Positions 1 to 64,000 of a stretch of DNA of 64,000 nt are shown here, one piece after another. Both the position numbers and the translations under genes were made by a program. Below the pieces are notes generated by a model. That model was not told the DNA's origin. It was given only the letters and a program-made list of their open reading frames with translations, and made no database searches. How positions within the stretch are numbered: position 1 is the stretch's first letter; every line of letters starts with the position of its first letter. The stretch is from Heliocidaris erythrogramma (taxonomy: Eukaryota; Echinodermata; Echinoidea; Camarodonta; Echinometridae): positions 17,081,880 to 17,145,879 of the forward strand of contig CM046855.1 in the NCBI GenBank assembly GCA_025617745.1, in the 5' to 3' direction.

Positions 1-665
1 TTTAAATTCATTAGTGGGCAAGTCCTAGGTATGTCCCATACATTACCAAGTATTATGGAATTGTATTATGGATCTTAAACATGGATTGACATTATAAATA
101 CCATTTTACTTCACATTTTGCCTGACCCAAGCTCTACTAGGGTTATCAGCTTGATAAAAATACACTAAAATCATAGATGTGGTCAGTTACGTGTGAGACA
201 ACATAGCTTGGACTTGCCATAGTAGGAAAGCCACATCGGAATTAAGGAATCGATAGGAGTAGACCTGAAATGTATTTGTACAAATGTATAAAATCAAAGT
301 TCATCATGCACTGAATTTTTTTTGTTTTTCGTATTGATTACGTTTGAATAAATCTCATACATGCATTCTCCAATGAAAAATGACTGGAAACACATTATTA
401 TTAAAATGAATACTAACAATTGAAAGAAAGATTAGAAAGTGAAAGGGATATGTAACCAGAAATTTGTGTCTATAACTTGATTGTGATATATATAGAGAGA
501 GAGAGGGGGGGGGGGGGGGGAGGCAGTGACAGAGACAGAGAGAGAGAGAGATACTTGGACGTGAGGGTAGGAGCACGAGGAAACGTGATATAAGTGCATA
601 ATTATGAGTAAGAATGTCATAGAAGGACATGCAGCTTCAACTCTTTACCCCCCATCCTCTGTCAT

Positions 666-708
<43 letters not shown>

Positions 709-1585
709 ATGCTCTCAACACTCTCTCCCCCACTCTCAATATCGATCTATCTGTCTGTCTCTTTAATCCATTTAGTCAGAAGTTCAGTTTAATACTTTGT
801 CTATTCAAATCTCTTTAACATTACTTTCACCATCATACAATTACCTTATCAATGAATTAACTTTAATTATTTTGCACTGAAATAAAAATCACAAAAGATA
901 TCAGGCCTGGCAGAGGTCACTCTTCTTTAGGATTGCACTCGATTGGCATTCTGTATTACATTACGATGATTCATCTTATATCCTGAAAAAACCCACAAAT
1001 AAACAAGCTAAAATAACAAACATGTTATTTACTACAGGCAGTGGCGTAGCTACATGGGAGCACTATCCCCCCCCCCATCAAAAGGCGAAAGGGGGAGATT
1101 GGACACCCTTACGCACCTTCCCCTCACTCTATGGCCTTGATCTCTCATTTCGTCAATCTCGTTTTAACGCCCCCCCCCCCCCCCCCGAAACCGATGCCCC
1201 TCAATACATGTTGCTTTAGCCACGATACACCGCGGTTCACAATCATTGATGATTAATCCAATGGAGCATATCGTACAATGTAAACATGAACCTTGAGGTC
1301 TGAGAATAAAGCCTAAGGGACCTTGCGTGATTTCACGAATATCGTATTCATATTCAGTCAGCTATGAAAAGCAACCTCCTAAAATAGGAGAAGCTGACTG
1401 CAAACAATAGTATACTTCCATCACGGATGCATTATGTTGAGATACAAAAAGATCACCCGTAAAAAGGTATATCGGTACAATGTACCCAATATTACGTGCA
1501 CGAAAGGTGGTTTAATTGAAGCAGAATTTCTTCCGTGTTAGCAGAGTATAGTTGCAGAAATACTAATATTTTATCTAGATCAACT
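1..1585. other. 5' intergenic region upstream of glyoxalase I
   Basis: No coding exon was recognised. The stretch is AT-rich and holds (GA)n/poly-G at about 494-550, a (CT)n tract at about 669-705, and two C-rich runs at about 1067-1185. The sequence near 1038 (CAGTGGCGTAGCTAC) resembles the end of small inverted-repeat elements seen elsewhere in the window. The glyoxalase promoter should lie in the last few hundred bases, but I see no clear TATA box or initiator there. Confidence 0.5.
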
Positions 1586-1660
1586 ATGGCAGAGCATGTG
1601 AATTCCTTACCGGTGGATCAGGTTAATAAGTACTGTTCAGCGCCTGATCCAGCTACAAAG
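1586..1660 (+). CDS. GLO1: GLO1 exon 1
   Basis: Encodes residues 1-25, beginning MAEHVNSLP and ending PDPATK, followed by the donor gtaatt. Phase 0. Confidence 0.85.
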
Positions 1661-4600
1661 GTAATTTGATTAGATGTATTATGATTTAAATTACATAGTG
1701 CGAACTAATTGCTGTCGTATAGAACCACCTTTAGAGTATTTAGATAATGCAGAGTGTATTATTCTTCCAAATTAATTAGGTCTGTAGATAGACTTCAGAA
1801 TGCAAAGGCATTATCTTTAATTTCATTAGTTAATATGATTTAAAACAACTTATTGGGACTTATGTCCATTAAGTGCTTTTTCTACAATATTTGAAAAGGT
1901 AGTTTACTCGCATATATATAATTAACGCATCATATCATAATATCTTGAATTACCTCACAAAATGATATCCTTCTTCCTAGGAAAATCACTTTAATTATGA
2001 TGCTGGTTATTGTCAGGGTTGTGATTGTAAGGGCGGGAGGTGGGGGGGGGGGGGGGGGGAGGTGGGTTAAATCGTTCGGTGAGCTGGTTGTCCGAATATA
2101 TTGTCAGATAAAATTTATACACCCATCAAGCTCCCTATCCACCCTCTCCCTCTCTCTCTCCCTCCCCCTCTCTCTCTCTCCCTCCCCCCCTCTCTCTCTC
2201 TCTCTCCCTATCTATCTTCACTAGATCTATCCAGCCATCCTTTCCTATTTCACTCAGTCTCTTTATATCTGAACGATGCTTCTCTCACACCCTCTTCCTC
2301 ACTTTCTCTTTTCTTTCTAGTATAATTTGGAAAAATGAATTTGAATAAGCATTTGACAGTCGGGAGAAATGAAAGTTAAAGCTATAAAATTCTCTGTAAA
2401 ATAATTTATGTAACTTATTTTTTTCCACACATGCATGTATATACAGGGTTTCATCATGCAACAAACTATGTTCCGCATTCGAGATCCACGCAAGTCTCTC
2501 GATTTCTACACACGGGTGCTGGGCATGAGGTAGGTATAGTGCAATACATGTGTGTTATCGTACCAGAGTTTGCATGGTTATAATCGAGAAAATATGCTAC
2601 ACATTTTGTGCAAAAAGTTCCTGTTGTTAATTACATGTATCATGAATAACCATATATTAATGGACTTGCCTCAACGAGCTAGGCAATCTTCTTCAAAATG
2701 TTAAATTAAAATTAATATAATATCAAAAGGATAGTAATCACATCTTTCCTTTGCGATTTAAAACTTATAATATCTATATATAATCAGGATACTCTTTCAG
2801 ATCATTTTTATGACAGTCAGACTCTGTCAGAGTATCAGTGAGTATATTTCTAGTTTGCTTGAAATGAAACAGATTATCATAAATCCAAAAATATATTATG
2901 AAACAGCAAACTTTCTAGTGAATTACTATGTTTTTGTCTTAGCGGAGGGGCGTAGGCGGGGTAGGTATGGGCAGGGAATTCCAAAGCTATATATATTCGT
3001 TGATGCTTGATTGTAAAGTGTAAAAAGATGCCTGTACTTGACTTTGACAGTGATGTTAAGATAACCTACTCAAGCGCATGCAACCTCATTTTATTTTCTT
3101 AATTTTCAGATTATTTACCAGACTGGACTTCCCCGAGAGGAAGTTTTCTTTATTCTTCCTTGGATACGCTGAGGAGTCTGCTATCCCACAGGATGAAACG
3201 AAGAGAATTAGATGGACCTTTATGCAGCCTGCTACCATTGAGCTTAGATAGTAAGTGACGATATTTTATAATTACAGCTGCAGGAATTCATTGTTTTGCC
3301 AAAAGACAAGGAGGGCAACAAACACAAGTACCCGTTATATAATAATATTGGTATAATGAAGAAAATTAACCTTAACGTCGAGGTTAATGATAAACACAGA
3401 ATTAAAAAAAACCACAGTCATGAATGGATTATTATAGCATCACTGTCAAGCACAGGAATCTTAATTATACAGTTTGCAATGAATCTATGTGGAGTCTGTG
3501 CATGTACTGGTTTATGTAAGCCCCTACCCCTTCGGAGGCCAAGAAAATTATTAAAAATAGCAAACTATAATATTTTTCATCCTTAGAGGGTCGGATTTTC
3601 TGTATTCCCCTACAGTATCTATGGCACTGACTTAGACGAAAATTTTACAGGCTACCACAATGGAAATACAGAACCTCAGGGATTTGGTAAGTAGATAGTA
3701 AAATGGGCTGTCTTCATTATTTTAATCTCTGTTTGCTGTTCTTGAAACCAAATACAATACGCAAGCTTGTTTGACTCGAGAATATAAAGAAGAAGGTGTG
3801 TGTATGTAAGATAAAATAAGAAAAAGAATTGTCGTGGCACATGATTTGATCATCTTACTGTAATTATTGACAAGTAAAAAGAAGAATGATTGTATTCCTA
3901 TACCCAGGTCATATAGGTGTGTCTGTGCCGGATGTTTACGCTGCCTGTGAAAGATTTCGGTCACTAGAGGTTAAGTTCATTATGAAACCGGATGAGGGTA
4001 AGTTGTATTGCCTGACATATTATTATAGTCACATCACTTTTTGTTTTTGTTTTGCTTCTTTATACTGGTAAAAGAGGTATATGCATGTAAAGCAAGAATA
4101 AGGCATGGGTGGGATATAAACACTAATGGGTTAAATTTGCTTCTTTATACTGGTAAAAGAGGTTTGTAAAGCAAGAATAAGGCATGGGCGGAATATAAAC
4201 ACTAATGGGTTAAATATAGGCCCGCGGAGCGTTTTTGAAAGTGGCGGGGGGGGGGGGGGGGGGGGGCTGGTCTGATTTCACCCATTAATGACAATTTTGG
4301 AACCTTTTTTCAGAGATTTTATAAACGTGTCTACTCAAAAAAGTGAACAAATTTGACGTGGTAAAGGTATACATGTATGTTCATGGTCGGCGTTATGAGT
4401 CATAAGTCTCCAAATCTCTGACAAGAGAATAATTAAAAAAACACCAGATTTTCAAAGGGCCAATCATGTTTGACAAATCATTGGGAGGAATCGCATCTAG
4501 GTATGTCAGAATGGGTTTGGGGAGGGCCGTACATGCCCCTACATCCTCCGTTGATTTTTATGCAATATACCCCCACCCCCTTCTCTCACTCTCTCCCTCT

Positions 4601-4823
4601 CTCTCTCTTTATCTCCCCCTCTTTCTCTTCCATCTTTCTTTCTATTATCTTTCTTCTATTTCTCTTCTTTATCCTTACCATTTTCTATTCCATCCCTTTG
4701 CCAGGTCCAATGAAAGGTCTAGCCTTTATTCAAGACCCAGACGGTTACTGGATAGAGATTATCTCAGCGGATAACCTTGCTAAATACTGCGGCAAATCAG
4801 AGTCAACGTTCGTATATTACTGA
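1586..4823 (+). CDS. GLO1: Glyoxalase I (lactoylglutathione lyase), six exons
   Basis: Glyoxalase I isomerises the hemithioacetal of methylglyoxal and glutathione to S-lactoylglutathione in the cytosol, the first step of methylglyoxal detoxification. Exons are 1586-1660, 2447-2529, 3110-3250, 3616-3686, 3908-3997 and 4705-4823, all with GT/AG borders and matching phases. They total 579 bases, or 192 residues; the human enzyme has 184. Residues QQTM (Q31), ATIEL (E97), GFGHIG (H125) and DGYWIEI (E171) match the family's metal ligands Gln, Glu, His and Glu. YHNGN and [12 protein letters not shown] are family signatures. The start is the first ATG of exon 1, followed by a 25-residue N-terminal extension typical of animal enzymes. 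It is convergent with the PhyH gene downstream. No break was seen and identification is secure. Confidence 0.96.
2447..2529 (+). CDS. GLO1: GLO1 exon 2
   Basis: Starts after atacag and ends ATGAG before gtaggt. It encodes [14 protein letters not shown] and [11 protein letters not shown], with the first metal-ligand glutamine at residue 31. Confidence 0.95.
3110..3250 (+). CDS. GLO1: GLO1 exon 3
   Basis: Acceptor attttcag, donor gtaagt. Encodes [20 protein letters not shown] through ATIELRY, with the ligand glutamate at residue 97. Confidence 0.95.
3616..3686 (+). CDS. GLO1: GLO1 exon 4
   Basis: Acceptor ctacag, donor gtaagt. Encodes [20 protein letters not shown] and QGF, equivalent to the human segment containing YHNGNSDPRGFG. 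Confidence 0.93.
3908..3997 (+). CDS. GLO1: GLO1 exon 5
   Basis: Acceptor acccag, donor gtaagt. Encodes [17 protein letters not shown] through KPDEG and contains the metal-binding histidine H125. Confidence 0.95.
4053..4216 (+). repeat. 85-bp tandem duplication in GLO1 intron 5
   Basis: The segment beginning tgcttctttatactgg at 4053 recurs at 4138 and both copies end in aacactaatgggttaaat. The second copy lacks a few bases (tatgcatg). A poly-G run of about 23 bases follows at 4243-4266. Confidence 0.85.
4705..4823 (+). CDS. GLO1: GLO1 exon 6 with stop
   Basis: Acceptor ttgccag. Encodes [20 protein letters not shown] and ends at TGA 4821-4823. Contains ligand E171. The preceding polypyrimidine run at 4571-4700 is an unusually long (CT)-rich tract. 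Confidence 0.96.
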
Positions 4824-7328
4824 TGGGAGGGGTGCACAAAACAAACAAAAAGGATGTGACTCGAATGCCACTTCCCAGACTCTTGCATTTTGTCTACAAG
4901 GGTGCAGAACCAGAGGCATTCCCAACGAAAACTTCAAGTTTATTACTATACTAATTCCACTTTTAAAGTAAACTCATGTTTCAGTTTCAGTTTTTATTTT
5001 CATTTCCAACAGAACAGAACAGAATATTTGATTTTGACAAAAAAGCAATTATACAATTCAATATTCAATAATATAATACATTTTACATGGTATAAGGTTA
5101 TAAAATAGAAAGTATGCATAAACATCCAGTATAATAGTTTTTTTAATTTTTTTTTAAAGTTAAACCTGTGGAAATGGAGGGATCCACTGAAAAGCAGAGC
5201 TTGTAGAATGTGGATCCCTCGAAGTAATGACGAACATAATTTTTTGTAACATGTAAATATATTGACTGCCCTTTCTATTGTTTCCTTCTTTTCTCGCACT
5301 CATTTCCCCCCATTCTTATCTCATTCACATATTCGCAATATATTCGAAACGTTGAGCATCGTCTCACTTTCTCAAATAATTCGACTGTTTAACCAATATA
5401 TTATGAAAATTCAAAATCAATTTATTAATAATATTCAAATGAAATCTTTTCATAAACGGTTATTTTAACCATTTTAAGTATCAATAACTTCTGCGGTTTT
5501 TGAGGTTGATCCCTCAAACCAATAAGTGTACATGTATTTATACTATAACAAAACAATTTTACTACTTGAGACCCGTGGTGGTTGCTGAAATGATTGTTAA
5601 ATAAATGTTATTAACGATGCTGAGGTAATATTCGCTCCATATACTACGATTCTATTGGTCATGAAAAGAGTTAGTTTCGTGATACGAGAAGAAGAGAAAC
5701 TACGTTCGTTAAATGTTTTTTTTCTTTTTAGTTTATAATACATGTCAAATGGCCAGGGAGAACAAAGTTAAACGATTTTACAGTTATGTGTTCAAAATAC
5801 CATTTATGTTTATATTGATACATCAGCATATATACTTAGAAGTTATCGTTTCCTAAATTATATAAATGTAACATATTCAACATTGTGTGCTTCCCCGTGC
5901 TGGTTTACAGGAGGAACATCCCATTAGACCGAAAACCCACGAGACCGAATGTCCAAAAGGTTCACCGGACCCACGAGACCGACATCCCATCAAGTACACA
6001 AGGGATGATAGTAAATATCGTTCTCATGGGTCGTCGATCTCACGAGCCTTCTAAATGTGACCCAGAAAAGGTGGCAGAAAGCCAATAAGATTGTCGGTCT
6101 TGTATCAGGATGTAGATCTGGTGGGCTGCCAGTCTCGTAGGCTAATTTTCGTTGAATGATTCCAATATTTTCTGTATACAATCATGTATAATATCACTCT
6201 CTACAATTATGGATTACATTATTCCACTATTTATAAGTCCGAATAATTTTAGTCTAATGGGTCCAGTGTTCACTATCATGATTCATTTTCATCGACTATA
6301 TATCGGTTTGCATAATATGATAAGAATTAAAAGATATATCATGCGGAAAAGCATTGCAATAATTAAACATTTTATAATGCAATAAAACTGACATTTATCA
6401 GTCCTACGTTTTTCAGAATTTATGTGCGGATTTCGAGTTTTTTCTATATTCAATTTGTTTCTAGAAGTATAATCATTCTGAAATCGTATTTCTGTATTTC
6501 AGTAAAAATAACATTTACACACATAGCATAAGAGATATACAAACAGATATTCATAACATCTAAAAAAAATTTCTTTATAACTTCGAATTCATATTGCATA
6601 TCAAATACATTTGTTAATATACAGTATAATAATTCTGTCGATTTTTATTACAAAAATAAGAAAATGTATTCATATAAATGCAGCTGCAATATTCAATCAA
6701 GATATTGCACTTCATAATACTCTTTATTAATGCGAACTAGTTTATCTTTCTACTCTTTTCTCTTTCTTCTCCTTCTATTTTTATTTTTTATTCAATGTTG
6801 TTTCAATACAACCATCATATATATGTTGTAATTTAATATATACTTCAATAAATCAATGTGGGTATAACAGTAAATATGAATAAAAAGACGGGGGAAATGG
6901 AATGAGGCATAAAGAGGCAGATAAAGACAGATATTCATATACTTGTGTATAATGAAAGAGACAAAAATGATGTTAAATGCATATACATATTAGATGAGTT
7001 TGAAGTTTGTAGTTCCACATTATGCATGTTATATTAGCAAAGATGACCTACCTTTGTTGTAATTCAAATTAATGATTACAATAGTTAAACAGGAATTAAA
7101 GTAAAAACGATGTAATCCTTTTTTTAAACTGAAGCAATTTATATGGTGGATTCCGCCTCTCATGATGAGGATGGAGGTAATATTTGCCCTTTCAACTTTT
7201 TCAGGAAATCTGGGAGTGGTTCAGACACTACAATCAAATTTTAAACAAGACTTTAGTGCCTACACGAAAAGGGTCTGGACCCATGGACTGGACTGCATGA
7301 TTAGAAGGCATACTTTTTTTAAGGACAC
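4824..7328. other. Convergent intergenic region GLO1/PhyH
   Basis: Both flanking genes end into this stretch, so it holds their 3' untranslated regions. No coding exon was seen. At 4980-5030 (catttccaacagaacagaac) it resembles the tail of a non-LTR retrotransposon on the - strand, with modest support. A motif array lies at 5917-6145. The rest is AT-rich with nothing recognised. Confidence 0.5.
5917..6145. repeat. Array of GAGACCGA-type motifs in both orientations
   Basis: Short motifs recur: ttagaccga at 5923, acgagaccga at 5939 and 5970, then inverted forms tcgatctcacgag (about 6035), gtcggtctt (about 6093) and agtctcgta (about 6131). The arrangement suggests a degenerate inverted-repeat or foldback element of about 230 bp. 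I cannot assign a family. Confidence 0.55.
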
Positions 7329-7496
7329 CTAAGCCTTCACCCAGTTGTATTTGTCATCCGGTTTAAAGTTGTCAGTGTGTCTGTTATGGAAGACTAGGTC
7401 CCATCGCTGCATCCACGGTCCCGTAATCGTCGTATCGAAGTCGGCATCGTCGCTGGCAATCTCCAAAGCAGGATCTTTGACTTGGTTGAAGATTTC
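7329..7496 (-). CDS. PhyH exon 9 with stop
   Basis: Encodes EIFNQVKDPALEIASDDADF, then GPWMQRWDLVFHN, ending NWVKA and TAG (rc of 7329-7331). Confidence 0.93.
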   Translation of the reverse strand, partial: EIFNQVKDPALEIASDDADFDTTITGPWMQRWDLVFHNRHTDNFKPDDKYNWVKA

Positions 7497-7946
7497 CTGA
7501 AAAATATTAAAATATTAGATATTCTGTAATGAGAGCAATTTGTATCTTCAGAAACCTGAGATGCAGGCATACCCTTCAACAAAATTGATGATATCCACAT
7601 TGCAATCTGACAATCCCTTTTTTATCTACAGTTTAATCTTACAATCATGCTTTAAAAACTTACCTTAGCAAGACTATGGCGGTCGGTATTTTCGTACTCA
7701 GCCCAGTTCGGTTTGTAGTTCGGATCATCTTCTTTCCTCATCACGATGCAATCCTTGATCCCGTAGAAACCGTTCGGCTTATCCGGTCGCTGCCATCGCA
7801 GATCGAGACTCCATCGGATATTGTTGGACAGATTGGTTAGACTGGCATGATAACGTACAGGGAAAAAATGTATTAGATACAGTGGGCTGATTTATATTCC
7901 CCTTACAATATACCACTCTAGATTGCACATTTCAGACGAAATGATT

Positions 7947-7997
<51 letters not shown>

Positions 7998-10900
7998 GAG
8001 ATATAGAGACAGAGATAGAGAGAGATAGAAGGGGGGGGGGTGCAATTTCGACGTTTACTGAGTTGCTTACAAGTTTTTGAAACACAGCTTATATTTTTTT
8101 CCAAATGGTCGTAATAGCCGCAATTGTTCGAGGGGTAGTTGTATATTTTCATAGAATCTAGTAGCAAACGATTTAAAGAAAATTCAGGACAATAGATAAG
8201 TGAAAATCTGAGATGGAGTAACCATCTCATGTAATATATTTTAAATACCATTTCACGCAATGTTGGCATAATCTGTAAATTAAGATATTATATCCCATTG
8301 AATATTTTGTTTATGCTGTATAATTCATTACTTTTTTATAATTCATTAATTTTACTATATATTTCTTAATGTAACATATTATGAGCAAATTCAAAGAGTA
8401 ATGCTGATACAATTTTACTGTTACAAAAGAAAGTATATAGTACATTTGTGGACTAATTCTTCCTACCGTGACCACTCCGATCCTTTGTTTTCAAAATTAA
8501 AAACCCTTAAAGTGGATGATATTAATATTCTACAAATTGCACTTTTCATGTTCCGCTAACAAAAGGGTAAGTTACCTTCGGGTGGGGTGTGTTTCACTTT
8601 CGTAAAGTTACGCATGGCTTTACGAATGACTTAAATATGACAAGGGATGCTCAATCATTTTTAACTGCATCAACTAAACTGTGCAGATGTAGATTAACAT
8701 TCTTATTATAACAAACCTTTTTAATGCAAAGTATATTTTTCGCCATAGTTTAATTGAGTTTATTGGAAATACAGTCACACTTTGTTAAAACATCAGGAAA
8801 AACTTTGGGCATTTTATCTGGCACTTCATATTCAAGTCGTTCGTAAAGTCATGCGCAACTTTATGAACAGCTTTATGAAACACTCCCCCCCCCCCCCCCC
8901 CCGACTTCATACTTCCCCCATTGTTCAAGATATCCACTCTTATCCCACTAGGCAAACTGATCAATTCCATCTAAGAAACCCGAAAACTATATAAGCCCTT
9001 AAATCCGTTAGACACACTGGTCATGTGCACGGATGTATGTTTATGGAGATGATGATATAGAAACCAATAGATAAAATAGAATAGAATAAAATAAGATAAA
9101 ATTACCCTTTTTTCGATACCTAAATTCTTTGAATATCTATACCACATACCTTCGATGTGGCACGCAGTTGTTCATAAAAAGGACGCCACCATACGGCATA
9201 TCACAAGTCACGAGATCCTTGTCCATATCGACGCCGAGTGTTTCCACCATGTCTTCTTCGAGGACCTCAACGTACCATGTACCACCCACACAACAGCGAT
9301 GTTTGGCTGTGACCCCTTTCCTATGACCTTTCCGAGCAACCTAAAATAATAATAGGAGAAATCTATTTTTGTCCATTCAAGGCAGTGCCTTGTCGTGTCG
9401 TTTGGCAACAATGAAAACCATTGGGTTGATAAATCCTGTATGTTAATAACTGTAATGAATGTTTTTACATGTTTTGAAACTTTTACAGCCATTTTCCACT
9501 CTCTTAAAGTGCATTAGATATATTTCATTTTCAATTACATGACTTAGTACCAATAAGAGTAGTCGAAAGAGAGAAAATAACTTACAAAAAATATATATTT
9601 TCCACATTTAGTACTTAGAAACTTATAATGTGTAAGTGGAAAAAATATCCTGTTATAGGTGACGTTTATTTGTTGCTTGTGCAAGCACATTATGGTAAAG
9701 TTTTTAATGATAAATAAATGCTGCATGTTTGAAACTGACATTCATTTTTCAAATAAAGCCTTGTATTGATTATACCTGCATGCATCCATTCTTAGCATTG
9801 ACATCAAGGAGGGGTATCCAGGCAGTGACTTGTAGTACATTCAGGGCGTTAGGATCTAGGTACGCGTTATCTGGTCATAGAAAAATGAAAAAATATTGAA
9901 ATAAACAAATATTAAGATAAACCAAATATTTTAATTAGGACTATACCATAAATGGCAAGAACTGGACATATTCCAAATATCATGTTATGTCAATCATTCA
10001 CGATAAAATGGTGCGAATTCGGATGAATTTGTTGACAACAATGAAAGCGAAAACGAACCAAAAGAGACAGAGTAATTAATAAATAGATCAAATTTAGATA
10101 GACAGACAGACAAATATATATATAAATATATACATGTAGATAGATAAATAGATAAACTAAGTTGCAAGTGAATCCGGAACACAAAATCTTTATCTGTATC
10201 CTATAGCCAAAACTATTTCCATTTCATTTGTCAATAAGTAAGAAATTATATATGCGTTTTGATAGCAAAGGATTGAAACGTACCTTGATGCCAAGGAACG
10301 ACTGCTTCTTCATTCTGAGGAGTCTATTAAGGAAGATAATCAGAGAATGAAATAGCACTGCAGTTTAAAGATTGATATAGCAATTTTGGCATTACCTGAA
10401 CGGTAACAAGGAATAACACAATCTTAAATCAGACAAAAATCTCAGTTTTTCCAAGATGATCTTCATTGACCTGGAAAAGAATGAGCCTCAGGTCAGAGTA
10501 TGTTGTGTGTGTGTGAGGGTGTGTGTGGGCGTGTTTAGCCGTATGTCCGAGGACATTTTCGGACAGAGAACAAAATAAAATCATGAGAACAGTGGTCCTC
10601 GGAAGCCGGACAATAGTCCTCGAACGTCGAACAATGAATTTGTGCCTTATTCCGTCGACTGTCCGAGGACGGAGGAACAATAGAGGAACAATACTTGTCT
10701 TCGGAAGTAAAGCAATACAAGACTCTGTGTGTGTGTGTCTGCATGGGGACCGACCTTTAACGTCAACCTCTAAAAGACGCGACTACGGATCGAACCCTGG
10801 GTCGTTGTACTGTATATATAGGCAGACCAGAGACCTGACCACTAGACCAACTGATATCCGTCTTAACGACTCGATGTCGAGACTATAATGCGGACCTACT

Positions 10901-13900
10901 GGCCACTTCCTTCCTAATCTTATAAGCATGATATGTATCCAGGGGTGGATCCAGGAATTTGTAAAAAGGGGGCACAAATATCAGAAAATTTTCTGACAAT
11001 AAAAAAAAAAGAAGGTAAAAAAGAAGGTTATCAGTTCTAAAAGGGGGGGGGGGGCACTAGCCCTTGACGTGCTTCCCTAGATCCGCTTCTGTGAATCATT
11101 AAAGGGCTGGTCACATATTTTTTCCAATAACGATAACAATAACGAGATTTTTCATTAAAGCTTCAGCATACTCACACGTACAAACCATAGAGTAGGGTGT
11201 ATCTTTAATTGAAAACCTTATCGGAATCGTTATCGGACAAATTTGACTAGCCCTTTATTCTTCATACCTGGTGAATGCTTTACTCGACACTTTTGTCAGA
11301 AAATACTGCTCACCTTGACTCTCAGGTTCCAGACTGGATGTCCTGCAATGTTTGGTCCAATAAGCTGTTCCATCACATTAAGCAGTCTCTCATCTGACCA
11401 GAGATCTTTGAAACTCTGTCACAGTTTATCATGATAATAGATCAATATTTGCTAACAATTGTTTTATATATATTACCTTTTAGGAACTTACTAATGCAAT
11501 TTGATAATGAAGGAATAGGAATTAAGAATACCAATAATATATATATAGCGCCTAATACACTATATAATGTCTCTAAGCGCTTTACAGATATATTATTAGC
11601 CCGGTCATCGCAGTTAGATCGTAATTACAGCACAGTTTGTAAAGTAAATTCCTATTCCACCGACTAATTTTTGTATTCTTTTTTAAAAAACTGTATGCCA
11701 ATCCCTCCTCCCCCACCCTCTTCAATCAGACAATACTGTATCCGAAACCTAGTGGTAAGCTATTAAAGAACAAAAATTCGAAGAACAAAAAGGGGTTTTC
11801 ACCTTCGAATTCAGGAACACTAACCTGTGGTAGTCGTCCAGTTTTGTGTAGAAGCACTCCTGCACCGGGAAACTCTTTCTCAATATACGTCATCCTCTGA
11901 AACAATTCAACGCTCTCGTATTTGTCTAATACATGGGATGTAGGAGATATGAAAAATATCAGTCACGATTATAAGGAAGAGGAGGGGAAATACATCAAGA
12001 CAAAATTCAACTTCAAAACAGATTTAGAGAACGGAGATGGATTTAACAAAAAAGAAGCTCTATATATCTTTTATTCAAGAGGGAAAAAGAGTTTTTTCTT
12101 TTCATAGTATATTTGTTCTAATATAATGTAATTTCATTTCATTTCATTCGGCTTAATTTAAAGTATGTGTCTTTGTACATTTTGTTCATTTCATTTAAAG
12201 ACTTCAAAATAAAAATACATAAAATCATTGCAAACAGAACATAAGCTACAAAACAAGCAAATAGGTCGTAACACACAATATTTATTTAATATTGCTCCCA
12301 TCTTGTAATTTCTTTTATTCTATCGTTTCAGTTAATTTTCTACAGGTAAAAGCTTTGAATCAGGTCTTGAAAAACGCCCCCTTTCTCTCTCTCTCTCACT
12401 CTCTCCCTCTCTCTCTCTCTCTTCTGTTTTCTCTTTCTCGTCCATGTACCCCTATACACACGCATATTCTTTTTTTTGTATTCGTATATCCAATGCAGTT
12501 ATACAGTACATGTATATCAATAAAAACACCAGATAAGCGTCTATAGCCTAAACCTGGGGTCAGGGATACGCCCACAAACTATTTTGATAAACATTAGTTA
12601 TTCTTTCGACTTCAGTCAGTGTCGACGCGAGTTGAGGCATATACTCTCTCTCTCTCTCTCTCTCTTCTGTTTTCTCTTTCTCGTCCATGTACCCCTATAC
12701 ACACGCATATTCTTTTTTTTTGTATTCGTATATCCAATGCAGTTATACAGTACATGTATATCAATAAAAACACCAGATAAGCGTCTATAGCCTAAACCTG
12801 GGGTCAGGGATACGCCCACAAACTATTTTGATAAACATTAGTTATTCTTTCGACTTCAGTCAGTGTCGACGCGAGTTGAGGCCACAGAACTCCAAAAGAC
12901 GTAGAAGGCTTGTGCGGGTGCGAAACTATCGCCGTCGCTCGTACGTGGTCACGTGATATCCGCCATCTTGGTTAGTCCTTCAGATAGCGGATCGTCAAGC
13001 GCAATAATTCATTTAACATGTAGATTCTATTCATGAACTTTTGAGTAATTTTCATCGCCATGCCGTTTTGCACGGCATATAACTGTACTAACCGTCAGAA
13101 GAAAGGATGCGGGAAAACTTTCCACAGGTTAGTTGATCTGATTAATTCAGTAATAAGTTATAATTTATGATGTTTTGACAATGTCGACTCCCTTCGTGAT
13201 ACTTGGCTTTTTTGTAGTACGTAGTCCCATCTGTTCATTTTACCGTTTTATTTTAATTACTCGCTGCAGTTTTCATGATGTGGTCTTATGAAAATCGCTC
13301 ATTGAGTAAAGATAAATAACTTGTTTAATTAAATTAATGAATATTAGCATTTCATACCTTTCTGACATTCCTACAGAATAGTTAAAGAGATCTAAGCAGC
13401 TAATTTAACCATTTTAAGAACAGTAAAAATTGTGACACTGACATGACTGACACTCAGTCATCAGGTCATGACAGTGAAACTTTGTGACAGTTATTTATTG
13501 ACAGTAAAGTTAGACTTAGACTTTAGAGAGAAATTCTAACTCAGTCATGACATGTAACTCTAAGGCCTAGCTAATAGGTAAATCTAAGTTAGTAATTAAT
13601 ACTCACAGTGAAGACAGAGTGAGCTGTGTCTGTGATTGTGAAGACTTCGCTTCAGAAGTTCAGTCTACGTCTTCACTCTTCTTCACTTCCATGGCATGAC
13701 TTCCCCGAACTGACATGACTGAAGATGCGATGGTCATGAGATGAGTGACACTGTCATGGCTGTCGTTAGCGCGTTAATTGTCGATTTTCTTAGAAGTATG
13801 AGTAATATGTGGTGTAATTGTGTTAGTGAGGTTGACCTGAATTCTGATGTTAAAGGGAAATCCAACCTTAATTAATAGCAAGTTGCTTTAAAAGAAAGAG

Positions 13901-14521
13901 GAAAAATCAGAGAAGCAGATTGGTGAAAGTTTGAACGAAATCGGACAAGCAATAATGAATAACAAAATGTATTAGGGCCTACTCAGTAGGATCTTTTTCT
14001 TTTATGAGGACCTACATTAACAATATGCTATCGCCAATATATTACTGCCCCGAGGGTAAAAGCGCCTCAAATAAAACTGCAAATTAATGATATTTTTGTG
14101 TACGACAAACGGGAGAGTTGTCCACAAAAAAAAATTTGAGATTTGCATAGATGTAATGATCTCATTTTTCAAACATCCATAACTTTCTTAGTCCTTGTCC
14201 GATTTCTTTCAAACTTTCACCATCCTATTTTTCTTATTTTTCTGCGTTCACACAAATCATCTTATTACCAAGGTTGGATTGCCCTTTAACTTAAAAAGTA
14301 ATGTATTGATTAAATTAAATTATTAAACAATTCTTTTATTTCTTTATCAAACATTTCTGATTTTTCTTACAATGTAGTTTGTATTTCCAAAGAGATTCTT
14401 TTCAATTAGGATTAATTCCTAGAAATTAATTGTGATCTTATGTTTTTATTTTTCCACTTTCAGATTTCCAAGAGGTGATAGTTCTCTCCTAAAGAGATGG
14501 ATCGTGAACATGAGAAGAGAC

Positions 14522-14555
<34 letters not shown>

Positions 14556-17500
14556 AAACAGTTGAAAACTTTTCATGCATTTTCCATCATCAGACTCTGT
14601 TACTTGATATTTATTTTTTTATTGTAACTGTCTACTTTTGATTAACTTTTCCACTCCCTTCTCATTTCAGAATGTCAAACAGCGCAAGCCCCCAATACCA
14701 CGAGATACTACTCAACCACACTCTGTTTAAACAGGGTGATGACTCCAATCTTCACATTGTCGAGTGTTCAAATGAGGATCCAGCACGTGATACCTACAGA
14801 CAAGAACTCAGTACCCCGATCAAACCCAAGTCCCTTGCAGACAACACTGAATCAATGTATTTACATCCATATGCCAAAGTTACTCGTGCAATTTTATTTT
14901 CATTAATTAAACCAAAGATACTTGATGGAGATACAGTTACATGCATCTGTGATAATCATAAAACAAACAACATAGTGATGGGTACAATGACTTCGTTTTC
15001 TCTCCTTATTATGGGTTACTTTCCAGACATTGTCAAATATTATTCAGTGGAGTGAAAGGATCATTTGTAATTGAAATGAGCAAGTCCATCATCATATTCA
15101 TCTGTTTCTTAAATGATATCGATTAGACTCATAAAATTTGCTTACTAATCAAGAATCTCATATTGGACCAGCATAAAAAAAAAAGGAACACAGAGAAAGG
15201 AGCATTTGAGTCTGGTGGGAAAAATATTGTTTATGATAAAACTGTCTTATACATGTAATAGAGTTCTTAAATTTATAATGAGAGTTTACTGTCTGTAGCA
15301 TTTTGCCGGGCTATGGGGGCTTATGTAGCAATGTGACCACTGGCAATATGCACTTACATATAGTAACTATCACATTCATTGCTACTGGTACTAATACATG
15401 TATTTTGTGTGAAAAATTTGTAACTTGCCAATGCTTTGTCAGTTTCCGCAATAAAACATTATAGTTTTATTGTTCAAAGATTTTGTGAACTTTTGAATTA
15501 TTTTTGGAAAATAAACGTTGAACTTAACTATTAAATTTTTTTTTTTTCGATTCCATAAAATTTAATATAAGATTTGCCTGTAACAGTTGATAAATCTCCC
15601 TACTCCTCTCCTCTTTCTTTTCTCTTTTTTTTCCCAGTTGTGATGTATGTGTGCAATGTAAATTTATTTACAAATGTAGTAAGCTTCTCTTTGAGTTTGT
15701 GTAATGCTATGAAGAGTGACATGTGCATTGTGTGGGGGGGGGGGGGGGGGGGGTGTGTACTGTGACAAGCTTGTGCTTCATTGTTGAGCTACTAGCCTAC
15801 ATGTACATGAGGAAAAATGTCGGTGTGTATTAAGAAAGAGAAGATAAGGTTAATAATATTGATTCGAGGGCCGTTAAGCATTTGTTAAACTGGGGGGGGG
15901 GGGGGGGTGCTAAGCATGTGAACTATCATATTATTGCAAAGCTGCAGTATTGTGAAATGTATCCACTAAAACAAGTTTATATAAGAATTATCATCAAAGA
16001 CAGAGCAGGACATAAACATAACACAGTAGTAGCATGTTGAACAAAACTAAAACTTTGCAAAAAAGCAAATTAAATCAAAAGGAAAATTGTCCAATGTTTA
16101 AAGGCAAATAATATACAGTACTTGAAAAAATACCTTTATATAAATTTATATCGATAACACATTGGACAAAAAATGACAGGTTGTACAACCATATAAGTAA
16201 TATCTTTATTTTTAAATGTTTCGTTTTTGTTTTTTGTTTTTGTTTTGTATGTGATTTGTTTTTGTTTTTTCCAAGGGGGGGGGGGGGGGGGGGGTGTCAA
16301 GAAGGATGATTGCGAACAAATGAACTCGGGCTCCGATGTACCTTGAAGGAGAACTACAAAACTTAGTATCTTGGAAACGAAGTGAAATTTAACTCTTGTC
16401 TCCTGAAAGAGAACTAAAATTAAACTGTTACATGTGTTACACATTCAGTTGATGTCATTTATGTAAGGAAAATCAGACTTAAAAATGTTCAAATGATAGA
16501 CAGATGGCCCTTTTGAGAAGATCGAATATAATAGGCATTGTGACGTGCACGATCGGTAAGCTCACTGAAAAGAACGAGGACTAAGCAATATGGCGGCGTG
16601 TGCACTCGAGCGAATCTTCCAGCGGGTATTTCGAGGATACCGCGATCTGTGCGTTGTGAATGGGTATGAGCCTTCTACGTCTTTTGGAGTTCTGTGGTTG
16701 AGGCATATACGGCGACGGTGGCGTAGCTAAATGCGGCAGAGGGCAGGTGTCCCTTAATCGTGTGGTTAAAAAAAAAGAAGAAGGAAAAAGAAGAGAGAGA
16801 GAGAGAAAGGAAGGGGGAAAAGGAGCGTGAAAACAAGATTATAGGACCCCTATAAAATCCAACTCCTAAACGACGACCTTGTTAATTCCCCTTTCATCCA
16901 CCTCTATAGACCGGCATCCCATTTCCCAAATGTTTACAGTTCCCCTTCAATGCATGGACCCACGCTACGCTACTGTCAGGCAATAGATACCTCAGATGAT
17001 GTTCTCTGTAGACGCAGGAAACAAACAAACGTAAAACCAAAGAAAGCCTACCCCCTCAATAAAAAAAGTTTATATTTACTGGGGCACATGTGTCCTCTGC
17101 CCCTCCTATCAGTCGAAAGGCAATATTTAAAGAAAACGACCCTTCTCCTATGCACCTTAAGACCGCTCAGTGGCTCAACTCCCTGAAATCCCAAACCACA
17201 TACCCTACCCAATCTTCCTATTAGTTGGACCCACAATATCACAAAGTACTAATGCAGACCCCTTTCATCACATGATTTTTCCCGATCACTTTCGTGTCAT
17301 CGGAATACAATTACGCACAAAATAGATAAGAGTTATGTGGCTCTTAATTAGTAAAAGTTTACTTATGACTGACGGAAATTAAGATTTGGACATTCAGGGA
17401 ACTGCTACAGAAATATGGATAACGTTAATTTCTACTGAATTGACAATAACTGGAAAATAAAGCAAATTCTACTCATTTGACCAATGTAGATCTGTAACAA

Positions 17501-18279
17501 AAACTAATGCTACATCACAGCCCTTTAAAACCTGTTTAGGTATATTAAATAACTCATGTGCACAAAAAGAAAATAAAAGCAGAAGTTTCGAAAATGGGAG
17601 CATTAATTCCATGAAGCCACTGTATAAAAGTAATCACCAAAACAGCAATTGCCCCCCTCTCTCTCTCTCCTTCTTTATCTCTCTCTCTGTCATTGATGCA
17701 AATGTTGTTGACATGATTACCTTTTATTTTGCCTGCATCGTAGAGTTTATTTGCGATGAGATCTACCTCGGCTTTCACTCCTTCACGCACTGGGTCAAGC
17801 TCCTCGGGTTTGAAGAAATCGGGTACCATGACGCAACCCTGAGGGAAGTAAAATTAGTTTTATTGAATGTTATCCTTGTGGTTATAAGGATTGTGTGTTT
17901 CAAATAAAATCAAACTGAAGGGATGTACACCTCTTTGTAAAGGTGAGATGTCTTATGATGCAAGAACATCGACTGACGCTGAATTCAACATTAATAAATT
18001 CTGCCTCGTATTAACATTATCATCAAAGAGATCACAACATTTAACCATTTCGTTCAACCCCTTAATCTAATCAACGCGGGGTTTATATTTTTCAGAGACC
18101 TCAGAATTCATATCAGTAACTATAATTAAGCTTTGATGGGCTATCATGTCGAGGTATGTGTTTTTCCATTATTGAATTACATACTTATCTAACAAAATTA
18201 ACCAAATCAATAACGGCTATACAGGCCTACACTATGACCTACTGTACTACTACTACTAATACTACTACTACTAAAATTA

Positions 18280-18315
<36 letters not shown>

Positions 18316-18368
18316 AACTATACTACTTCTTCTACTACTAATATTAATACTACGACTATACGACTGCG

Positions 18369-18400
<32 letters not shown>

Positions 18401-18654
18401 ATGCTGCTACTACAACAACATCAAAAGTAACAAAAACGTTGGCTATCGTCTATCACACAGTAGATCATCAGTAATTTACTCAAGGTAATGAACAAGAACA
18501 CTCGTCAAGAGCGGTACATTGAACAAATCCTAAAACTAACATCTTCAAAATACTGTTTGAGTTGCTCATCGGTTAGTTGACCACGTTTCTTCTCTCCTTT
18601 CTGTGGAGGGATAGTCAGATAAATCTCTGGGTTTGCATCCTGGATAGGCGCCAT
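7329..18654 (-). CDS. Phytanoyl-CoA dioxygenase (PhyH) family protein, nine exons
   Basis: Predicted non-haem Fe(II)/2-oxoglutarate-dependent oxygenase. Exons in transcript order are 18654-18541, 17838-17721, 11925-11825, 11415-11314, 10323-10284, 9870-9776, 9340-9150, 7841-7664 and 7496-7329. They total 1107 bases, or 368 residues, with GT/AG borders and matching phases. The iron triad is visible as H157 and D159 in PWHQDNAY (split by an intron) and H252 in CVPHRS. R263 in NNIRWSLDLRWQ, eleven residues after that histidine, is the probable 2-oxoglutarate-binding arginine. The start codon lies in the context AAGATGGCG. No N-terminal targeting signal was recognised, so a peroxisomal role as in human PHYH is not supported. 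The substrate is unknown, and many PhyH relatives do not act on phytanoyl-CoA. The intron between exons 2 and 3 carries a P-like transposon. Confidence 0.93.
7664..7841 (-). CDS. PhyH exon 8
   Basis: Encodes SLTNLSNNIRWSLDLRWQRP through YENTDRHSLAK. It contains the co-substrate arginine R263 and the RWSLDLRWQ strand typical of the family. Donor gtaagt. Confidence 0.95.
7949..7996. repeat. (AAT)n microsatellite
   Basis: About 16 uninterrupted AAT units in a PhyH intron, followed by a GA-rich and poly-G stretch to about 8040. Confidence 0.95.
9150..9340 (-). CDS. PhyH exon 7 (distal histidine)
   Basis: Encodes VARKGHRKGVTAKHRCCVGG through MPYGGVLFMNNCVPHR. H252 in VPHRS is the third iron ligand. 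Longer open frames over the same DNA are shadows. Donor gtatgt. Confidence 0.93.
9776..9870 (-). CDS. PhyH exon 6
   Basis: Encodes DNAYLDPNALNVLQVTAWIP and LLDVNAKNGCMQ, the core beta strand after the HxD motif. Acceptor accag, donor gtataa. Confidence 0.93.
10284..10323 (-). CDS. PhyH exon 5 (40 bp, iron-binding histidine)
   Basis: A short exon encoding TPQNEEAVVPWHQ plus one base of the aspartate codon. H157 of the HxD iron motif is here and the Asp is completed by the next exon. Donor gtacgt. Confidence 0.9.
10499..10720. repeat. Cluster of GTCCGAGGAC interrupted palindromes in PhyH intron 4
   Basis: GTCCGAGGAC occurs twice (about 10544 and 10660) with related forms gtcctcggaa, gtcctcgaac and tcttcgg between them. 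A (TG)n tract precedes at 10503-10530. No coding potential was recognised. The function is unknown. Confidence 0.6.
10779..10859 (-). repeat. tRNA-derived SINE head or tRNA pseudogene
   Basis: Read on the - strand it contains an A-box-like TTGGTCTAGTGG and a perfect B box GGTTCGATCC, with pol III promoter spacing. The anticodon arm carries TATATATA and is not a functional tRNA. Confidence 0.65.
10940..11092. mobile_element. Short inverted-repeat element, CAGGGGTGGATCC type
   Basis: The left end CAGGGGTGGATCCAGG and the right end CCTAGATCCGCTTCTG are imperfect inverted repeats around a poly-A and poly-G core. The ends resemble those of non-autonomous hAT-like elements. No clean target duplication was found, so the superfamily is uncertain. 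Confidence 0.5.
11101..11256. mobile_element. TTAA-type MITE, about 156 bp
   Basis: The left end TTAAAGGGCTGGTCACA and right end TTTGACTAGCCCTTTA are inverted. Complementary internal arms (aacgataacaataacg / atcggaatcgttatcgg) make nearly the whole element a hairpin. TTAA is clear only on the left side (11099-11102). It lies in PhyH intron 4. Confidence 0.7.
11314..11415 (-). CDS. PhyH exon 4
   Basis: Exactly 34 codons, SFKDLWSDERLLNVMEQLIG through PVWNLRVK. Acceptor gacag, donor gtgagc. Confidence 0.93.
11515..11640. repeat. SINE 3' tail fragment
   Basis: Motifs ATATATAGCGCCTAATACAC and TCTAAGCGCTTTACAG resemble the tail of the SINE copies at 28.7 and 33.3 kb (GCGCTATATA, TTTGGAAGCGC). No tRNA head is present, so this is a truncated copy. 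Confidence 0.5.
11825..11925 (-). CDS. PhyH exon 3
   Basis: Encodes DKYESVELFQRMTYIEKEF then PGAGVLLHKTGRLPQ. The acceptor is tattag at 11926-11927. A nearer acceptor (tttcag before AGGATG) breaks the reading phase with exon 2, so the upstream one is chosen. Donor gttagt. Confidence 0.87.
12421..12882. repeat. 243-bp tandem duplication
   Basis: The unit beginning cttctgttttctctttctcg starts at 12421 and again at 12664. The two copies are nearly identical through gtgtcgacgcgagttgaggc. Copy 1 continues uninterrupted into atatactctc (12640); copy 2 is interrupted at exactly that point by the 3814-bp transposon and resumes at 16697 with gttgaggcatatac. Confidence 0.93.
13060..14530 (+). pseudogene. 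Truncated THAP-domain gene of the P-like element
   Basis: Exon 1 (13060-13127) encodes MPFCTAYNCTNRQKKGCGKT then FHR, giving the two N-terminal zinc cysteines. After donor gttagt, exon 2 (acceptor ttcag, from 14464) gives FPRGDSSLLKRWIVNMRRDN. This is the first half of a C2CH THAP DNA-binding domain. It then runs into a (TA)n microsatellite at 14525-14551, and the C-terminal Cys-His pair is not visible in frame. THAP domains of P transposases bind subterminal transposon DNA. The microsatellite seems to have replaced the rest of the exon or its donor, so the product is probably not functional. Confidence 0.8.
13850..14289. mobile_element. TTAA-flanked MITE nested in the P-like element
   Basis: About 21-bp inverted ends (TTAAAGGGAAATCCAACCTT left; AAGGTTGGATTGCCCTTTAA right, one mismatch) bound 440 bp within the THAP intron. 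TTAA at both edges suits piggyBac- or Kolobok-type integration. The interior has inverted motifs (ttggtgaaagtttgaacgaa / ttctttcaaactttcacc). No coding capacity. A decayed relative lies at 51715-52240. Confidence 0.82.
14672..15055 (+). CDS. Hypothetical 127-residue ORF inside the P-like element
   Basis: It starts just after a strong acceptor (ctcatttcag) and runs 127 residues from MSNSASPQYHEILLNH to IVKYYSVE. No family was recognised. It has several Cys/His (ECSNEDP, CICDNH) but no clear domain. A second frame over its first 60 bases (NVKQRKPPIPRDTTQPHSV) could instead be the spliced continuation of the THAP protein. Possible polyadenylation signals (AATAAA) lie at about 15450 and 15509. 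It could be a remnant of transposase or chance. Confidence 0.35.
   Translation: MSNSASPQYHEILLNHTLFKQGDDSNLHIVECSNEDPARDTYRQELSTPIKPKSLADNTESMYLHPYAKVTRAILFSLIKPKILDGDTVTCICDNHKTNNIVMGTMTSFSLLIMGYFPDIVKYYSVE
15733..16294. repeat. Three poly-G runs inside the P-like element
   Basis: Uninterrupted G tracts of about 15-20 bases occur near 15733, 15893 and 16276. The rest of 15060-16560 shows no coding exon on either strand. Confidence 0.9.
16717..16977. mobile_element. Short inverted-repeat element (GTGGCGTAGCTA type)
   Basis: The left end GGTGGCGTAGCTAAATG and right end CACGCTACGCTACTG are inverted over about 260 bp with no coding capacity. Similar ends occur at 1038 and 39553, indicating a dispersed family. 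The target duplication was not resolved. Confidence 0.55.
17721..17838 (-). CDS. PhyH exon 2
   Basis: Encodes GCVMVPDFFKPEELDPVREG through LYDAGKIK plus one base. Acceptor ctcag, donor gtaatc. The FKPEE segment is typical of the N-terminal part of the fold. Confidence 0.93.
18238..18415. repeat. (TAC)n and (CTG)n trinucleotide repeats
   Basis: Runs of ACT/CTA triplets at 18240-18365 are followed by seven CTG units at about 18377-18400, in PhyH intron 1. Confidence 0.92.
18541..18654 (-). CDS. PhyH exon 1
   Basis: Encodes residues 1-38, beginning MAPIQDANPEIYLTIPPQ and ending QYFED, phase 0, followed by the donor gttagt. The ATG is the rc of 18652-18654. Confidence 0.9.
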
Positions 18655-19796
18655 CTTAGATTTCCAAGTACCTCCAAATCAGTTTGAGAAAGAGATGATG
18701 GGGCCGTCAAAAAAAGCCGACGAAAATATCAACAAAACGACGAACAAATCTACCTTTATATATAAATGATTTTGTGCTTATACACTGATTAGCACTTTAC
18801 GCGTACAAACCTAACAACTATATGTCAAAATATGAACTTTGGAACCGCTAGGCTGATCTGTTTGTCATGTTTGTAAATAACATAATTATTTGCTGGCCTG
18901 GGATTCACTGACAAGAATTGCCGGAGCGGACGGCTCCTGTTGCACGTAATCCCTTGACCGAAATCCAAATTTACTTATGTGGCGAAAGAAAATAATGCTG
19001 ATGTAAGGAAGTTTGAACAGCCTCATTTTGATCTCTATCAAAATTTATGATCACCATATTATTGATTTGTAATAGGTACTCTCGTTCCTCCATCTCTCTC
19101 TCTCTCTTTGAACATGATCATGAAAGTTCAAAGTTCTGTTTTTATTGGTAATAAATATGTTTTAATTAGTTGGTTATATCGCCTTGTACCAATTGAGGTT
19201 CGTTTCTGTCTATATTTTTTATTGGACGTATAGCTTAAACAAACTTTTGCCGTACTTCAGTGAGAGGCGTGGAATTTTCTAGCCTTGTCGGTAAATTCGG
19301 CTAACAGCATACTGCCAAATTTGCCCCCCCCCCCCTCCCATTACAATGCTATCGGGACGCCCCCTTAACGAAACTGCTGTCAATGCCATTTTGAGACTCT
19401 ATGCTATAGGCGAAAAAAAAATCATAGCAGTATCAATGTTAAAACGACACAACCTCAGAGCTTTATATTTGCAGTGCTGAGGTAGCCCTGACATATTGGA
19501 AACCTACAGGGAACACCTATATTTTGGAAAACAATGTTATCTTTAGTCCATGTACATGATGTAGTGCTATTTTTAGCAAATGCAACAGATCAGGTTTGTT
19601 TTTAGAAGGGTAAAGCAAACTTTGCTTAGGTGTTTTGATATCAAGAGAACATGATTAAAGTGAACTCTTCATGATAGATGTACATGTATATGCAATGATA
19701 GGGCCATTTAGTATACAATGCCATTTTCCTCATATTATCCCACTCATCCAATGTACAAGGTTATAATATAACCTTGTACTCCCAAACCAATATGGT

Positions 19797-20560
19797 TATG
19801 GTGAAAACGCATAAGACGATCTGTTGAGAGTTTGGGGTACGTAGGTCAAAGGTCAAAGGTCACAGGTCAGTTTATGAAATTTCCGGTGTTAGCCTCGTTC
19901 TCGCGGTAACTCAAGAACCATTTGAGGTATGAACTTAAAACTTAGAGCTAGTATGTATTACCATTAGAAGACGATCTGATTAGATTTTGAGATACGTAGG
20001 TCAAAGGTCACAGGTCAATTTCTGAAATTGCCGGTTTTTACCTTGTTAACACTATATCCCAAGAACCATTTGATTCATTAACTTCAAACTTTGTACTACG
20101 TATCACCATAGGAAGACGATTTGATTAAATTGTGGAAAATGTAAGTCAATGGTCAAAGGTCATGGTGGTCGTTTACCATGAAATTTCAGGTTTTTGTCTT
20201 GTTAACACTCTTGAACAATTTGAGTCATTAACTTGAAACTAGTAAGCATCACGATAGTGGGACGAACTGATTATATTTTTGTTCACGTCTAGGTTCAAGG
20301 TAACAGGTCATAGAGGTCAGTATGTGAAATTAATGGGTTTTTTATCGCCATATCTCAACTATTTGTATTTATGACTAGGTGGAGATAACGTGATCATAAT
20401 CTTGGGTTATAAGGTGTAAGATGAAATGTCAAAGAGGTCAATTAACATGTAATTGTAGGTTTTTTATTCTGGTTATCACAATATTTTAAGAACAGTTTGA
20501 GCCATCAACTGAATTTAGGCGGAGGCATATAGGAGACGCAGTCGCATTCAATTTGTTACC
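19797..20560 (+). repeat. Degenerate ~150-bp tandem repeat bearing AGGTCA half-sites
   Basis: Units recognisable by agacgatctg recur near 19812, 19971 and 20115, with weaker copies to about 20560. Each carries aggtcaaaggtcacaggtca-type sequence followed by gaaattnccggt and a ttaacttnaaact motif. The first unit has four AGGTCA half-sites at 19843, 19850, 19857 and 19864, spaced exactly 7 bp, the DR1 geometry of nuclear receptors. It lies upstream of PhyH. Confidence 0.75.
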
Positions 20561-20760
20561 CTTTTGTTCCATATACGCTGTTACCGGGTAATCTACTTGT
20601 ACTTTGTAGGGCTTATAAGCCCCTACTTATTCGCATTTGAATGTCAATGGAAGTCTAGTATTTTTCATCTATTCCAATCTACATGTACACGATACCTGAT
20701 GTGTTTGCGAAGAGGACGCCACCTACGGTAACTAAAATTGGTGTTCACATTTCAAGTTTG

Positions 20761-21516
20761 TACAATTGAAGCGTTTCATTCCAAAAGGAACTAAATCCAC
20801 ATTTATTGGGGTTTTTTAAAAACTAAATTAAGGATTTTTAACTTACCACTTCCCCATGTCCACTGTTACTTTTATTTGATATATATGATAGGGTTATTAT
20901 CTTAGATTAATTCAGTCATGTTTTTGAAAATTAGGCAATGAATATTAATTTTTAAGAAATTTGTATAATTTTGAATTTCCATAGATTAAGTCCCTTTGGG
21001 AATAAAACCTAGTTGATTGTCTTTTTCTGCACATTTAAACACATTTAACAATCGAAATTCACGAAACGCATAAATATTGCCAGTAGAGTACATTTTACAT
21101 TTTTTTAGATGTTTATTTGTTGATCATATTTTTTCCCCATCTTCTCTAAAGACAGGATTTTGCAATGTTTCATTCCAAAAGGAGCTAAATCCAAAAATAT
21201 TCATAAAAAATAACAAAACTTGGTTGATCTTATCAAAAAATTTCAGTGATAATCTAGACTGGTAGCTGCACCATGATATGCGTAAAATCGTGATACATAG
21301 CTTTATGGAATGTGGTTAAATGAAGAAATCCTAATGACCATAGTAAATTTAGCTCCTTTTGGAATGAAACCTAAATTTGTAACCAATTTTTTTTTTCAGC
21401 TTTCATTTTTTTCAAATGCGATACAGTGGATTTGATTCCCATGTTGAAGATGCATATATTTATATTTAGGTCAAAAGTGGATTTAGCTCCTTTTGGAATT
21501 AAGCTCTTCAATTAAT
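20761..21516. mobile_element. Inverted-repeat element with CATTCCAAAAGGA termini
   Basis: The left end aattgaagcgtttcattcc (20764 on) is matched in inverse at the right (ending 21516) over about 38 bp with several mismatches. Two further internal copies of TTCCAAAAGGAGCTAAATCC lie at about 21173 (direct) and 21349 (inverted), so it may be two nested elements. No coding region. Confidence 0.65.
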
Positions 21517-22012
21517 GATGCTTGTTGACTGATTTTGGTCAATGAATAGAAAAGAAAGTAGATATATAGGTGAGACAAATACTTTTTTTTAACAATAGAC
21601 ACTTCTTATAATTATTTTGATGACATAGCATAATATTATGATTTATTTGAAACATCACCGACATGCTAATAAAAATTCAGCAATTAATATAGACAAATAC
21701 AAAATAACTAGTAATCATTGAAATAGAAATAATCATCGTATGTAAACACAATACTTCATAAGGGGGAACAAGTAATAATTGAAAACACACAGAAGCTAGA
21801 AAAATATACGTATGTTTAATAAATCGTGGGGAAATATAACGCTGTAGTCGAAGCGGTATATTGCAGTTAAGGTCTTACATTTCATATATATGCCACTCTA
21901 ATACAGTCGTCTCTAGGTGGACGTTATGTATTACAATTTTGATTAATTTCAAAGAAATACTTTTTCATAACAATAAATGTACAAGGCCAAACAGTGATAT
22001 TAGTCTAATGAT

Positions 22013-22987
22013 TCAGAAAAAAGGTTTGCGGTACAACCATGTGAGTTGGAATAACTCCACGTTCCGGTCAGAATGCTCTAACCACATGTATGTTTTAACC
22101 TTAATGTCTTTCCTCAACAGGATGACTTATTTCTCTCCACAGATTATCTCCAACAGGATTTCATGTTTCTCTCCTCAATTTGTTCATTATCATTGTTTTT
22201 CACCTCTCTCTCCTCAGCCACACCGGTCCACTTCATTCACAACATTTATTATATTTATTATTAGTATACTCATTCTGGTGTCAATATTTCACCTTTTTCC
22301 ATATGTATGTTTTTAACCTTAATGTCTTTCCTCAACAGGATGACTTGTTTCTCTCCATAGCTTATCTCCAACAGGATTTCATGTTTCTCTCCTCAATTTG
22401 TTTATTATCATTGTTTTTTCACCTCTCTCTCCTCAGCCACACCGGTCCTCTTCATTCACAACATTTATTATATTTATTATTAGTATACTCATTCTGGTGT
22501 CAATATTTCACCTTTTTCCATATGTATGTTTTAACCTTAATTTTCTTTCCTCAACAGGATGTTATGTTTCTCTCCACAGATTACCTACATTCCTAATCCC
22601 CCTTTTTGTTTCCAGCTTATCCAGACGGTTAATTGGTTTCTTAGTCCTATTGTTCACTTGTTTTCAATGTTTCTTTTCAACGCAGGAGTAATTTGATGTT
22701 ACTTATCTTTTCAATGCAGGTACCTTGATGTTATTTATCCTTTCAATGCAGGTACTTTGATGTTACTGTTACTATTTCTTTCTATACTAATTCCGTGATG
22801 TTATTGTTTGCCTCCATTTTAATAAGTGAATTGCCGCTTCATATATAAATTCTGCTGATTTATTCGCTCTTCTCATTCTCCTGACGACGGCCAGAGCATT
22901 CTGACCGGAACGTTATTCCAACTCACATGGTTGTACCGCAAACCTTTTTTCTGAATTACAACTTCACCATGCAAACCTTCAAATCCT
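22013..22987. mobile_element. Inverted-arm retroelement-like insertion with hammerhead-like core
   Basis: A 16-bp direct repeat (ATATTAGTCTAATGAT) flanks the insertion at 21997-22012 and 22988-23003. Arms of about 65 bp (22013-22078 and 22893-22956) are inverted copies. The right arm is preceded by CTGACGA (22881), a hairpin, then GGAAC, resembling a hammerhead core. The interior holds tandem repeats. A related right-end fragment occurs at 28509-28567. Penelope-like elements are known for inverted copies and hammerhead motifs; assignment is tentative and no reverse transcriptase is present. Confidence 0.55.
22085..22760 (+). repeat. ~218-bp tandem repeat (2.4 copies) and 33-bp repeats
   Basis: The unit containing cctcaacaggatgac starts near 22088, 22306 and 22523 (partial). 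Downstream, three units of about 33 bp with ttcaatgcaggtac and ttgatgtta occupy about 22676-22770. Open frames over this region are repeated and low complexity, so they are not called genes. Confidence 0.85.
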
Positions 22988-23658
22988 ATATTAGTCTAAT
23001 GATAGATTTATCATGTATCACAAATTATGCAGTAAACCGTGGTTAATTACAAATTACTTTGGGAGCTTTACGAGTAATAAATCACTAAAATGGTATTTAA
23101 GCCTGATGTTATCGCAGTCATATTTAATTTGAAAAATTTTGCAAATATCTTAGCCAATCATCAAGAGGATGAAATGCAATACCGAAAACCAAATATGCAC
23201 ATTAATCCATCTGCTCCTGAATTGTTGACAAACCATCAAAAGTCTTTCTGTCATGGTTTTTGTAGTACGTATTTGAGCGGCTTGAAACCGAAAATAGGGA
23301 TGTAAAGAAAGTCAACATTATAAAATCGGCAGAACGTAAAAAAAAAAAAGGGGGGGGGGGGTAGAATATTAACAATGTTAAAATGTTTAGCATGTTCCAT
23401 GCGTTATAAAACTATATACAACAATTGTTTTCTGTAATTTACATTATGATACAAAGACTCTCATTTGTAAATCGCTAATACGATTCCAACATACACTTTG
23501 GTAAGTTATCACAACTCTACAATATAATAATACTTCTTTATATCATATACATTCACCAGAAGTAGATATGTTCAGAGGAGGCGCTTTGTTTTCAAAATAT
23601 AAGACCATTATCGAAAGATTAATTTGCGAATATTTATATTTACTTGCTTGCAAGTGTG

Positions 23659-24066
23659 TAAAGCCCACCGCACACTATACGATCGACTGCGATCCAATTT
23701 TGGAAATGAATCGCAATAGTATTAACTATGGGCATTTTAACTAATAAAATCTACCTGATTCAGGTTCTGGAGACTTAATATTAGGAATACTAAACATAGG
23801 GTTTTGGTGCCTTCTATCCGGAATAAGGATGAAATCAGTTTCAAATCGCAGACAATCGTAGGACAGCTCTGACGTCACTACGACTTTGAGCTGATTTGGC
23901 ATTTTCGAAAGCTCGCAATATGCCGTATTTTCGATTTTTACTATCAATATGACTATTCAGAACCTCATTCAGAAATATTTTATGCGTTGACATGTGATAT
24001 CAAGTGCTATTTCATTTTCTTCCAATATCGGATGGCAGACCGATCGTATAGTGTGCTGTGGGCTTA
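23659..24066. mobile_element. MITE, AAGCCCACCGCACAC family, copy 1
   Basis: The left end AAGCCCACCGCACACTATAC and the right end GTGTGCTGTGGGCTTAA are inverted, with further inner complementarity (gatcgactgcgatcc / ggcagaccgatcg). About 408 bp, no coding capacity. A second copy lies at 31815-32234, and both share inner motifs (gctctgacgtcactacg in opposite orientation). Confidence 0.85.
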
Positions 24067-26272
24067 ACGAATATGAATCGGTGGTATGAAGTGGAAGCGA
24101 TGGAAGTGACGACTTGAAAACCAACTTTTTCAACGTGCCGCTCCCAGTCAAGGTTTTGGAACGAGGATAGACATAAATTAGCTGGATGGGTATGATAACT
24201 CTGGATCAAAGAAGCATAGCACAGACTGTACCGGATCTTTTTGTTGTTATTGCAATAGATTAATTTTAACTACATTCTTTTCTTATTTTCTGTATTTCAT
24301 CTAATATTTAACAACTTAAAGTAGGTTTTTATAAAAACAAACATTGACAAATCAGCCCTCCTTGAAAACATTGCACTTTTCGAATCACCACGAGTCTGAT
24401 CTTTACATCCAATGTTATGTCGTGTAGCCATCAAATTAGCTCTTATTCATTAGGAAGGAGATTATGGTCCTGTATTTACATGCATAGAAATTGTCCGTAT
24501 ATTGAAAATGATTGATATATCACAGTAATAAATATTGAAGTAACAAACATGTTCACAAAAGTATTCAAATTCATGAATAATTGTTCTTTGAGTATACCTG
24601 TTTATTTTTACTCTTATGATTTTCCTTGGATGACATGCACAAAATGGGAATTTACTCCACAGATATTACAAACCCGTCTATGGCCCGGCCTTGTTGTGAA
24701 AAATACAGTGTAATAGGGGCCCGAGGGGCACAGTCCCCCCCCCCCCCCCCCGGGAATCGATGGTAAAAGAGACAGAAGTGCGAGGAAAAGAGATAGAGAG
24801 AACATAATAGAGAAAGAAGGAAAAAGAGAGAAAATAAGGAAAATAAATAAGAACGCAAGCAGGACGTGCCACAATAAATCTCACTGCACTTCTTTTTTTC
24901 CAGTATGCAGTACACTGCATTTCTTTTTCAGTGAATGTAATCCCAATCGTCCAAACATAGAGCCCCAAATGGCTAGTCAACATAATACGCCCATAGAAGA
25001 GGTGTGTCTAAAATTTGAATACGTTTGTAAAATAGTCAAAATATCAAAAGCGACGGTTATTGCAGTTATAATATTCTGGATTCAACCCCATTATGGCGAG
25101 GAAGATACGCCCTGCATGCCTGCCAAATACTATACATCAGGATGAAAAAGATAAATATGTACAAACAATTACTGTTGTGCAATACAAATTGATTGGCCCC
25201 ATTCAGCATTCAGCAAAAGTAAAGTCGAAATAAATGAATATCCTTTTTGATTTATTGTTGAAACACTAATAGACATAAAACAACATTATTATGAAATATA
25301 GATAAATACGAAACATCAGAGTCTCACACACAACTAAAAAATGTAGTTTTCATGAACAGTATTTACGTCATTTAGCGGACCAATTTTACCCGTATACGAG
25401 ATATTGAAAAAGGAACCTTGCGCTATACTGCCTGTTCAGTGTGGTGAAGTTTGTACAAAATTGAATTTCTGCTTTTAATGTGTTATTAATCTTATCCTTT
25501 TTTCCACTAGGCTATCGTTGAACTTCACCATATTCACTCTAAACTTCAAAGATGAAATGTCATCTAAATACTGGACCAAATATATAAAACAAGCAATTGC
25601 TGCTCTTTTCCAAGCATTTGCTTGATCTTTACAGTCAGGTGTGCGAAGATGCAAGCAGAAGCCTAGAAACAGAAGAAAAAGTAATTGCTAACTGTATGTA
25701 TTCGACCACTTGTCTTGTTACAAGAAAATTGCTGTTTTTACAAACGCAAGATTTTTGTCATTTTCATCAGTACACTGGCACATCTGCCTGCCCACCCGCC
25801 CACCATGCTAATTGTTCACTGGTGGCGCTAGACAAAGAATTTAAGCAATTGTCTATAAGTCAGTCAGGTACATACATTTAAGAATGTCTCATTTTCACTT
25901 TATGTTCACTAGTTGTGGGTAACTACCTTTGGGCAATTCCACGGAAAGAAATATTCAAAGAGAGATTAAAAACACCCCATCACCCCCTCCCCCAACAAAG
26001 GGACAATTTTTCACTGCGTCCAGCGCACGGTTATGGTCACCTTCGCATGAAACGACGATACAGAAAAAAAACACCAAGATTATAGCTTACACAATCTCAC
26101 AAAACACAGTGCTATAAAGCATTGTATACTGTGACTGCATGGAAGAATAATAGTTGATTATACTCTTCATAAAGCAATGAAATACGAATATTGTTGACAT
26201 GATTTGTGATTTACATGGTTGATATGTAAAGGGCAGATGTGTTGACTCTAGCCTCAAAGGACTAAAGGTCAA

Positions 26273-26574
26273 GCAGGGGCGTCGCTTGATCATTGTGAAC
26301 AGTAGAATGGGGAGGGTATTAGTGTACTTCTGACAAGTTTGGAAAAATACTGAGCCCCTGAATTAAAGTTTTTCAGATATCTTTTATGTAAAACTATAAA
26401 AGAAAATTACCCCCCTTTTTTAACCAGTCAAAGTATTATTCATAAAACTGGCGATATAATATAGGTTGAAACATTATGACTTTCCCAAGAACAGTTGGGA
26501 TATTTTGAATGAGTGATCGCACCCCATACTCCAGACCCCACATTCCTTGTTACGACGCGTCGCGACGCCCCTGC
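26273..26574. mobile_element. Short inverted-repeat element (GCAGGGGCGTCGC)
   Basis: GCAGGGGCGTCGC at the left is matched by GCGACGCCCCTGC at the right over 13 bp, spanning about 300 bp with no coding region. A non-autonomous DNA transposon is likely; no target duplication was resolved. Confidence 0.65.
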
Positions 26575-26990
26575 CCTGTGGCTGATGCCCTTTACAAATT
26601 GATTTGCAATTTCACCACAGCCCGAATGGTTGCTTGATATTATGCCCTAAGAGCAAACCGTAACATGCGACGCACCACCACACAACGTCAAAAAGCGCCA
26701 TCTATTTCTATAAAAGTTGAATTCATATTCGCCGCCTTACATGAGATATAATCTTGAACCAGCTCGGAAATGACATGTTCTCTGGTAGGATTTAGTCCTC
26801 TCTTGTCGTTCAAAGAAGGGATAGTTCCCAAATGTTGCGAGTATTCGACAATCATGCAAAGACTAACCTTCCTAAAGAGTTATTGGCGCGTTTTACAGTC
26901 TATTCAAATAGAAACGCTCTATTTGCCGCATACATCACGTTGACGTCGTTGTCGTCACCATCGTGGTTACCGTATAATCTCGACACCTAC

Positions 26991-27441
26991 TTAATCCGTT
27001 GAGTTCAAATTAATGAGGTCCCAGTTGGGCATGGCGATGAAGATGATCATGACGTAAAGACATTCACCAATAATGATCATTGCAACAAAGATTCCCAATC
27101 CCTTGTCGAGAGCGAGGGCGAACTCGCGCCAGAGCAGGGCGTTGAGCTCTTTGTTTTTGCTGTCGCGTCGATGGAAGCGTGACTTCATCTGGAGCTTGTG
27201 GTCAATGAGCTGGGGTTCGTACAGCTGGCTGTTCTCATTTTCGTGTCCTTCCTCGCCACCGCTGTCGCTGCCGTGGTTGTGGCCGTGGTTGTGGTTGATG
27301 CTGTGGCTGTGGTTATGATTGTGTCCGTGGTTGTGACCATGAGAGTGAGAGTGAGAATGAGAGTGAGAATGAGAGTTGGTCTGGCGCATCATGTGAGGGC
27401 CTTTGCCATTTGGACTTTCCAAGTTAATAGTGCTGTACGAT
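26991..27441 (-). CDS. Cys-loop channel last exon (His-rich loop, TM4, stop)
   Basis: Begins SYSTINLESPNGKGP after acceptor cacag. It continues into about 36 residues of alternating His with Ser, Asn or Gly (coding 27270-27378), then REFALALDKGLGIFVAMIII (start of TM4), ending NSTD and TAA (rc of 26991-26993). Confidence 0.94.
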
Positions 27442-30400
27442 CTGTGTCAAATGTAAGGGTGAAATTAGTTCCGTCATTATTACTGCTAATCAATGTCCAT
27501 ACCTTGTGATTAACTTGTTAATTGTCACAACCATTAATTTTATCATTATTTCAGAACAAGTTGTGTTTTAGCAGCCTAGACTATATCTATTCGAGAACCG
27601 TACGTTTTTTAACAAACGAGAAAAAATAGATTATGTGGTTTATATTTCTTTGCAACAAACATCACTTACATGGGATTATTTTGCAAGCCATGGGCATGAA
27701 TTATCTCACCTACAGCAAAACTGGGGAATATCAGATTGTGTTTTACCAACTATAACTTAATTATATGGGACATATAAGTTTTCATGTTGATCGCCATATG
27801 CATAACATTCTCAATTTCGATATAGCATTAAATTGAGGATATGTTACCTGGAATTTCACCTCTTTAAAACGACAAGGTAACGTTTTACTGTACGTCTTTA
27901 AAAAGATGTTTCTTCATTCAAATTAAATCCATAATTCCTTGCAATAGCATATATAATAATGACTTAACGTGGAAGAGAATTGCCGGGTAAGCCATTCCTA
28001 CTAAATATGATAATTTGAAGATGAATTTAACTCAGAAGAAATCACATCAAATCGAATCTTACTTGGATTCCCTGGGTTGTTTTTCTGCGACTGTGACCAC
28101 TTCTGGAAGACTGTGTCTTTTCTTGCGCATGCGTTGTAACCGTCTTATGATGAGAAATCTTAGCCATGATGGCATGTGACGTTCACCCCCACTGTGATAG
28201 ATGCGTAGAACGATGACTGCACATACCACAGCTCCACAGCCCAATGCAATCATGATGAAGAAGAACGTTACTGGAAAATAGTAAAAACAGAAGAAAGGAT
28301 ATAGTAAATAAAACATGTCTAATCACGATCAATTCGTCATGAAATTTGACTTTTCTTCTCCACTGTGATAGATGTGTAGAATGATGACTGCATGTGCATA
28401 CCACAGCTCCACATCCCAGTGCAATCATAATGAAGGAGGAAGTTACTGGAAGGAAGTAAAAGAGGAGGAAGAAGATAATAAACTCATTATGTGTGTCCTA
28501 CCAACACACATGGTGAACCGTAAACCTTCTCCACGTTATAAACTCCACCATGCAAACCTTCAAAGATCATCTAACTCATTATGTGTTATCACAATATATT
28601 TGTGATATTCATAATGAAATCAGATGTTCGCATCCACTGTGTTGTTGTTAAATGCGGAGAATGCTTCACAGAAGAAATTTTAATGACATGAAGTAAAAGC
28701 AGAAGGAAGGAGATAATAATAATCATAATACATACATACATAACATTTATATTGCGCTTAATACAATGTTTCTAAGCGCCGAAGTCGTAGTATTATTACC
28801 CTGGCTTTGTTTGTTTGTTTGTATTTATTTCCATATTAAAAAGACAGATATACATGTTTAAATAATTATCAATGAGTACAAATATGGCGGATAGCCCATT
28901 TCAGTGGTACTAACATAGTGCCACTGTTCTTCCATGGGGTCCTTAACATATAAACAATAACATGCATATAAAACATAACAAATCATCATAATCAATAAAA
29001 CAAAACTTAATCATAATACATTAAAACCCATGACACACAAAAGGGGAAAAATAAAATGTCTTACAACTCCCCCCCCCCCCCCATCCCCACGCCAAAACAA
29101 ATTGCAACAACAGTCAACAATAGTTACCGAAAATCGAGATAGGCTTGGATATTGGATTTAAAGGAATGGACCGTTGACATTGCTGATAGATAAGAAGGTA
29201 ATTGATTGTAAAGTGTAGCCCCCCTATAAAAAAAATGTTCGTTTACAGCTACTTGTTTTCGGTCTAGGGAGACTAAGGTGATTTATTGTTCGAAGTGAGT
29301 AAGGGCAAGACTTTTGAGCAATGACATTTTCATATATTCAGGTGCAAAATTATTTAGAACTTTAGACCAGCTGCCCTATAAGGTGCTGAAAGCATTCAAG
29401 GAATAAATTCCTACCAGGTACCCATTTATTTATTGGAGAGTGGCAAATGTAGATTAATGTCTTGCCAAAGGACATTAGTGCCGCGGCGGGACTCGAACCG
29501 CGAACCATGAGATCCACAGTCCGGTGACGTATCCACTAAACCACGACACCTCTACAATGATATCAATATTTGATAATGAAGCTTTTGCGTTCCTCGTATT
29601 CGTCACATGTCACATGAGATTCTCCTTCGCTGTGGTATATGCATGTAAACGATGATCATGCACACCACAGTTCCACAGCCAAGTACAATCATGACAAAGG
29701 ACAAAATTACTGAAAGTATAATACAAATTTTAAAAAGATAGAGATATCTGTGTTTTAATTGTTTCTATCAAAACATATATTTTTGGTGTGTTTTTGAGGC
29801 GATTTTATAGGCTGGAAAAGTTAAATGTAATAATAATATCATAATTGGTAGGATTGAAGTAAATTGAATATAATCATAAGAAAGTAAATGTGAGAAAATG
29901 TAATAGTTATACTAAAGAGGAATGTAAATGCTCATGGTTCATATGATACAAAAAAACCCCCAAAAAACTTACAACATTGGTTGACGAGGAATTGCACATG
30001 GGAATGACCATAGGAAGTAAGACAGTGGGAATAATAACAGGAGAGATCCTGGAGAAGTGTCATGCAATGAGGGATTTATGTTATGAAGCTCCATCTTCTT
30101 CTTTGACAGTATCGAAATAAAAAAAGAAAAGAGGCCCAAACAAAATTACGATTTAAAAGGAGAATGCTAAAATAATGTTCGTAAGTCTATGATCCATGAA
30201 AAGTCGAATAAAGAAAGGTCTTCTTTTTCTACTCCCACGTAAACAGGTAAATTTTTATTCCACATTGAATAGAAGAAGATAGAGAACGTAATCCATCAAC
30301 AAGGAATTGTGACATTCCCAATCCTATAACATCTGCCCCCGTTCCAATTGGGAAATCGCAGGATAGTACAGCGCTCTAGTTGAAGGCATTTGTTCGAGGA

Positions 30401-32324
30401 TAGAATAATCTAACTAGCCTAGAGGTAAAAGAAATGTGGAGTTATTTCTGTTTTGATGATCGTTATTTAAAGTCTTCAGGTGCGTTGGAATTACTAGGAT
30501 TTTAGGTTCCGACGAATAAAAATAAGATTATTCCCAGTTCCAAATTTATACTCATTCCATAAATAGCCACTTTGCAATTAGAATCTAAAAGAGACTAGCT
30601 AGTATTTCTTAATCTAGAGTTACCATTCTCACACAAATCTTAGCAAACAGTATTTCCTGGGGGGGGGGGGGGCAATAAATAGTTTCTATCTTCAGGAAAA
30701 CGGATGCTTCTCAAATTGCTACTAACATTAATCCAAGGATATTCAGTTTTTGTCACCATGGTATATAAATATTGTTCAAATGACAGTACTGCATTTCCGC
30801 ACCTATAATATTAGAGGGCGCTCATCAATGACGGAGCTGTGCTTCATTTCATGTCCGGTCCTATCGCACTGGGTTTATTTCATTTAATTGTATTATTTGT
30901 TGAACTTTTGTTACACATATACAGATTTATTCATAACAAAGAAATCATATTATATCAAATTAACAATATAATTTTAACACAGAATGAAGTATATTAGTAC
31001 AGAAAGAGAAGCTAATAAAGCATAATGCATTTAAAGGGGAATAAAAGGCAACATACATTAGCCTATAATCATGTAGATAATTGTCAGCCTATTACAAATA
31101 TCTTGAAATTACTCCTATTTGATTATTTAAGAAGGAGAACAGTGTCTCCAAAAGTTGCAGTTTCCTTGCTTGACATTATCCCATGGGGGCTGCCATTTCC
31201 TTTACAAAGTAATGTCAGAACAATTCTATTTGTGAGATACCCACTGACCTATACACTAGCTACCACGACACTCATGATCAGCTGTGGAATGCATGACACT
31301 GGATTTTCTCATAATAAACCATTTTTGTAGTCATGTATATCCAAATGAAGATACTTTTATCCTGTCATATAACCTATTTGTGTCAAGATATTTGGTTCAG
31401 CTGTTATTTTTGTTAAGCAGGATTTGGCATGCACTTGTAAGTTGCCTGGTCTGACAAAGGTTTGTCAATTCTTCAAAGAAGTGACAAAGACCTACTTAGA
31501 TTTCACCTGTGCGAGACAATAGGGGTACCAAGATGGCTGCCGTTTTGCATGGGTGGCTTTAGTTGTACAATAGCTATTCATTATGCAACATCTTATCCAT
31601 TGTGTACAGGTAAATGGACATGTACCGCAATGACATCACAGTTTTTTCAAAATGGCAGCCCCCATGGGATAATATCTAGCAAGAAATCTGCAAATTTTAG
31701 AGAGACTGTTCTCCTTACTGAGTAATCAAATCAAAGTATTTTCAAGATATTTTGAACAGGCTGACAATTTTCCACATGATTATCAGCTAATGTATGTTGA
31801 GTTTCATTCTCCTTTAAGCCCACCGCACACCATACGATCGGTCTACGCTCCGATTTTGAAAGAAAATGTTATAGCATTAGATATAACACTTAAACACATT
31901 AGATATGTTTGATTGAGGTTCAGAATAGTTACATAGATAGTAAAATCGAAATTACAGGCTATTACGAGCATTCTAGTCGGAGGAAAGGCCAAATCGGCTC
32001 CGAATCGTAGTGACGTCAGAGCAGTCATGCGATTGTCTACGATTTGAAACTGATTTGGCCCTCATCCCGGATATAAGGCTGACATCTCACCAAATTCCTA
32101 TGTTGAGTATTCATATTATTGTTCAGAACCTGAATCAGCTATCTTTCACTGGTTAAACTGTCTATATTTAATGCTATTGCGATTATTTCCAAAAATCGGA
32201 TCGTAGTCGATCGTATAGTGTGCGGTGGGCTTTAAGTATTTGTATTTTAAGTTTCTGAACCTTTGTTTCATATAAAATGATAAATGTCAAAACATGTCGA
32301 TTTCATTTTCATCGTATGTAGATG

Positions 32325-32373
<49 letters not shown>

Positions 32374-35300
32374 AGTAAACAAGTAAATAAAAATTCCATT
32401 AAAATCAGAAGTTTCAAATTATTTTCCTGATGAAGGCCTATGGCCGAAAATTTGAAAACTTCTGAGTTTAACGGAATTTTTATTTACTTGTTTACTACTC
32501 ATCTCTACATTAACAATTCAATATCATATGAAAATAATCTCTCATGATATTAGTACTACATTCTCCACTAAAGAGTATTAGCGATGCGCTCTGAATGAAA
32601 ATGAGTAATGTGTTCATAATACGGCGACAGTGCAGGTATAAAAGCCACATTAACTTTACCTATCAAACTCAACACTCGTATGCCGACTACTATACGTATT
32701 TCTGAATGGCGTCAGCACCCAGCTGATATGTAAGAAAATATCCCACTAGCTCCCCCTAACGTCACCATAATGTGACCATAATAGCGTGGCTATTGGCGGG
32801 ACAGTGACAAGCCGCTCTCTGTGGGTATTTTGATTTAATTAAAGACGATCCTGTGCATATTAAACAACTTTCAATCGCTAAAATAGGATTCAAGTGCACG
32901 CAATATACGAATATTCTCTTTGTATGCCACCTCTATATTATCCTATACCCTCCTCCTCAATTTAGCCCCCCCAACAGGTCCACCCTCCCTATTGTCCTGA
33001 TTATCGGTATTTGTGTTTACCATTAGTATTTTCATAATAAATCTTTTAGATCAATGCTGTTTAGTCACATTTGTAATTAAGTCTCATCCCAATAATTATC
33101 CGCAGATTTAAACATTTTTGTGGTTAGCTTGGTTATTTAGTTCTTCGTTCTACAATTTTTTGATTTTTATTGTATTTCTAAATACTTTTGTGTCTTTTGG
33201 CAAGACATTAATCCACATTTGCCACTCTCCACCCAGGTTTAGTAAATGAGTACCTGGCAGGATTTATTCCTTGAAATGCACTTGCGCTGATTACGGCTGC
33301 CGGAGCTAAAGCCAGGGTAATAACATCCAAACCCTTTGGAAGCGCATAGAGACGTTGTATCATAACGTGTTATGCGCTATATACAAGAACGGAGTATTAT
33401 TATTTTTTTATTTTTTATCTTTTTTCCCAGAGGAAAAAAAAAATTTATTGTTTCAATACAATGACAATTCATGTACATCAGTTTCAACAAATCATCATTC
33501 AGAGTATTTAAAGAAAAGCACAGGTGAAGCCTACTGCATAAAATACTCTAAATACAACGCCCATTTCTTATTAAATTTAACACACTGATTATTTTTTTGA
33601 AAGATGTACCTCTCAAGATCAAAATACCTCTTTACCTCACCTTTGAAAATGCCGAAATTTGGAAGTGTATTATTCATTTTCATCTTATAAATATGAAAGC
33701 GGGAAATCAAAATAATAGTGTTCAAAGCACAGAATTGACGAGACCTGATTCCAAATAAACATAACTCCTCATCAATCTGTACCTGAGTTTTTGAAATCTC
33801 CCTCAACCACTGCGCTACATTGTTCCAAAAAAAGCAGAGTTATTGGACACACACAAAACAGGTGAATTAAAGTCTCTTCTTCCAGATTACAAAAAGAGCA
33901 CTGTCCTGAGTCAACTCTGTTAATTTTCAAAAGAAACGAGTTGACCCCCAAAATTCTATGGATGAGCCTATACTGGAACCACCGTAACTTTGTATCTGTT
34001 GTACATTTATAAGGAATATTGTATACTATCGACCAGATATCCTGAGAGTATTGAATGTTCAACTTATTGTGCCATTTTTCTATAAATTTCCTTTTAACTT
34101 TTTTAACAGAAACAAGCATATCATAAATATTTCTCGATCCTTTCTTATCTTTTAGAATGAAGCTACAATGGAAAGGTTTGAATGGTTGAGTAATTACAAA
34201 AGATGTGTTTTTAAGGAGACTGTCAAATGCTTTTCTAACTGCGTTCACTATACCACCATACTCAATGAAATTTGTGCGAACATTGTATCTTTCCTTAAAC
34301 ATATTAAGGGAACGGAGTATTATTATTATTATTATTATGTCACCAAATATTCGAATAATTTGTTCTTTTTGAATGATTCTGGCATTTCTTATCACATATT
34401 AAATCCATGTAACTATAATGTATGTCAAAAAATTACAACGCCATGACCATGTTTTTAAACAACTGACATGAGTCAAAAATAACCAAAACCATAATCTTGC
34501 TTATTGCTTGTCAAAGGTGCACGGATAAAGTTTAATTAGATTCGATGTCATCGTAACACCTGTAAGTAATCCTCTTTCGACAATGTGAAGTTGGATGTTT
34601 AGAAATTTCGATGTAGTTTAATGCACGTAATGTACTTGTATGGCTTGTTTTCTGTGTATGTGTGTGTGTGGGGGGGGGGGGGGCAGTTGGTGCAACGATT
34701 AATCTTATTCAATTTTTTTAGATTACCAAACCGCACATATTTTAATCCAATTCAAAGAATAGATTTGTGCAGCCTTGCAAAAGAGAATGAAATACATGTA
34801 TAAGTTAGGGATCTAGATTACTTTTTGTTAACGGGTAAAGGTATTTGGTTCTTGGCTGGTGTCATAGATTGGCGCCTGATATTTGAATATTGGAGGTCTA
34901 TTTTTACCGCCTTTTGTTTTCTCCGGTCGTAACCTTGCCACTTGTGATCTGTTTTCTACTCTCTTCGCATTGATTGTCTGCCCCACCTTGTCTATCATCT
35001 ATTACGAGTCTACGAAGCTCGATAGACACCATTCGCAGTGTTCCTTTACCATCTCCTACCTCTCTCCAATTTTGTCTGATTCTTTCCTCCAAATTTAATC
35101 GCGACTACAGATGATTAGTATGTGTGGGTTTTGTGTGTGTGTGTGTATGCGTGTGTTTCTTTCTTTCTCTGTCTTCCACTTTCATTTTCTTTTTTCATCA
35201 TACTTTATCTCCTTCTTCTCCCCCTCTCTCTCCCACTTTCTCTCCTCCTCTCTCTCTTATGTTCCCAAATTGTTTGTGGTATATATCCCATATAGTTTTT

Positions 35301-38300
35301 TTTTCTTTTCATTTTCAGCATTATAAATAAATATGTTTTTGCATATTTCTTCTGCCACATAGAAACAATCCAAAAAGAAGCCCAAATTATCCCACTTCAC
35401 ATCAATTTCTCTTAGTCCTAACTCCCCCTCTATCTCTATCATAGAGACAACAACAGTTATAATAGCTGTTTTTCTTACTAACCAACTAGCTCCATATCGT
35501 TATCTTTTTAACCTTCTTTTCTAATGTTCTACTCTCTCTCTCTCTTTCTCTCTCTCTCTGACTATCAGTGCCCACTCTCTCTATCTCACCCTCTCTCTAA
35601 ACTTTCTACCATCACTCCATCTCTTCCTCCTGACTCTCTCTCTCTCATTACCGCCAATTTCCTCTCCACCGCCCCCACTCTATCATCCTCTCCTTCCATC
35701 TCTCTTCCCGTTTTTAAAAGACACAGTCCACTGACGAGATGAAAACACTGGATGTTTTCACTGACAATAATCCTCGGAATATTTCTTATGTCTGTTGCTT
35801 GCGGCATCTCCAATATTTACAACTCTGGCCCAGCGGCCGCACTCCGCTAAGGAACCCGCGTTGGAGCACTGCAACATTATTCTTTCAAACTACGCATTAC
35901 CTACGTATTTTACACCTTTTTGCTACTGGGGATTCAGGGGTGCGGTATCGCTGTATTAGATTGTGCCATTATAAGGAAGACCAACTTTCCACACTACATC
36001 CAATACATTTTTTGACCCAATTACGCTCTTCCACGGCACAGTTTACGTCTAATGATGAAATTTAATCGTATTATTTGTTCAGTGTTCTCATGAAAATAAT
36101 TCGGCCTCGAATGAAACGCGACACGAATACTTTCACTCCGTGGTGATGGGGTCGCTTACAAATGAAAAAAGCAATTTGTGGGACTAAACTGATTTACCAA
36201 GCACATTAAAGCCTTCCTAACTCCCTTTCAATTTAAACAATTAAGTTACAAGGTGATTGATTCTCTGGATGAGGCTTGGGCGAAAAACCCCGGCATCTAA
36301 AGACTATCTAAGGATCAGGCAAGGAAAATGGTATTTCTAGATTCAACTTCTTTTCTTAAAAATTTGTTACAAATATATACTTCTATGATCACATTTACCA
36401 GACAATTATAACGTTTTAATGAAAAGAAAATTAGAAACAAATTTTCTTTCATCTCATATTCTCTTGTTTAAAAACAAATGAACATTCAGAAAGACAGACT
36501 GATTTTCAAGTATCATGTAAGTATATATATATATAGTGTTTGTGTGTGTTTCTTAGAAAAGGAACCACAACTTTCTCCAGTAACATTTCGTCAAATAAAC
36601 CTAACTTGATTTATTGTAATACAAAGAAGAAAATTAGGAAACATCATGGAATATCACTTTTTTTTTTGCTATGTGTCTTTATCACTTGTTTTGTTTCTTT
36701 GCATTGTACTTAGTGGAATTACACTTTGCATTCCTTCAGTTATCTGTGCGCAAACTACTTTTGACATCACTCACAAAAAACCTTTCAAAGTTGTTCATGT
36801 TTAACAATATCATTACATATTAGGTATCATATGAAAGAGGATGAACTGAACTTTGACACGAACAATAAGAATTAATCTGGACATAATCACTTTTATAGTA
36901 ATTGATGAGAAAATTTGGGTTTCCTTATTTTTAAAGAAACACACTGTATATAATAGAAGTGTAGCTATAGATCGATATATCCATTATATTCCCCCACAGC
37001 TGTGGGACCACTTGCATACAACGGTACGATTAAACGCAACTCTACATCAAAGTCCTATGATTAAGTGACTCTAATTGGTGGAAAGTCATTTTAAATTCGA
37101 TCACAAATCAGACCCCCCCTCTTGCACTTTGAGGATACTGATCATTTTTGGTCTGACAACATTTCGTCTCAATATTTTGGCAATAAAAAAAAACTGTAAC
37201 TTTCCAGAAAAAGTAAAAATGTGGACATATTTTGTTTGAGAAACCCCTAATATATCTTATATCAAATTAAACAAAAATTGATTACAAAAATACACATCCA
37301 CACATCTTGCAATTCTTGGTCATCGATACATACTGAAGCAAAGACCACTGCATTGTAAAAGTTTGGGCCCATGACATTTAGAAAAGGTGAAAACAATAAA
37401 ATGGATCTTGAAAATTGAAAGTCCCAAAGAGAAGAAATTACGGCCGTCAATATTATTGCAAAGATAGATATGTCGGCGTCCATTCCTTGATCTGCCTGAT
37501 AAAATAGATATAATGTTATCAGACTGATTAGCTAGCACTTAATACCTCTAAATCAATGGGATTATCTTTATATTTCCGTCAAAGCTAGTTACGGGTTGGC
37601 AGCTAAATTGAGATGACACTTCGGGCCGGCCAAGACGGAATGGAGTTCTGTCTGTTGGCAATGCATCACTGTTGATTATGTCTCCGTTCAAAATAACTCC
37701 CTGAGGTAAATATTGTCAATGCTGCGAACTGACAGGATCGTTTCTGGTCTTCGAGAAAGACCCCGTGGTCCTGATAACATTTCGTCATATCATATCTCAT
37801 ATTTCTTGAACCAAGGCAAAGTTCATGTATGTTGCCTGTGTCCGCGGGGGCACTCGTTTTCCGAAGGTTCATTATTCCGAAACACAAATTTCCCATACCA
37901 GGGGGTTCATAATTCCGAAAAATGATGTAGGGTTCTATTGCATTTTAGGAATTACGAATCGTATTTCATTTTCGGAATTGCGAACCTTATTTTATTTTCG
38001 GAATTATGAACCTTTGGAAAAAAGACAGGTAACCGTGTCCACAGCGCGCCCGGTGTCCGCTGTCCCCGGCCTACCTCCCTATATTCCCCTTTGGAAAATT
38101 ACTTCAATTGAATTAGAAATGACAGTAATGACTGACGTTATCAAAAAGAATGTCCAGAGGGAAAGTTTTGATATTTTGCACTAGGAAAAATAGATGTATA
38201 GGTATATCTTTACCACCACGACTGGAATGATGATAAGATGTATTTTCGCCCATCGTTCTTGGAGGATTTATAATACCGGAATCCAATATTGATGCCAGCA

Positions 38301-38844
38301 ATTGAACAGAATGGCTTAGTACTATCAATCCTTCCAAACAACAAAAATAAAGATGGAATTAAGGGATTGCAGCAGTCGTATTAAATGTAACAGAGGCATT
38401 TCTCATCACAGATATGCCAACACTCCTGTTACATTAATGTACAAAGAAAAGAGAGAAACAATATCGTGCGCTATCATCCTGAACATGAGTTTTCTTAACG
38501 CTGGTCTTAATTGGATACCATGTCCTAGAGTGTTTGGAGCGGGAAGACTAGAATTTATTCCATGATGATTGAATATCTCCCACTGTAAATATCGTTTAGG
38601 GGAAGATCAGAAGGGAGTAAGACTTACAGCTCCTCGAGCTGGATAAATAATCCCATTCGTCAGGGAACGAACGGCTGAAGGTTTTAAACTCCTGTGACAT
38701 TTTCGGCGTGTTTTCCAACGCCGCCAGGGTGGAACAACTCGCAGACGTTTTCGATGGGTGGAGAGGAATAAATGAAAGAAGGGCGGGGGCGAGGGAATAA
38801 GAGAAGAAGAATGAATGAAAAGGAGAGGTTAAGACCAAAAGGGG

Positions 38845-38889
<45 letters not shown>

Positions 38890-41800
38890 ATAAAAAGAGA
38901 AATAGAATGAGATGGAGAGGGATGTAGGTCATGGTGAGAGTGAACTTTACATGTAACTTGGAATAATGAAAGAGTCTATAGTCACAGAAGACGAAATAAA
39001 GGAGTAAAAAAGGAGGCCTGTGTAACGATTCGACTACAACTGCATATTGAAAGAAATAAAAATTTTAGAGTGTTAAAATAAAAGTATACACATTTTTGTC
39101 TTTCCGACTGCGACTGCGAATAGTCATATGAAGGGTTTAATCAAAAGTGGAGAGTAATCTACTCCTTGAAATCGGAAAAAGTCCCAAATCAACTTCAAAT
39201 AAGATAGTCGTATACCCCGGACATTATCCTTATTTGAAAGCTGTGGGATTCCCCTTGTTTTATAGCAAGGCGGAATATTTGACAATTTTCGTCTTTTACG
39301 ACTAATCCCAATCACCAATTTCCCGAATTTCGGCACAATAATGTTATATTGGACCAGTAGCTAGCATCATGAGGGGGGAGGGTGGGGGGCACTTGTCTTG
39401 CTGGGCAGATGAAATGCGAATTTATAAGGTCATCGATTATCACAACTAGTAAGGGAAGTGGAAGGGGCAGGGGTCCCATCATTTTCTTTTCACGTTCCTT
39501 TTCTATTTCGTTTCCCCCTCTTTTTTCTTTGTTGTTTTGTTTTTTTCTCCAATCGACGTTGCTACGCCACTGACGGGATTGAACAGCATCCTTAAAATTT
39601 CAAATATGATGACTTTCTAACAAAGCAAAAAATGAATACAAAGCAGAACATTATCTAATATGTAAGAATACTTCATTTAAAGTGATTTGTTAACTTTGTA
39701 CAAGACAAATATCAAAATTCAACAACTTATTAAATCAAGCCTCCACAAAGTTACCGAATCCCTTTAAGTCGAAATGAATCGAATCGAATTTGATTGGCAA
39801 AAGCATTACCTTCCGATTGGAAAATTGTGGCTTATTAGAATTGTATGTCACTTGAAAGAACAAGATGTTAAATCTAATGTATATACACCAAAGCAAAATC
39901 GACACTTGCATATATACATATCATTTTTTTTAAGAAGAAGTCATTTCCAAATATGTCATTAATTACATTTGAGAATACCAACCATATATACTTTCCGGTA
40001 ATCAATTTATACGTTTTCTTTACATAGAATATATTTGTTATTACAATTTCATCCATATACCTTGCTTTGAAAACAATTTAGATTATTCCAAGCCAACGAG
40101 AATAAAGAAAATACAAGAGAATAGATCCTTCTCGCCGCGAAGTGATTAATGCTTCCGATTTAGCCTGAAGTGCTCAAACAAGCCTCATGATATGAAATGA
40201 ATCAGATCTACTTTCATCCAATCGATACTTGGCTTTCCAGGGGCTATCCTGATATTTTTGTCATTACGTACCACTGCGAGAGAACATGTCATCGATGAAG
40301 ACGAGGAAAATATTCCATTAAAATCTTTGCTCTCGTGTCGACGAATATCCCCGAGGCTAAAAAGTCCCTTGAAGGGACACGAAGTCGATTCGTTTTGATT
40401 GAATTTTGGGGGGTAAATGTATTCATAAAATTTGAAATTATCGATACACTTCGATTGCTGTTTGATGCAAGACTAAGTTTGTGCTTGTGGTTCGGGGAAA
40501 GGGAATCATGAGAAACTGCATAGCGTAATAATTTTCCTTGTCTAATATTACAAGGTTATAAACTTTACCATACCTAGGTTCTTTATGTTCTCGCCATCGA
40601 TGCTATATCCCACCTCTCGGGCTTATGTGTACATATGATAGACTTCTCGACATCTTTGAGTTTTATCTTCGTCTGTAATGCCCTCTTGGAAACAATTTTA
40701 AGGAAAATTGGAAACAATTTCAGAGCAGGGGTGTACCCAAAATATGGTTAAACCTTACACGCCATCCCACAGGGGGTATACAATCAACACAACTTGCAAA
40801 GGATCTCCATCATGATCATGAGAAGCTGACCAGATACATAACGCCCCCTCCCCTGATCTCGCAAAGGATTCTAGCTGCCACAACCCGGTTCATCAATTTC
40901 TTGATACGCCATATACATCGAACACTTTCTTAATAGACTGAAAAAGTTTAGATATTAGTTGGTATCATCAGCTAAAAATTCGGTTCCCAGTCAGTTGACT
41001 TCAAAATATAATTTGACCTGCACATACTTGCATATTGGTTGTAATGAAAATATAACAGTTTAAAAAATCTTACTAGAGCCATTCTCCGTTATGTGACACA
41101 ATCGTTCAACTAATGCACACATGATATTACTATAGCTTCAGCAAAATGAACGAACGATACGTCTACCACTTTCATGTGCAGTATCTCGTAAACATGATCC
41201 CAAAACGTATCCTTCTCCTAGTGTTGTGATAATCATAAATAAACAGCAGATTCTTTTTTTGTTGTATTATTAACAAGTTTACCATAATAAGTACTTTGTA
41301 AAGTTCTTTATCATGTTTATTGTGATTTATTCCACATTTAAAACGTGCTCAGATTTCTTATTGCTCAAACACTTTGGTCAATACAACTTCATTCAAATGC
41401 ACTTTTAGCCTGCTATATTTCCAACATAATTATATAACATCATGGAAAATGCATGGAACGGCATGGAAACCGCAAGTAAGACTCATGTTTACAAGAAAGA
41501 ATAAGCATGTCATTTTTTGACGGATATGTCGTTTTATGGGATCTAGACCAAGTGACGTGGATACAAGACTCATGCAGCAAGACGAATTAATGAAAGGTAC
41601 ATTTGAACTGAAATATCACGTTCATTTGTAATATCCAGTGGCCTCAAAAGTGCGTCAGTAAGGCCTGTTACATCCAATTTGTCTGCCTCTATTGCCAGAT
41701 GATTACTTTGTTTCTACACACCGTCTCAAAAGAAAGTTACTTCGCCGAGATCAAAGGCTTGTAGTAAGTTTCTATTTATAGTTGATTTTACTATTTTTCG

Positions 41801-44800
41801 TCAACATGGTCAAAGACCACGACTTTTTAAGTACGTCAATGCAGCTGGCAAATTTTTAGATATAGTATGATTTCACGTGATCTTCACTTTATTTCTTAGA
41901 AAAGGAAAGAACTTTGTGACATTTGCACACCTCTCATTTAATACGCCCACCCATTCATGTTAACGACATTTTGGAGATCCAAACATATTCATACGAAGAA
42001 ATTCTCTTCTTTGTTTACAATTGCAATTTCATTAAATATTGAATTGGATGAAAATTTGTATCATGGTTTTCGACTGCTTGTGAGCTGAGTATAATGTTTC
42101 CATTATTGTTCTTGTTTGAGCGGAGTGTACTGTCTTCTTCAATATCTCTTTACGAGACAACTAGGAGACTGTCCATAATGTTACGTGCACACGACATATG
42201 AAAAAATCTTCACAATTAAAGTATAGATGACTTGGATTAAATGCTAAATATGAAGGTTATTTTCAAACAACGATATCGATAAATTGTGCAAGTTATTCCT
42301 CGACAATGAGACAGAATGGTGCAAAATAATTTTCAGCCATCTTTTACATCTAGTTATACGACCCTGACAGTTTTCAAACACTGATGACATATTTTTGCTT
42401 GAACGAATAGGGGGATAAATCAAAGGCTTCCACAATAGACAGACCAATACACATTTGGACATAAAATACTTATTTATAAATAAAATTATAATCGTCTTAA
42501 TTTCCAAAACTACCTTTTACAAAAATAATCCGAATTAATCTTTAAGAACAATAAGATATCTATAGAAAAAAGAAATATGTCCGATTAGTAATATACGTTG
42601 ATATTTCAAAAAATAAATGTGACTCAATAAGCTGATGCACAAGATATCAACGTAATTTTTCAGCGAATCTCTCTATGTGGCTTGATCGCACTTAACCGTA
42701 ACTCTAAAATTTGGATACACAATTTTTTTAAAGCAAACTGACTAATGCTTTTGTGTTTTAAAGAAATGATTCTCCAGTTGACGTATTTGCCTATTAAGCA
42801 GCAGACGTTTGAAGAAAAGAACAGAAAAACGCTTCGTATTCAATCAGGTTTCTTAGATGTCCATCAAACGAAGAAGAAAAGAAGACATGTTTGTCGACTA
42901 TGCATTCATTCTACTGACATGGTAATTCCATGAGCCAGCCGGGTTTTGTTTATGTGTGCAGGCGTTTAGTTGTGTACACTGATTGATCTGTAGCACGCCA
43001 ATATAGTCATCATATACATCTCACGAATGTCGCGTTAAATGCAATCACGAGTCGATAAAGCCAGAAGGTCGTTAATTCATATGCCTCAATATAGAGGTAA
43101 CGTCTTTCTGGTTCTCAGCAGACGACCTGGCCTTTTTATAAGAGAATGCGTGATATTTCAATTCATACATTGCAGTACATTTCATCACGCTACATTAATG
43201 TTATAGGTCTACCAAATGGTAACCATTATGAAAACCTCTCCAACAATATTTCAATCAAGAGCTTGGAAAGAAAATGATTCAATTATTAATATAGACAAAA
43301 ACTAAGACAACAAAAACGTTTTCATAGAAATCTCTTGAAAGCGCTTCCCCATTTACACCTGATAAACAAGTAGGTCAAGGAAATATGGGCCCCCTCCCGC
43401 CTCAACTAAATACCGAGCACACACATCCAACAGACTTCTTAGATTAAAATTGGCTCGTTGAGGAGCAGATAACATTTCATTCAAGATATCGATTTCCTAA
43501 TGCCTCTTTTTAAAATCTCCAATATTACATGAGTTTGTTTATCGTATGGGATAACACGTGTGCCTCACGGCTTTAATTGTACATCAATATCTCATGGATT
43601 GAACGTATACGATAGCTTGATAATGATACGAGTGCATGCCATCGGTTACGTGAACGTTTCATGGCTTTTTTAAAATGATGGTAAAAAATGGGGGTTGGGC
43701 CCGGGGGGGGGGGGGATCTTTGCGATTTCACTTCGGAGTCTAATGGGTTGTCGGAATGAAAGAAACTTGAAATAAATGGTAAGCTCTCAAGGAATGTTTT
43801 AGTGGACTAAAAATAAATGCTATGTCAGGAGAAGAAAATTGAAGACAATAAAAAAAAATCATCAGGAGTGTGAGCTACACGAGGACATGGAAAAGAGTGA
43901 AATCCGAGAATACGAACGAGATAGATATTAAAATGAAGATCGAATGAAAGAATGCATACGAAGGGAAACTAAAAGACAGGGTTGCAGACTGGCGGGAATG
44001 AGGGGTGACACCAAGAAACCGTACATGGCAAACAAAAATATTTGAGAGAGAAAGAAAAAGACAGAGAGAGAGAGAGAGAGAAAGGGAAAGAGAAAAAGAA
44101 GCAGAGAAATTGAGCAGCAAAAAAAGAAAGAAAGAAAAAAAGAAAGAAAGACGGGTGGGATAGAAAACTTTAGAGATAGATAGAGAGAGAGAGACGGAAA
44201 CTACGTGATGATGAACGAATAAAATATTTCAGAAATAGGAATGCCTGATATATTGACAATGTAATCAATATAGCATGGAATATGAGTGCGAGGAGACGTA
44301 ATGGTGTGAAGCAGGTCCTCTATAACAGTACATTTCACGATGAGTATGCTTGGTGGCGAAAAATCAATTAAAACTTTTTGCAAAACAAGAAATCATCGAA
44401 GTTGAACGTTCGAATACCGAATAAAAACATGCTTTCTTGCACGTAACAGGACCCATTAACATAAATGACTTGTTTTCCATGGAAAAAGACAAGGACATAA
44501 AAAGGATAAATAAAAAATAGTGCATGTATATGTAGGACAAAAGCACGAAATCATGTCAGTTGAAATTTGAAAAAGAATAAATATATTTAAAGAGAAGAAA
44601 ATAGTTATTCGTATGATCACTCATCATCTTCGCAAGGGACTCTGGCTATCTTGAGGAGGGCTTGGGCATGGGAGTTTTCAAAGAAGGGCCAGTGGATAGT
44701 TCGGCTTAAGGGCCGGTCAGTTTTTCGGTCGGAGGGCCGGGTGATTAAACAATATGAGCAAGCTGGTCGCCCCCAAACCCCCACTCCGCCCCTCGACAAA

Positions 44801-47800
44801 CACAAATAGAATGGTAATGGCAATGACCTGTCGTCTTGTAAACCCCGCCTGACATGCGAGCGTGCATACCACGCGTCTTGCATACTCACCGAGCACGGAC
44901 GTGGTATCCCCTATGGGCGGCATGCTGTCGGCGACTAGCTGCTGGAAGAGTATCATGGCGAGGAGATTGCTAATTGCTAACGTCACCTTCTCACCAGAGT
45001 CTGGATGGGACCAGAATGTGAGAGCCATTAGCATGGTGAGGAGAACGGATGGGACGACGACCACCTTGGTGAAGAACGCCGACTCTCCTGTCAAAAGCAA
45101 GCGTAATTATCTTTAGAGTCAACTAAGAATCGGCGTTGGTAGAATACATTCTTTAAAAACTTAAATTACTTACATGTCCTCCCACTTTTTTCTTTCCTTT
45201 TCCTTTTCTTTCCCCATTTCCTAGGAGTATTACCATTCATGCTTGTTTATACAATTCGATGTCTTATTCAGTTACTTACCATTTTTTCATTTAAGATTAA
45301 ACCGTCAAACCATAATGTCAAATGTGCAGCACAATAGTAGTGAATTGATGGTATAATAGTTTTAATATCAACTGAATACAACCTAAATGTGTTTTAAGTG
45401 GGGAATTTTTTAAAATGTATATATATATAGTTTACTTCTTAATGTATTATATTCTGCAATATGTCTTTCATTTGTGTTATACAGTCTTGTACATTGTTCC
45501 TAAAAAAACCAACAAGTACCCTGGACTTTATGTATTTCCCTTTGTTTTATGAATATGAATAAAGGTGATGTTGAATAAAACTTTACAAATCGATGTTTTG
45601 ATATTTCCTCTCAAAAAAAGGAAATAAAAATCAGCATGAAATGTCGACAAAGCAACATGATCAGTTTACTATAAAGAGCGACATCTTTGCATGGTGTTAT
45701 GTTAGAAACATTCAGGGATCCGATTGATAACGATACTCCAATCAATTTCCATTTCCTACAAAAAAGTTTGAGATATATTATTTGACACTCTTGATAGAAG
45801 TGACTATTTTAGTTATGACCCCACAAAATATGTCTCCGGATGAACAATGCAACAAATGAAGAATAACGAGGTGAACCAAGAGGTGTAAAATGAGAGAATT
45901 AAGAATAAAGACAAATAAATAAATTTATTGAAAAATTATATTACTTAGCAAAAAGATATGGTAATAATAAACGAAAATCAGGTAGGAAATTAGCTTGGTA
46001 ATTAGTGCTTTCTATTCACCTTTATACCGCAAAGCTGTTTGAAAGAAAAGTCATGGTGTGCAGAAAATACATTCCTTTCATCCATAAAAATTGATATCTT
46101 ACAAAACTCTGTTTGTACGACCATGGAGTCGCAAGGTCGTTCATTGTCTGTTGAATGTCCTTCTCGTGTTCGCACCGGGATCAGAACATGAGTACTCAAG
46201 TTCGGATAAATATTTCCAGAGGAAGAGAAGTCTCCCTCGGTAAGCGAAAATCGTGTTTGGAAATAACATGTTCATATCTTATCTAGATAGCAAGCAACAA
46301 ACGCCAATATGAACTGCGGGCGTCTTTTTCTTAATTCAAAACACGCCTTTTCTTCCTTATCATCGGTGCGATGAAGGAGTGGTTTAATATGAAAATCTGC
46401 AAGAAACAAAATACACTGATTTGCTATATCTTTTAAAGAAAATGACAGTATAAAGGACACATGGGTGTTTCTATCTTATCTAGACTAAATACTACCTGTC
46501 TTAGTAGATTTGAGGTACATGTAAACTGTCTCTTTTTCAATATTCGAAAGTTGAAACATGCATATGACACGTGCAATCACCACACTTTGTATTTTAGGAA
46601 AAAAAGGGAACATTCTTGAAGCTTATGTTTGCATATTTTTCTTCGGGACTTACTTCTGAGTCGGAGCGTGTATTTAATTTCCGTGAAGTTGTGCGGGCAG
46701 CAGACGTAGAACGGGCGAAGATTTTTGGCGGTAAACGATTCCAGTGTCCAAACTCCGTTTTTGGCAAATATATCGTCTGACGTGTCATCGGGGACTTCAA
46801 AGGTATGGAATTCAACCTGGAACGACAACAGTACAGGCGAGTCAATTGAAATGGTAGGGGAAAGATCTTTCCGTGAACATTTGGCAAATATAAAAAGAAA
46901 TCAATATGTGGGTGAAGATTTTTGTGTGAATCGTAGAGATTCAAACTTGCTTTCCATGAATGTAATCCATCGTATTGAATTTAGAGTACAAATCCCGAAG
47001 TACTAATCTTGCACTGTGGGAGAGCGTCTAGCAGAGTTGTCAATGATTGTTCTTTTGTCGTATGATATCATTGAGATAGCACTGACAAATAGTATAGAAA
47101 TATAAGTAAGATAAATAGTTTTAACATGTTAAACATGTCAGTTAAAGAGATAACAATCTCATAAAAAAGTTAGCACAATAAAAAACGAGGAAGACGAAAG
47201 AGAGATATGTTGCGAAAGGAAAGAGAGAGAGAGAGAGAGAGACAGAAAGTATTGAAAAACGAGTGGCGTATCAAGACCTTTGCTGGGGGGGGGGGGGGGG
47301 GGGGGTGAAAATATCAGAGGCAATGGTGATCCATGTATTACGTCTAAAAATCACTTTTCCGGGCTTATGTTATTGCTTGGGAGAAGGGACAAACAGACCG
47401 TTCATTTATCACTTCCTTTTTTCATCCGTAAATATTTATTTCGAAATATCATTGATTCTTTTACATAATTGTAGTAAATTTGCAAGCGAGCAAGTGGACG
47501 AAAAATCGGCCACTTTCCTATCTCGCTTTTTTCGGGGGGGGGGGGGGGGGGGGCTATTAAATGTCCCATGCCACCCATTAGATATGCCAATGGGGAAAAT
47601 GTCCACAGATTAAATACAAGATAAATGTAAACAAATCTTTCGGCATATTACTCCCAGTGTTAAAGATCGTATGCTCGATCTATAATGAAAAACACAAGTA
47701 TAAGTAATATGCCGAAAGATTTGTTTACAAATTAAAAATTCCTCCCCAGTCAAGCTTCTTCGTTTACTAACCATTGTTCCACGGCGGACCGTTTGAATAT

Positions 47801-50800
47801 TAATGAGTCAGAAAGAAAAGGATCTTGGGTATTTGATTCTAGTTCGTCGTGACTTGGCCGTGAACCAGAATAGCCTGGTGGTTAAGTCGCTGCCCGGCAA
47901 GCAGTAGATGACAGGTTCGAATCCCGCTGGTTCCAATTTTTTCTGACTTGTGTTTTTCATTATAGATCGAGCATACGACCTTTAACACTGGGAGTAATAT
48001 GCCGAAAGATTTGTTTACAAATTAAAAATTCCTCCCCAGTCAAGCTTCTTCGTTTACTAACCATTGTTCCACGGCGGACCGTTTGAATATTAATGAGTCA
48101 GAAAGAAAAGGATCTTGGGTATTTGATTCTAGTTCGTCGTGACTTGGCCGTGAACCAGAATAGCCTGGTGGTTAAGTCGCTGCCCGGCAAGCAGTAGATG
48201 ACAGGTTCGAATCCCGCTGGTTCCAATTTTTTCTGACTTGTGTTTTTCATTATAGATCGAGCATACGATCTTTAACACTGGGAGTAATATGCCGAAAAAT
48301 TTGTTTACAAATTAAAAATTCCTCCCCAGTCAAGCTTCTTCGTTTACTAACCATTGTTCCACGGCGGACCGTTTGAATATTAATGAGTCAGAAAGAAAAG
48401 GATCTTGGGTATTTGATTCTAGTTCGTCGTGACTTGGCCGTGAACCAGAATAGCCTGGTGGTTAAGTCGCTGCCCGGCAAGCAGTAGATGACAGGTTCGA
48501 ATCCCGCTGGTTCCAATTTTTTCTGACTTGTGTTTTTCATTATAGATCGAGCATACGATCTTTAACACTGGGAGTAATATGCCGAAAAATTTGTTTACAA
48601 ATTAAAAATTCCTCCCCAGTCAAGCTTCTTCGTTTACTAACCATTGTTCCACGGCGGACCGTTTGAATATTAATGAGTCAGAAAGAAAAGGATCTTGGGT
48701 ATTTGATTCTAGTTCGTCGTGACTTGGCCGTGAACCAGAATAGTCTGGTGGTTAAGTCGCTGCCCGGCAAGCAGTAGATGACAGGTTCGAATCCCGCTGG
48801 TTCCAATTTTTTCTGACTTGTGTTTTTCATTATAGATCGAGCATACGATCTTTAACACTGGGAGTAATATGCCGAAAGATTTGTTTACAAATTAAAAATT
48901 CCTCCCCAGTCAAGCTTCTTCGTTTACTAAGATAAATGTAATTCCGTAATGATTTGCTCAATTTTATACGTGAAGATATATAGCAGTCTAAAGAAAGGGT
49001 CATGTATATCCCCAACACTTCTTTTCCTTTCACCAGACACGACTTCGCTCATGCTAGGATAGGAGTCACACCCTGGTCATTGGAGCCCTTGAAGGAGACA
49101 TTATTTCGACCAGGCTGTAGACTCCTGGCTGAGCTCTTTGACTCCCATGCTCCTCAGCCCATTACATTAATGCTCTCAAGTTATGCTCAGACGCGAACCT
49201 TTCCTGCTCGACACTCGAACTTGGCTTCAGATTACCACACGCCTCCAAGATTTTGAATCATTCATAGGGGGTACACTTCTCTAATCTTAACTCTATATCT
49301 TAGAAACTCTTGGCCGAGGGGACAGTATGAACATTTGGGTCACAGTCTTGAGTCTTTGATAAGGTATAGCTTGAAAACAAAACCTTCCTTTTGTTCCTTT
49401 GTATGTCATTTGGAGGACGCCGTACATTATGTTTAAGATGGCCTTTTGTCATAATTAATATAATGTTTCTGTTAGAGGTATAGTTCAAGTAGTTTTCTTT
49501 ATTTTCCTAACAAACGAAGGTGCTAAATTCTTAAAGGATAGTTTAACCTGAAATTACGTTGTTTTTGAAGAAAAAAAAGAAGAAGAAAAAATATAAAAAA
49601 CATAAAGAAAATAATCAGACGAAAGGTAAAAAACTTAAGAAATTTTGCAGTCCTTAAAATAACTCTACCAGTTCATTACTCTGTAATTTAGTTTTGACCT
49701 TTGTGAGCTACATTTCTCTGGTTTTACACTCACAAAGTCATAAATTACATTTTCTGCCAAACACAATATTTGGAAAACATGTTATGTATGTCCTCCTGTT
49801 CAAAAATGGAGAAAATCTTTGATGAATTTATTTACAAATTATATGGAAAAGGGGAAACCATACTTAAGCCAATAAGCGCAATTCTTTATCGATTAAACAA
49901 AACAAAAACAACCCTTTTCCAACTAATTTGTCTCATTTTCTGATTTTATTCAATATATTTCTGGTGTCAGGACGGACTTCCCTGTAACAAAAAATAAATA
50001 TAAAATGGGCGAGCATGCTTGCAAATGGGTAATTAGAGCATAGATATATCCTACAAGACTTAGTCTTACCATTGTGACGTCAGCACTCCAAGGTCCAAAT
50101 GTGAGATCACAAAGCTGTATGTCAAAGGGGAAGTACCGAACGTCCACTTTACAGGTGCTCGTCATAATGGCGGGAAAATGCCAGTCACAAGTTCCATTGT
50201 ATAAGCAGACGACATACGTCTCTTGGTAACTGATGAATTCCTTGCTGCAGCTATGATGATAAATTAAAAAAAGATCAAAATGTAATAAAATTGCATTTCT
50301 TTAGTTGCACTGAATAAAACAACTGGCAGGACATATATCTTTGTTTATTTATGTCACCTTGCAAATTAATTGACGAGTAATCAGCATTTCAGTTTATTAC
50401 AAAAATAGATTAAAAGATATAAATCAAATTTCTGTAAATATGGTATCAGCTTGTTTTAAGAAATAGATAATAATGAAATATTCATTAAATGGAGGGATAA
50501 TCTTATCTCTCTATTGGCTCGAATTTATGTCAAATGACATATCACCTTATAGATTAGAAAACAAAAAAATCAAATAATAACATTTATTAAAAAAAAAGGG
50601 GGGGGGGAGTAGAAAGAACTTCCGCCCCGATTTAAGACAACATTTACCTAAATGTCATGGGAGAGCCAAAGTCGATCAATATCAAAATCTTCACTATGTC
50701 TATATAGACTTCAAATCAGTCTGTCAATTTCTCCATTATTGAAGTGAAGGTGAGAAAAATAGTTTACCGAGGGATTTATTATCGAGGAATATTAAGATTT

Positions 50801-53800
50801 GCTAACCATTAAACCATGCTAACCCACTTTATTCAAATCTGGGTTAAAAACACTCAAACCTGCACTCGGAGAGAGAAAGGGAGGAAAAAAACATCTATAT
50901 GAAGTGAGTCTGTTTCTGTCCAAGATAAAAACAAAAGAAAACGTGTCAGAGAAAATTACCACCTTCTTGTTTGGAAAACAAATACAATAAGGAGTTGCAT
51001 TTCTCGACAGGCAATTTAAAATGTCGAAGATTTGTTTGTTGTCAGCAGAAAGGAAGGTAGCGACAAGATTTTAAGCTTTCTGGTAGCTTAACACGTGCGT
51101 GGGTATATTCTGTTGACAGACAAGCCAAAGTGGGGAATAGTAGCCGGCAATTCGAAAATCAAGCTGTCATAAATGCGTGTGTTTTGGAGCGACGTTTAAG
51201 AGCGCTTGAGTGAACCGGTTTTAAACAAGAAGTGCTGCGAGCATTCGAGTAGCATTGAATAAAGGTTTGATGATGACTGTGTATGGCTTGGGAATACCAC
51301 TCGAATTGTGTCACGTTTTATATAATTCATTAAATGGTCATATCGAGAATGGAGAAAATTGTTCCCGGTATAGACACTGCAGCAATATACCGAATCCATG
51401 TAGGTTCAGTGACACATTTTATCCTGTGATACGGAATATGACACCGCAGGAACAAAGAGATCGTGAGAGAGAGTTCGCTTTGTATTGGACATTCTTGAAG
51501 GCTATGCTATCTTTCCTCATGCTGTGTATCAGCTAACGTTTCCAAAATAGATAGAATTATATACCCTCCAATCTCATATGATTACACAATACATTTTTTC
51601 TTTTTCGAAAGCGTCTTCCAATTAGTCGTTCTGACTAGAATACAATTTGTGAATTTTGAATGATGGAAATGTCTTGCGATTCTGTTCATGACTTAAGGTA
51701 CCCTGTATCTAATTTTAAATGGCAAATCCAAACCTCATAATAAGTTTGTTTGAAATATAGAAGCACAATCAAAGGAACAAATTGGTGAAAGTGCGAACAA
51801 AATCGGGTGAACAATAAGAAAGTAATGATTTTTGACAGTCGGTAACAGTCGTGTCACTATACTTATGGGAATTTCAAATTGGCGAATCGGTAATATCACT
51901 GTGATATAGTGTCAGATAACCCTTACATTAGATGAAACACGCTCAAAACATAACATGTCATACATAAAAAGAAAAGATTCTGGATGAGTATATTGAATAA
52001 TGTTGCTTTTTGAGGACCTATACCAGCATGCCATCCATTTCTAATACAGCCCCGAGGGAAAAGGTATACAGAGGAGAGAAATGAAAAATTCATAATAATT
52101 TAGGGTATAACAAATTATGAAAGAGTGTCCCAAATTACTACTCAGCCGAATCACCAATTTAAAGAAGCTTTCAAGCATTCATAACATTCTAATCTTTGTG
52201 TCCGATTTATTTAAAAGAAGACACCACTGACAAATTTTGAAAAAATATGTTGTTCTGCATGTCCCTAGGAACTAATCAGTATCGAAATTGTAATTTTTGA
52301 ACAGCCTACAAGTGCTTATATTTTGATATAAAGAGTATGTTTTTGCCACTGTCGATACGCAGATTAGCTCGTGTCGGCCAAAGCTGTCACGTCATTGCAG
52401 CACTTTGAGTTTCCACCACAATGCGTGTGCGTTACGCGTCCGTAAAAGCAGACGATATTCGCATGCATACAGCTCAATAGTATTCGTGGAGTTGCAAAAA
52501 TGCCGTTGTGCCAGGCAATTTACTGTTCGAATCGTCGTGAAAATTGTCCGGGAAAATCCTTTTTTTGCCATCCCTGATCCGAAGAAGGATAGAGAAAGGT
52601 GTGCTGTATGGATAAGGAACATTAGAACAACCAAATTCAACGTCAAAACGTACATTTATTCACGTTTTCGAGTGGTCTGTGAAGACCATTTTGACGGCGA
52701 AGACGAGGAGCAAAGTCATATGCCACTGGACCATTTCTTCGCCCAGAAAATCCCTCATTCATCTCCTTAGCTTAGATTACAAGCTTATTGAAGAATGTGA
52801 TCAGATTTTACTTGAAGATTAACCAGGAATTTATGTTAATGTCGTACTTGCTATCTATATCGCGAACGTAAGAACGTAAACAATGCAGCTTGCTGCATTA
52901 GCTTTCCGCGCGTGCCTTAAAGTACACGCGTTAATAATGGGAAGCACGTACGAACGATGACAAACAGTAGTGCCAATTTTAATTTTATTAATTCGATCAA
53001 TTGTAAATTTTTTTTGCTAAAGCCTTAAGCCTAGGTCACAACTCGCCGTACGTGTTCTGTGGAGGCCACGTTCTGCGGAGGGAGTAGCAAGAACAGGGAA
53101 GGAGTACGTCAACGCACTTCACACGCACTACAACGCAAGGCGTAAGTACGTGGCCCGCACGCCACGCCTGGACGTGAGTGGTTGCGTGCATCGTACGTTG
53201 CGCACCTGGTAAGTGAGTTGTACGTGCTTACAACGTGCTTACAACGTACGATCGCCGTGCGGTTGCCTCGTTATCATACGGAGGCCGTACTTTCACGTAC
53301 GGTGTCCTTACTGACTTGCAGGGAGTAAGTGCGTGCAAGTGAGATTTTCCCGCCCTATGTCGTTGGGCACATTATAAGTCTGCTCGGCTTATATCCTGCA
53401 GAAATCAGCGCGCACAACGTGCGTTGTAAGTGCATAGCACGTACTTCCTCGGTGCGGTTTACGTGAGTTCTGCCTGCTCACTGGACCATAGAACTGGAGA
53501 AGAGCAAGTAACTGCGGGAAAAATTTTCAAAAACTCACGGAGTCCGTGCGTTGTGCGCTCGTTAGCAGCAGAGGGCACGCACGTCAACGCACGTCACCCG
53601 TACTGGGGGTGAATCCGTAGACCGCCCGCAGCCTGAACGCAGCGAAAGTTCCTCCTGCACTAAAAATTCTACGTCTTGTCTGCGTGCCCCAAATCCGTAC
53701 GGAGGCAGTACTCACCACGTACGGATCCACAAATTTTGCCCACGTTTTTGCACGCAGACAGCACGCACTTGCAAGTACGGCGGGTTGTGACCTAGGCTTT

Positions 53801-56800
53801 AGTCACAACTGCACGTACGTTTTTTCAGGACGCACGGTTTCTGCGTCTTTTCGGGGTTGGAAAAAACGTCCGTGGCAGTTCGCACAGGGAGTATAAGTAG
53901 TAGCGTGGTTGCGCGGGCTTCATACACAAGGAGCAAGTATGTCTTGCAGTTAACGTGCGGCACGCAAGGCGTCAGGACGCCTCAGTCGGAAATTTAATCG
54001 TGAGTGTAACGTGCAAATGCCGTGCTATTTGTATGTGCTCCGTGCAGATGACGCAAGGTTCACGTCCGTTAATCGCACGTACACCATACGTGTTGCAAGA
54101 ACGTACGGGCCTGTTGCGCCACATTCACGCCGGTAGTAGGGTGAAAGCAAGATGAACGTACTAAACCGTACGGCGACAGTACGGTCGGCGGTGGATTTCC
54201 ACCCTCTTAGCCACACGTGTTCTCTTCTGACCCCTGCCTCTCTTGCTCCAGGCATTGTGATTCAAGAGTCAGTCCTGATTTAGAAAATGTCTTGAAGAAA
54301 CGTCGGACCTCCTGAAGACACTGAAAATTCAGAGCGAAAGTGTTGCCCGCACGGTTTTTATACCGGCCCCAAATTGGCCGTACGTTGCACGCACGTGTTT
54401 TCATGCGCCGTGGGTGGGACACACGAAGCACGCAAGTCACATGCACGTTTTCAGCTTTGATTGGATACCCGCGTGACACGCACGTGGCCCGCAAGGAGCG
54501 CATGCGCACTTGCGTGACCATCACATGCGTGCCTCGTGAGTGCTGCCTGCGGTATTCGCGCGGTTTTTACCCCCAGCAAACGTGCGACCCACCCACGCTA
54601 TTCGCACTACCCTCTTGCGGAGACTGGAGTGTTCATTACGTCCTGTCCACGGGCTGCCTGTCGTAGCGAGAACGCAGAAAATAATGTGCATATACACATT
54701 TTTGGCCTACGGCTTTAGCGTGCTGTCTGCGAACTCGAAATTCCGTACGAACAACCTGCGTCCCCCTCGCGTTTTTCCAAATTTCTGCCCGTAAACCACC
54801 CGTACAAGCCCGTACGTGCAGTTGTGACTAAGGCTTTAAGCACTTTATTTTTTCAGCAGATAATATTTAAAAAATACAAAAAAATGAAAAATAAATAACA
54901 TTTTCTTTTCGTCATGCATAATTGTCTCACAAATAGCATTTTTATAGGCGCTGTGAAAGCGATCTGTGTATTGCTCCATATTGGTATTACCGTGATTTGC
55001 CGTGGTTTTTGCAGTAGTGCTGCAGTGACGTAACGGATTTTTGCGGCTCGTACTAGTAGATATTGTAATATTTATTTTTTAAAAATCGAGATCTATGATT
55101 TTATTGACCTGAGCGATGAGTTTTTTGGTCAATCTGACTAGTTTTATAACATTAAAAATTGTAAAAATGCTAAAATTTGTCAGTGGTGTCTTCTTTAAGA
55201 CTCTCTTCAACATATATTTCTCAAAACGAACGAAGAATTGTACTTTGAGAGACAGAAGCAGACAAAAACGTCTTTCGAAAATAATCTGTCTTTTAAATCG
55301 CGATAACTGTCAAATTGATGAAATTGTCAAAAATCAAAACAGGAGTTCGTTAGTAACGTATTTTAACTGTTCCTTCAACATACTTGTCTAACATATACAT
55401 GACAGAATCATGGGTATGAATGTGAACTCAGAGTTGATTTGTTTTATCATTTTGTGCAGGGTATTTCATAAGTTCCTGGCCTCTTTATATATGTATGAAT
55501 CTTTATAATACATCTCCGGTCAGTTATTATGCTTGTTACGCGGGGTTGGAAAAAACGTCCGTGGCAGTTCGCACAGGGAGTATAAGTAGTAGCGTGGTTG
55601 CGCGGGCTTCATACACAAGGAGCAAGTATGTCTTGCAGTTAACGTGCGGCACGCAAGGCGTCAGGACGCCTCAGTCGGAAATTTAATCGTGAGTGTAACG
55701 TGCAAATGCCGTGCTATTTGTATGTGCTCCGTGCAGATGACGCAAGGTTCACGTCCGTTAATCGCACGTACACCATACGTGTTGCAAGAACGTACGGGCC
55801 TGTTGCGCCACATTCACGCCGGTAGTAGGGTGAAAGCAAGATGAACGTACTAAACCGTACGGCGACAGTACGGTCGGCGGTGGATTTCCACCCTCTTAGC
55901 CACACGTGTTCTCTTCTGACCCCTGCCTCTCTTGCTCCAGGCATTGTGATTCAAGAGTCAGTCCTGATTTAGAAAATGTCTTGAAGAAACGTCGGACCTC
56001 CTGAAGACACTGAAAATTCAGAGCGAAAGTGTTGCCCGCACGGTTTTTATACCGGCCCCAAATTGGCCGTACGTTGCACGCACGTGTTTTCATGCGCCGT
56101 GGGTGGGACACACGAAGCACGCAAGTCACATGCACGTTTTCAGCTTTGATTGGATACCCGCGTGACACGCACGTGGCCCGCAAGGAGCGCATGCGCACTT
56201 GCGTGACCATCACATGCGTGCCTCGTGAGTGCTGCCTGCGGTATTCGCGCGGTTTTTACCCCAAGCAAACGTGCGACCCACCCACGCTATTCGCACTACC
56301 CTCTTGCGGAGACTGGAGTGTTCATTACGTCCTGTCCACGGGCTGCCTGTCGTAGCGAGAACGCAGAAAATAATGTGCATATACACATTTTTGGCCTACG
56401 ACTTTAGCGTGCTGTCTGCGAACTCGAAATTCCGTACGAACAACCTGCGTCCCCCTCGCGTTTTTCCAAATTTCTGCCCGTAAACCACCCGTACAAGCCC
56501 GTACGTGCAGTTGTGACTAAGGCTTTAAGCACTTTATTTTTTCAGCAGATAATATTTAAAAAATACAAAAAAATGAAAAATAAATAACATTTTCTTTTCG
56601 TCATGCATAATTGTCTCACAAATAGCATTTTTATAGGCGCTGTGAAAGCGATCTGTGTATTGCTCCATATTGGTATTACCGTGATTTGCCGTGGTTTTTG
56701 CAGTAGTGCTGCAGTGACGTAACGGATTTTTGCGGCTCGTACTAGTAGATATTGTAATATTTATTTTTTAAAAATCGAGATCTATGATTTTATTGACCTG

Positions 56801-59800
56801 AGCGATGAGTTTTTTGGTCAATCTGACTAGTTTTATAACATTAAAAATGCTAAAATTTGTCAGTGGTGTCTTCTTTAAGACTCTCTTCAACATATATTTC
56901 TCAAAACGAACGAAGAATTGTACTTTGAGAGACAGAAGCAGACAAAAACGTCTTTCGAAAATAATCTGTCTTTTAAATCGCGATAACTGTCAAATTGATG
57001 AAATTGTCAAAAATCAAAACAGGAGTTCGTTAGTAACGTATTTTAACTGTTCCTTCAACATACTTGTCTAACATATACATGACAGAATCATGGGTATGAA
57101 TGTGAACTCAGAGTTGATTTGTTTAATATCATTTTGTGCAGGGTATTTCATAAGTTCCGGCCTCTTTATATATGTATGAATCTTTATAATACATCTCCGG
57201 TCAGTTATTATGCTTGTTACGCGGGGCTTTTGTTTATCTGCGATGTTTGGTAATATTACTTATGTTGTCAAATTTTCTAACAAGCAATAAATCTCTCGAT
57301 GTGTTCATAGATAGTGTAAGGTTCTACCTAGGGCCGTGTTTATTTAATTTAATTTACATCGTTTATAATCTTACATGAATAGTAAATGTATCCAACAGTT
57401 TACGAGAGAACAGTATACGAATAAAGGTAATGTGATTTACTTCGATCCAATATTCAAGTCATTGATGGCTTCATGATTTACAGTTATGTTTCTTTTTTGT
57501 TCTTTATTCAGGGATGTATAACGATGAATAAAAGGACACCTTAATAATATGTCCTCGAATATATTGCGGGGTCCTTTTTATTGATGGCATAGTCTCTAAA
57601 TGAAAAGTCACCTGAGAGAGAGAGAGAGAGGGAGAGAGAGGGAGAGAGAGAAGGAGAGAGGCATGGATAGAGAGGAAGAGGTAGAGAGAGAGAGGGAGGG
57701 GAGTCAGAGACAGAGGCAGACAGAAAGAGAGACAGGGAGAGAGAGAGAGAGAGAGAGAGAGACAGTGACAGAGACGGAGACAGAGGGATAGAGGTGGGGG
57801 ATCATTGGTTACGTGCTAGAAATGGGAGAAATGATGAGAGGTGGTAGTAAAATACCCTGAAACAGGAGGTATTTTGCACATATCCCATGATAGTTATTCA
57901 AACAAGACAGTTACAGAGGAAGCTTGAAATGGTGAAGGAAACTATCGAAGAGTACGAAAAAGCGGTAAAGGGAGGACGCAGTAAATGATATAACGAAAAA
58001 TAAGGGTATGGAATAAGGGTGTAGATAAAGGAAAATAATCGGTAGAAAGAAGGCAGGACAGAAAAGGAAAGAAAGAGAAACGGGGAACAGAAACTGAGAG
58101 TAGAGACAGCAACGAGTTTCTTTCAAAAATACTGAGAAAAGAAATGGGAGATGGTTTACGGAATCGTCTCATTCTGCACGACTCACGAATATCGAGAGCA
58201 CCTTTCTATCATACCCTTTTGGAAGACATTGTACTTTTCCTTCTTATAGGATCTCCAAGGTGATGCACAAGGCTAAAATGTGTCACATAATATTGGATGT
58301 CACGACCCGGGGACTGGTGTATAATAAATTGTCACCCGGGGAACGCAGTTGTTTTCTGTCTATACATGGAATAAACGAATTCTCTGATTTTGTCTTTTCA
58401 TCTCAGGGTATCGTTTGATCAATCAACAAGCCTGGGACCTGTCTCGAAATGGATGTCGAACTTCAGGAAGATATTGCAATAGGGCAATGTTGATGCAGGC
58501 CTGTGATGATGATGGTGGTGGTGATGGCGGCGGTGGTGGTGGTGGTGATGGTGAAAGTGTTAATGTGGATTATAACCTGGAACCGTGGTCTAATTTAGGA
58601 TATCTTCCTAGAAATTCAGGGGGAATAAAAAGGCTGCGCAGTTGACCTTTGGGGGAAATGAAATTGTTAGAGAGGGGATAATTACCTCTAAATGAGTTTG
58701 TTGCATTAAGAAGGTAGTATGAGGCTTGTCACTTTCAATCTAGATCATGTACCTATTTATTTAAAAAGAACTTGTTAACAATTACTCGTTTACTCGGTTT
58801 TTTCTCAGTATTTCCATTACACAATAAAATGACCAAAATAATGATCAGTCCTTAAGGCCTCAGAATATATTAATTATACTACTGGACGATGTATGAGCTT
58901 CCTTTGATTTCAAAGAGAATACTGTGAATTTATTGATACTTACAGGTAAAGACACATCACAGACTCATATACATAATATAAGTTACATGTAAGTTCGTGA
59001 AATAAAACAAATGGCTGAAGTATACTATTTCAAAATATAAAAAAATTGCCAGGAATTATAATAAACATGTAGTTTGAATGCATGAGAGACACATTGAATA
59101 AAAAGGGGCCTTCATGTAAGAACTAAAAAAAGATAATGATGAGAAAGAATAAACGAATCAGGTGCCTTCTCCCTGTTCTAAATCATACATGTGTTTGAAT
59201 ATTGACATCAATTCGGGTTCATAAACTTGGAATTGTCCTTTTACTTCCACAAGACATCTTTACTCCGACACGATATGCAATCTGTTTAAAATGATTGGAC
59301 TCATTGTGTAGCCCCTAGCTATCGCACACCTGCTTGTATACGGTATCTCAAGAAATAACGAAAGCAAGAGATGTGGATTTGTGAAGTCACACCTGGCAAT
59401 GATGTTATGGTGCATGATAGGGAAGTTGAATTTGGTAGATTGAACTGTATAAATATGGAGTTTCATTTTGTTGTTGTGGTATTACCAACACAAAACCCTC
59501 CGACATGATGGAGAGAGAGAGAGAGAGAGAGAGGCGAGGGAGGAGGGGAGAGGGGGAAATAATAATTGTTAGCGAAGTTAATTGGCCTAGAAGGTTTTTG
59601 GATATAAGTTCATAGGTTTACAATTTATAAAATATGTAGAGTGGATCTATTAGTGATAAGCCTATGTCACCACCTCACTTAAATCATCGATGGTTTCAAC
59701 CTATCGAATCTAAAATTATTTTTCTCGGATACTCTGTATGCCAGGCAGCATTCGTATAATCCGCAAAGCAATGTCAATCGAAACGAAATATGTTTTAATC

Positions 59801-61628
59801 CTATTCACAAGCTTCTGTCATTGTGCCCAGGGCGAAGCTTCTCGTCAGTGATAATGCCAAAGGTTACTCCAAAAAGGGCAGACTGATATTGGTACCCAAG
59901 CAAATACATTTCACCTGATGAGGAGCTGCTAGGCTAGGATGATGATTCCGTAGCAGAAGATGTAGGGTGCACAAATTGGGGTTAAGGAAGGGAGAGACAT
60001 GTCTGACGAAATCTGTTATAAAATAGCATGAAATCATAAAAAGCAGTCCGTATACTCTTGGTGAATCCCCTTCTCTCTCAAACTCGAACATTAAAATATC
60101 CGTTTGTCATGTATAGGCCTAAGCGTGCTTGGATTTGGAGGGGTGTAGCTCTTACCCCTCCCTCCCCCTTAAAGAGTGTAAGATCACATGGGTTAAAGTG
60201 CAAATTCAGCCTGGTTTCCTAAATGACTGATTAAATTGAACGTGCAGTTACTTTTTATCTGATCATGAGGTATAAATTTAATATAATATGTATCTACAGA
60301 ATGCGATTAAACTTAGTAAAAGGTGGGTTCTGTGTATTTACGTTTATTAAAAGGTATCTGTTTAGCTTGGAAAAAAATATATCTTGTCAATTAAGTGATG
60401 CATCAATTCAGAGATTTGGATTTAATTATATCCCTGCATGTTCCATCGAACTCGTATCTCATAGAGATGAAAAAAAAAACACGACTCATGTAAATTTGAT
60501 AAAACGCATGTAACATCCAATTCGCAATAACAATTAAAGAGTAATATTTTTGCGAAAACTTATCAGTGTTTTTGCTCAAATAAACAATGAAAATGTATTT
60601 TGACACTTTTAAACAATGATATATACATTATTTTTGATTTCTTTTAATGAATCAGAATCATCGTAGATTGATGTTGCACCATTAAACTTAGTCTGCCATA
60701 CCCAGCATCTCATTCCCCTTCTCTATCACGTTTTGATTTGTACTCTAATTTATCATTTCAATTCTCTTCTCTTTTATAATGCTTTCCTACTACATGTACA
60801 TATTTCCGTCCATAACAGCACACATTACTCTTTAGAATTACATAAAACGATTCATTTTCTTTATAAATAATAACATATAAGAAATGACGATCCCCCTTCC
60901 AGACATTGAATCATAGACGAGTCTTATATGACGCAGTAACATTTTGTTAGCATCTGTTCTTTACATTAACCTTTTGGTAACCTCTGTGCTTTCCCTGAAA
61001 CATACCCAGAAATTCAGTCATTGCTAATAACAGTAGGATCTGTTTATACTATCGAGATAATACACTAAACAGGCATAACTATGTTTGTATAAGAATTGAT
61101 AGCACATTCTTCCTTTTCCCCTCAACTGCATTTTCCTTATGAGAATACAGTTATTATTATTATTTCAATGATTCCGTGTATTTCTGTATCTACTCTGTAA
61201 TGTCTAACTACATGTACTCTTATTTACACGACATTCCCTCTTAAATATCTCTTCTGAACATAGAACATATAGCACTTTAATGTGGTGATAATGTATATAT
61301 TTATGTACCCAATGAACTCCGTTTTAGTTTAGCATAGTGCATTTCAAGGGGAAAAATTGTAAGAAGTTGGGGGGGGGGGGGGGAAACAACGAATTTATTT
61401 TCAATTTAGCAAAGCGCAGTTTAAAAACAAATCTCACCGAGAGTGAGAGAGAGAGAGAAAAAAAAAATTACCTCGTGTAAACAGAACCAGTTTCGGTTTT
61501 CTAAGAGCGAGAACTTACCTCTGGTAAAGTGCGATATCGGGTAACCACAGGTCGGAAGGTTTGAGACTGAGAAGCTCTATACCGGCATGGTCATCCGGAT
61601 TCCAAGTGATAAACTCATCCTTCCAGCT
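26991..61628 (-). CDS. nAChR-like Cys-loop ligand-gated ion channel (3' six exons, partial)
   Basis: A pentameric receptor subunit of the plasma membrane. Visible exons in transcript order are 61628-61519, 50244-50070, 46816-46654, 45087-44890, 28270-28063 and 27441-26991, giving 434 residues in a consistent frame. Features in order: loop A (DLWLPDI), the Cys loop (C, thirteen residues, C, with YFPFD), loop C with vicinal cysteines (FYVCCPHNF), TM1, TM2 (GEKVTLAISNLLAMIL), TM3 (MIALGCGAVVCAVIVL), a His-rich cytoplasmic loop, and TM4 near the C terminus. The vicinal Cys pair marks alpha-type nicotinic subunits. Glu at -1' and Leu at 9' of TM2 indicate a cation channel. The 110-bp first exon matches the size usual for nicotinic exon 4. 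The signal peptide and first exons were not found here. The ligand is unknown, and divergence from classical subunits suggests an invertebrate-specific clade. Confidence 0.92.
28063..28270 (-). CDS. Cys-loop channel exon (TM3 and start of cytoplasmic loop)
   Basis: Encodes VTFFFIMIALGCGAVVCAVI then VLRIYHSGGERHMPSWLRFL and a basic stretch RRLQRMRKKRH. Acceptor tccag, donor gtaaga. An intron of about 16.6 kb separates it from the TM1-TM2 exon, and decayed copies of this exon lie in that intron. Confidence 0.94.
28359..28445 (-). pseudogene. Decayed duplicate of the channel TM3 exon, copy 2
   Basis: After an acceptor-like ttccag, the sequence reads FIMIALGCGAVVC, as in the true exon. A 4-base insertion (cacat region near 28397) then shifts the frame, and homology ends at about 28359 with no donor. 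It follows the working exon on the same strand by about 90 bp. Confidence 0.85.
28636..28710 (-). pseudogene. Trace of another TM3-exon copy
   Basis: Only flank-type sequence survives. Here gaagtaaaagcagaaggaag with agataataa, and ccactgtg, match the surroundings of the neighbouring exon copies, but the exon body is unrecognisable. Confidence 0.35.
28735..29560 (-). repeat. tRNA-derived SINE split by a LINE insertion
   Basis: On the - strand the head (29560-29470) reads GTCGTGGTTTAGTGGATACG and GGTTCGAGTCC, pol III A and B boxes. The body follows (TTTGGCAAGACATTAATC, TTGCCACTCTCC) down to 29360, and the tail (CCAGGGTAATAATAC, GGCGCTTAGAAACATTG) resumes at 28808-28735. The same body is found at 33.2 kb. 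Confidence 0.85.
28809..29359 (-). mobile_element. 5'-truncated LINE inside the SINE
   Basis: The - strand encodes the C-terminal end of a non-LTR reverse transcriptase (APEYMKMSLL, RGATLYNQLPSYLS, SFKSNIQAYL, stop at about 29124) with an in-frame stop earlier. A 3' untranslated region containing a C/G run follows, ending in a (CAAA)n tail. Short AAAG at both borders suggests the target site. The C-terminal pattern suits Jockey/CR1/L2-type LINEs. Confidence 0.75.
29608..29709 (-). pseudogene. Decayed duplicate of the channel TM3 exon, copy 3
   Basis: After the acceptor tttcag it reads VILSFVMIVLGCGTVVCMII, clearly homologous to the true TM3 exon. One extra base near GTTTACATGCAT then shifts the frame, and a stop follows with no donor. 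It is more diverged than copy 2, so probably older. Confidence 0.85.
31031..31817. mobile_element. TTAA-flanked MITE with ~165-bp inverted arms
   Basis: The left arm (31031-31195) and right arm (31655-31817) are inverted copies, sharing for example AACATACATTAGC, AATTGTCAGCCT, GGAGAACAGT and CCCATGGGGGCTGCCATTT. Ends are TTAAAGG. No coding capacity; open frames within are shadows. It abuts the next MITE at a shared TTAA (31814-31817). Confidence 0.9.
31815..32234. mobile_element. MITE, AAGCCCACCGCACAC family, copy 2
   Basis: The left end AAGCCCACCGCACACCATAC and right end GTGTGCGGTGGGCTTTAA are inverted, with interior similarity to copy 1 at 23.7 kb (tgacgtcagagc, gattgtctacgatt). About 420 bp, non-coding. 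Confidence 0.88.
32326..32370. repeat. (TA)n(GA)n microsatellite
   Basis: ATATAT repeats pass directly into about 15 GA units next to the inverted-arm element. Confidence 0.92.
32371..32499 (+). mobile_element. Compact inverted-arm element with hammerhead-like core
   Basis: AGTAGTAAACAAGTAAATAA at the left is repeated in inverse at the right (ending 32499); arms are about 50 bp. The centre reads CTGATGA (32427-32433), a short self-complementary AGGCCTATGGCC, then GAAA (32446-32449), the conserved order of a hammerhead ribozyme core. Hammerhead motifs are known in Penelope-like elements and retrozymes. Whether stems I and III form properly is not clear from reading. Confidence 0.55.
33189..33404 (+). 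repeat. SINE body and tail (headless)
   Basis: Contains TTTGGCAAGACATTAATCC, TTTGCCACTCTCCACCCAGG, GCTAAAGCCAGGGTAATAAC and GCGCTATATACAAG, ending in a (TATTA)-type tail. The tRNA-like head is missing. A LINE is inserted in its tail. Confidence 0.82.
33387..34327 (-). mobile_element. 5'-truncated L1/Tx1-type LINE inside the SINE tail
   Basis: An 18-bp direct repeat (GAACGGAGTATTATTATT) lies at 33387-33404 and 34310-34327. The - strand frame 34318-33772 encodes an RT C-terminal region with a zinc-knuckle-like segment (LRWFQYRLIHRILGVN, CSFCNLEEETLIHLF, CVCP), as in L1-type ORF2. It is continued in another frame to 33531 (NTIILISRFHIYKMK, KWALYLEYF). At least one frameshift separates them, so it is dead. 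Confidence 0.88.
37843..38020. repeat. GGTTCATAATTCCGAA repeat cluster
   Basis: Copies of GGTTCATAATTCCGAA and its inverse TTCGGAATTATGAACC occur at about 37865, 37904, 37974 and 37999, with related spacers. Together they form an imperfect inverted repeat about 175 bp long. Non-coding; probable foldback-type element. Confidence 0.7.
39677..39767. mobile_element. 91-bp TTAA MITE (short derivative)
   Basis: TTAAAGTGATTTGTTAACTT at the left and AAAGTTACCGAATCCCTTTAA at the right are inverted. The same ends and inner segment (TATTAAATCAAGCCTCC) occur in the 410-bp element at 61927-62336, so this is an internally shortened relative. Confidence 0.85.
44040..44200. repeat. GA-rich low-complexity tract
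   Basis: (GA)n and (AAAG)n runs in the channel intron; apparent reading frames through it are low-complexity. Confidence 0.85.
44890..45087 (-). CDS. Cys-loop channel exon (TM1-TM2), 198 bp
   Basis: Encodes ESAFFTKVVVVPSVLLTMLM (TM1), HPDSGEKVTLAISNLLAMIL (TM2) and LVADSMPPIGDTTSVL. Acceptor gacag, donor gtgagt. TM2 reads Glu -1', Thr 2', Ser 6', Leu 9', Leu 13', Asp 20'. Confidence 0.95.
45088..46653. other. Channel intron, nothing recognised
   Basis: About 1.57 kb of AT-rich DNA between the TM1-TM2 and loop C exons. No repeat family or coding exon was recognised. Confidence 0.5.
46654..46816 (-). CDS. Cys-loop channel exon (loop C), 163 bp
   Basis: Encodes VEFHTFEVPDDTSDDIFAKN, GVWTLESFTAKN and FYVCCPHNFTEIKYTLRLR. 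Acceptor ccag, donor gtaagt. The YVCC motif is the agonist-binding vicinal cysteine signature. Confidence 0.94.
46817..47629. other. Channel intron segment with GA and poly-G tracts
   Basis: Contains (GA)n at 47222-47242 and two poly-G runs of about 20 bases at 47284-47305 and 47534-47553. The segment from AGTGGCGTATCAAGACC (47263) between these runs may be another small G-tract-bearing element. Confidence 0.5.
47862..47934 (+). tRNA. tRNA-like sequence, array copy 1 (SINE head or tRNA pseudogene)
   Basis: 73 nt with a perfect 7-bp acceptor stem (GAACCAG / CTGGTTC), an A-box-like TAGCCTGGTGGTTAAG, an anticodon-arm-like hairpin CTGC-CCGGCAA-GCAG and a perfect B box GGTTCGAATCC. The D stem has about 3 pairs and the T stem has mismatches. 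Position 33 is C, not the near-universal T, so decoding function is doubtful. Confidence 0.5.
48152..48224 (+). tRNA. tRNA-like sequence, array copy 2
   Basis: Same 73-nt sequence as the first array copy, 290 bp downstream, with identical A and B boxes. Confidence 0.5.
48442..48514 (+). tRNA. tRNA-like sequence, array copy 3
   Basis: Identical to copies 1 and 2 over the 73 nt. Confidence 0.5.
48732..48804 (+). tRNA. tRNA-like sequence, array copy 4
   Basis: Differs from the others by TAGTCTGG in place of TAGCCTGG in the A-box region; otherwise the same. Confidence 0.5.
48944..50069. other. Channel intron, nothing recognised
   Basis: Moderately AT-rich; the segment 49030-49260 is less AT-rich but shows no coding signature or repeat that I can identify. 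Confidence 0.45.
50070..50244 (-). CDS. Cys-loop channel exon (Cys loop), 175 bp
   Basis: Encodes SKEFISYQETYVVCLYNGTC, then DWHFPAIMTSTC, KVDVRYFPFDIQLC and DLTFGPWSADVTM. The canonical Cys-x13-Cys loop is intact. Two additional cysteines (VVC, GTC) lie about six residues apart just upstream and are unusual for the family. Donor gtaaga. Confidence 0.94.
51715..52240. mobile_element. Decayed relative of the 13.85-kb TTAA MITE
   Basis: Shares AAATCCAAACCT, ATTGGTGAAAGTGCGAAC, AAATCGG, GAGGACCTA, GCCCCGAGGG and TCCGATTTATTT in the same order as 13850-14289. Terminal repeats are eroded, so it is older than that copy. Confidence 0.65.
52500..52770 (+). pseudogene. THAP-domain coding region with a 1-nt frameshift
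   Basis: From ATG 52500 the frame reads MPLCQAIYCSNRRENCPGKS, then FF. A T7 homopolymer (52560-52566) carries one base too many, and the reading continues in the next frame as AIPDPKKDRERCAVWIRNIR, ending CEDHF and a stop at 52768-52770. CxxxxC and the later C-x2-H (CEDHF) make a complete C2CH THAP zinc finger. It resembles the THAP start at 13060 (MPFCTAYNCTNR). The family is used by P-element transposases and by host DNA-binding proteins. No transposase follows. It may be a dead P-like element or an intron-borne gene fragment; a sequencing error in the homopolymer is possible. Confidence 0.8.
53026..53800. mobile_element. CpG-rich inverted-repeat element A
   Basis: TTAAGCCTAGGTCACAAC with CGCCGTACG at the left is inverted at the right (CGTACTT... 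/ GTACGGCGGGTTGTGACC, then TAGGCTT). The interior is strikingly rich in ACGTAC, GTGCGT and CGTACG words against an AT-rich background. No open reading frame of note. Superfamily unknown. Confidence 0.75.
53796..54838. mobile_element. CpG-rich inverted-repeat element B
   Basis: AGTCACAACTGCACGTACG at the left (53801-53819) and its exact inverse at the right (54811-54830) bound about 1 kb of CGTACG-rich DNA. It abuts element A and its termini are a variant of A's (GTCACAAC), so the two are related or one composite. Several open frames here are by-products of the high GC and are not called. Confidence 0.75.
53852..55540 (+). repeat. 1.69-kb tandem duplication, unit 1
   Basis: Begins CGGGGTTGGAAAAAACGTCC and runs through most of element B and about 700 bp of flanking AT-rich DNA, ending tgcttgttacg. 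The next unit begins immediately. Confidence 0.95.
55116..55391 (+). other. Conserved-in-duplicate ORF of 91 residues, function unknown
   Basis: Reads MSFLVNLTSFITLKIVKMLK and then a basic segment (KRTKNCTLRDRSRQKR), ending NCSFNILV. The second duplication unit has an 88-residue version with an in-frame 3-codon deletion (56805-57071). Frame preservation may be chance given the few changes. No homology recognised. Confidence 0.2.
55541..57221 (+). repeat. 1.69-kb tandem duplication, unit 2
   Basis: Nearly identical to unit 1. Differences noticed include C to A near 56263, G to A near 56401, a 9-bp deletion near 56837 and small changes near 57125 and 57159. Both units meet at CGGGG, giving a 5-bp microhomology at the junctions. 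Confidence 0.95.
57615..57790. repeat. (GA)n-rich tract
   Basis: Interrupted GAGA/CAGA runs over about 175 bp; the Arg/Glu frame through it is an artefact of the repeat. Confidence 0.92.
61519..61628 (-). CDS. Cys-loop channel exon (loop A), 110 bp
   Basis: Encodes SWKDEFITWNPDDHAGIELL through PSDLWLPDIALYQ. Acceptor gtcag, donor gtaagt. WLPDI corresponds to the conserved WxPDI of loop A. Confidence 0.93.
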
Positions 61629-64000
61629 CTGACAAGGGATGAAGGTGGATTGAGAGAGCGAGAAAGGGAGAGAAAACATTAAATGTTGTAAGATACTTGT
61701 GTAAAAATAGAGATTTAAAGTGAGAGGGCTGTCAGAAGAAGATGGAGGAGTATATGAAGGAGGATACAGTTGAAGCAAACAAGGAAGCAACATAATGGAG
61801 AGCAGTAATATGTGGAGAAAGAAAGAAAACAGAGGGGAATTCATCAGTAACCATGCATGGTAACTGTAATGCACGGAGAAAATAACAAACATTATAGGAA
61901 GCAGAGACGAAAGAGTGAAGTTTAAGTTAAAGTGATTTGGTAACTTTGAAGAGGCTTGATAAAATCTGAGCTGCCTGGCCATACATGGTATCAGTGTATG
62001 TAATATGGTGTAAAATTGAAGCCCATGGGGAAAAAAAGCACTTCAAAATCATCATATCCTTCACAAAAGTAAACATATGCAAGTGACCGGAATTACCAGA
62101 CTCATTTCCCCCCATAGACTCAGTGTTAGACTAAAGCTTATGGCCATAGCGTATGGCCACACGCTTTCGTAAATGGGAGTATTCAGTCATAGTTAACTTA
62201 ATAACAACATTATATATTTGAAAAGTTTCTATGCCTGGCTATTTATTTATCCTTCTGAACATCATTATACAAGACAGATATCAAAATGCAACAATTTATT
62301 AAATCAAGCCTCCACAAAGTTACCAAATCCCTTTAAGACAATTACGCATGAGAACATCAAACATACAAATATATATGTAGACAGACAGACAGACAGACAG
62401 ACGTAAAGAAAGACAGAGGGTATGTACATGACGGAAGTCGGATACAAGGAAAAGTTAGAGTGGTGAAATATAATTATTAGGGGGAATATCTCAATACAAA
62501 AAGGTAGAGAATGACCACTAAAACAAAGTTTCATCCATCATAAGTAATTTCTTGGTTAAAAAACCCCTCATTAGATTGGTTTCCTGTGTACAACCAAGGA
62601 GGTACTAGGCTAGAACCCCCATGTTACAACAACAACTAGTCATTTGAACTTGAAATTTATTTATCCAATAACAATAACAATAACACGTAACAAAAGATGT
62701 ATAAATTTAGATACAACAGAGTTAAGGATATTCTATTCTATTTCAACATGTCCAAATTGATATATCAGAATGTGTTCTACATTTCAAGTGTTATGCTTCT
62801 CCGAATTCGCCGATGTACTCTATTGACACAGGAATGCGCCATTGCAAACACGGTGAAAAGTACAACATGAGAACGACATTACCGGTTAAAAGGAAAAGGC
62901 GAATGTCATGATGTTACTTGAGCAATCCATAACCTGTTTTTAAAGCGCGTGGATAGGGCATGGATAACAATATGCAACATATTCCTTTGATAAAAATACA
63001 TTCAAATGGTGTTAAGAAAAGTTACATATATATAGAAGCAATTGTTGTTAGTCAAAATGAATTAGTAATGCGTAAAAAGTCAAAAGTAATAATTAATGGA
63101 GTCTCGTTTGCCCAAAAATCATATTCCGCTGACTTCATATCTCATTTAGATGAAAGCTCCAATAAAACTGTAGTAGTTTGATAACAATATCCTCTTTGAA
63201 AATAGTCAAGGTGAATTATTGTCAAATCAGTCAATTATAAATACTATCTATTTCAATCAAGGCATTAATGATGAAAACAGGTACTAGTTCTAGTGATCAT
63301 AGTCGAGATCGCTGTACCTTAAAATATATCGACTAAACCACAGCGAGTACAGGATTCATGATGAGAAATAAAGCACTGCTTTAAATATGAAGCTTGACAG
63401 CCACAATGAGATATCGTGTTCATTCTCTAACGCAAAATCATGTTAAAGGAAACAATGCGTGAATACATGAGTTGGAGATGATTTAAAATCACAGCGAGGT
63501 AACATGGTACTGAAACGCCATAGATGTTGGGGTTTTCATTCAGCTCGGGATAAGACCCTGCAAACTTCACATCTAATGAAGATCTGAAAAGTGACCAACA
63601 AAAATAATCATAAAGGAAAAATCATAAACTTGCATCAGATGCTATGGAAACTCGTCCTCCACACAATTAAAATATAATCATTAAAACAAAATACAGATAA
63701 GGCTATCCGGGAAAGGTATTAAATTTATTATATGATACCCAAAATTATCAAAGAAAACTGAAATATAAAGATTTCTACACAATATAAACACAAATACAAG
63801 CCATCTGGTTTTCATTCAGCGAACGAATTATAATTCTAGTCTTTTTCCACTCTCCGTTTCCTTTTCTATTTTTTCTTCCCTTTATTCGCTGTTCAATGCA
63901 CAGTGCTCCCCCGTATTATGCCACGTATTACGACACGGGGCCTGGAAGATTCGTATAGTATATTCGTCAGCTTCCAGTCAACGCCCATCTCTCCCTAAAT
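61629..64000. other. Upstream channel intron to window end
   Basis: Expected exons for the N-terminal domain and signal peptide were sought on the - strand and not found. Contains the MITE above and (ACAG)n at 62382-62402. The rest is AT-rich and unassigned. Confidence 0.5.
61927..62336. mobile_element. TTAA MITE, about 410 bp
   Basis: TTAAAGTGATTTGGTAACTT with AGAGGCTTGAT at the left matches in inverse ATCAAGCCTCCACAAAGTT and ACCAAATCCCTTTAA at the right, with TTAA at both edges. Non-coding. Shares ends with 39677-39767. It sits just upstream of the loop A exon of the channel gene. Confidence 0.87.

Follow-up and report, generated by a model that had tools for sequence, protein, structure and literature searches.

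Inside a receptor gene of the 64,000-nt stretch that we analysed (the window), we found three extra, damaged copies of the 5' part of the exon encoding transmembrane helix TM3. Most likely these copies never worked as exons. They are probably partial tandem duplications that lacked a donor, were inactive from birth and are now decaying.

The receptor gene and its TM3 exon

The gene in the window lies on the minus strand and encodes a Cys-loop (nicotinic-type) receptor, whose ligand-binding and transmembrane domains follow each other in the expected order. Its pieces run from about 61.6 kb down to 27.0 kb in the order ligand-binding domain, TM1-TM2, TM3 and TM4. A Pfam scan of six pieces gave three above cut-off (PF02931 twice, PF02932 once), while PF02932 matched the TM3 and TM4 pieces only below cut-off and no Pfam family matched the loop C piece. 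The closest relatives of the TM1-TM3 peptide were acetylcholine receptor chains (best E 3.7e-16).

Four minus-strand exons, with boundaries set by eye, precede TM3. They encode part of the ligand-binding domain (WNPDD...SDLWLPDI; 61519..61628, Neur_chan_LBD E 1.7e-8), the Cys-loop (C-X13-C; 50070..50250, Neur_chan_LBD E 2.6e-15), loop C (46654..46815), which has vicinal cysteines (YVCC) like alpha-type subunits, and TM1-TM2 (44890..45087, Neur_chan_memb E 7e-13). Position 44890, from which an earlier sequence-only reading of this DNA had proposed to look for splice junctions, is where the TM1-TM2 exon ends, and the donor there is G/GTGAGT in phase 1 (the slash marks the exon boundary).

The working TM3 exon, called c1 here (28063..28270, minus strand, 208 nt, delimited from sequence), carries the TM3 helix and the start of the intracellular loop. 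Its acceptor, ...TTTTCCAG followed by TAACG (CAG/TAACG), is in phase 1 (G/TA), a phase common to six paralogs, and its donor GTAAGA begins at 28062. Against Neur_chan_memb, c1 stayed below cut-off (E 0.018, profile 61-113); it also matched DUF446 at E 0.0068, likewise below cut-off yet ranked higher. The last exon (26991..27441, minus strand, boundaries by eye; Neur_chan_memb E 0.13, below cut-off) encodes a histidine-rich part of the intracellular loop, TM4 and the stop codon. As a side observation, the loop is very histidine-rich at 27200-27400 of the window (HSHSHSHSHGHNHGHNHNHSHS), and is perhaps metal-binding. The intron between TM2 and TM3 measures 16.6 kb (44889 to 28271) and contains all the extra TM3 copies.

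Elsewhere in the window, 54207-54666 and 55896-56355, 1689 nt apart, hold identical 119-aa minus-strand frames and plus-strand frames of 113 aa that differ by one residue as read. By its sequence, this pair would be a recent direct duplication.

Extra copies of the TM3 exon in the intron

The sequence-only reading had placed two further copies of the exon's 5' half in this intron, at 28359-28445 and 29608-29709, each with an acceptor, and a possible trace near 28640. Both copies (c2 and c3) and the trace, which we call the remnant, are real. By blastn, c2 matched c1 over 28360-28482 (82% identity, E 9e-30) and c3 matched it over 29607-29715 (73% identity, E 3e-10). When each pair was compared with 1000 dinucleotide-preserving shuffles, none reached the observed scores, which were 420 for c1-c2 (best shuffle 132), 269 for c1-c3 (best 115) and 254 for c2-c3 (best 108). 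CAG is kept at the acceptor of each copy (28446-28448 in c2, 29710-29712 in c3). The trace near 28640 was upheld as well: its score was reached by 0/1000 dinucleotide shuffles against c1, 0/1000 against c2 and 8/1000 against c3. Mononucleotide shuffling gave 0/2000 for c2 against the remnant; the match of c3 as a whole to the remnant was weak (22/2000). The order and orientation of the copies bear out the claim that all lie in the direction of the gene.

Anatomy of the array

The exon start of c2 is exactly 175 nt away from that of c1, and 28140-28318 and 28319-28493 are identical at 134 of 169 aligned positions over the whole 175-nt period. From this alignment, unit 1 (28140..28318, minus strand) comprises the first ~130 nt of the working exon and 48 nt of intron. 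Unit 2, that is c2 (28319..28494, minus strand), was delimited by its alignment, shuffles and a donor scan; it comprises an intron head, the acceptor and the 5' part of the exon with a 4-nt frameshifting insertion, and no donor was found in it. TRF, run on the window and on a joined view, did not report the 175-nt array.

A 78-nt insert (28495..28572, no strand assigned) lies between c2 and the remnant. It is delimited by an exact 14-nt repeat, AACTCATTATGTGT, at 28481-28494 and 28573-28586, and without it the c2 and remnant units would abut. Part of the insert (28500-28560) resembles 22918-22979 (77%), and the whole is possibly a small mobile element. The remnant unit (28587..28745, minus strand), defined by the shuffles, has kept its intron head, lost the AG of its acceptor, which now reads CAT, and lost the helix core by deletion. 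It ends in a short c2-like tail, whose match to the c2 tail alone was reached by 26/2000 shuffles.

Between the remnant and c3 lies a stretch of ~0.8 kb (approximately 28760..29555, no strand assigned) that is probably a mobile-element insertion, since 41 nt of it (29434-29474) recur inverted at 33191-33231 with 95% identity. Beside this inverted repeat we noticed, by eye, a tRNA-like sequence, and the two together look like a SINE; ARAGORN found no tRNA in 28000-34000.

Copy c3 (29607..29716, minus strand), delimited by blastn, shuffles and the donor scan, has an acceptor and, in agreement with the earlier description of a readable helix, reads VILSFVMIVLGCGTVVCMIIV before an extra base; no donor was found in it. 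Its similarity to c1 beyond the helix part was reached by 144/1000 shuffles, so the c3 breakpoint is not located. No match between its tail and any other tail stood out from chance (scores reached by 122-290 of 2000 shuffles). The unmatched tail and the weak match to the remnant leave the membership of c3 in this array probable rather than shown, and an origin of all units as one array is likewise probable.

Where the duplicated unit ends bears on what the copies could ever have done. If the full 175-nt period is taken as one unit, it would stop within the exon at about nt 127-130 of 208, and if the weak part of c2 is discounted, similarity ends near exon nt 92, so that either way it stops well before the donor. 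The evidence for this end is weak: the similarity past exon nt ~86-92 was reached by 74/1000 dinucleotide and 14/1000 mononucleotide shuffles, and in a narrower test by 30/2000, compared with 322/2000 for a control stretch. At the other end, the intron more than ~25 nt from the acceptor, taken alone, is not similar between c1 and c2 (771/1000 shuffles; 402/2000 for the far intron end of the unit). With an end somewhere between nt ~92 and 130 of the 208-nt exon, the duplicated segment probably never brought a 5' splice site into the copies. We infer that the donor was removed by the duplication breakpoint and not by later decay.

Splice sites and reading frames of the copies

To look for donors we scanned for GTRAG, GTATG and GTAAT downstream of the c2 acceptor to 28271 and of the c3 acceptor to 29300. 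No GTRAG was present in these stretches and the sole match was a GTATG at 28401, inside c2, which agrees with the earlier statement that neither copy has a visible donor. The small frame-shifting changes reported for both copies were also found: the 4-nt insertion of c2 and the one extra base of c3 produce different frameshifts, and the required frame is not open. Mutually exclusive exons are expected to have an acceptor and a donor each; c2 and c3 show no such pair, and in the remnant the acceptor is lost. With a threshold of E 0.05, the 3' half of the exon matched only itself in the window. For comparison, five other exons gave three short matches in the window (E 0.007-0.032) and none longer.

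The sequence-only reading took the copies for a past set of alternative TM3 exons, which would have been mutually exclusive before losing their donors and frames. Pyrimidine tracts and acceptors do survive in c2 and c3, as such a history would predict. However, neither a 3' half of the exon nor a donor turned up at the copies, and in c2 similarity stops inside the exon, before the donor.

The surviving acceptors raise another prospect, in which the copies serve at present as decoy acceptors or poison exons and thereby reduce gene output. The acceptors of c2 and c3 look usable, and an exon begun at either would meet an early stop. Against this, neither copy has a strong donor for a cassette exon, the remnant has lost its acceptor, and the sole polyadenylation signal in the scanned stretches, at 29434, lies ~275 nt past the c3 acceptor. 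We regard present use of this kind as improbable. We also weighed recursive splicing and did not adopt it.

Divergence and selection

Differences between c1 and c2 fall on the three codon positions as 2/3/4 (28 codons), with 4/9 at third positions (P 0.49), and those between c1 and c3 as 5/4/7 (21 codons), with 7/16 at third positions (P 0.43). For a working pair, c1 and its nearest paralog, the counts are 4/3/15, with 15/22 at third positions (P 0.001). The copies therefore show no synonymous excess, which argues against their having been alternative exons, although with so few sites an earlier period of selection could have gone unnoticed. Amino-acid changes in c2 are somewhat few for a neutral copy (P 0.09-0.13; for c3, P 0.17-0.31). 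Another point against neutral decay of c2 is the lower divergence of its helix part than of its intron head (Fisher P 0.09). Few neutral simulations left the c3 helix as hydrophobic as it is: P was 0.006 when c1 was taken as the ancestor, and ranged from 0.008 to 0.037 when the ancestor was inferred and three mutation biases were applied; hydropathy was one of four statistics tried. This retained hydrophobicity (P 0.006-0.037 overall) is a point for former exons, but a weak one.

In a tree of nine sequences (c1, c2, c3 and six paralogs), the three window sequences separate from the paralogs with 68% bootstrap. Their branch lengths of 0.024 (c1), 0.074 (c2) and 0.34 (c3) are, at the level of sequence, as expected if selection holds c1 but not the copies. 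Neither informative sites (0:1:2) nor bootstrap support (57% for c2 with c3) fixes the branching order among the three.

The age of c2 could be underestimated if gene conversion had homogenised its helix part with c1. Consistent with this, c2 differs from c1 at 9/84 positions in the helix part and 9/37 in the intron head, and the intron heads of c2 and the remnant differ at 8/45. But the difference between helix part and intron head is not significant (Fisher P 0.09) and constraint on c1 alone could suffice to produce it, so we consider such conversion unlikely.

TM3 exons elsewhere in the genome

A search of the same genome with the TM3 peptide yielded 21 matches of E 1 or lower. For eight related genes we searched the 10 kb reaching upstream of TM3; since their TM2-TM3 introns span only ~0.3-1.5 kb between matches, this covered the whole intron. 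No convincing extra TM3 copy was found in these eight introns, next to which the 16.6-kb intron of the window gene is an exception. One candidate, a second TM3-like stretch in a paralog on C6 (L029, ~674-806; nhmmer E 0.05, tblastn E 0.11), was dropped after its score of 106 was compared with the best of 300 shuffles, 115 (mean 72). Separately, we observed that two receptor genes on C6, at 3742369 and 5025550 (L008 and L009), lie 1.3 Mb apart on opposite strands and have the same TM3 exon as read. This could reflect a recent inverted duplication, or the assembly may contain one locus twice.

A different arrangement was found on C8, where two TM3 exons of 110 nt each, A (24521302-24521411) and B (24520051-24520160), both on the minus strand, have an AG acceptor and a GTAAG donor. 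Their starts are 1.25 kb apart and they share 25 of 37 residues. The A-B differences fall as 11/6/22 on the three codon positions, a third-position excess (P 0.003) that points to purifying selection on the pair. The Pfam matches listed nearby include ligand-binding pieces at 24525514 and 24524258, TM2 at 24522978 and TM4 at 24512858; among the matches listed, at least one each of ligand-binding pieces, TM2 and TM4 stands in minus-strand order, with no TM1 among them. Both exons apparently belong to one acetylcholine-receptor gene. In the 1141 nt between them, inspection by eye of the three gene-strand frames revealed no further receptor exon. As 110 cannot be divided by three, a transcript with both exons would lose the reading frame. 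With equal lengths, both splice sites and a frame broken by joint use, the C8 pair is a sequence-based candidate for mutually exclusive TM3 exons. Like the window copies, the pair involves the homologous exon, at the same intron position and phase in our own alignment, in tandem and in gene orientation; unlike them, both exons are intact, with acceptor and donor, and appear to be under purifying selection.

The C8 pair offers the idea of former alternative exons in the window a further weak point in its favour, since another gene of this genome has two intact TM3 exons. Yet the eight paralogs have no convincing copies, and taken with the early end of similarity in c2 and the lack of third-position skew, this leaves it improbable that the window copies were once mutually exclusive exons. 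Alternative TM3 exons are an apt idea for the C8 gene but not for the window gene. Serial duplication and decay, the core of the sequence-only reading, is supported: the copies exceed chance, c2 and c3 are frameshifted, and the remnant has lost both its acceptor and its core. The other possibility that this reading allowed for, tandem copies that were inactive from the start, accounts for the array better than alternative exons do.

Under inactive duplication from the start, a segment of ~175 bp, made up of ~48 nt of intron and the 5' half of the TM3 exon (208 nt), would have been duplicated in tandem several times, and each extra copy would have taken the acceptor and the helix-coding half but not the donor. 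Without a donor the extra copies could not be defined as normal exons, and hence would have decayed neutrally. Such neutrality may explain the different frameshifts of c2 and c3, the lost acceptor and core of the remnant, and the insertions between units.

Relation to known exon duplications

Exon 3 of the insect nAChR alpha6 gene corresponds to loop D. According to published reports, exon 3 and exon 8 (TM2) of this gene are duplicated, with the copies found in transcripts (PMC1919356, PMC2064938, PMC3644170). The window gene resembles insect alpha6, as these reports describe it, in being a nicotinic receptor gene with tandem exon copies, but its copies are of the TM3 exon, partial and frameshifted. 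One of them places the start of TM3 at exon 9, next after exon 8, with the codon of the TM3 residue G275 in Frankliniella alpha6 split between the two exons, and associates the TM3 mutation G275E with spinosad resistance in insects (PMC3644170). In our own alignment, the split codon corresponds in position to the acceptor of the window TM3 exon. The candidate C8 swap thus concerns a helix that is not swapped in the insect alpha6 sets compared. For tandem exon duplications in general, a published abstract treats duplicated exons and support for their expression (PMC9013439); the window copies likewise lie in tandem within a gene, but unlike exons with such support they have no donor. A literature search turned up, among its titles and abstract beginnings, no account of a nicotinic receptor with mutually exclusive TM3 exons.

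It is plausible, if somewhat short of an even chance, that the TM3 exon was tandem-duplicated at least twice independently in this genome, giving rise on C8 to a working mutually exclusive swap, and in the window to an event that fell short of the donor and died. If so, the two loci would be the success and the failure of one process, and the intact C8 pair can be compared directly with the window copies. If a receptor subunit exchanged its TM3, gating or assembly could change. The window array itself reflects an ordinary process, and is an unusually readable record of how exon duplication fails when the acceptor is copied and the donor is not.
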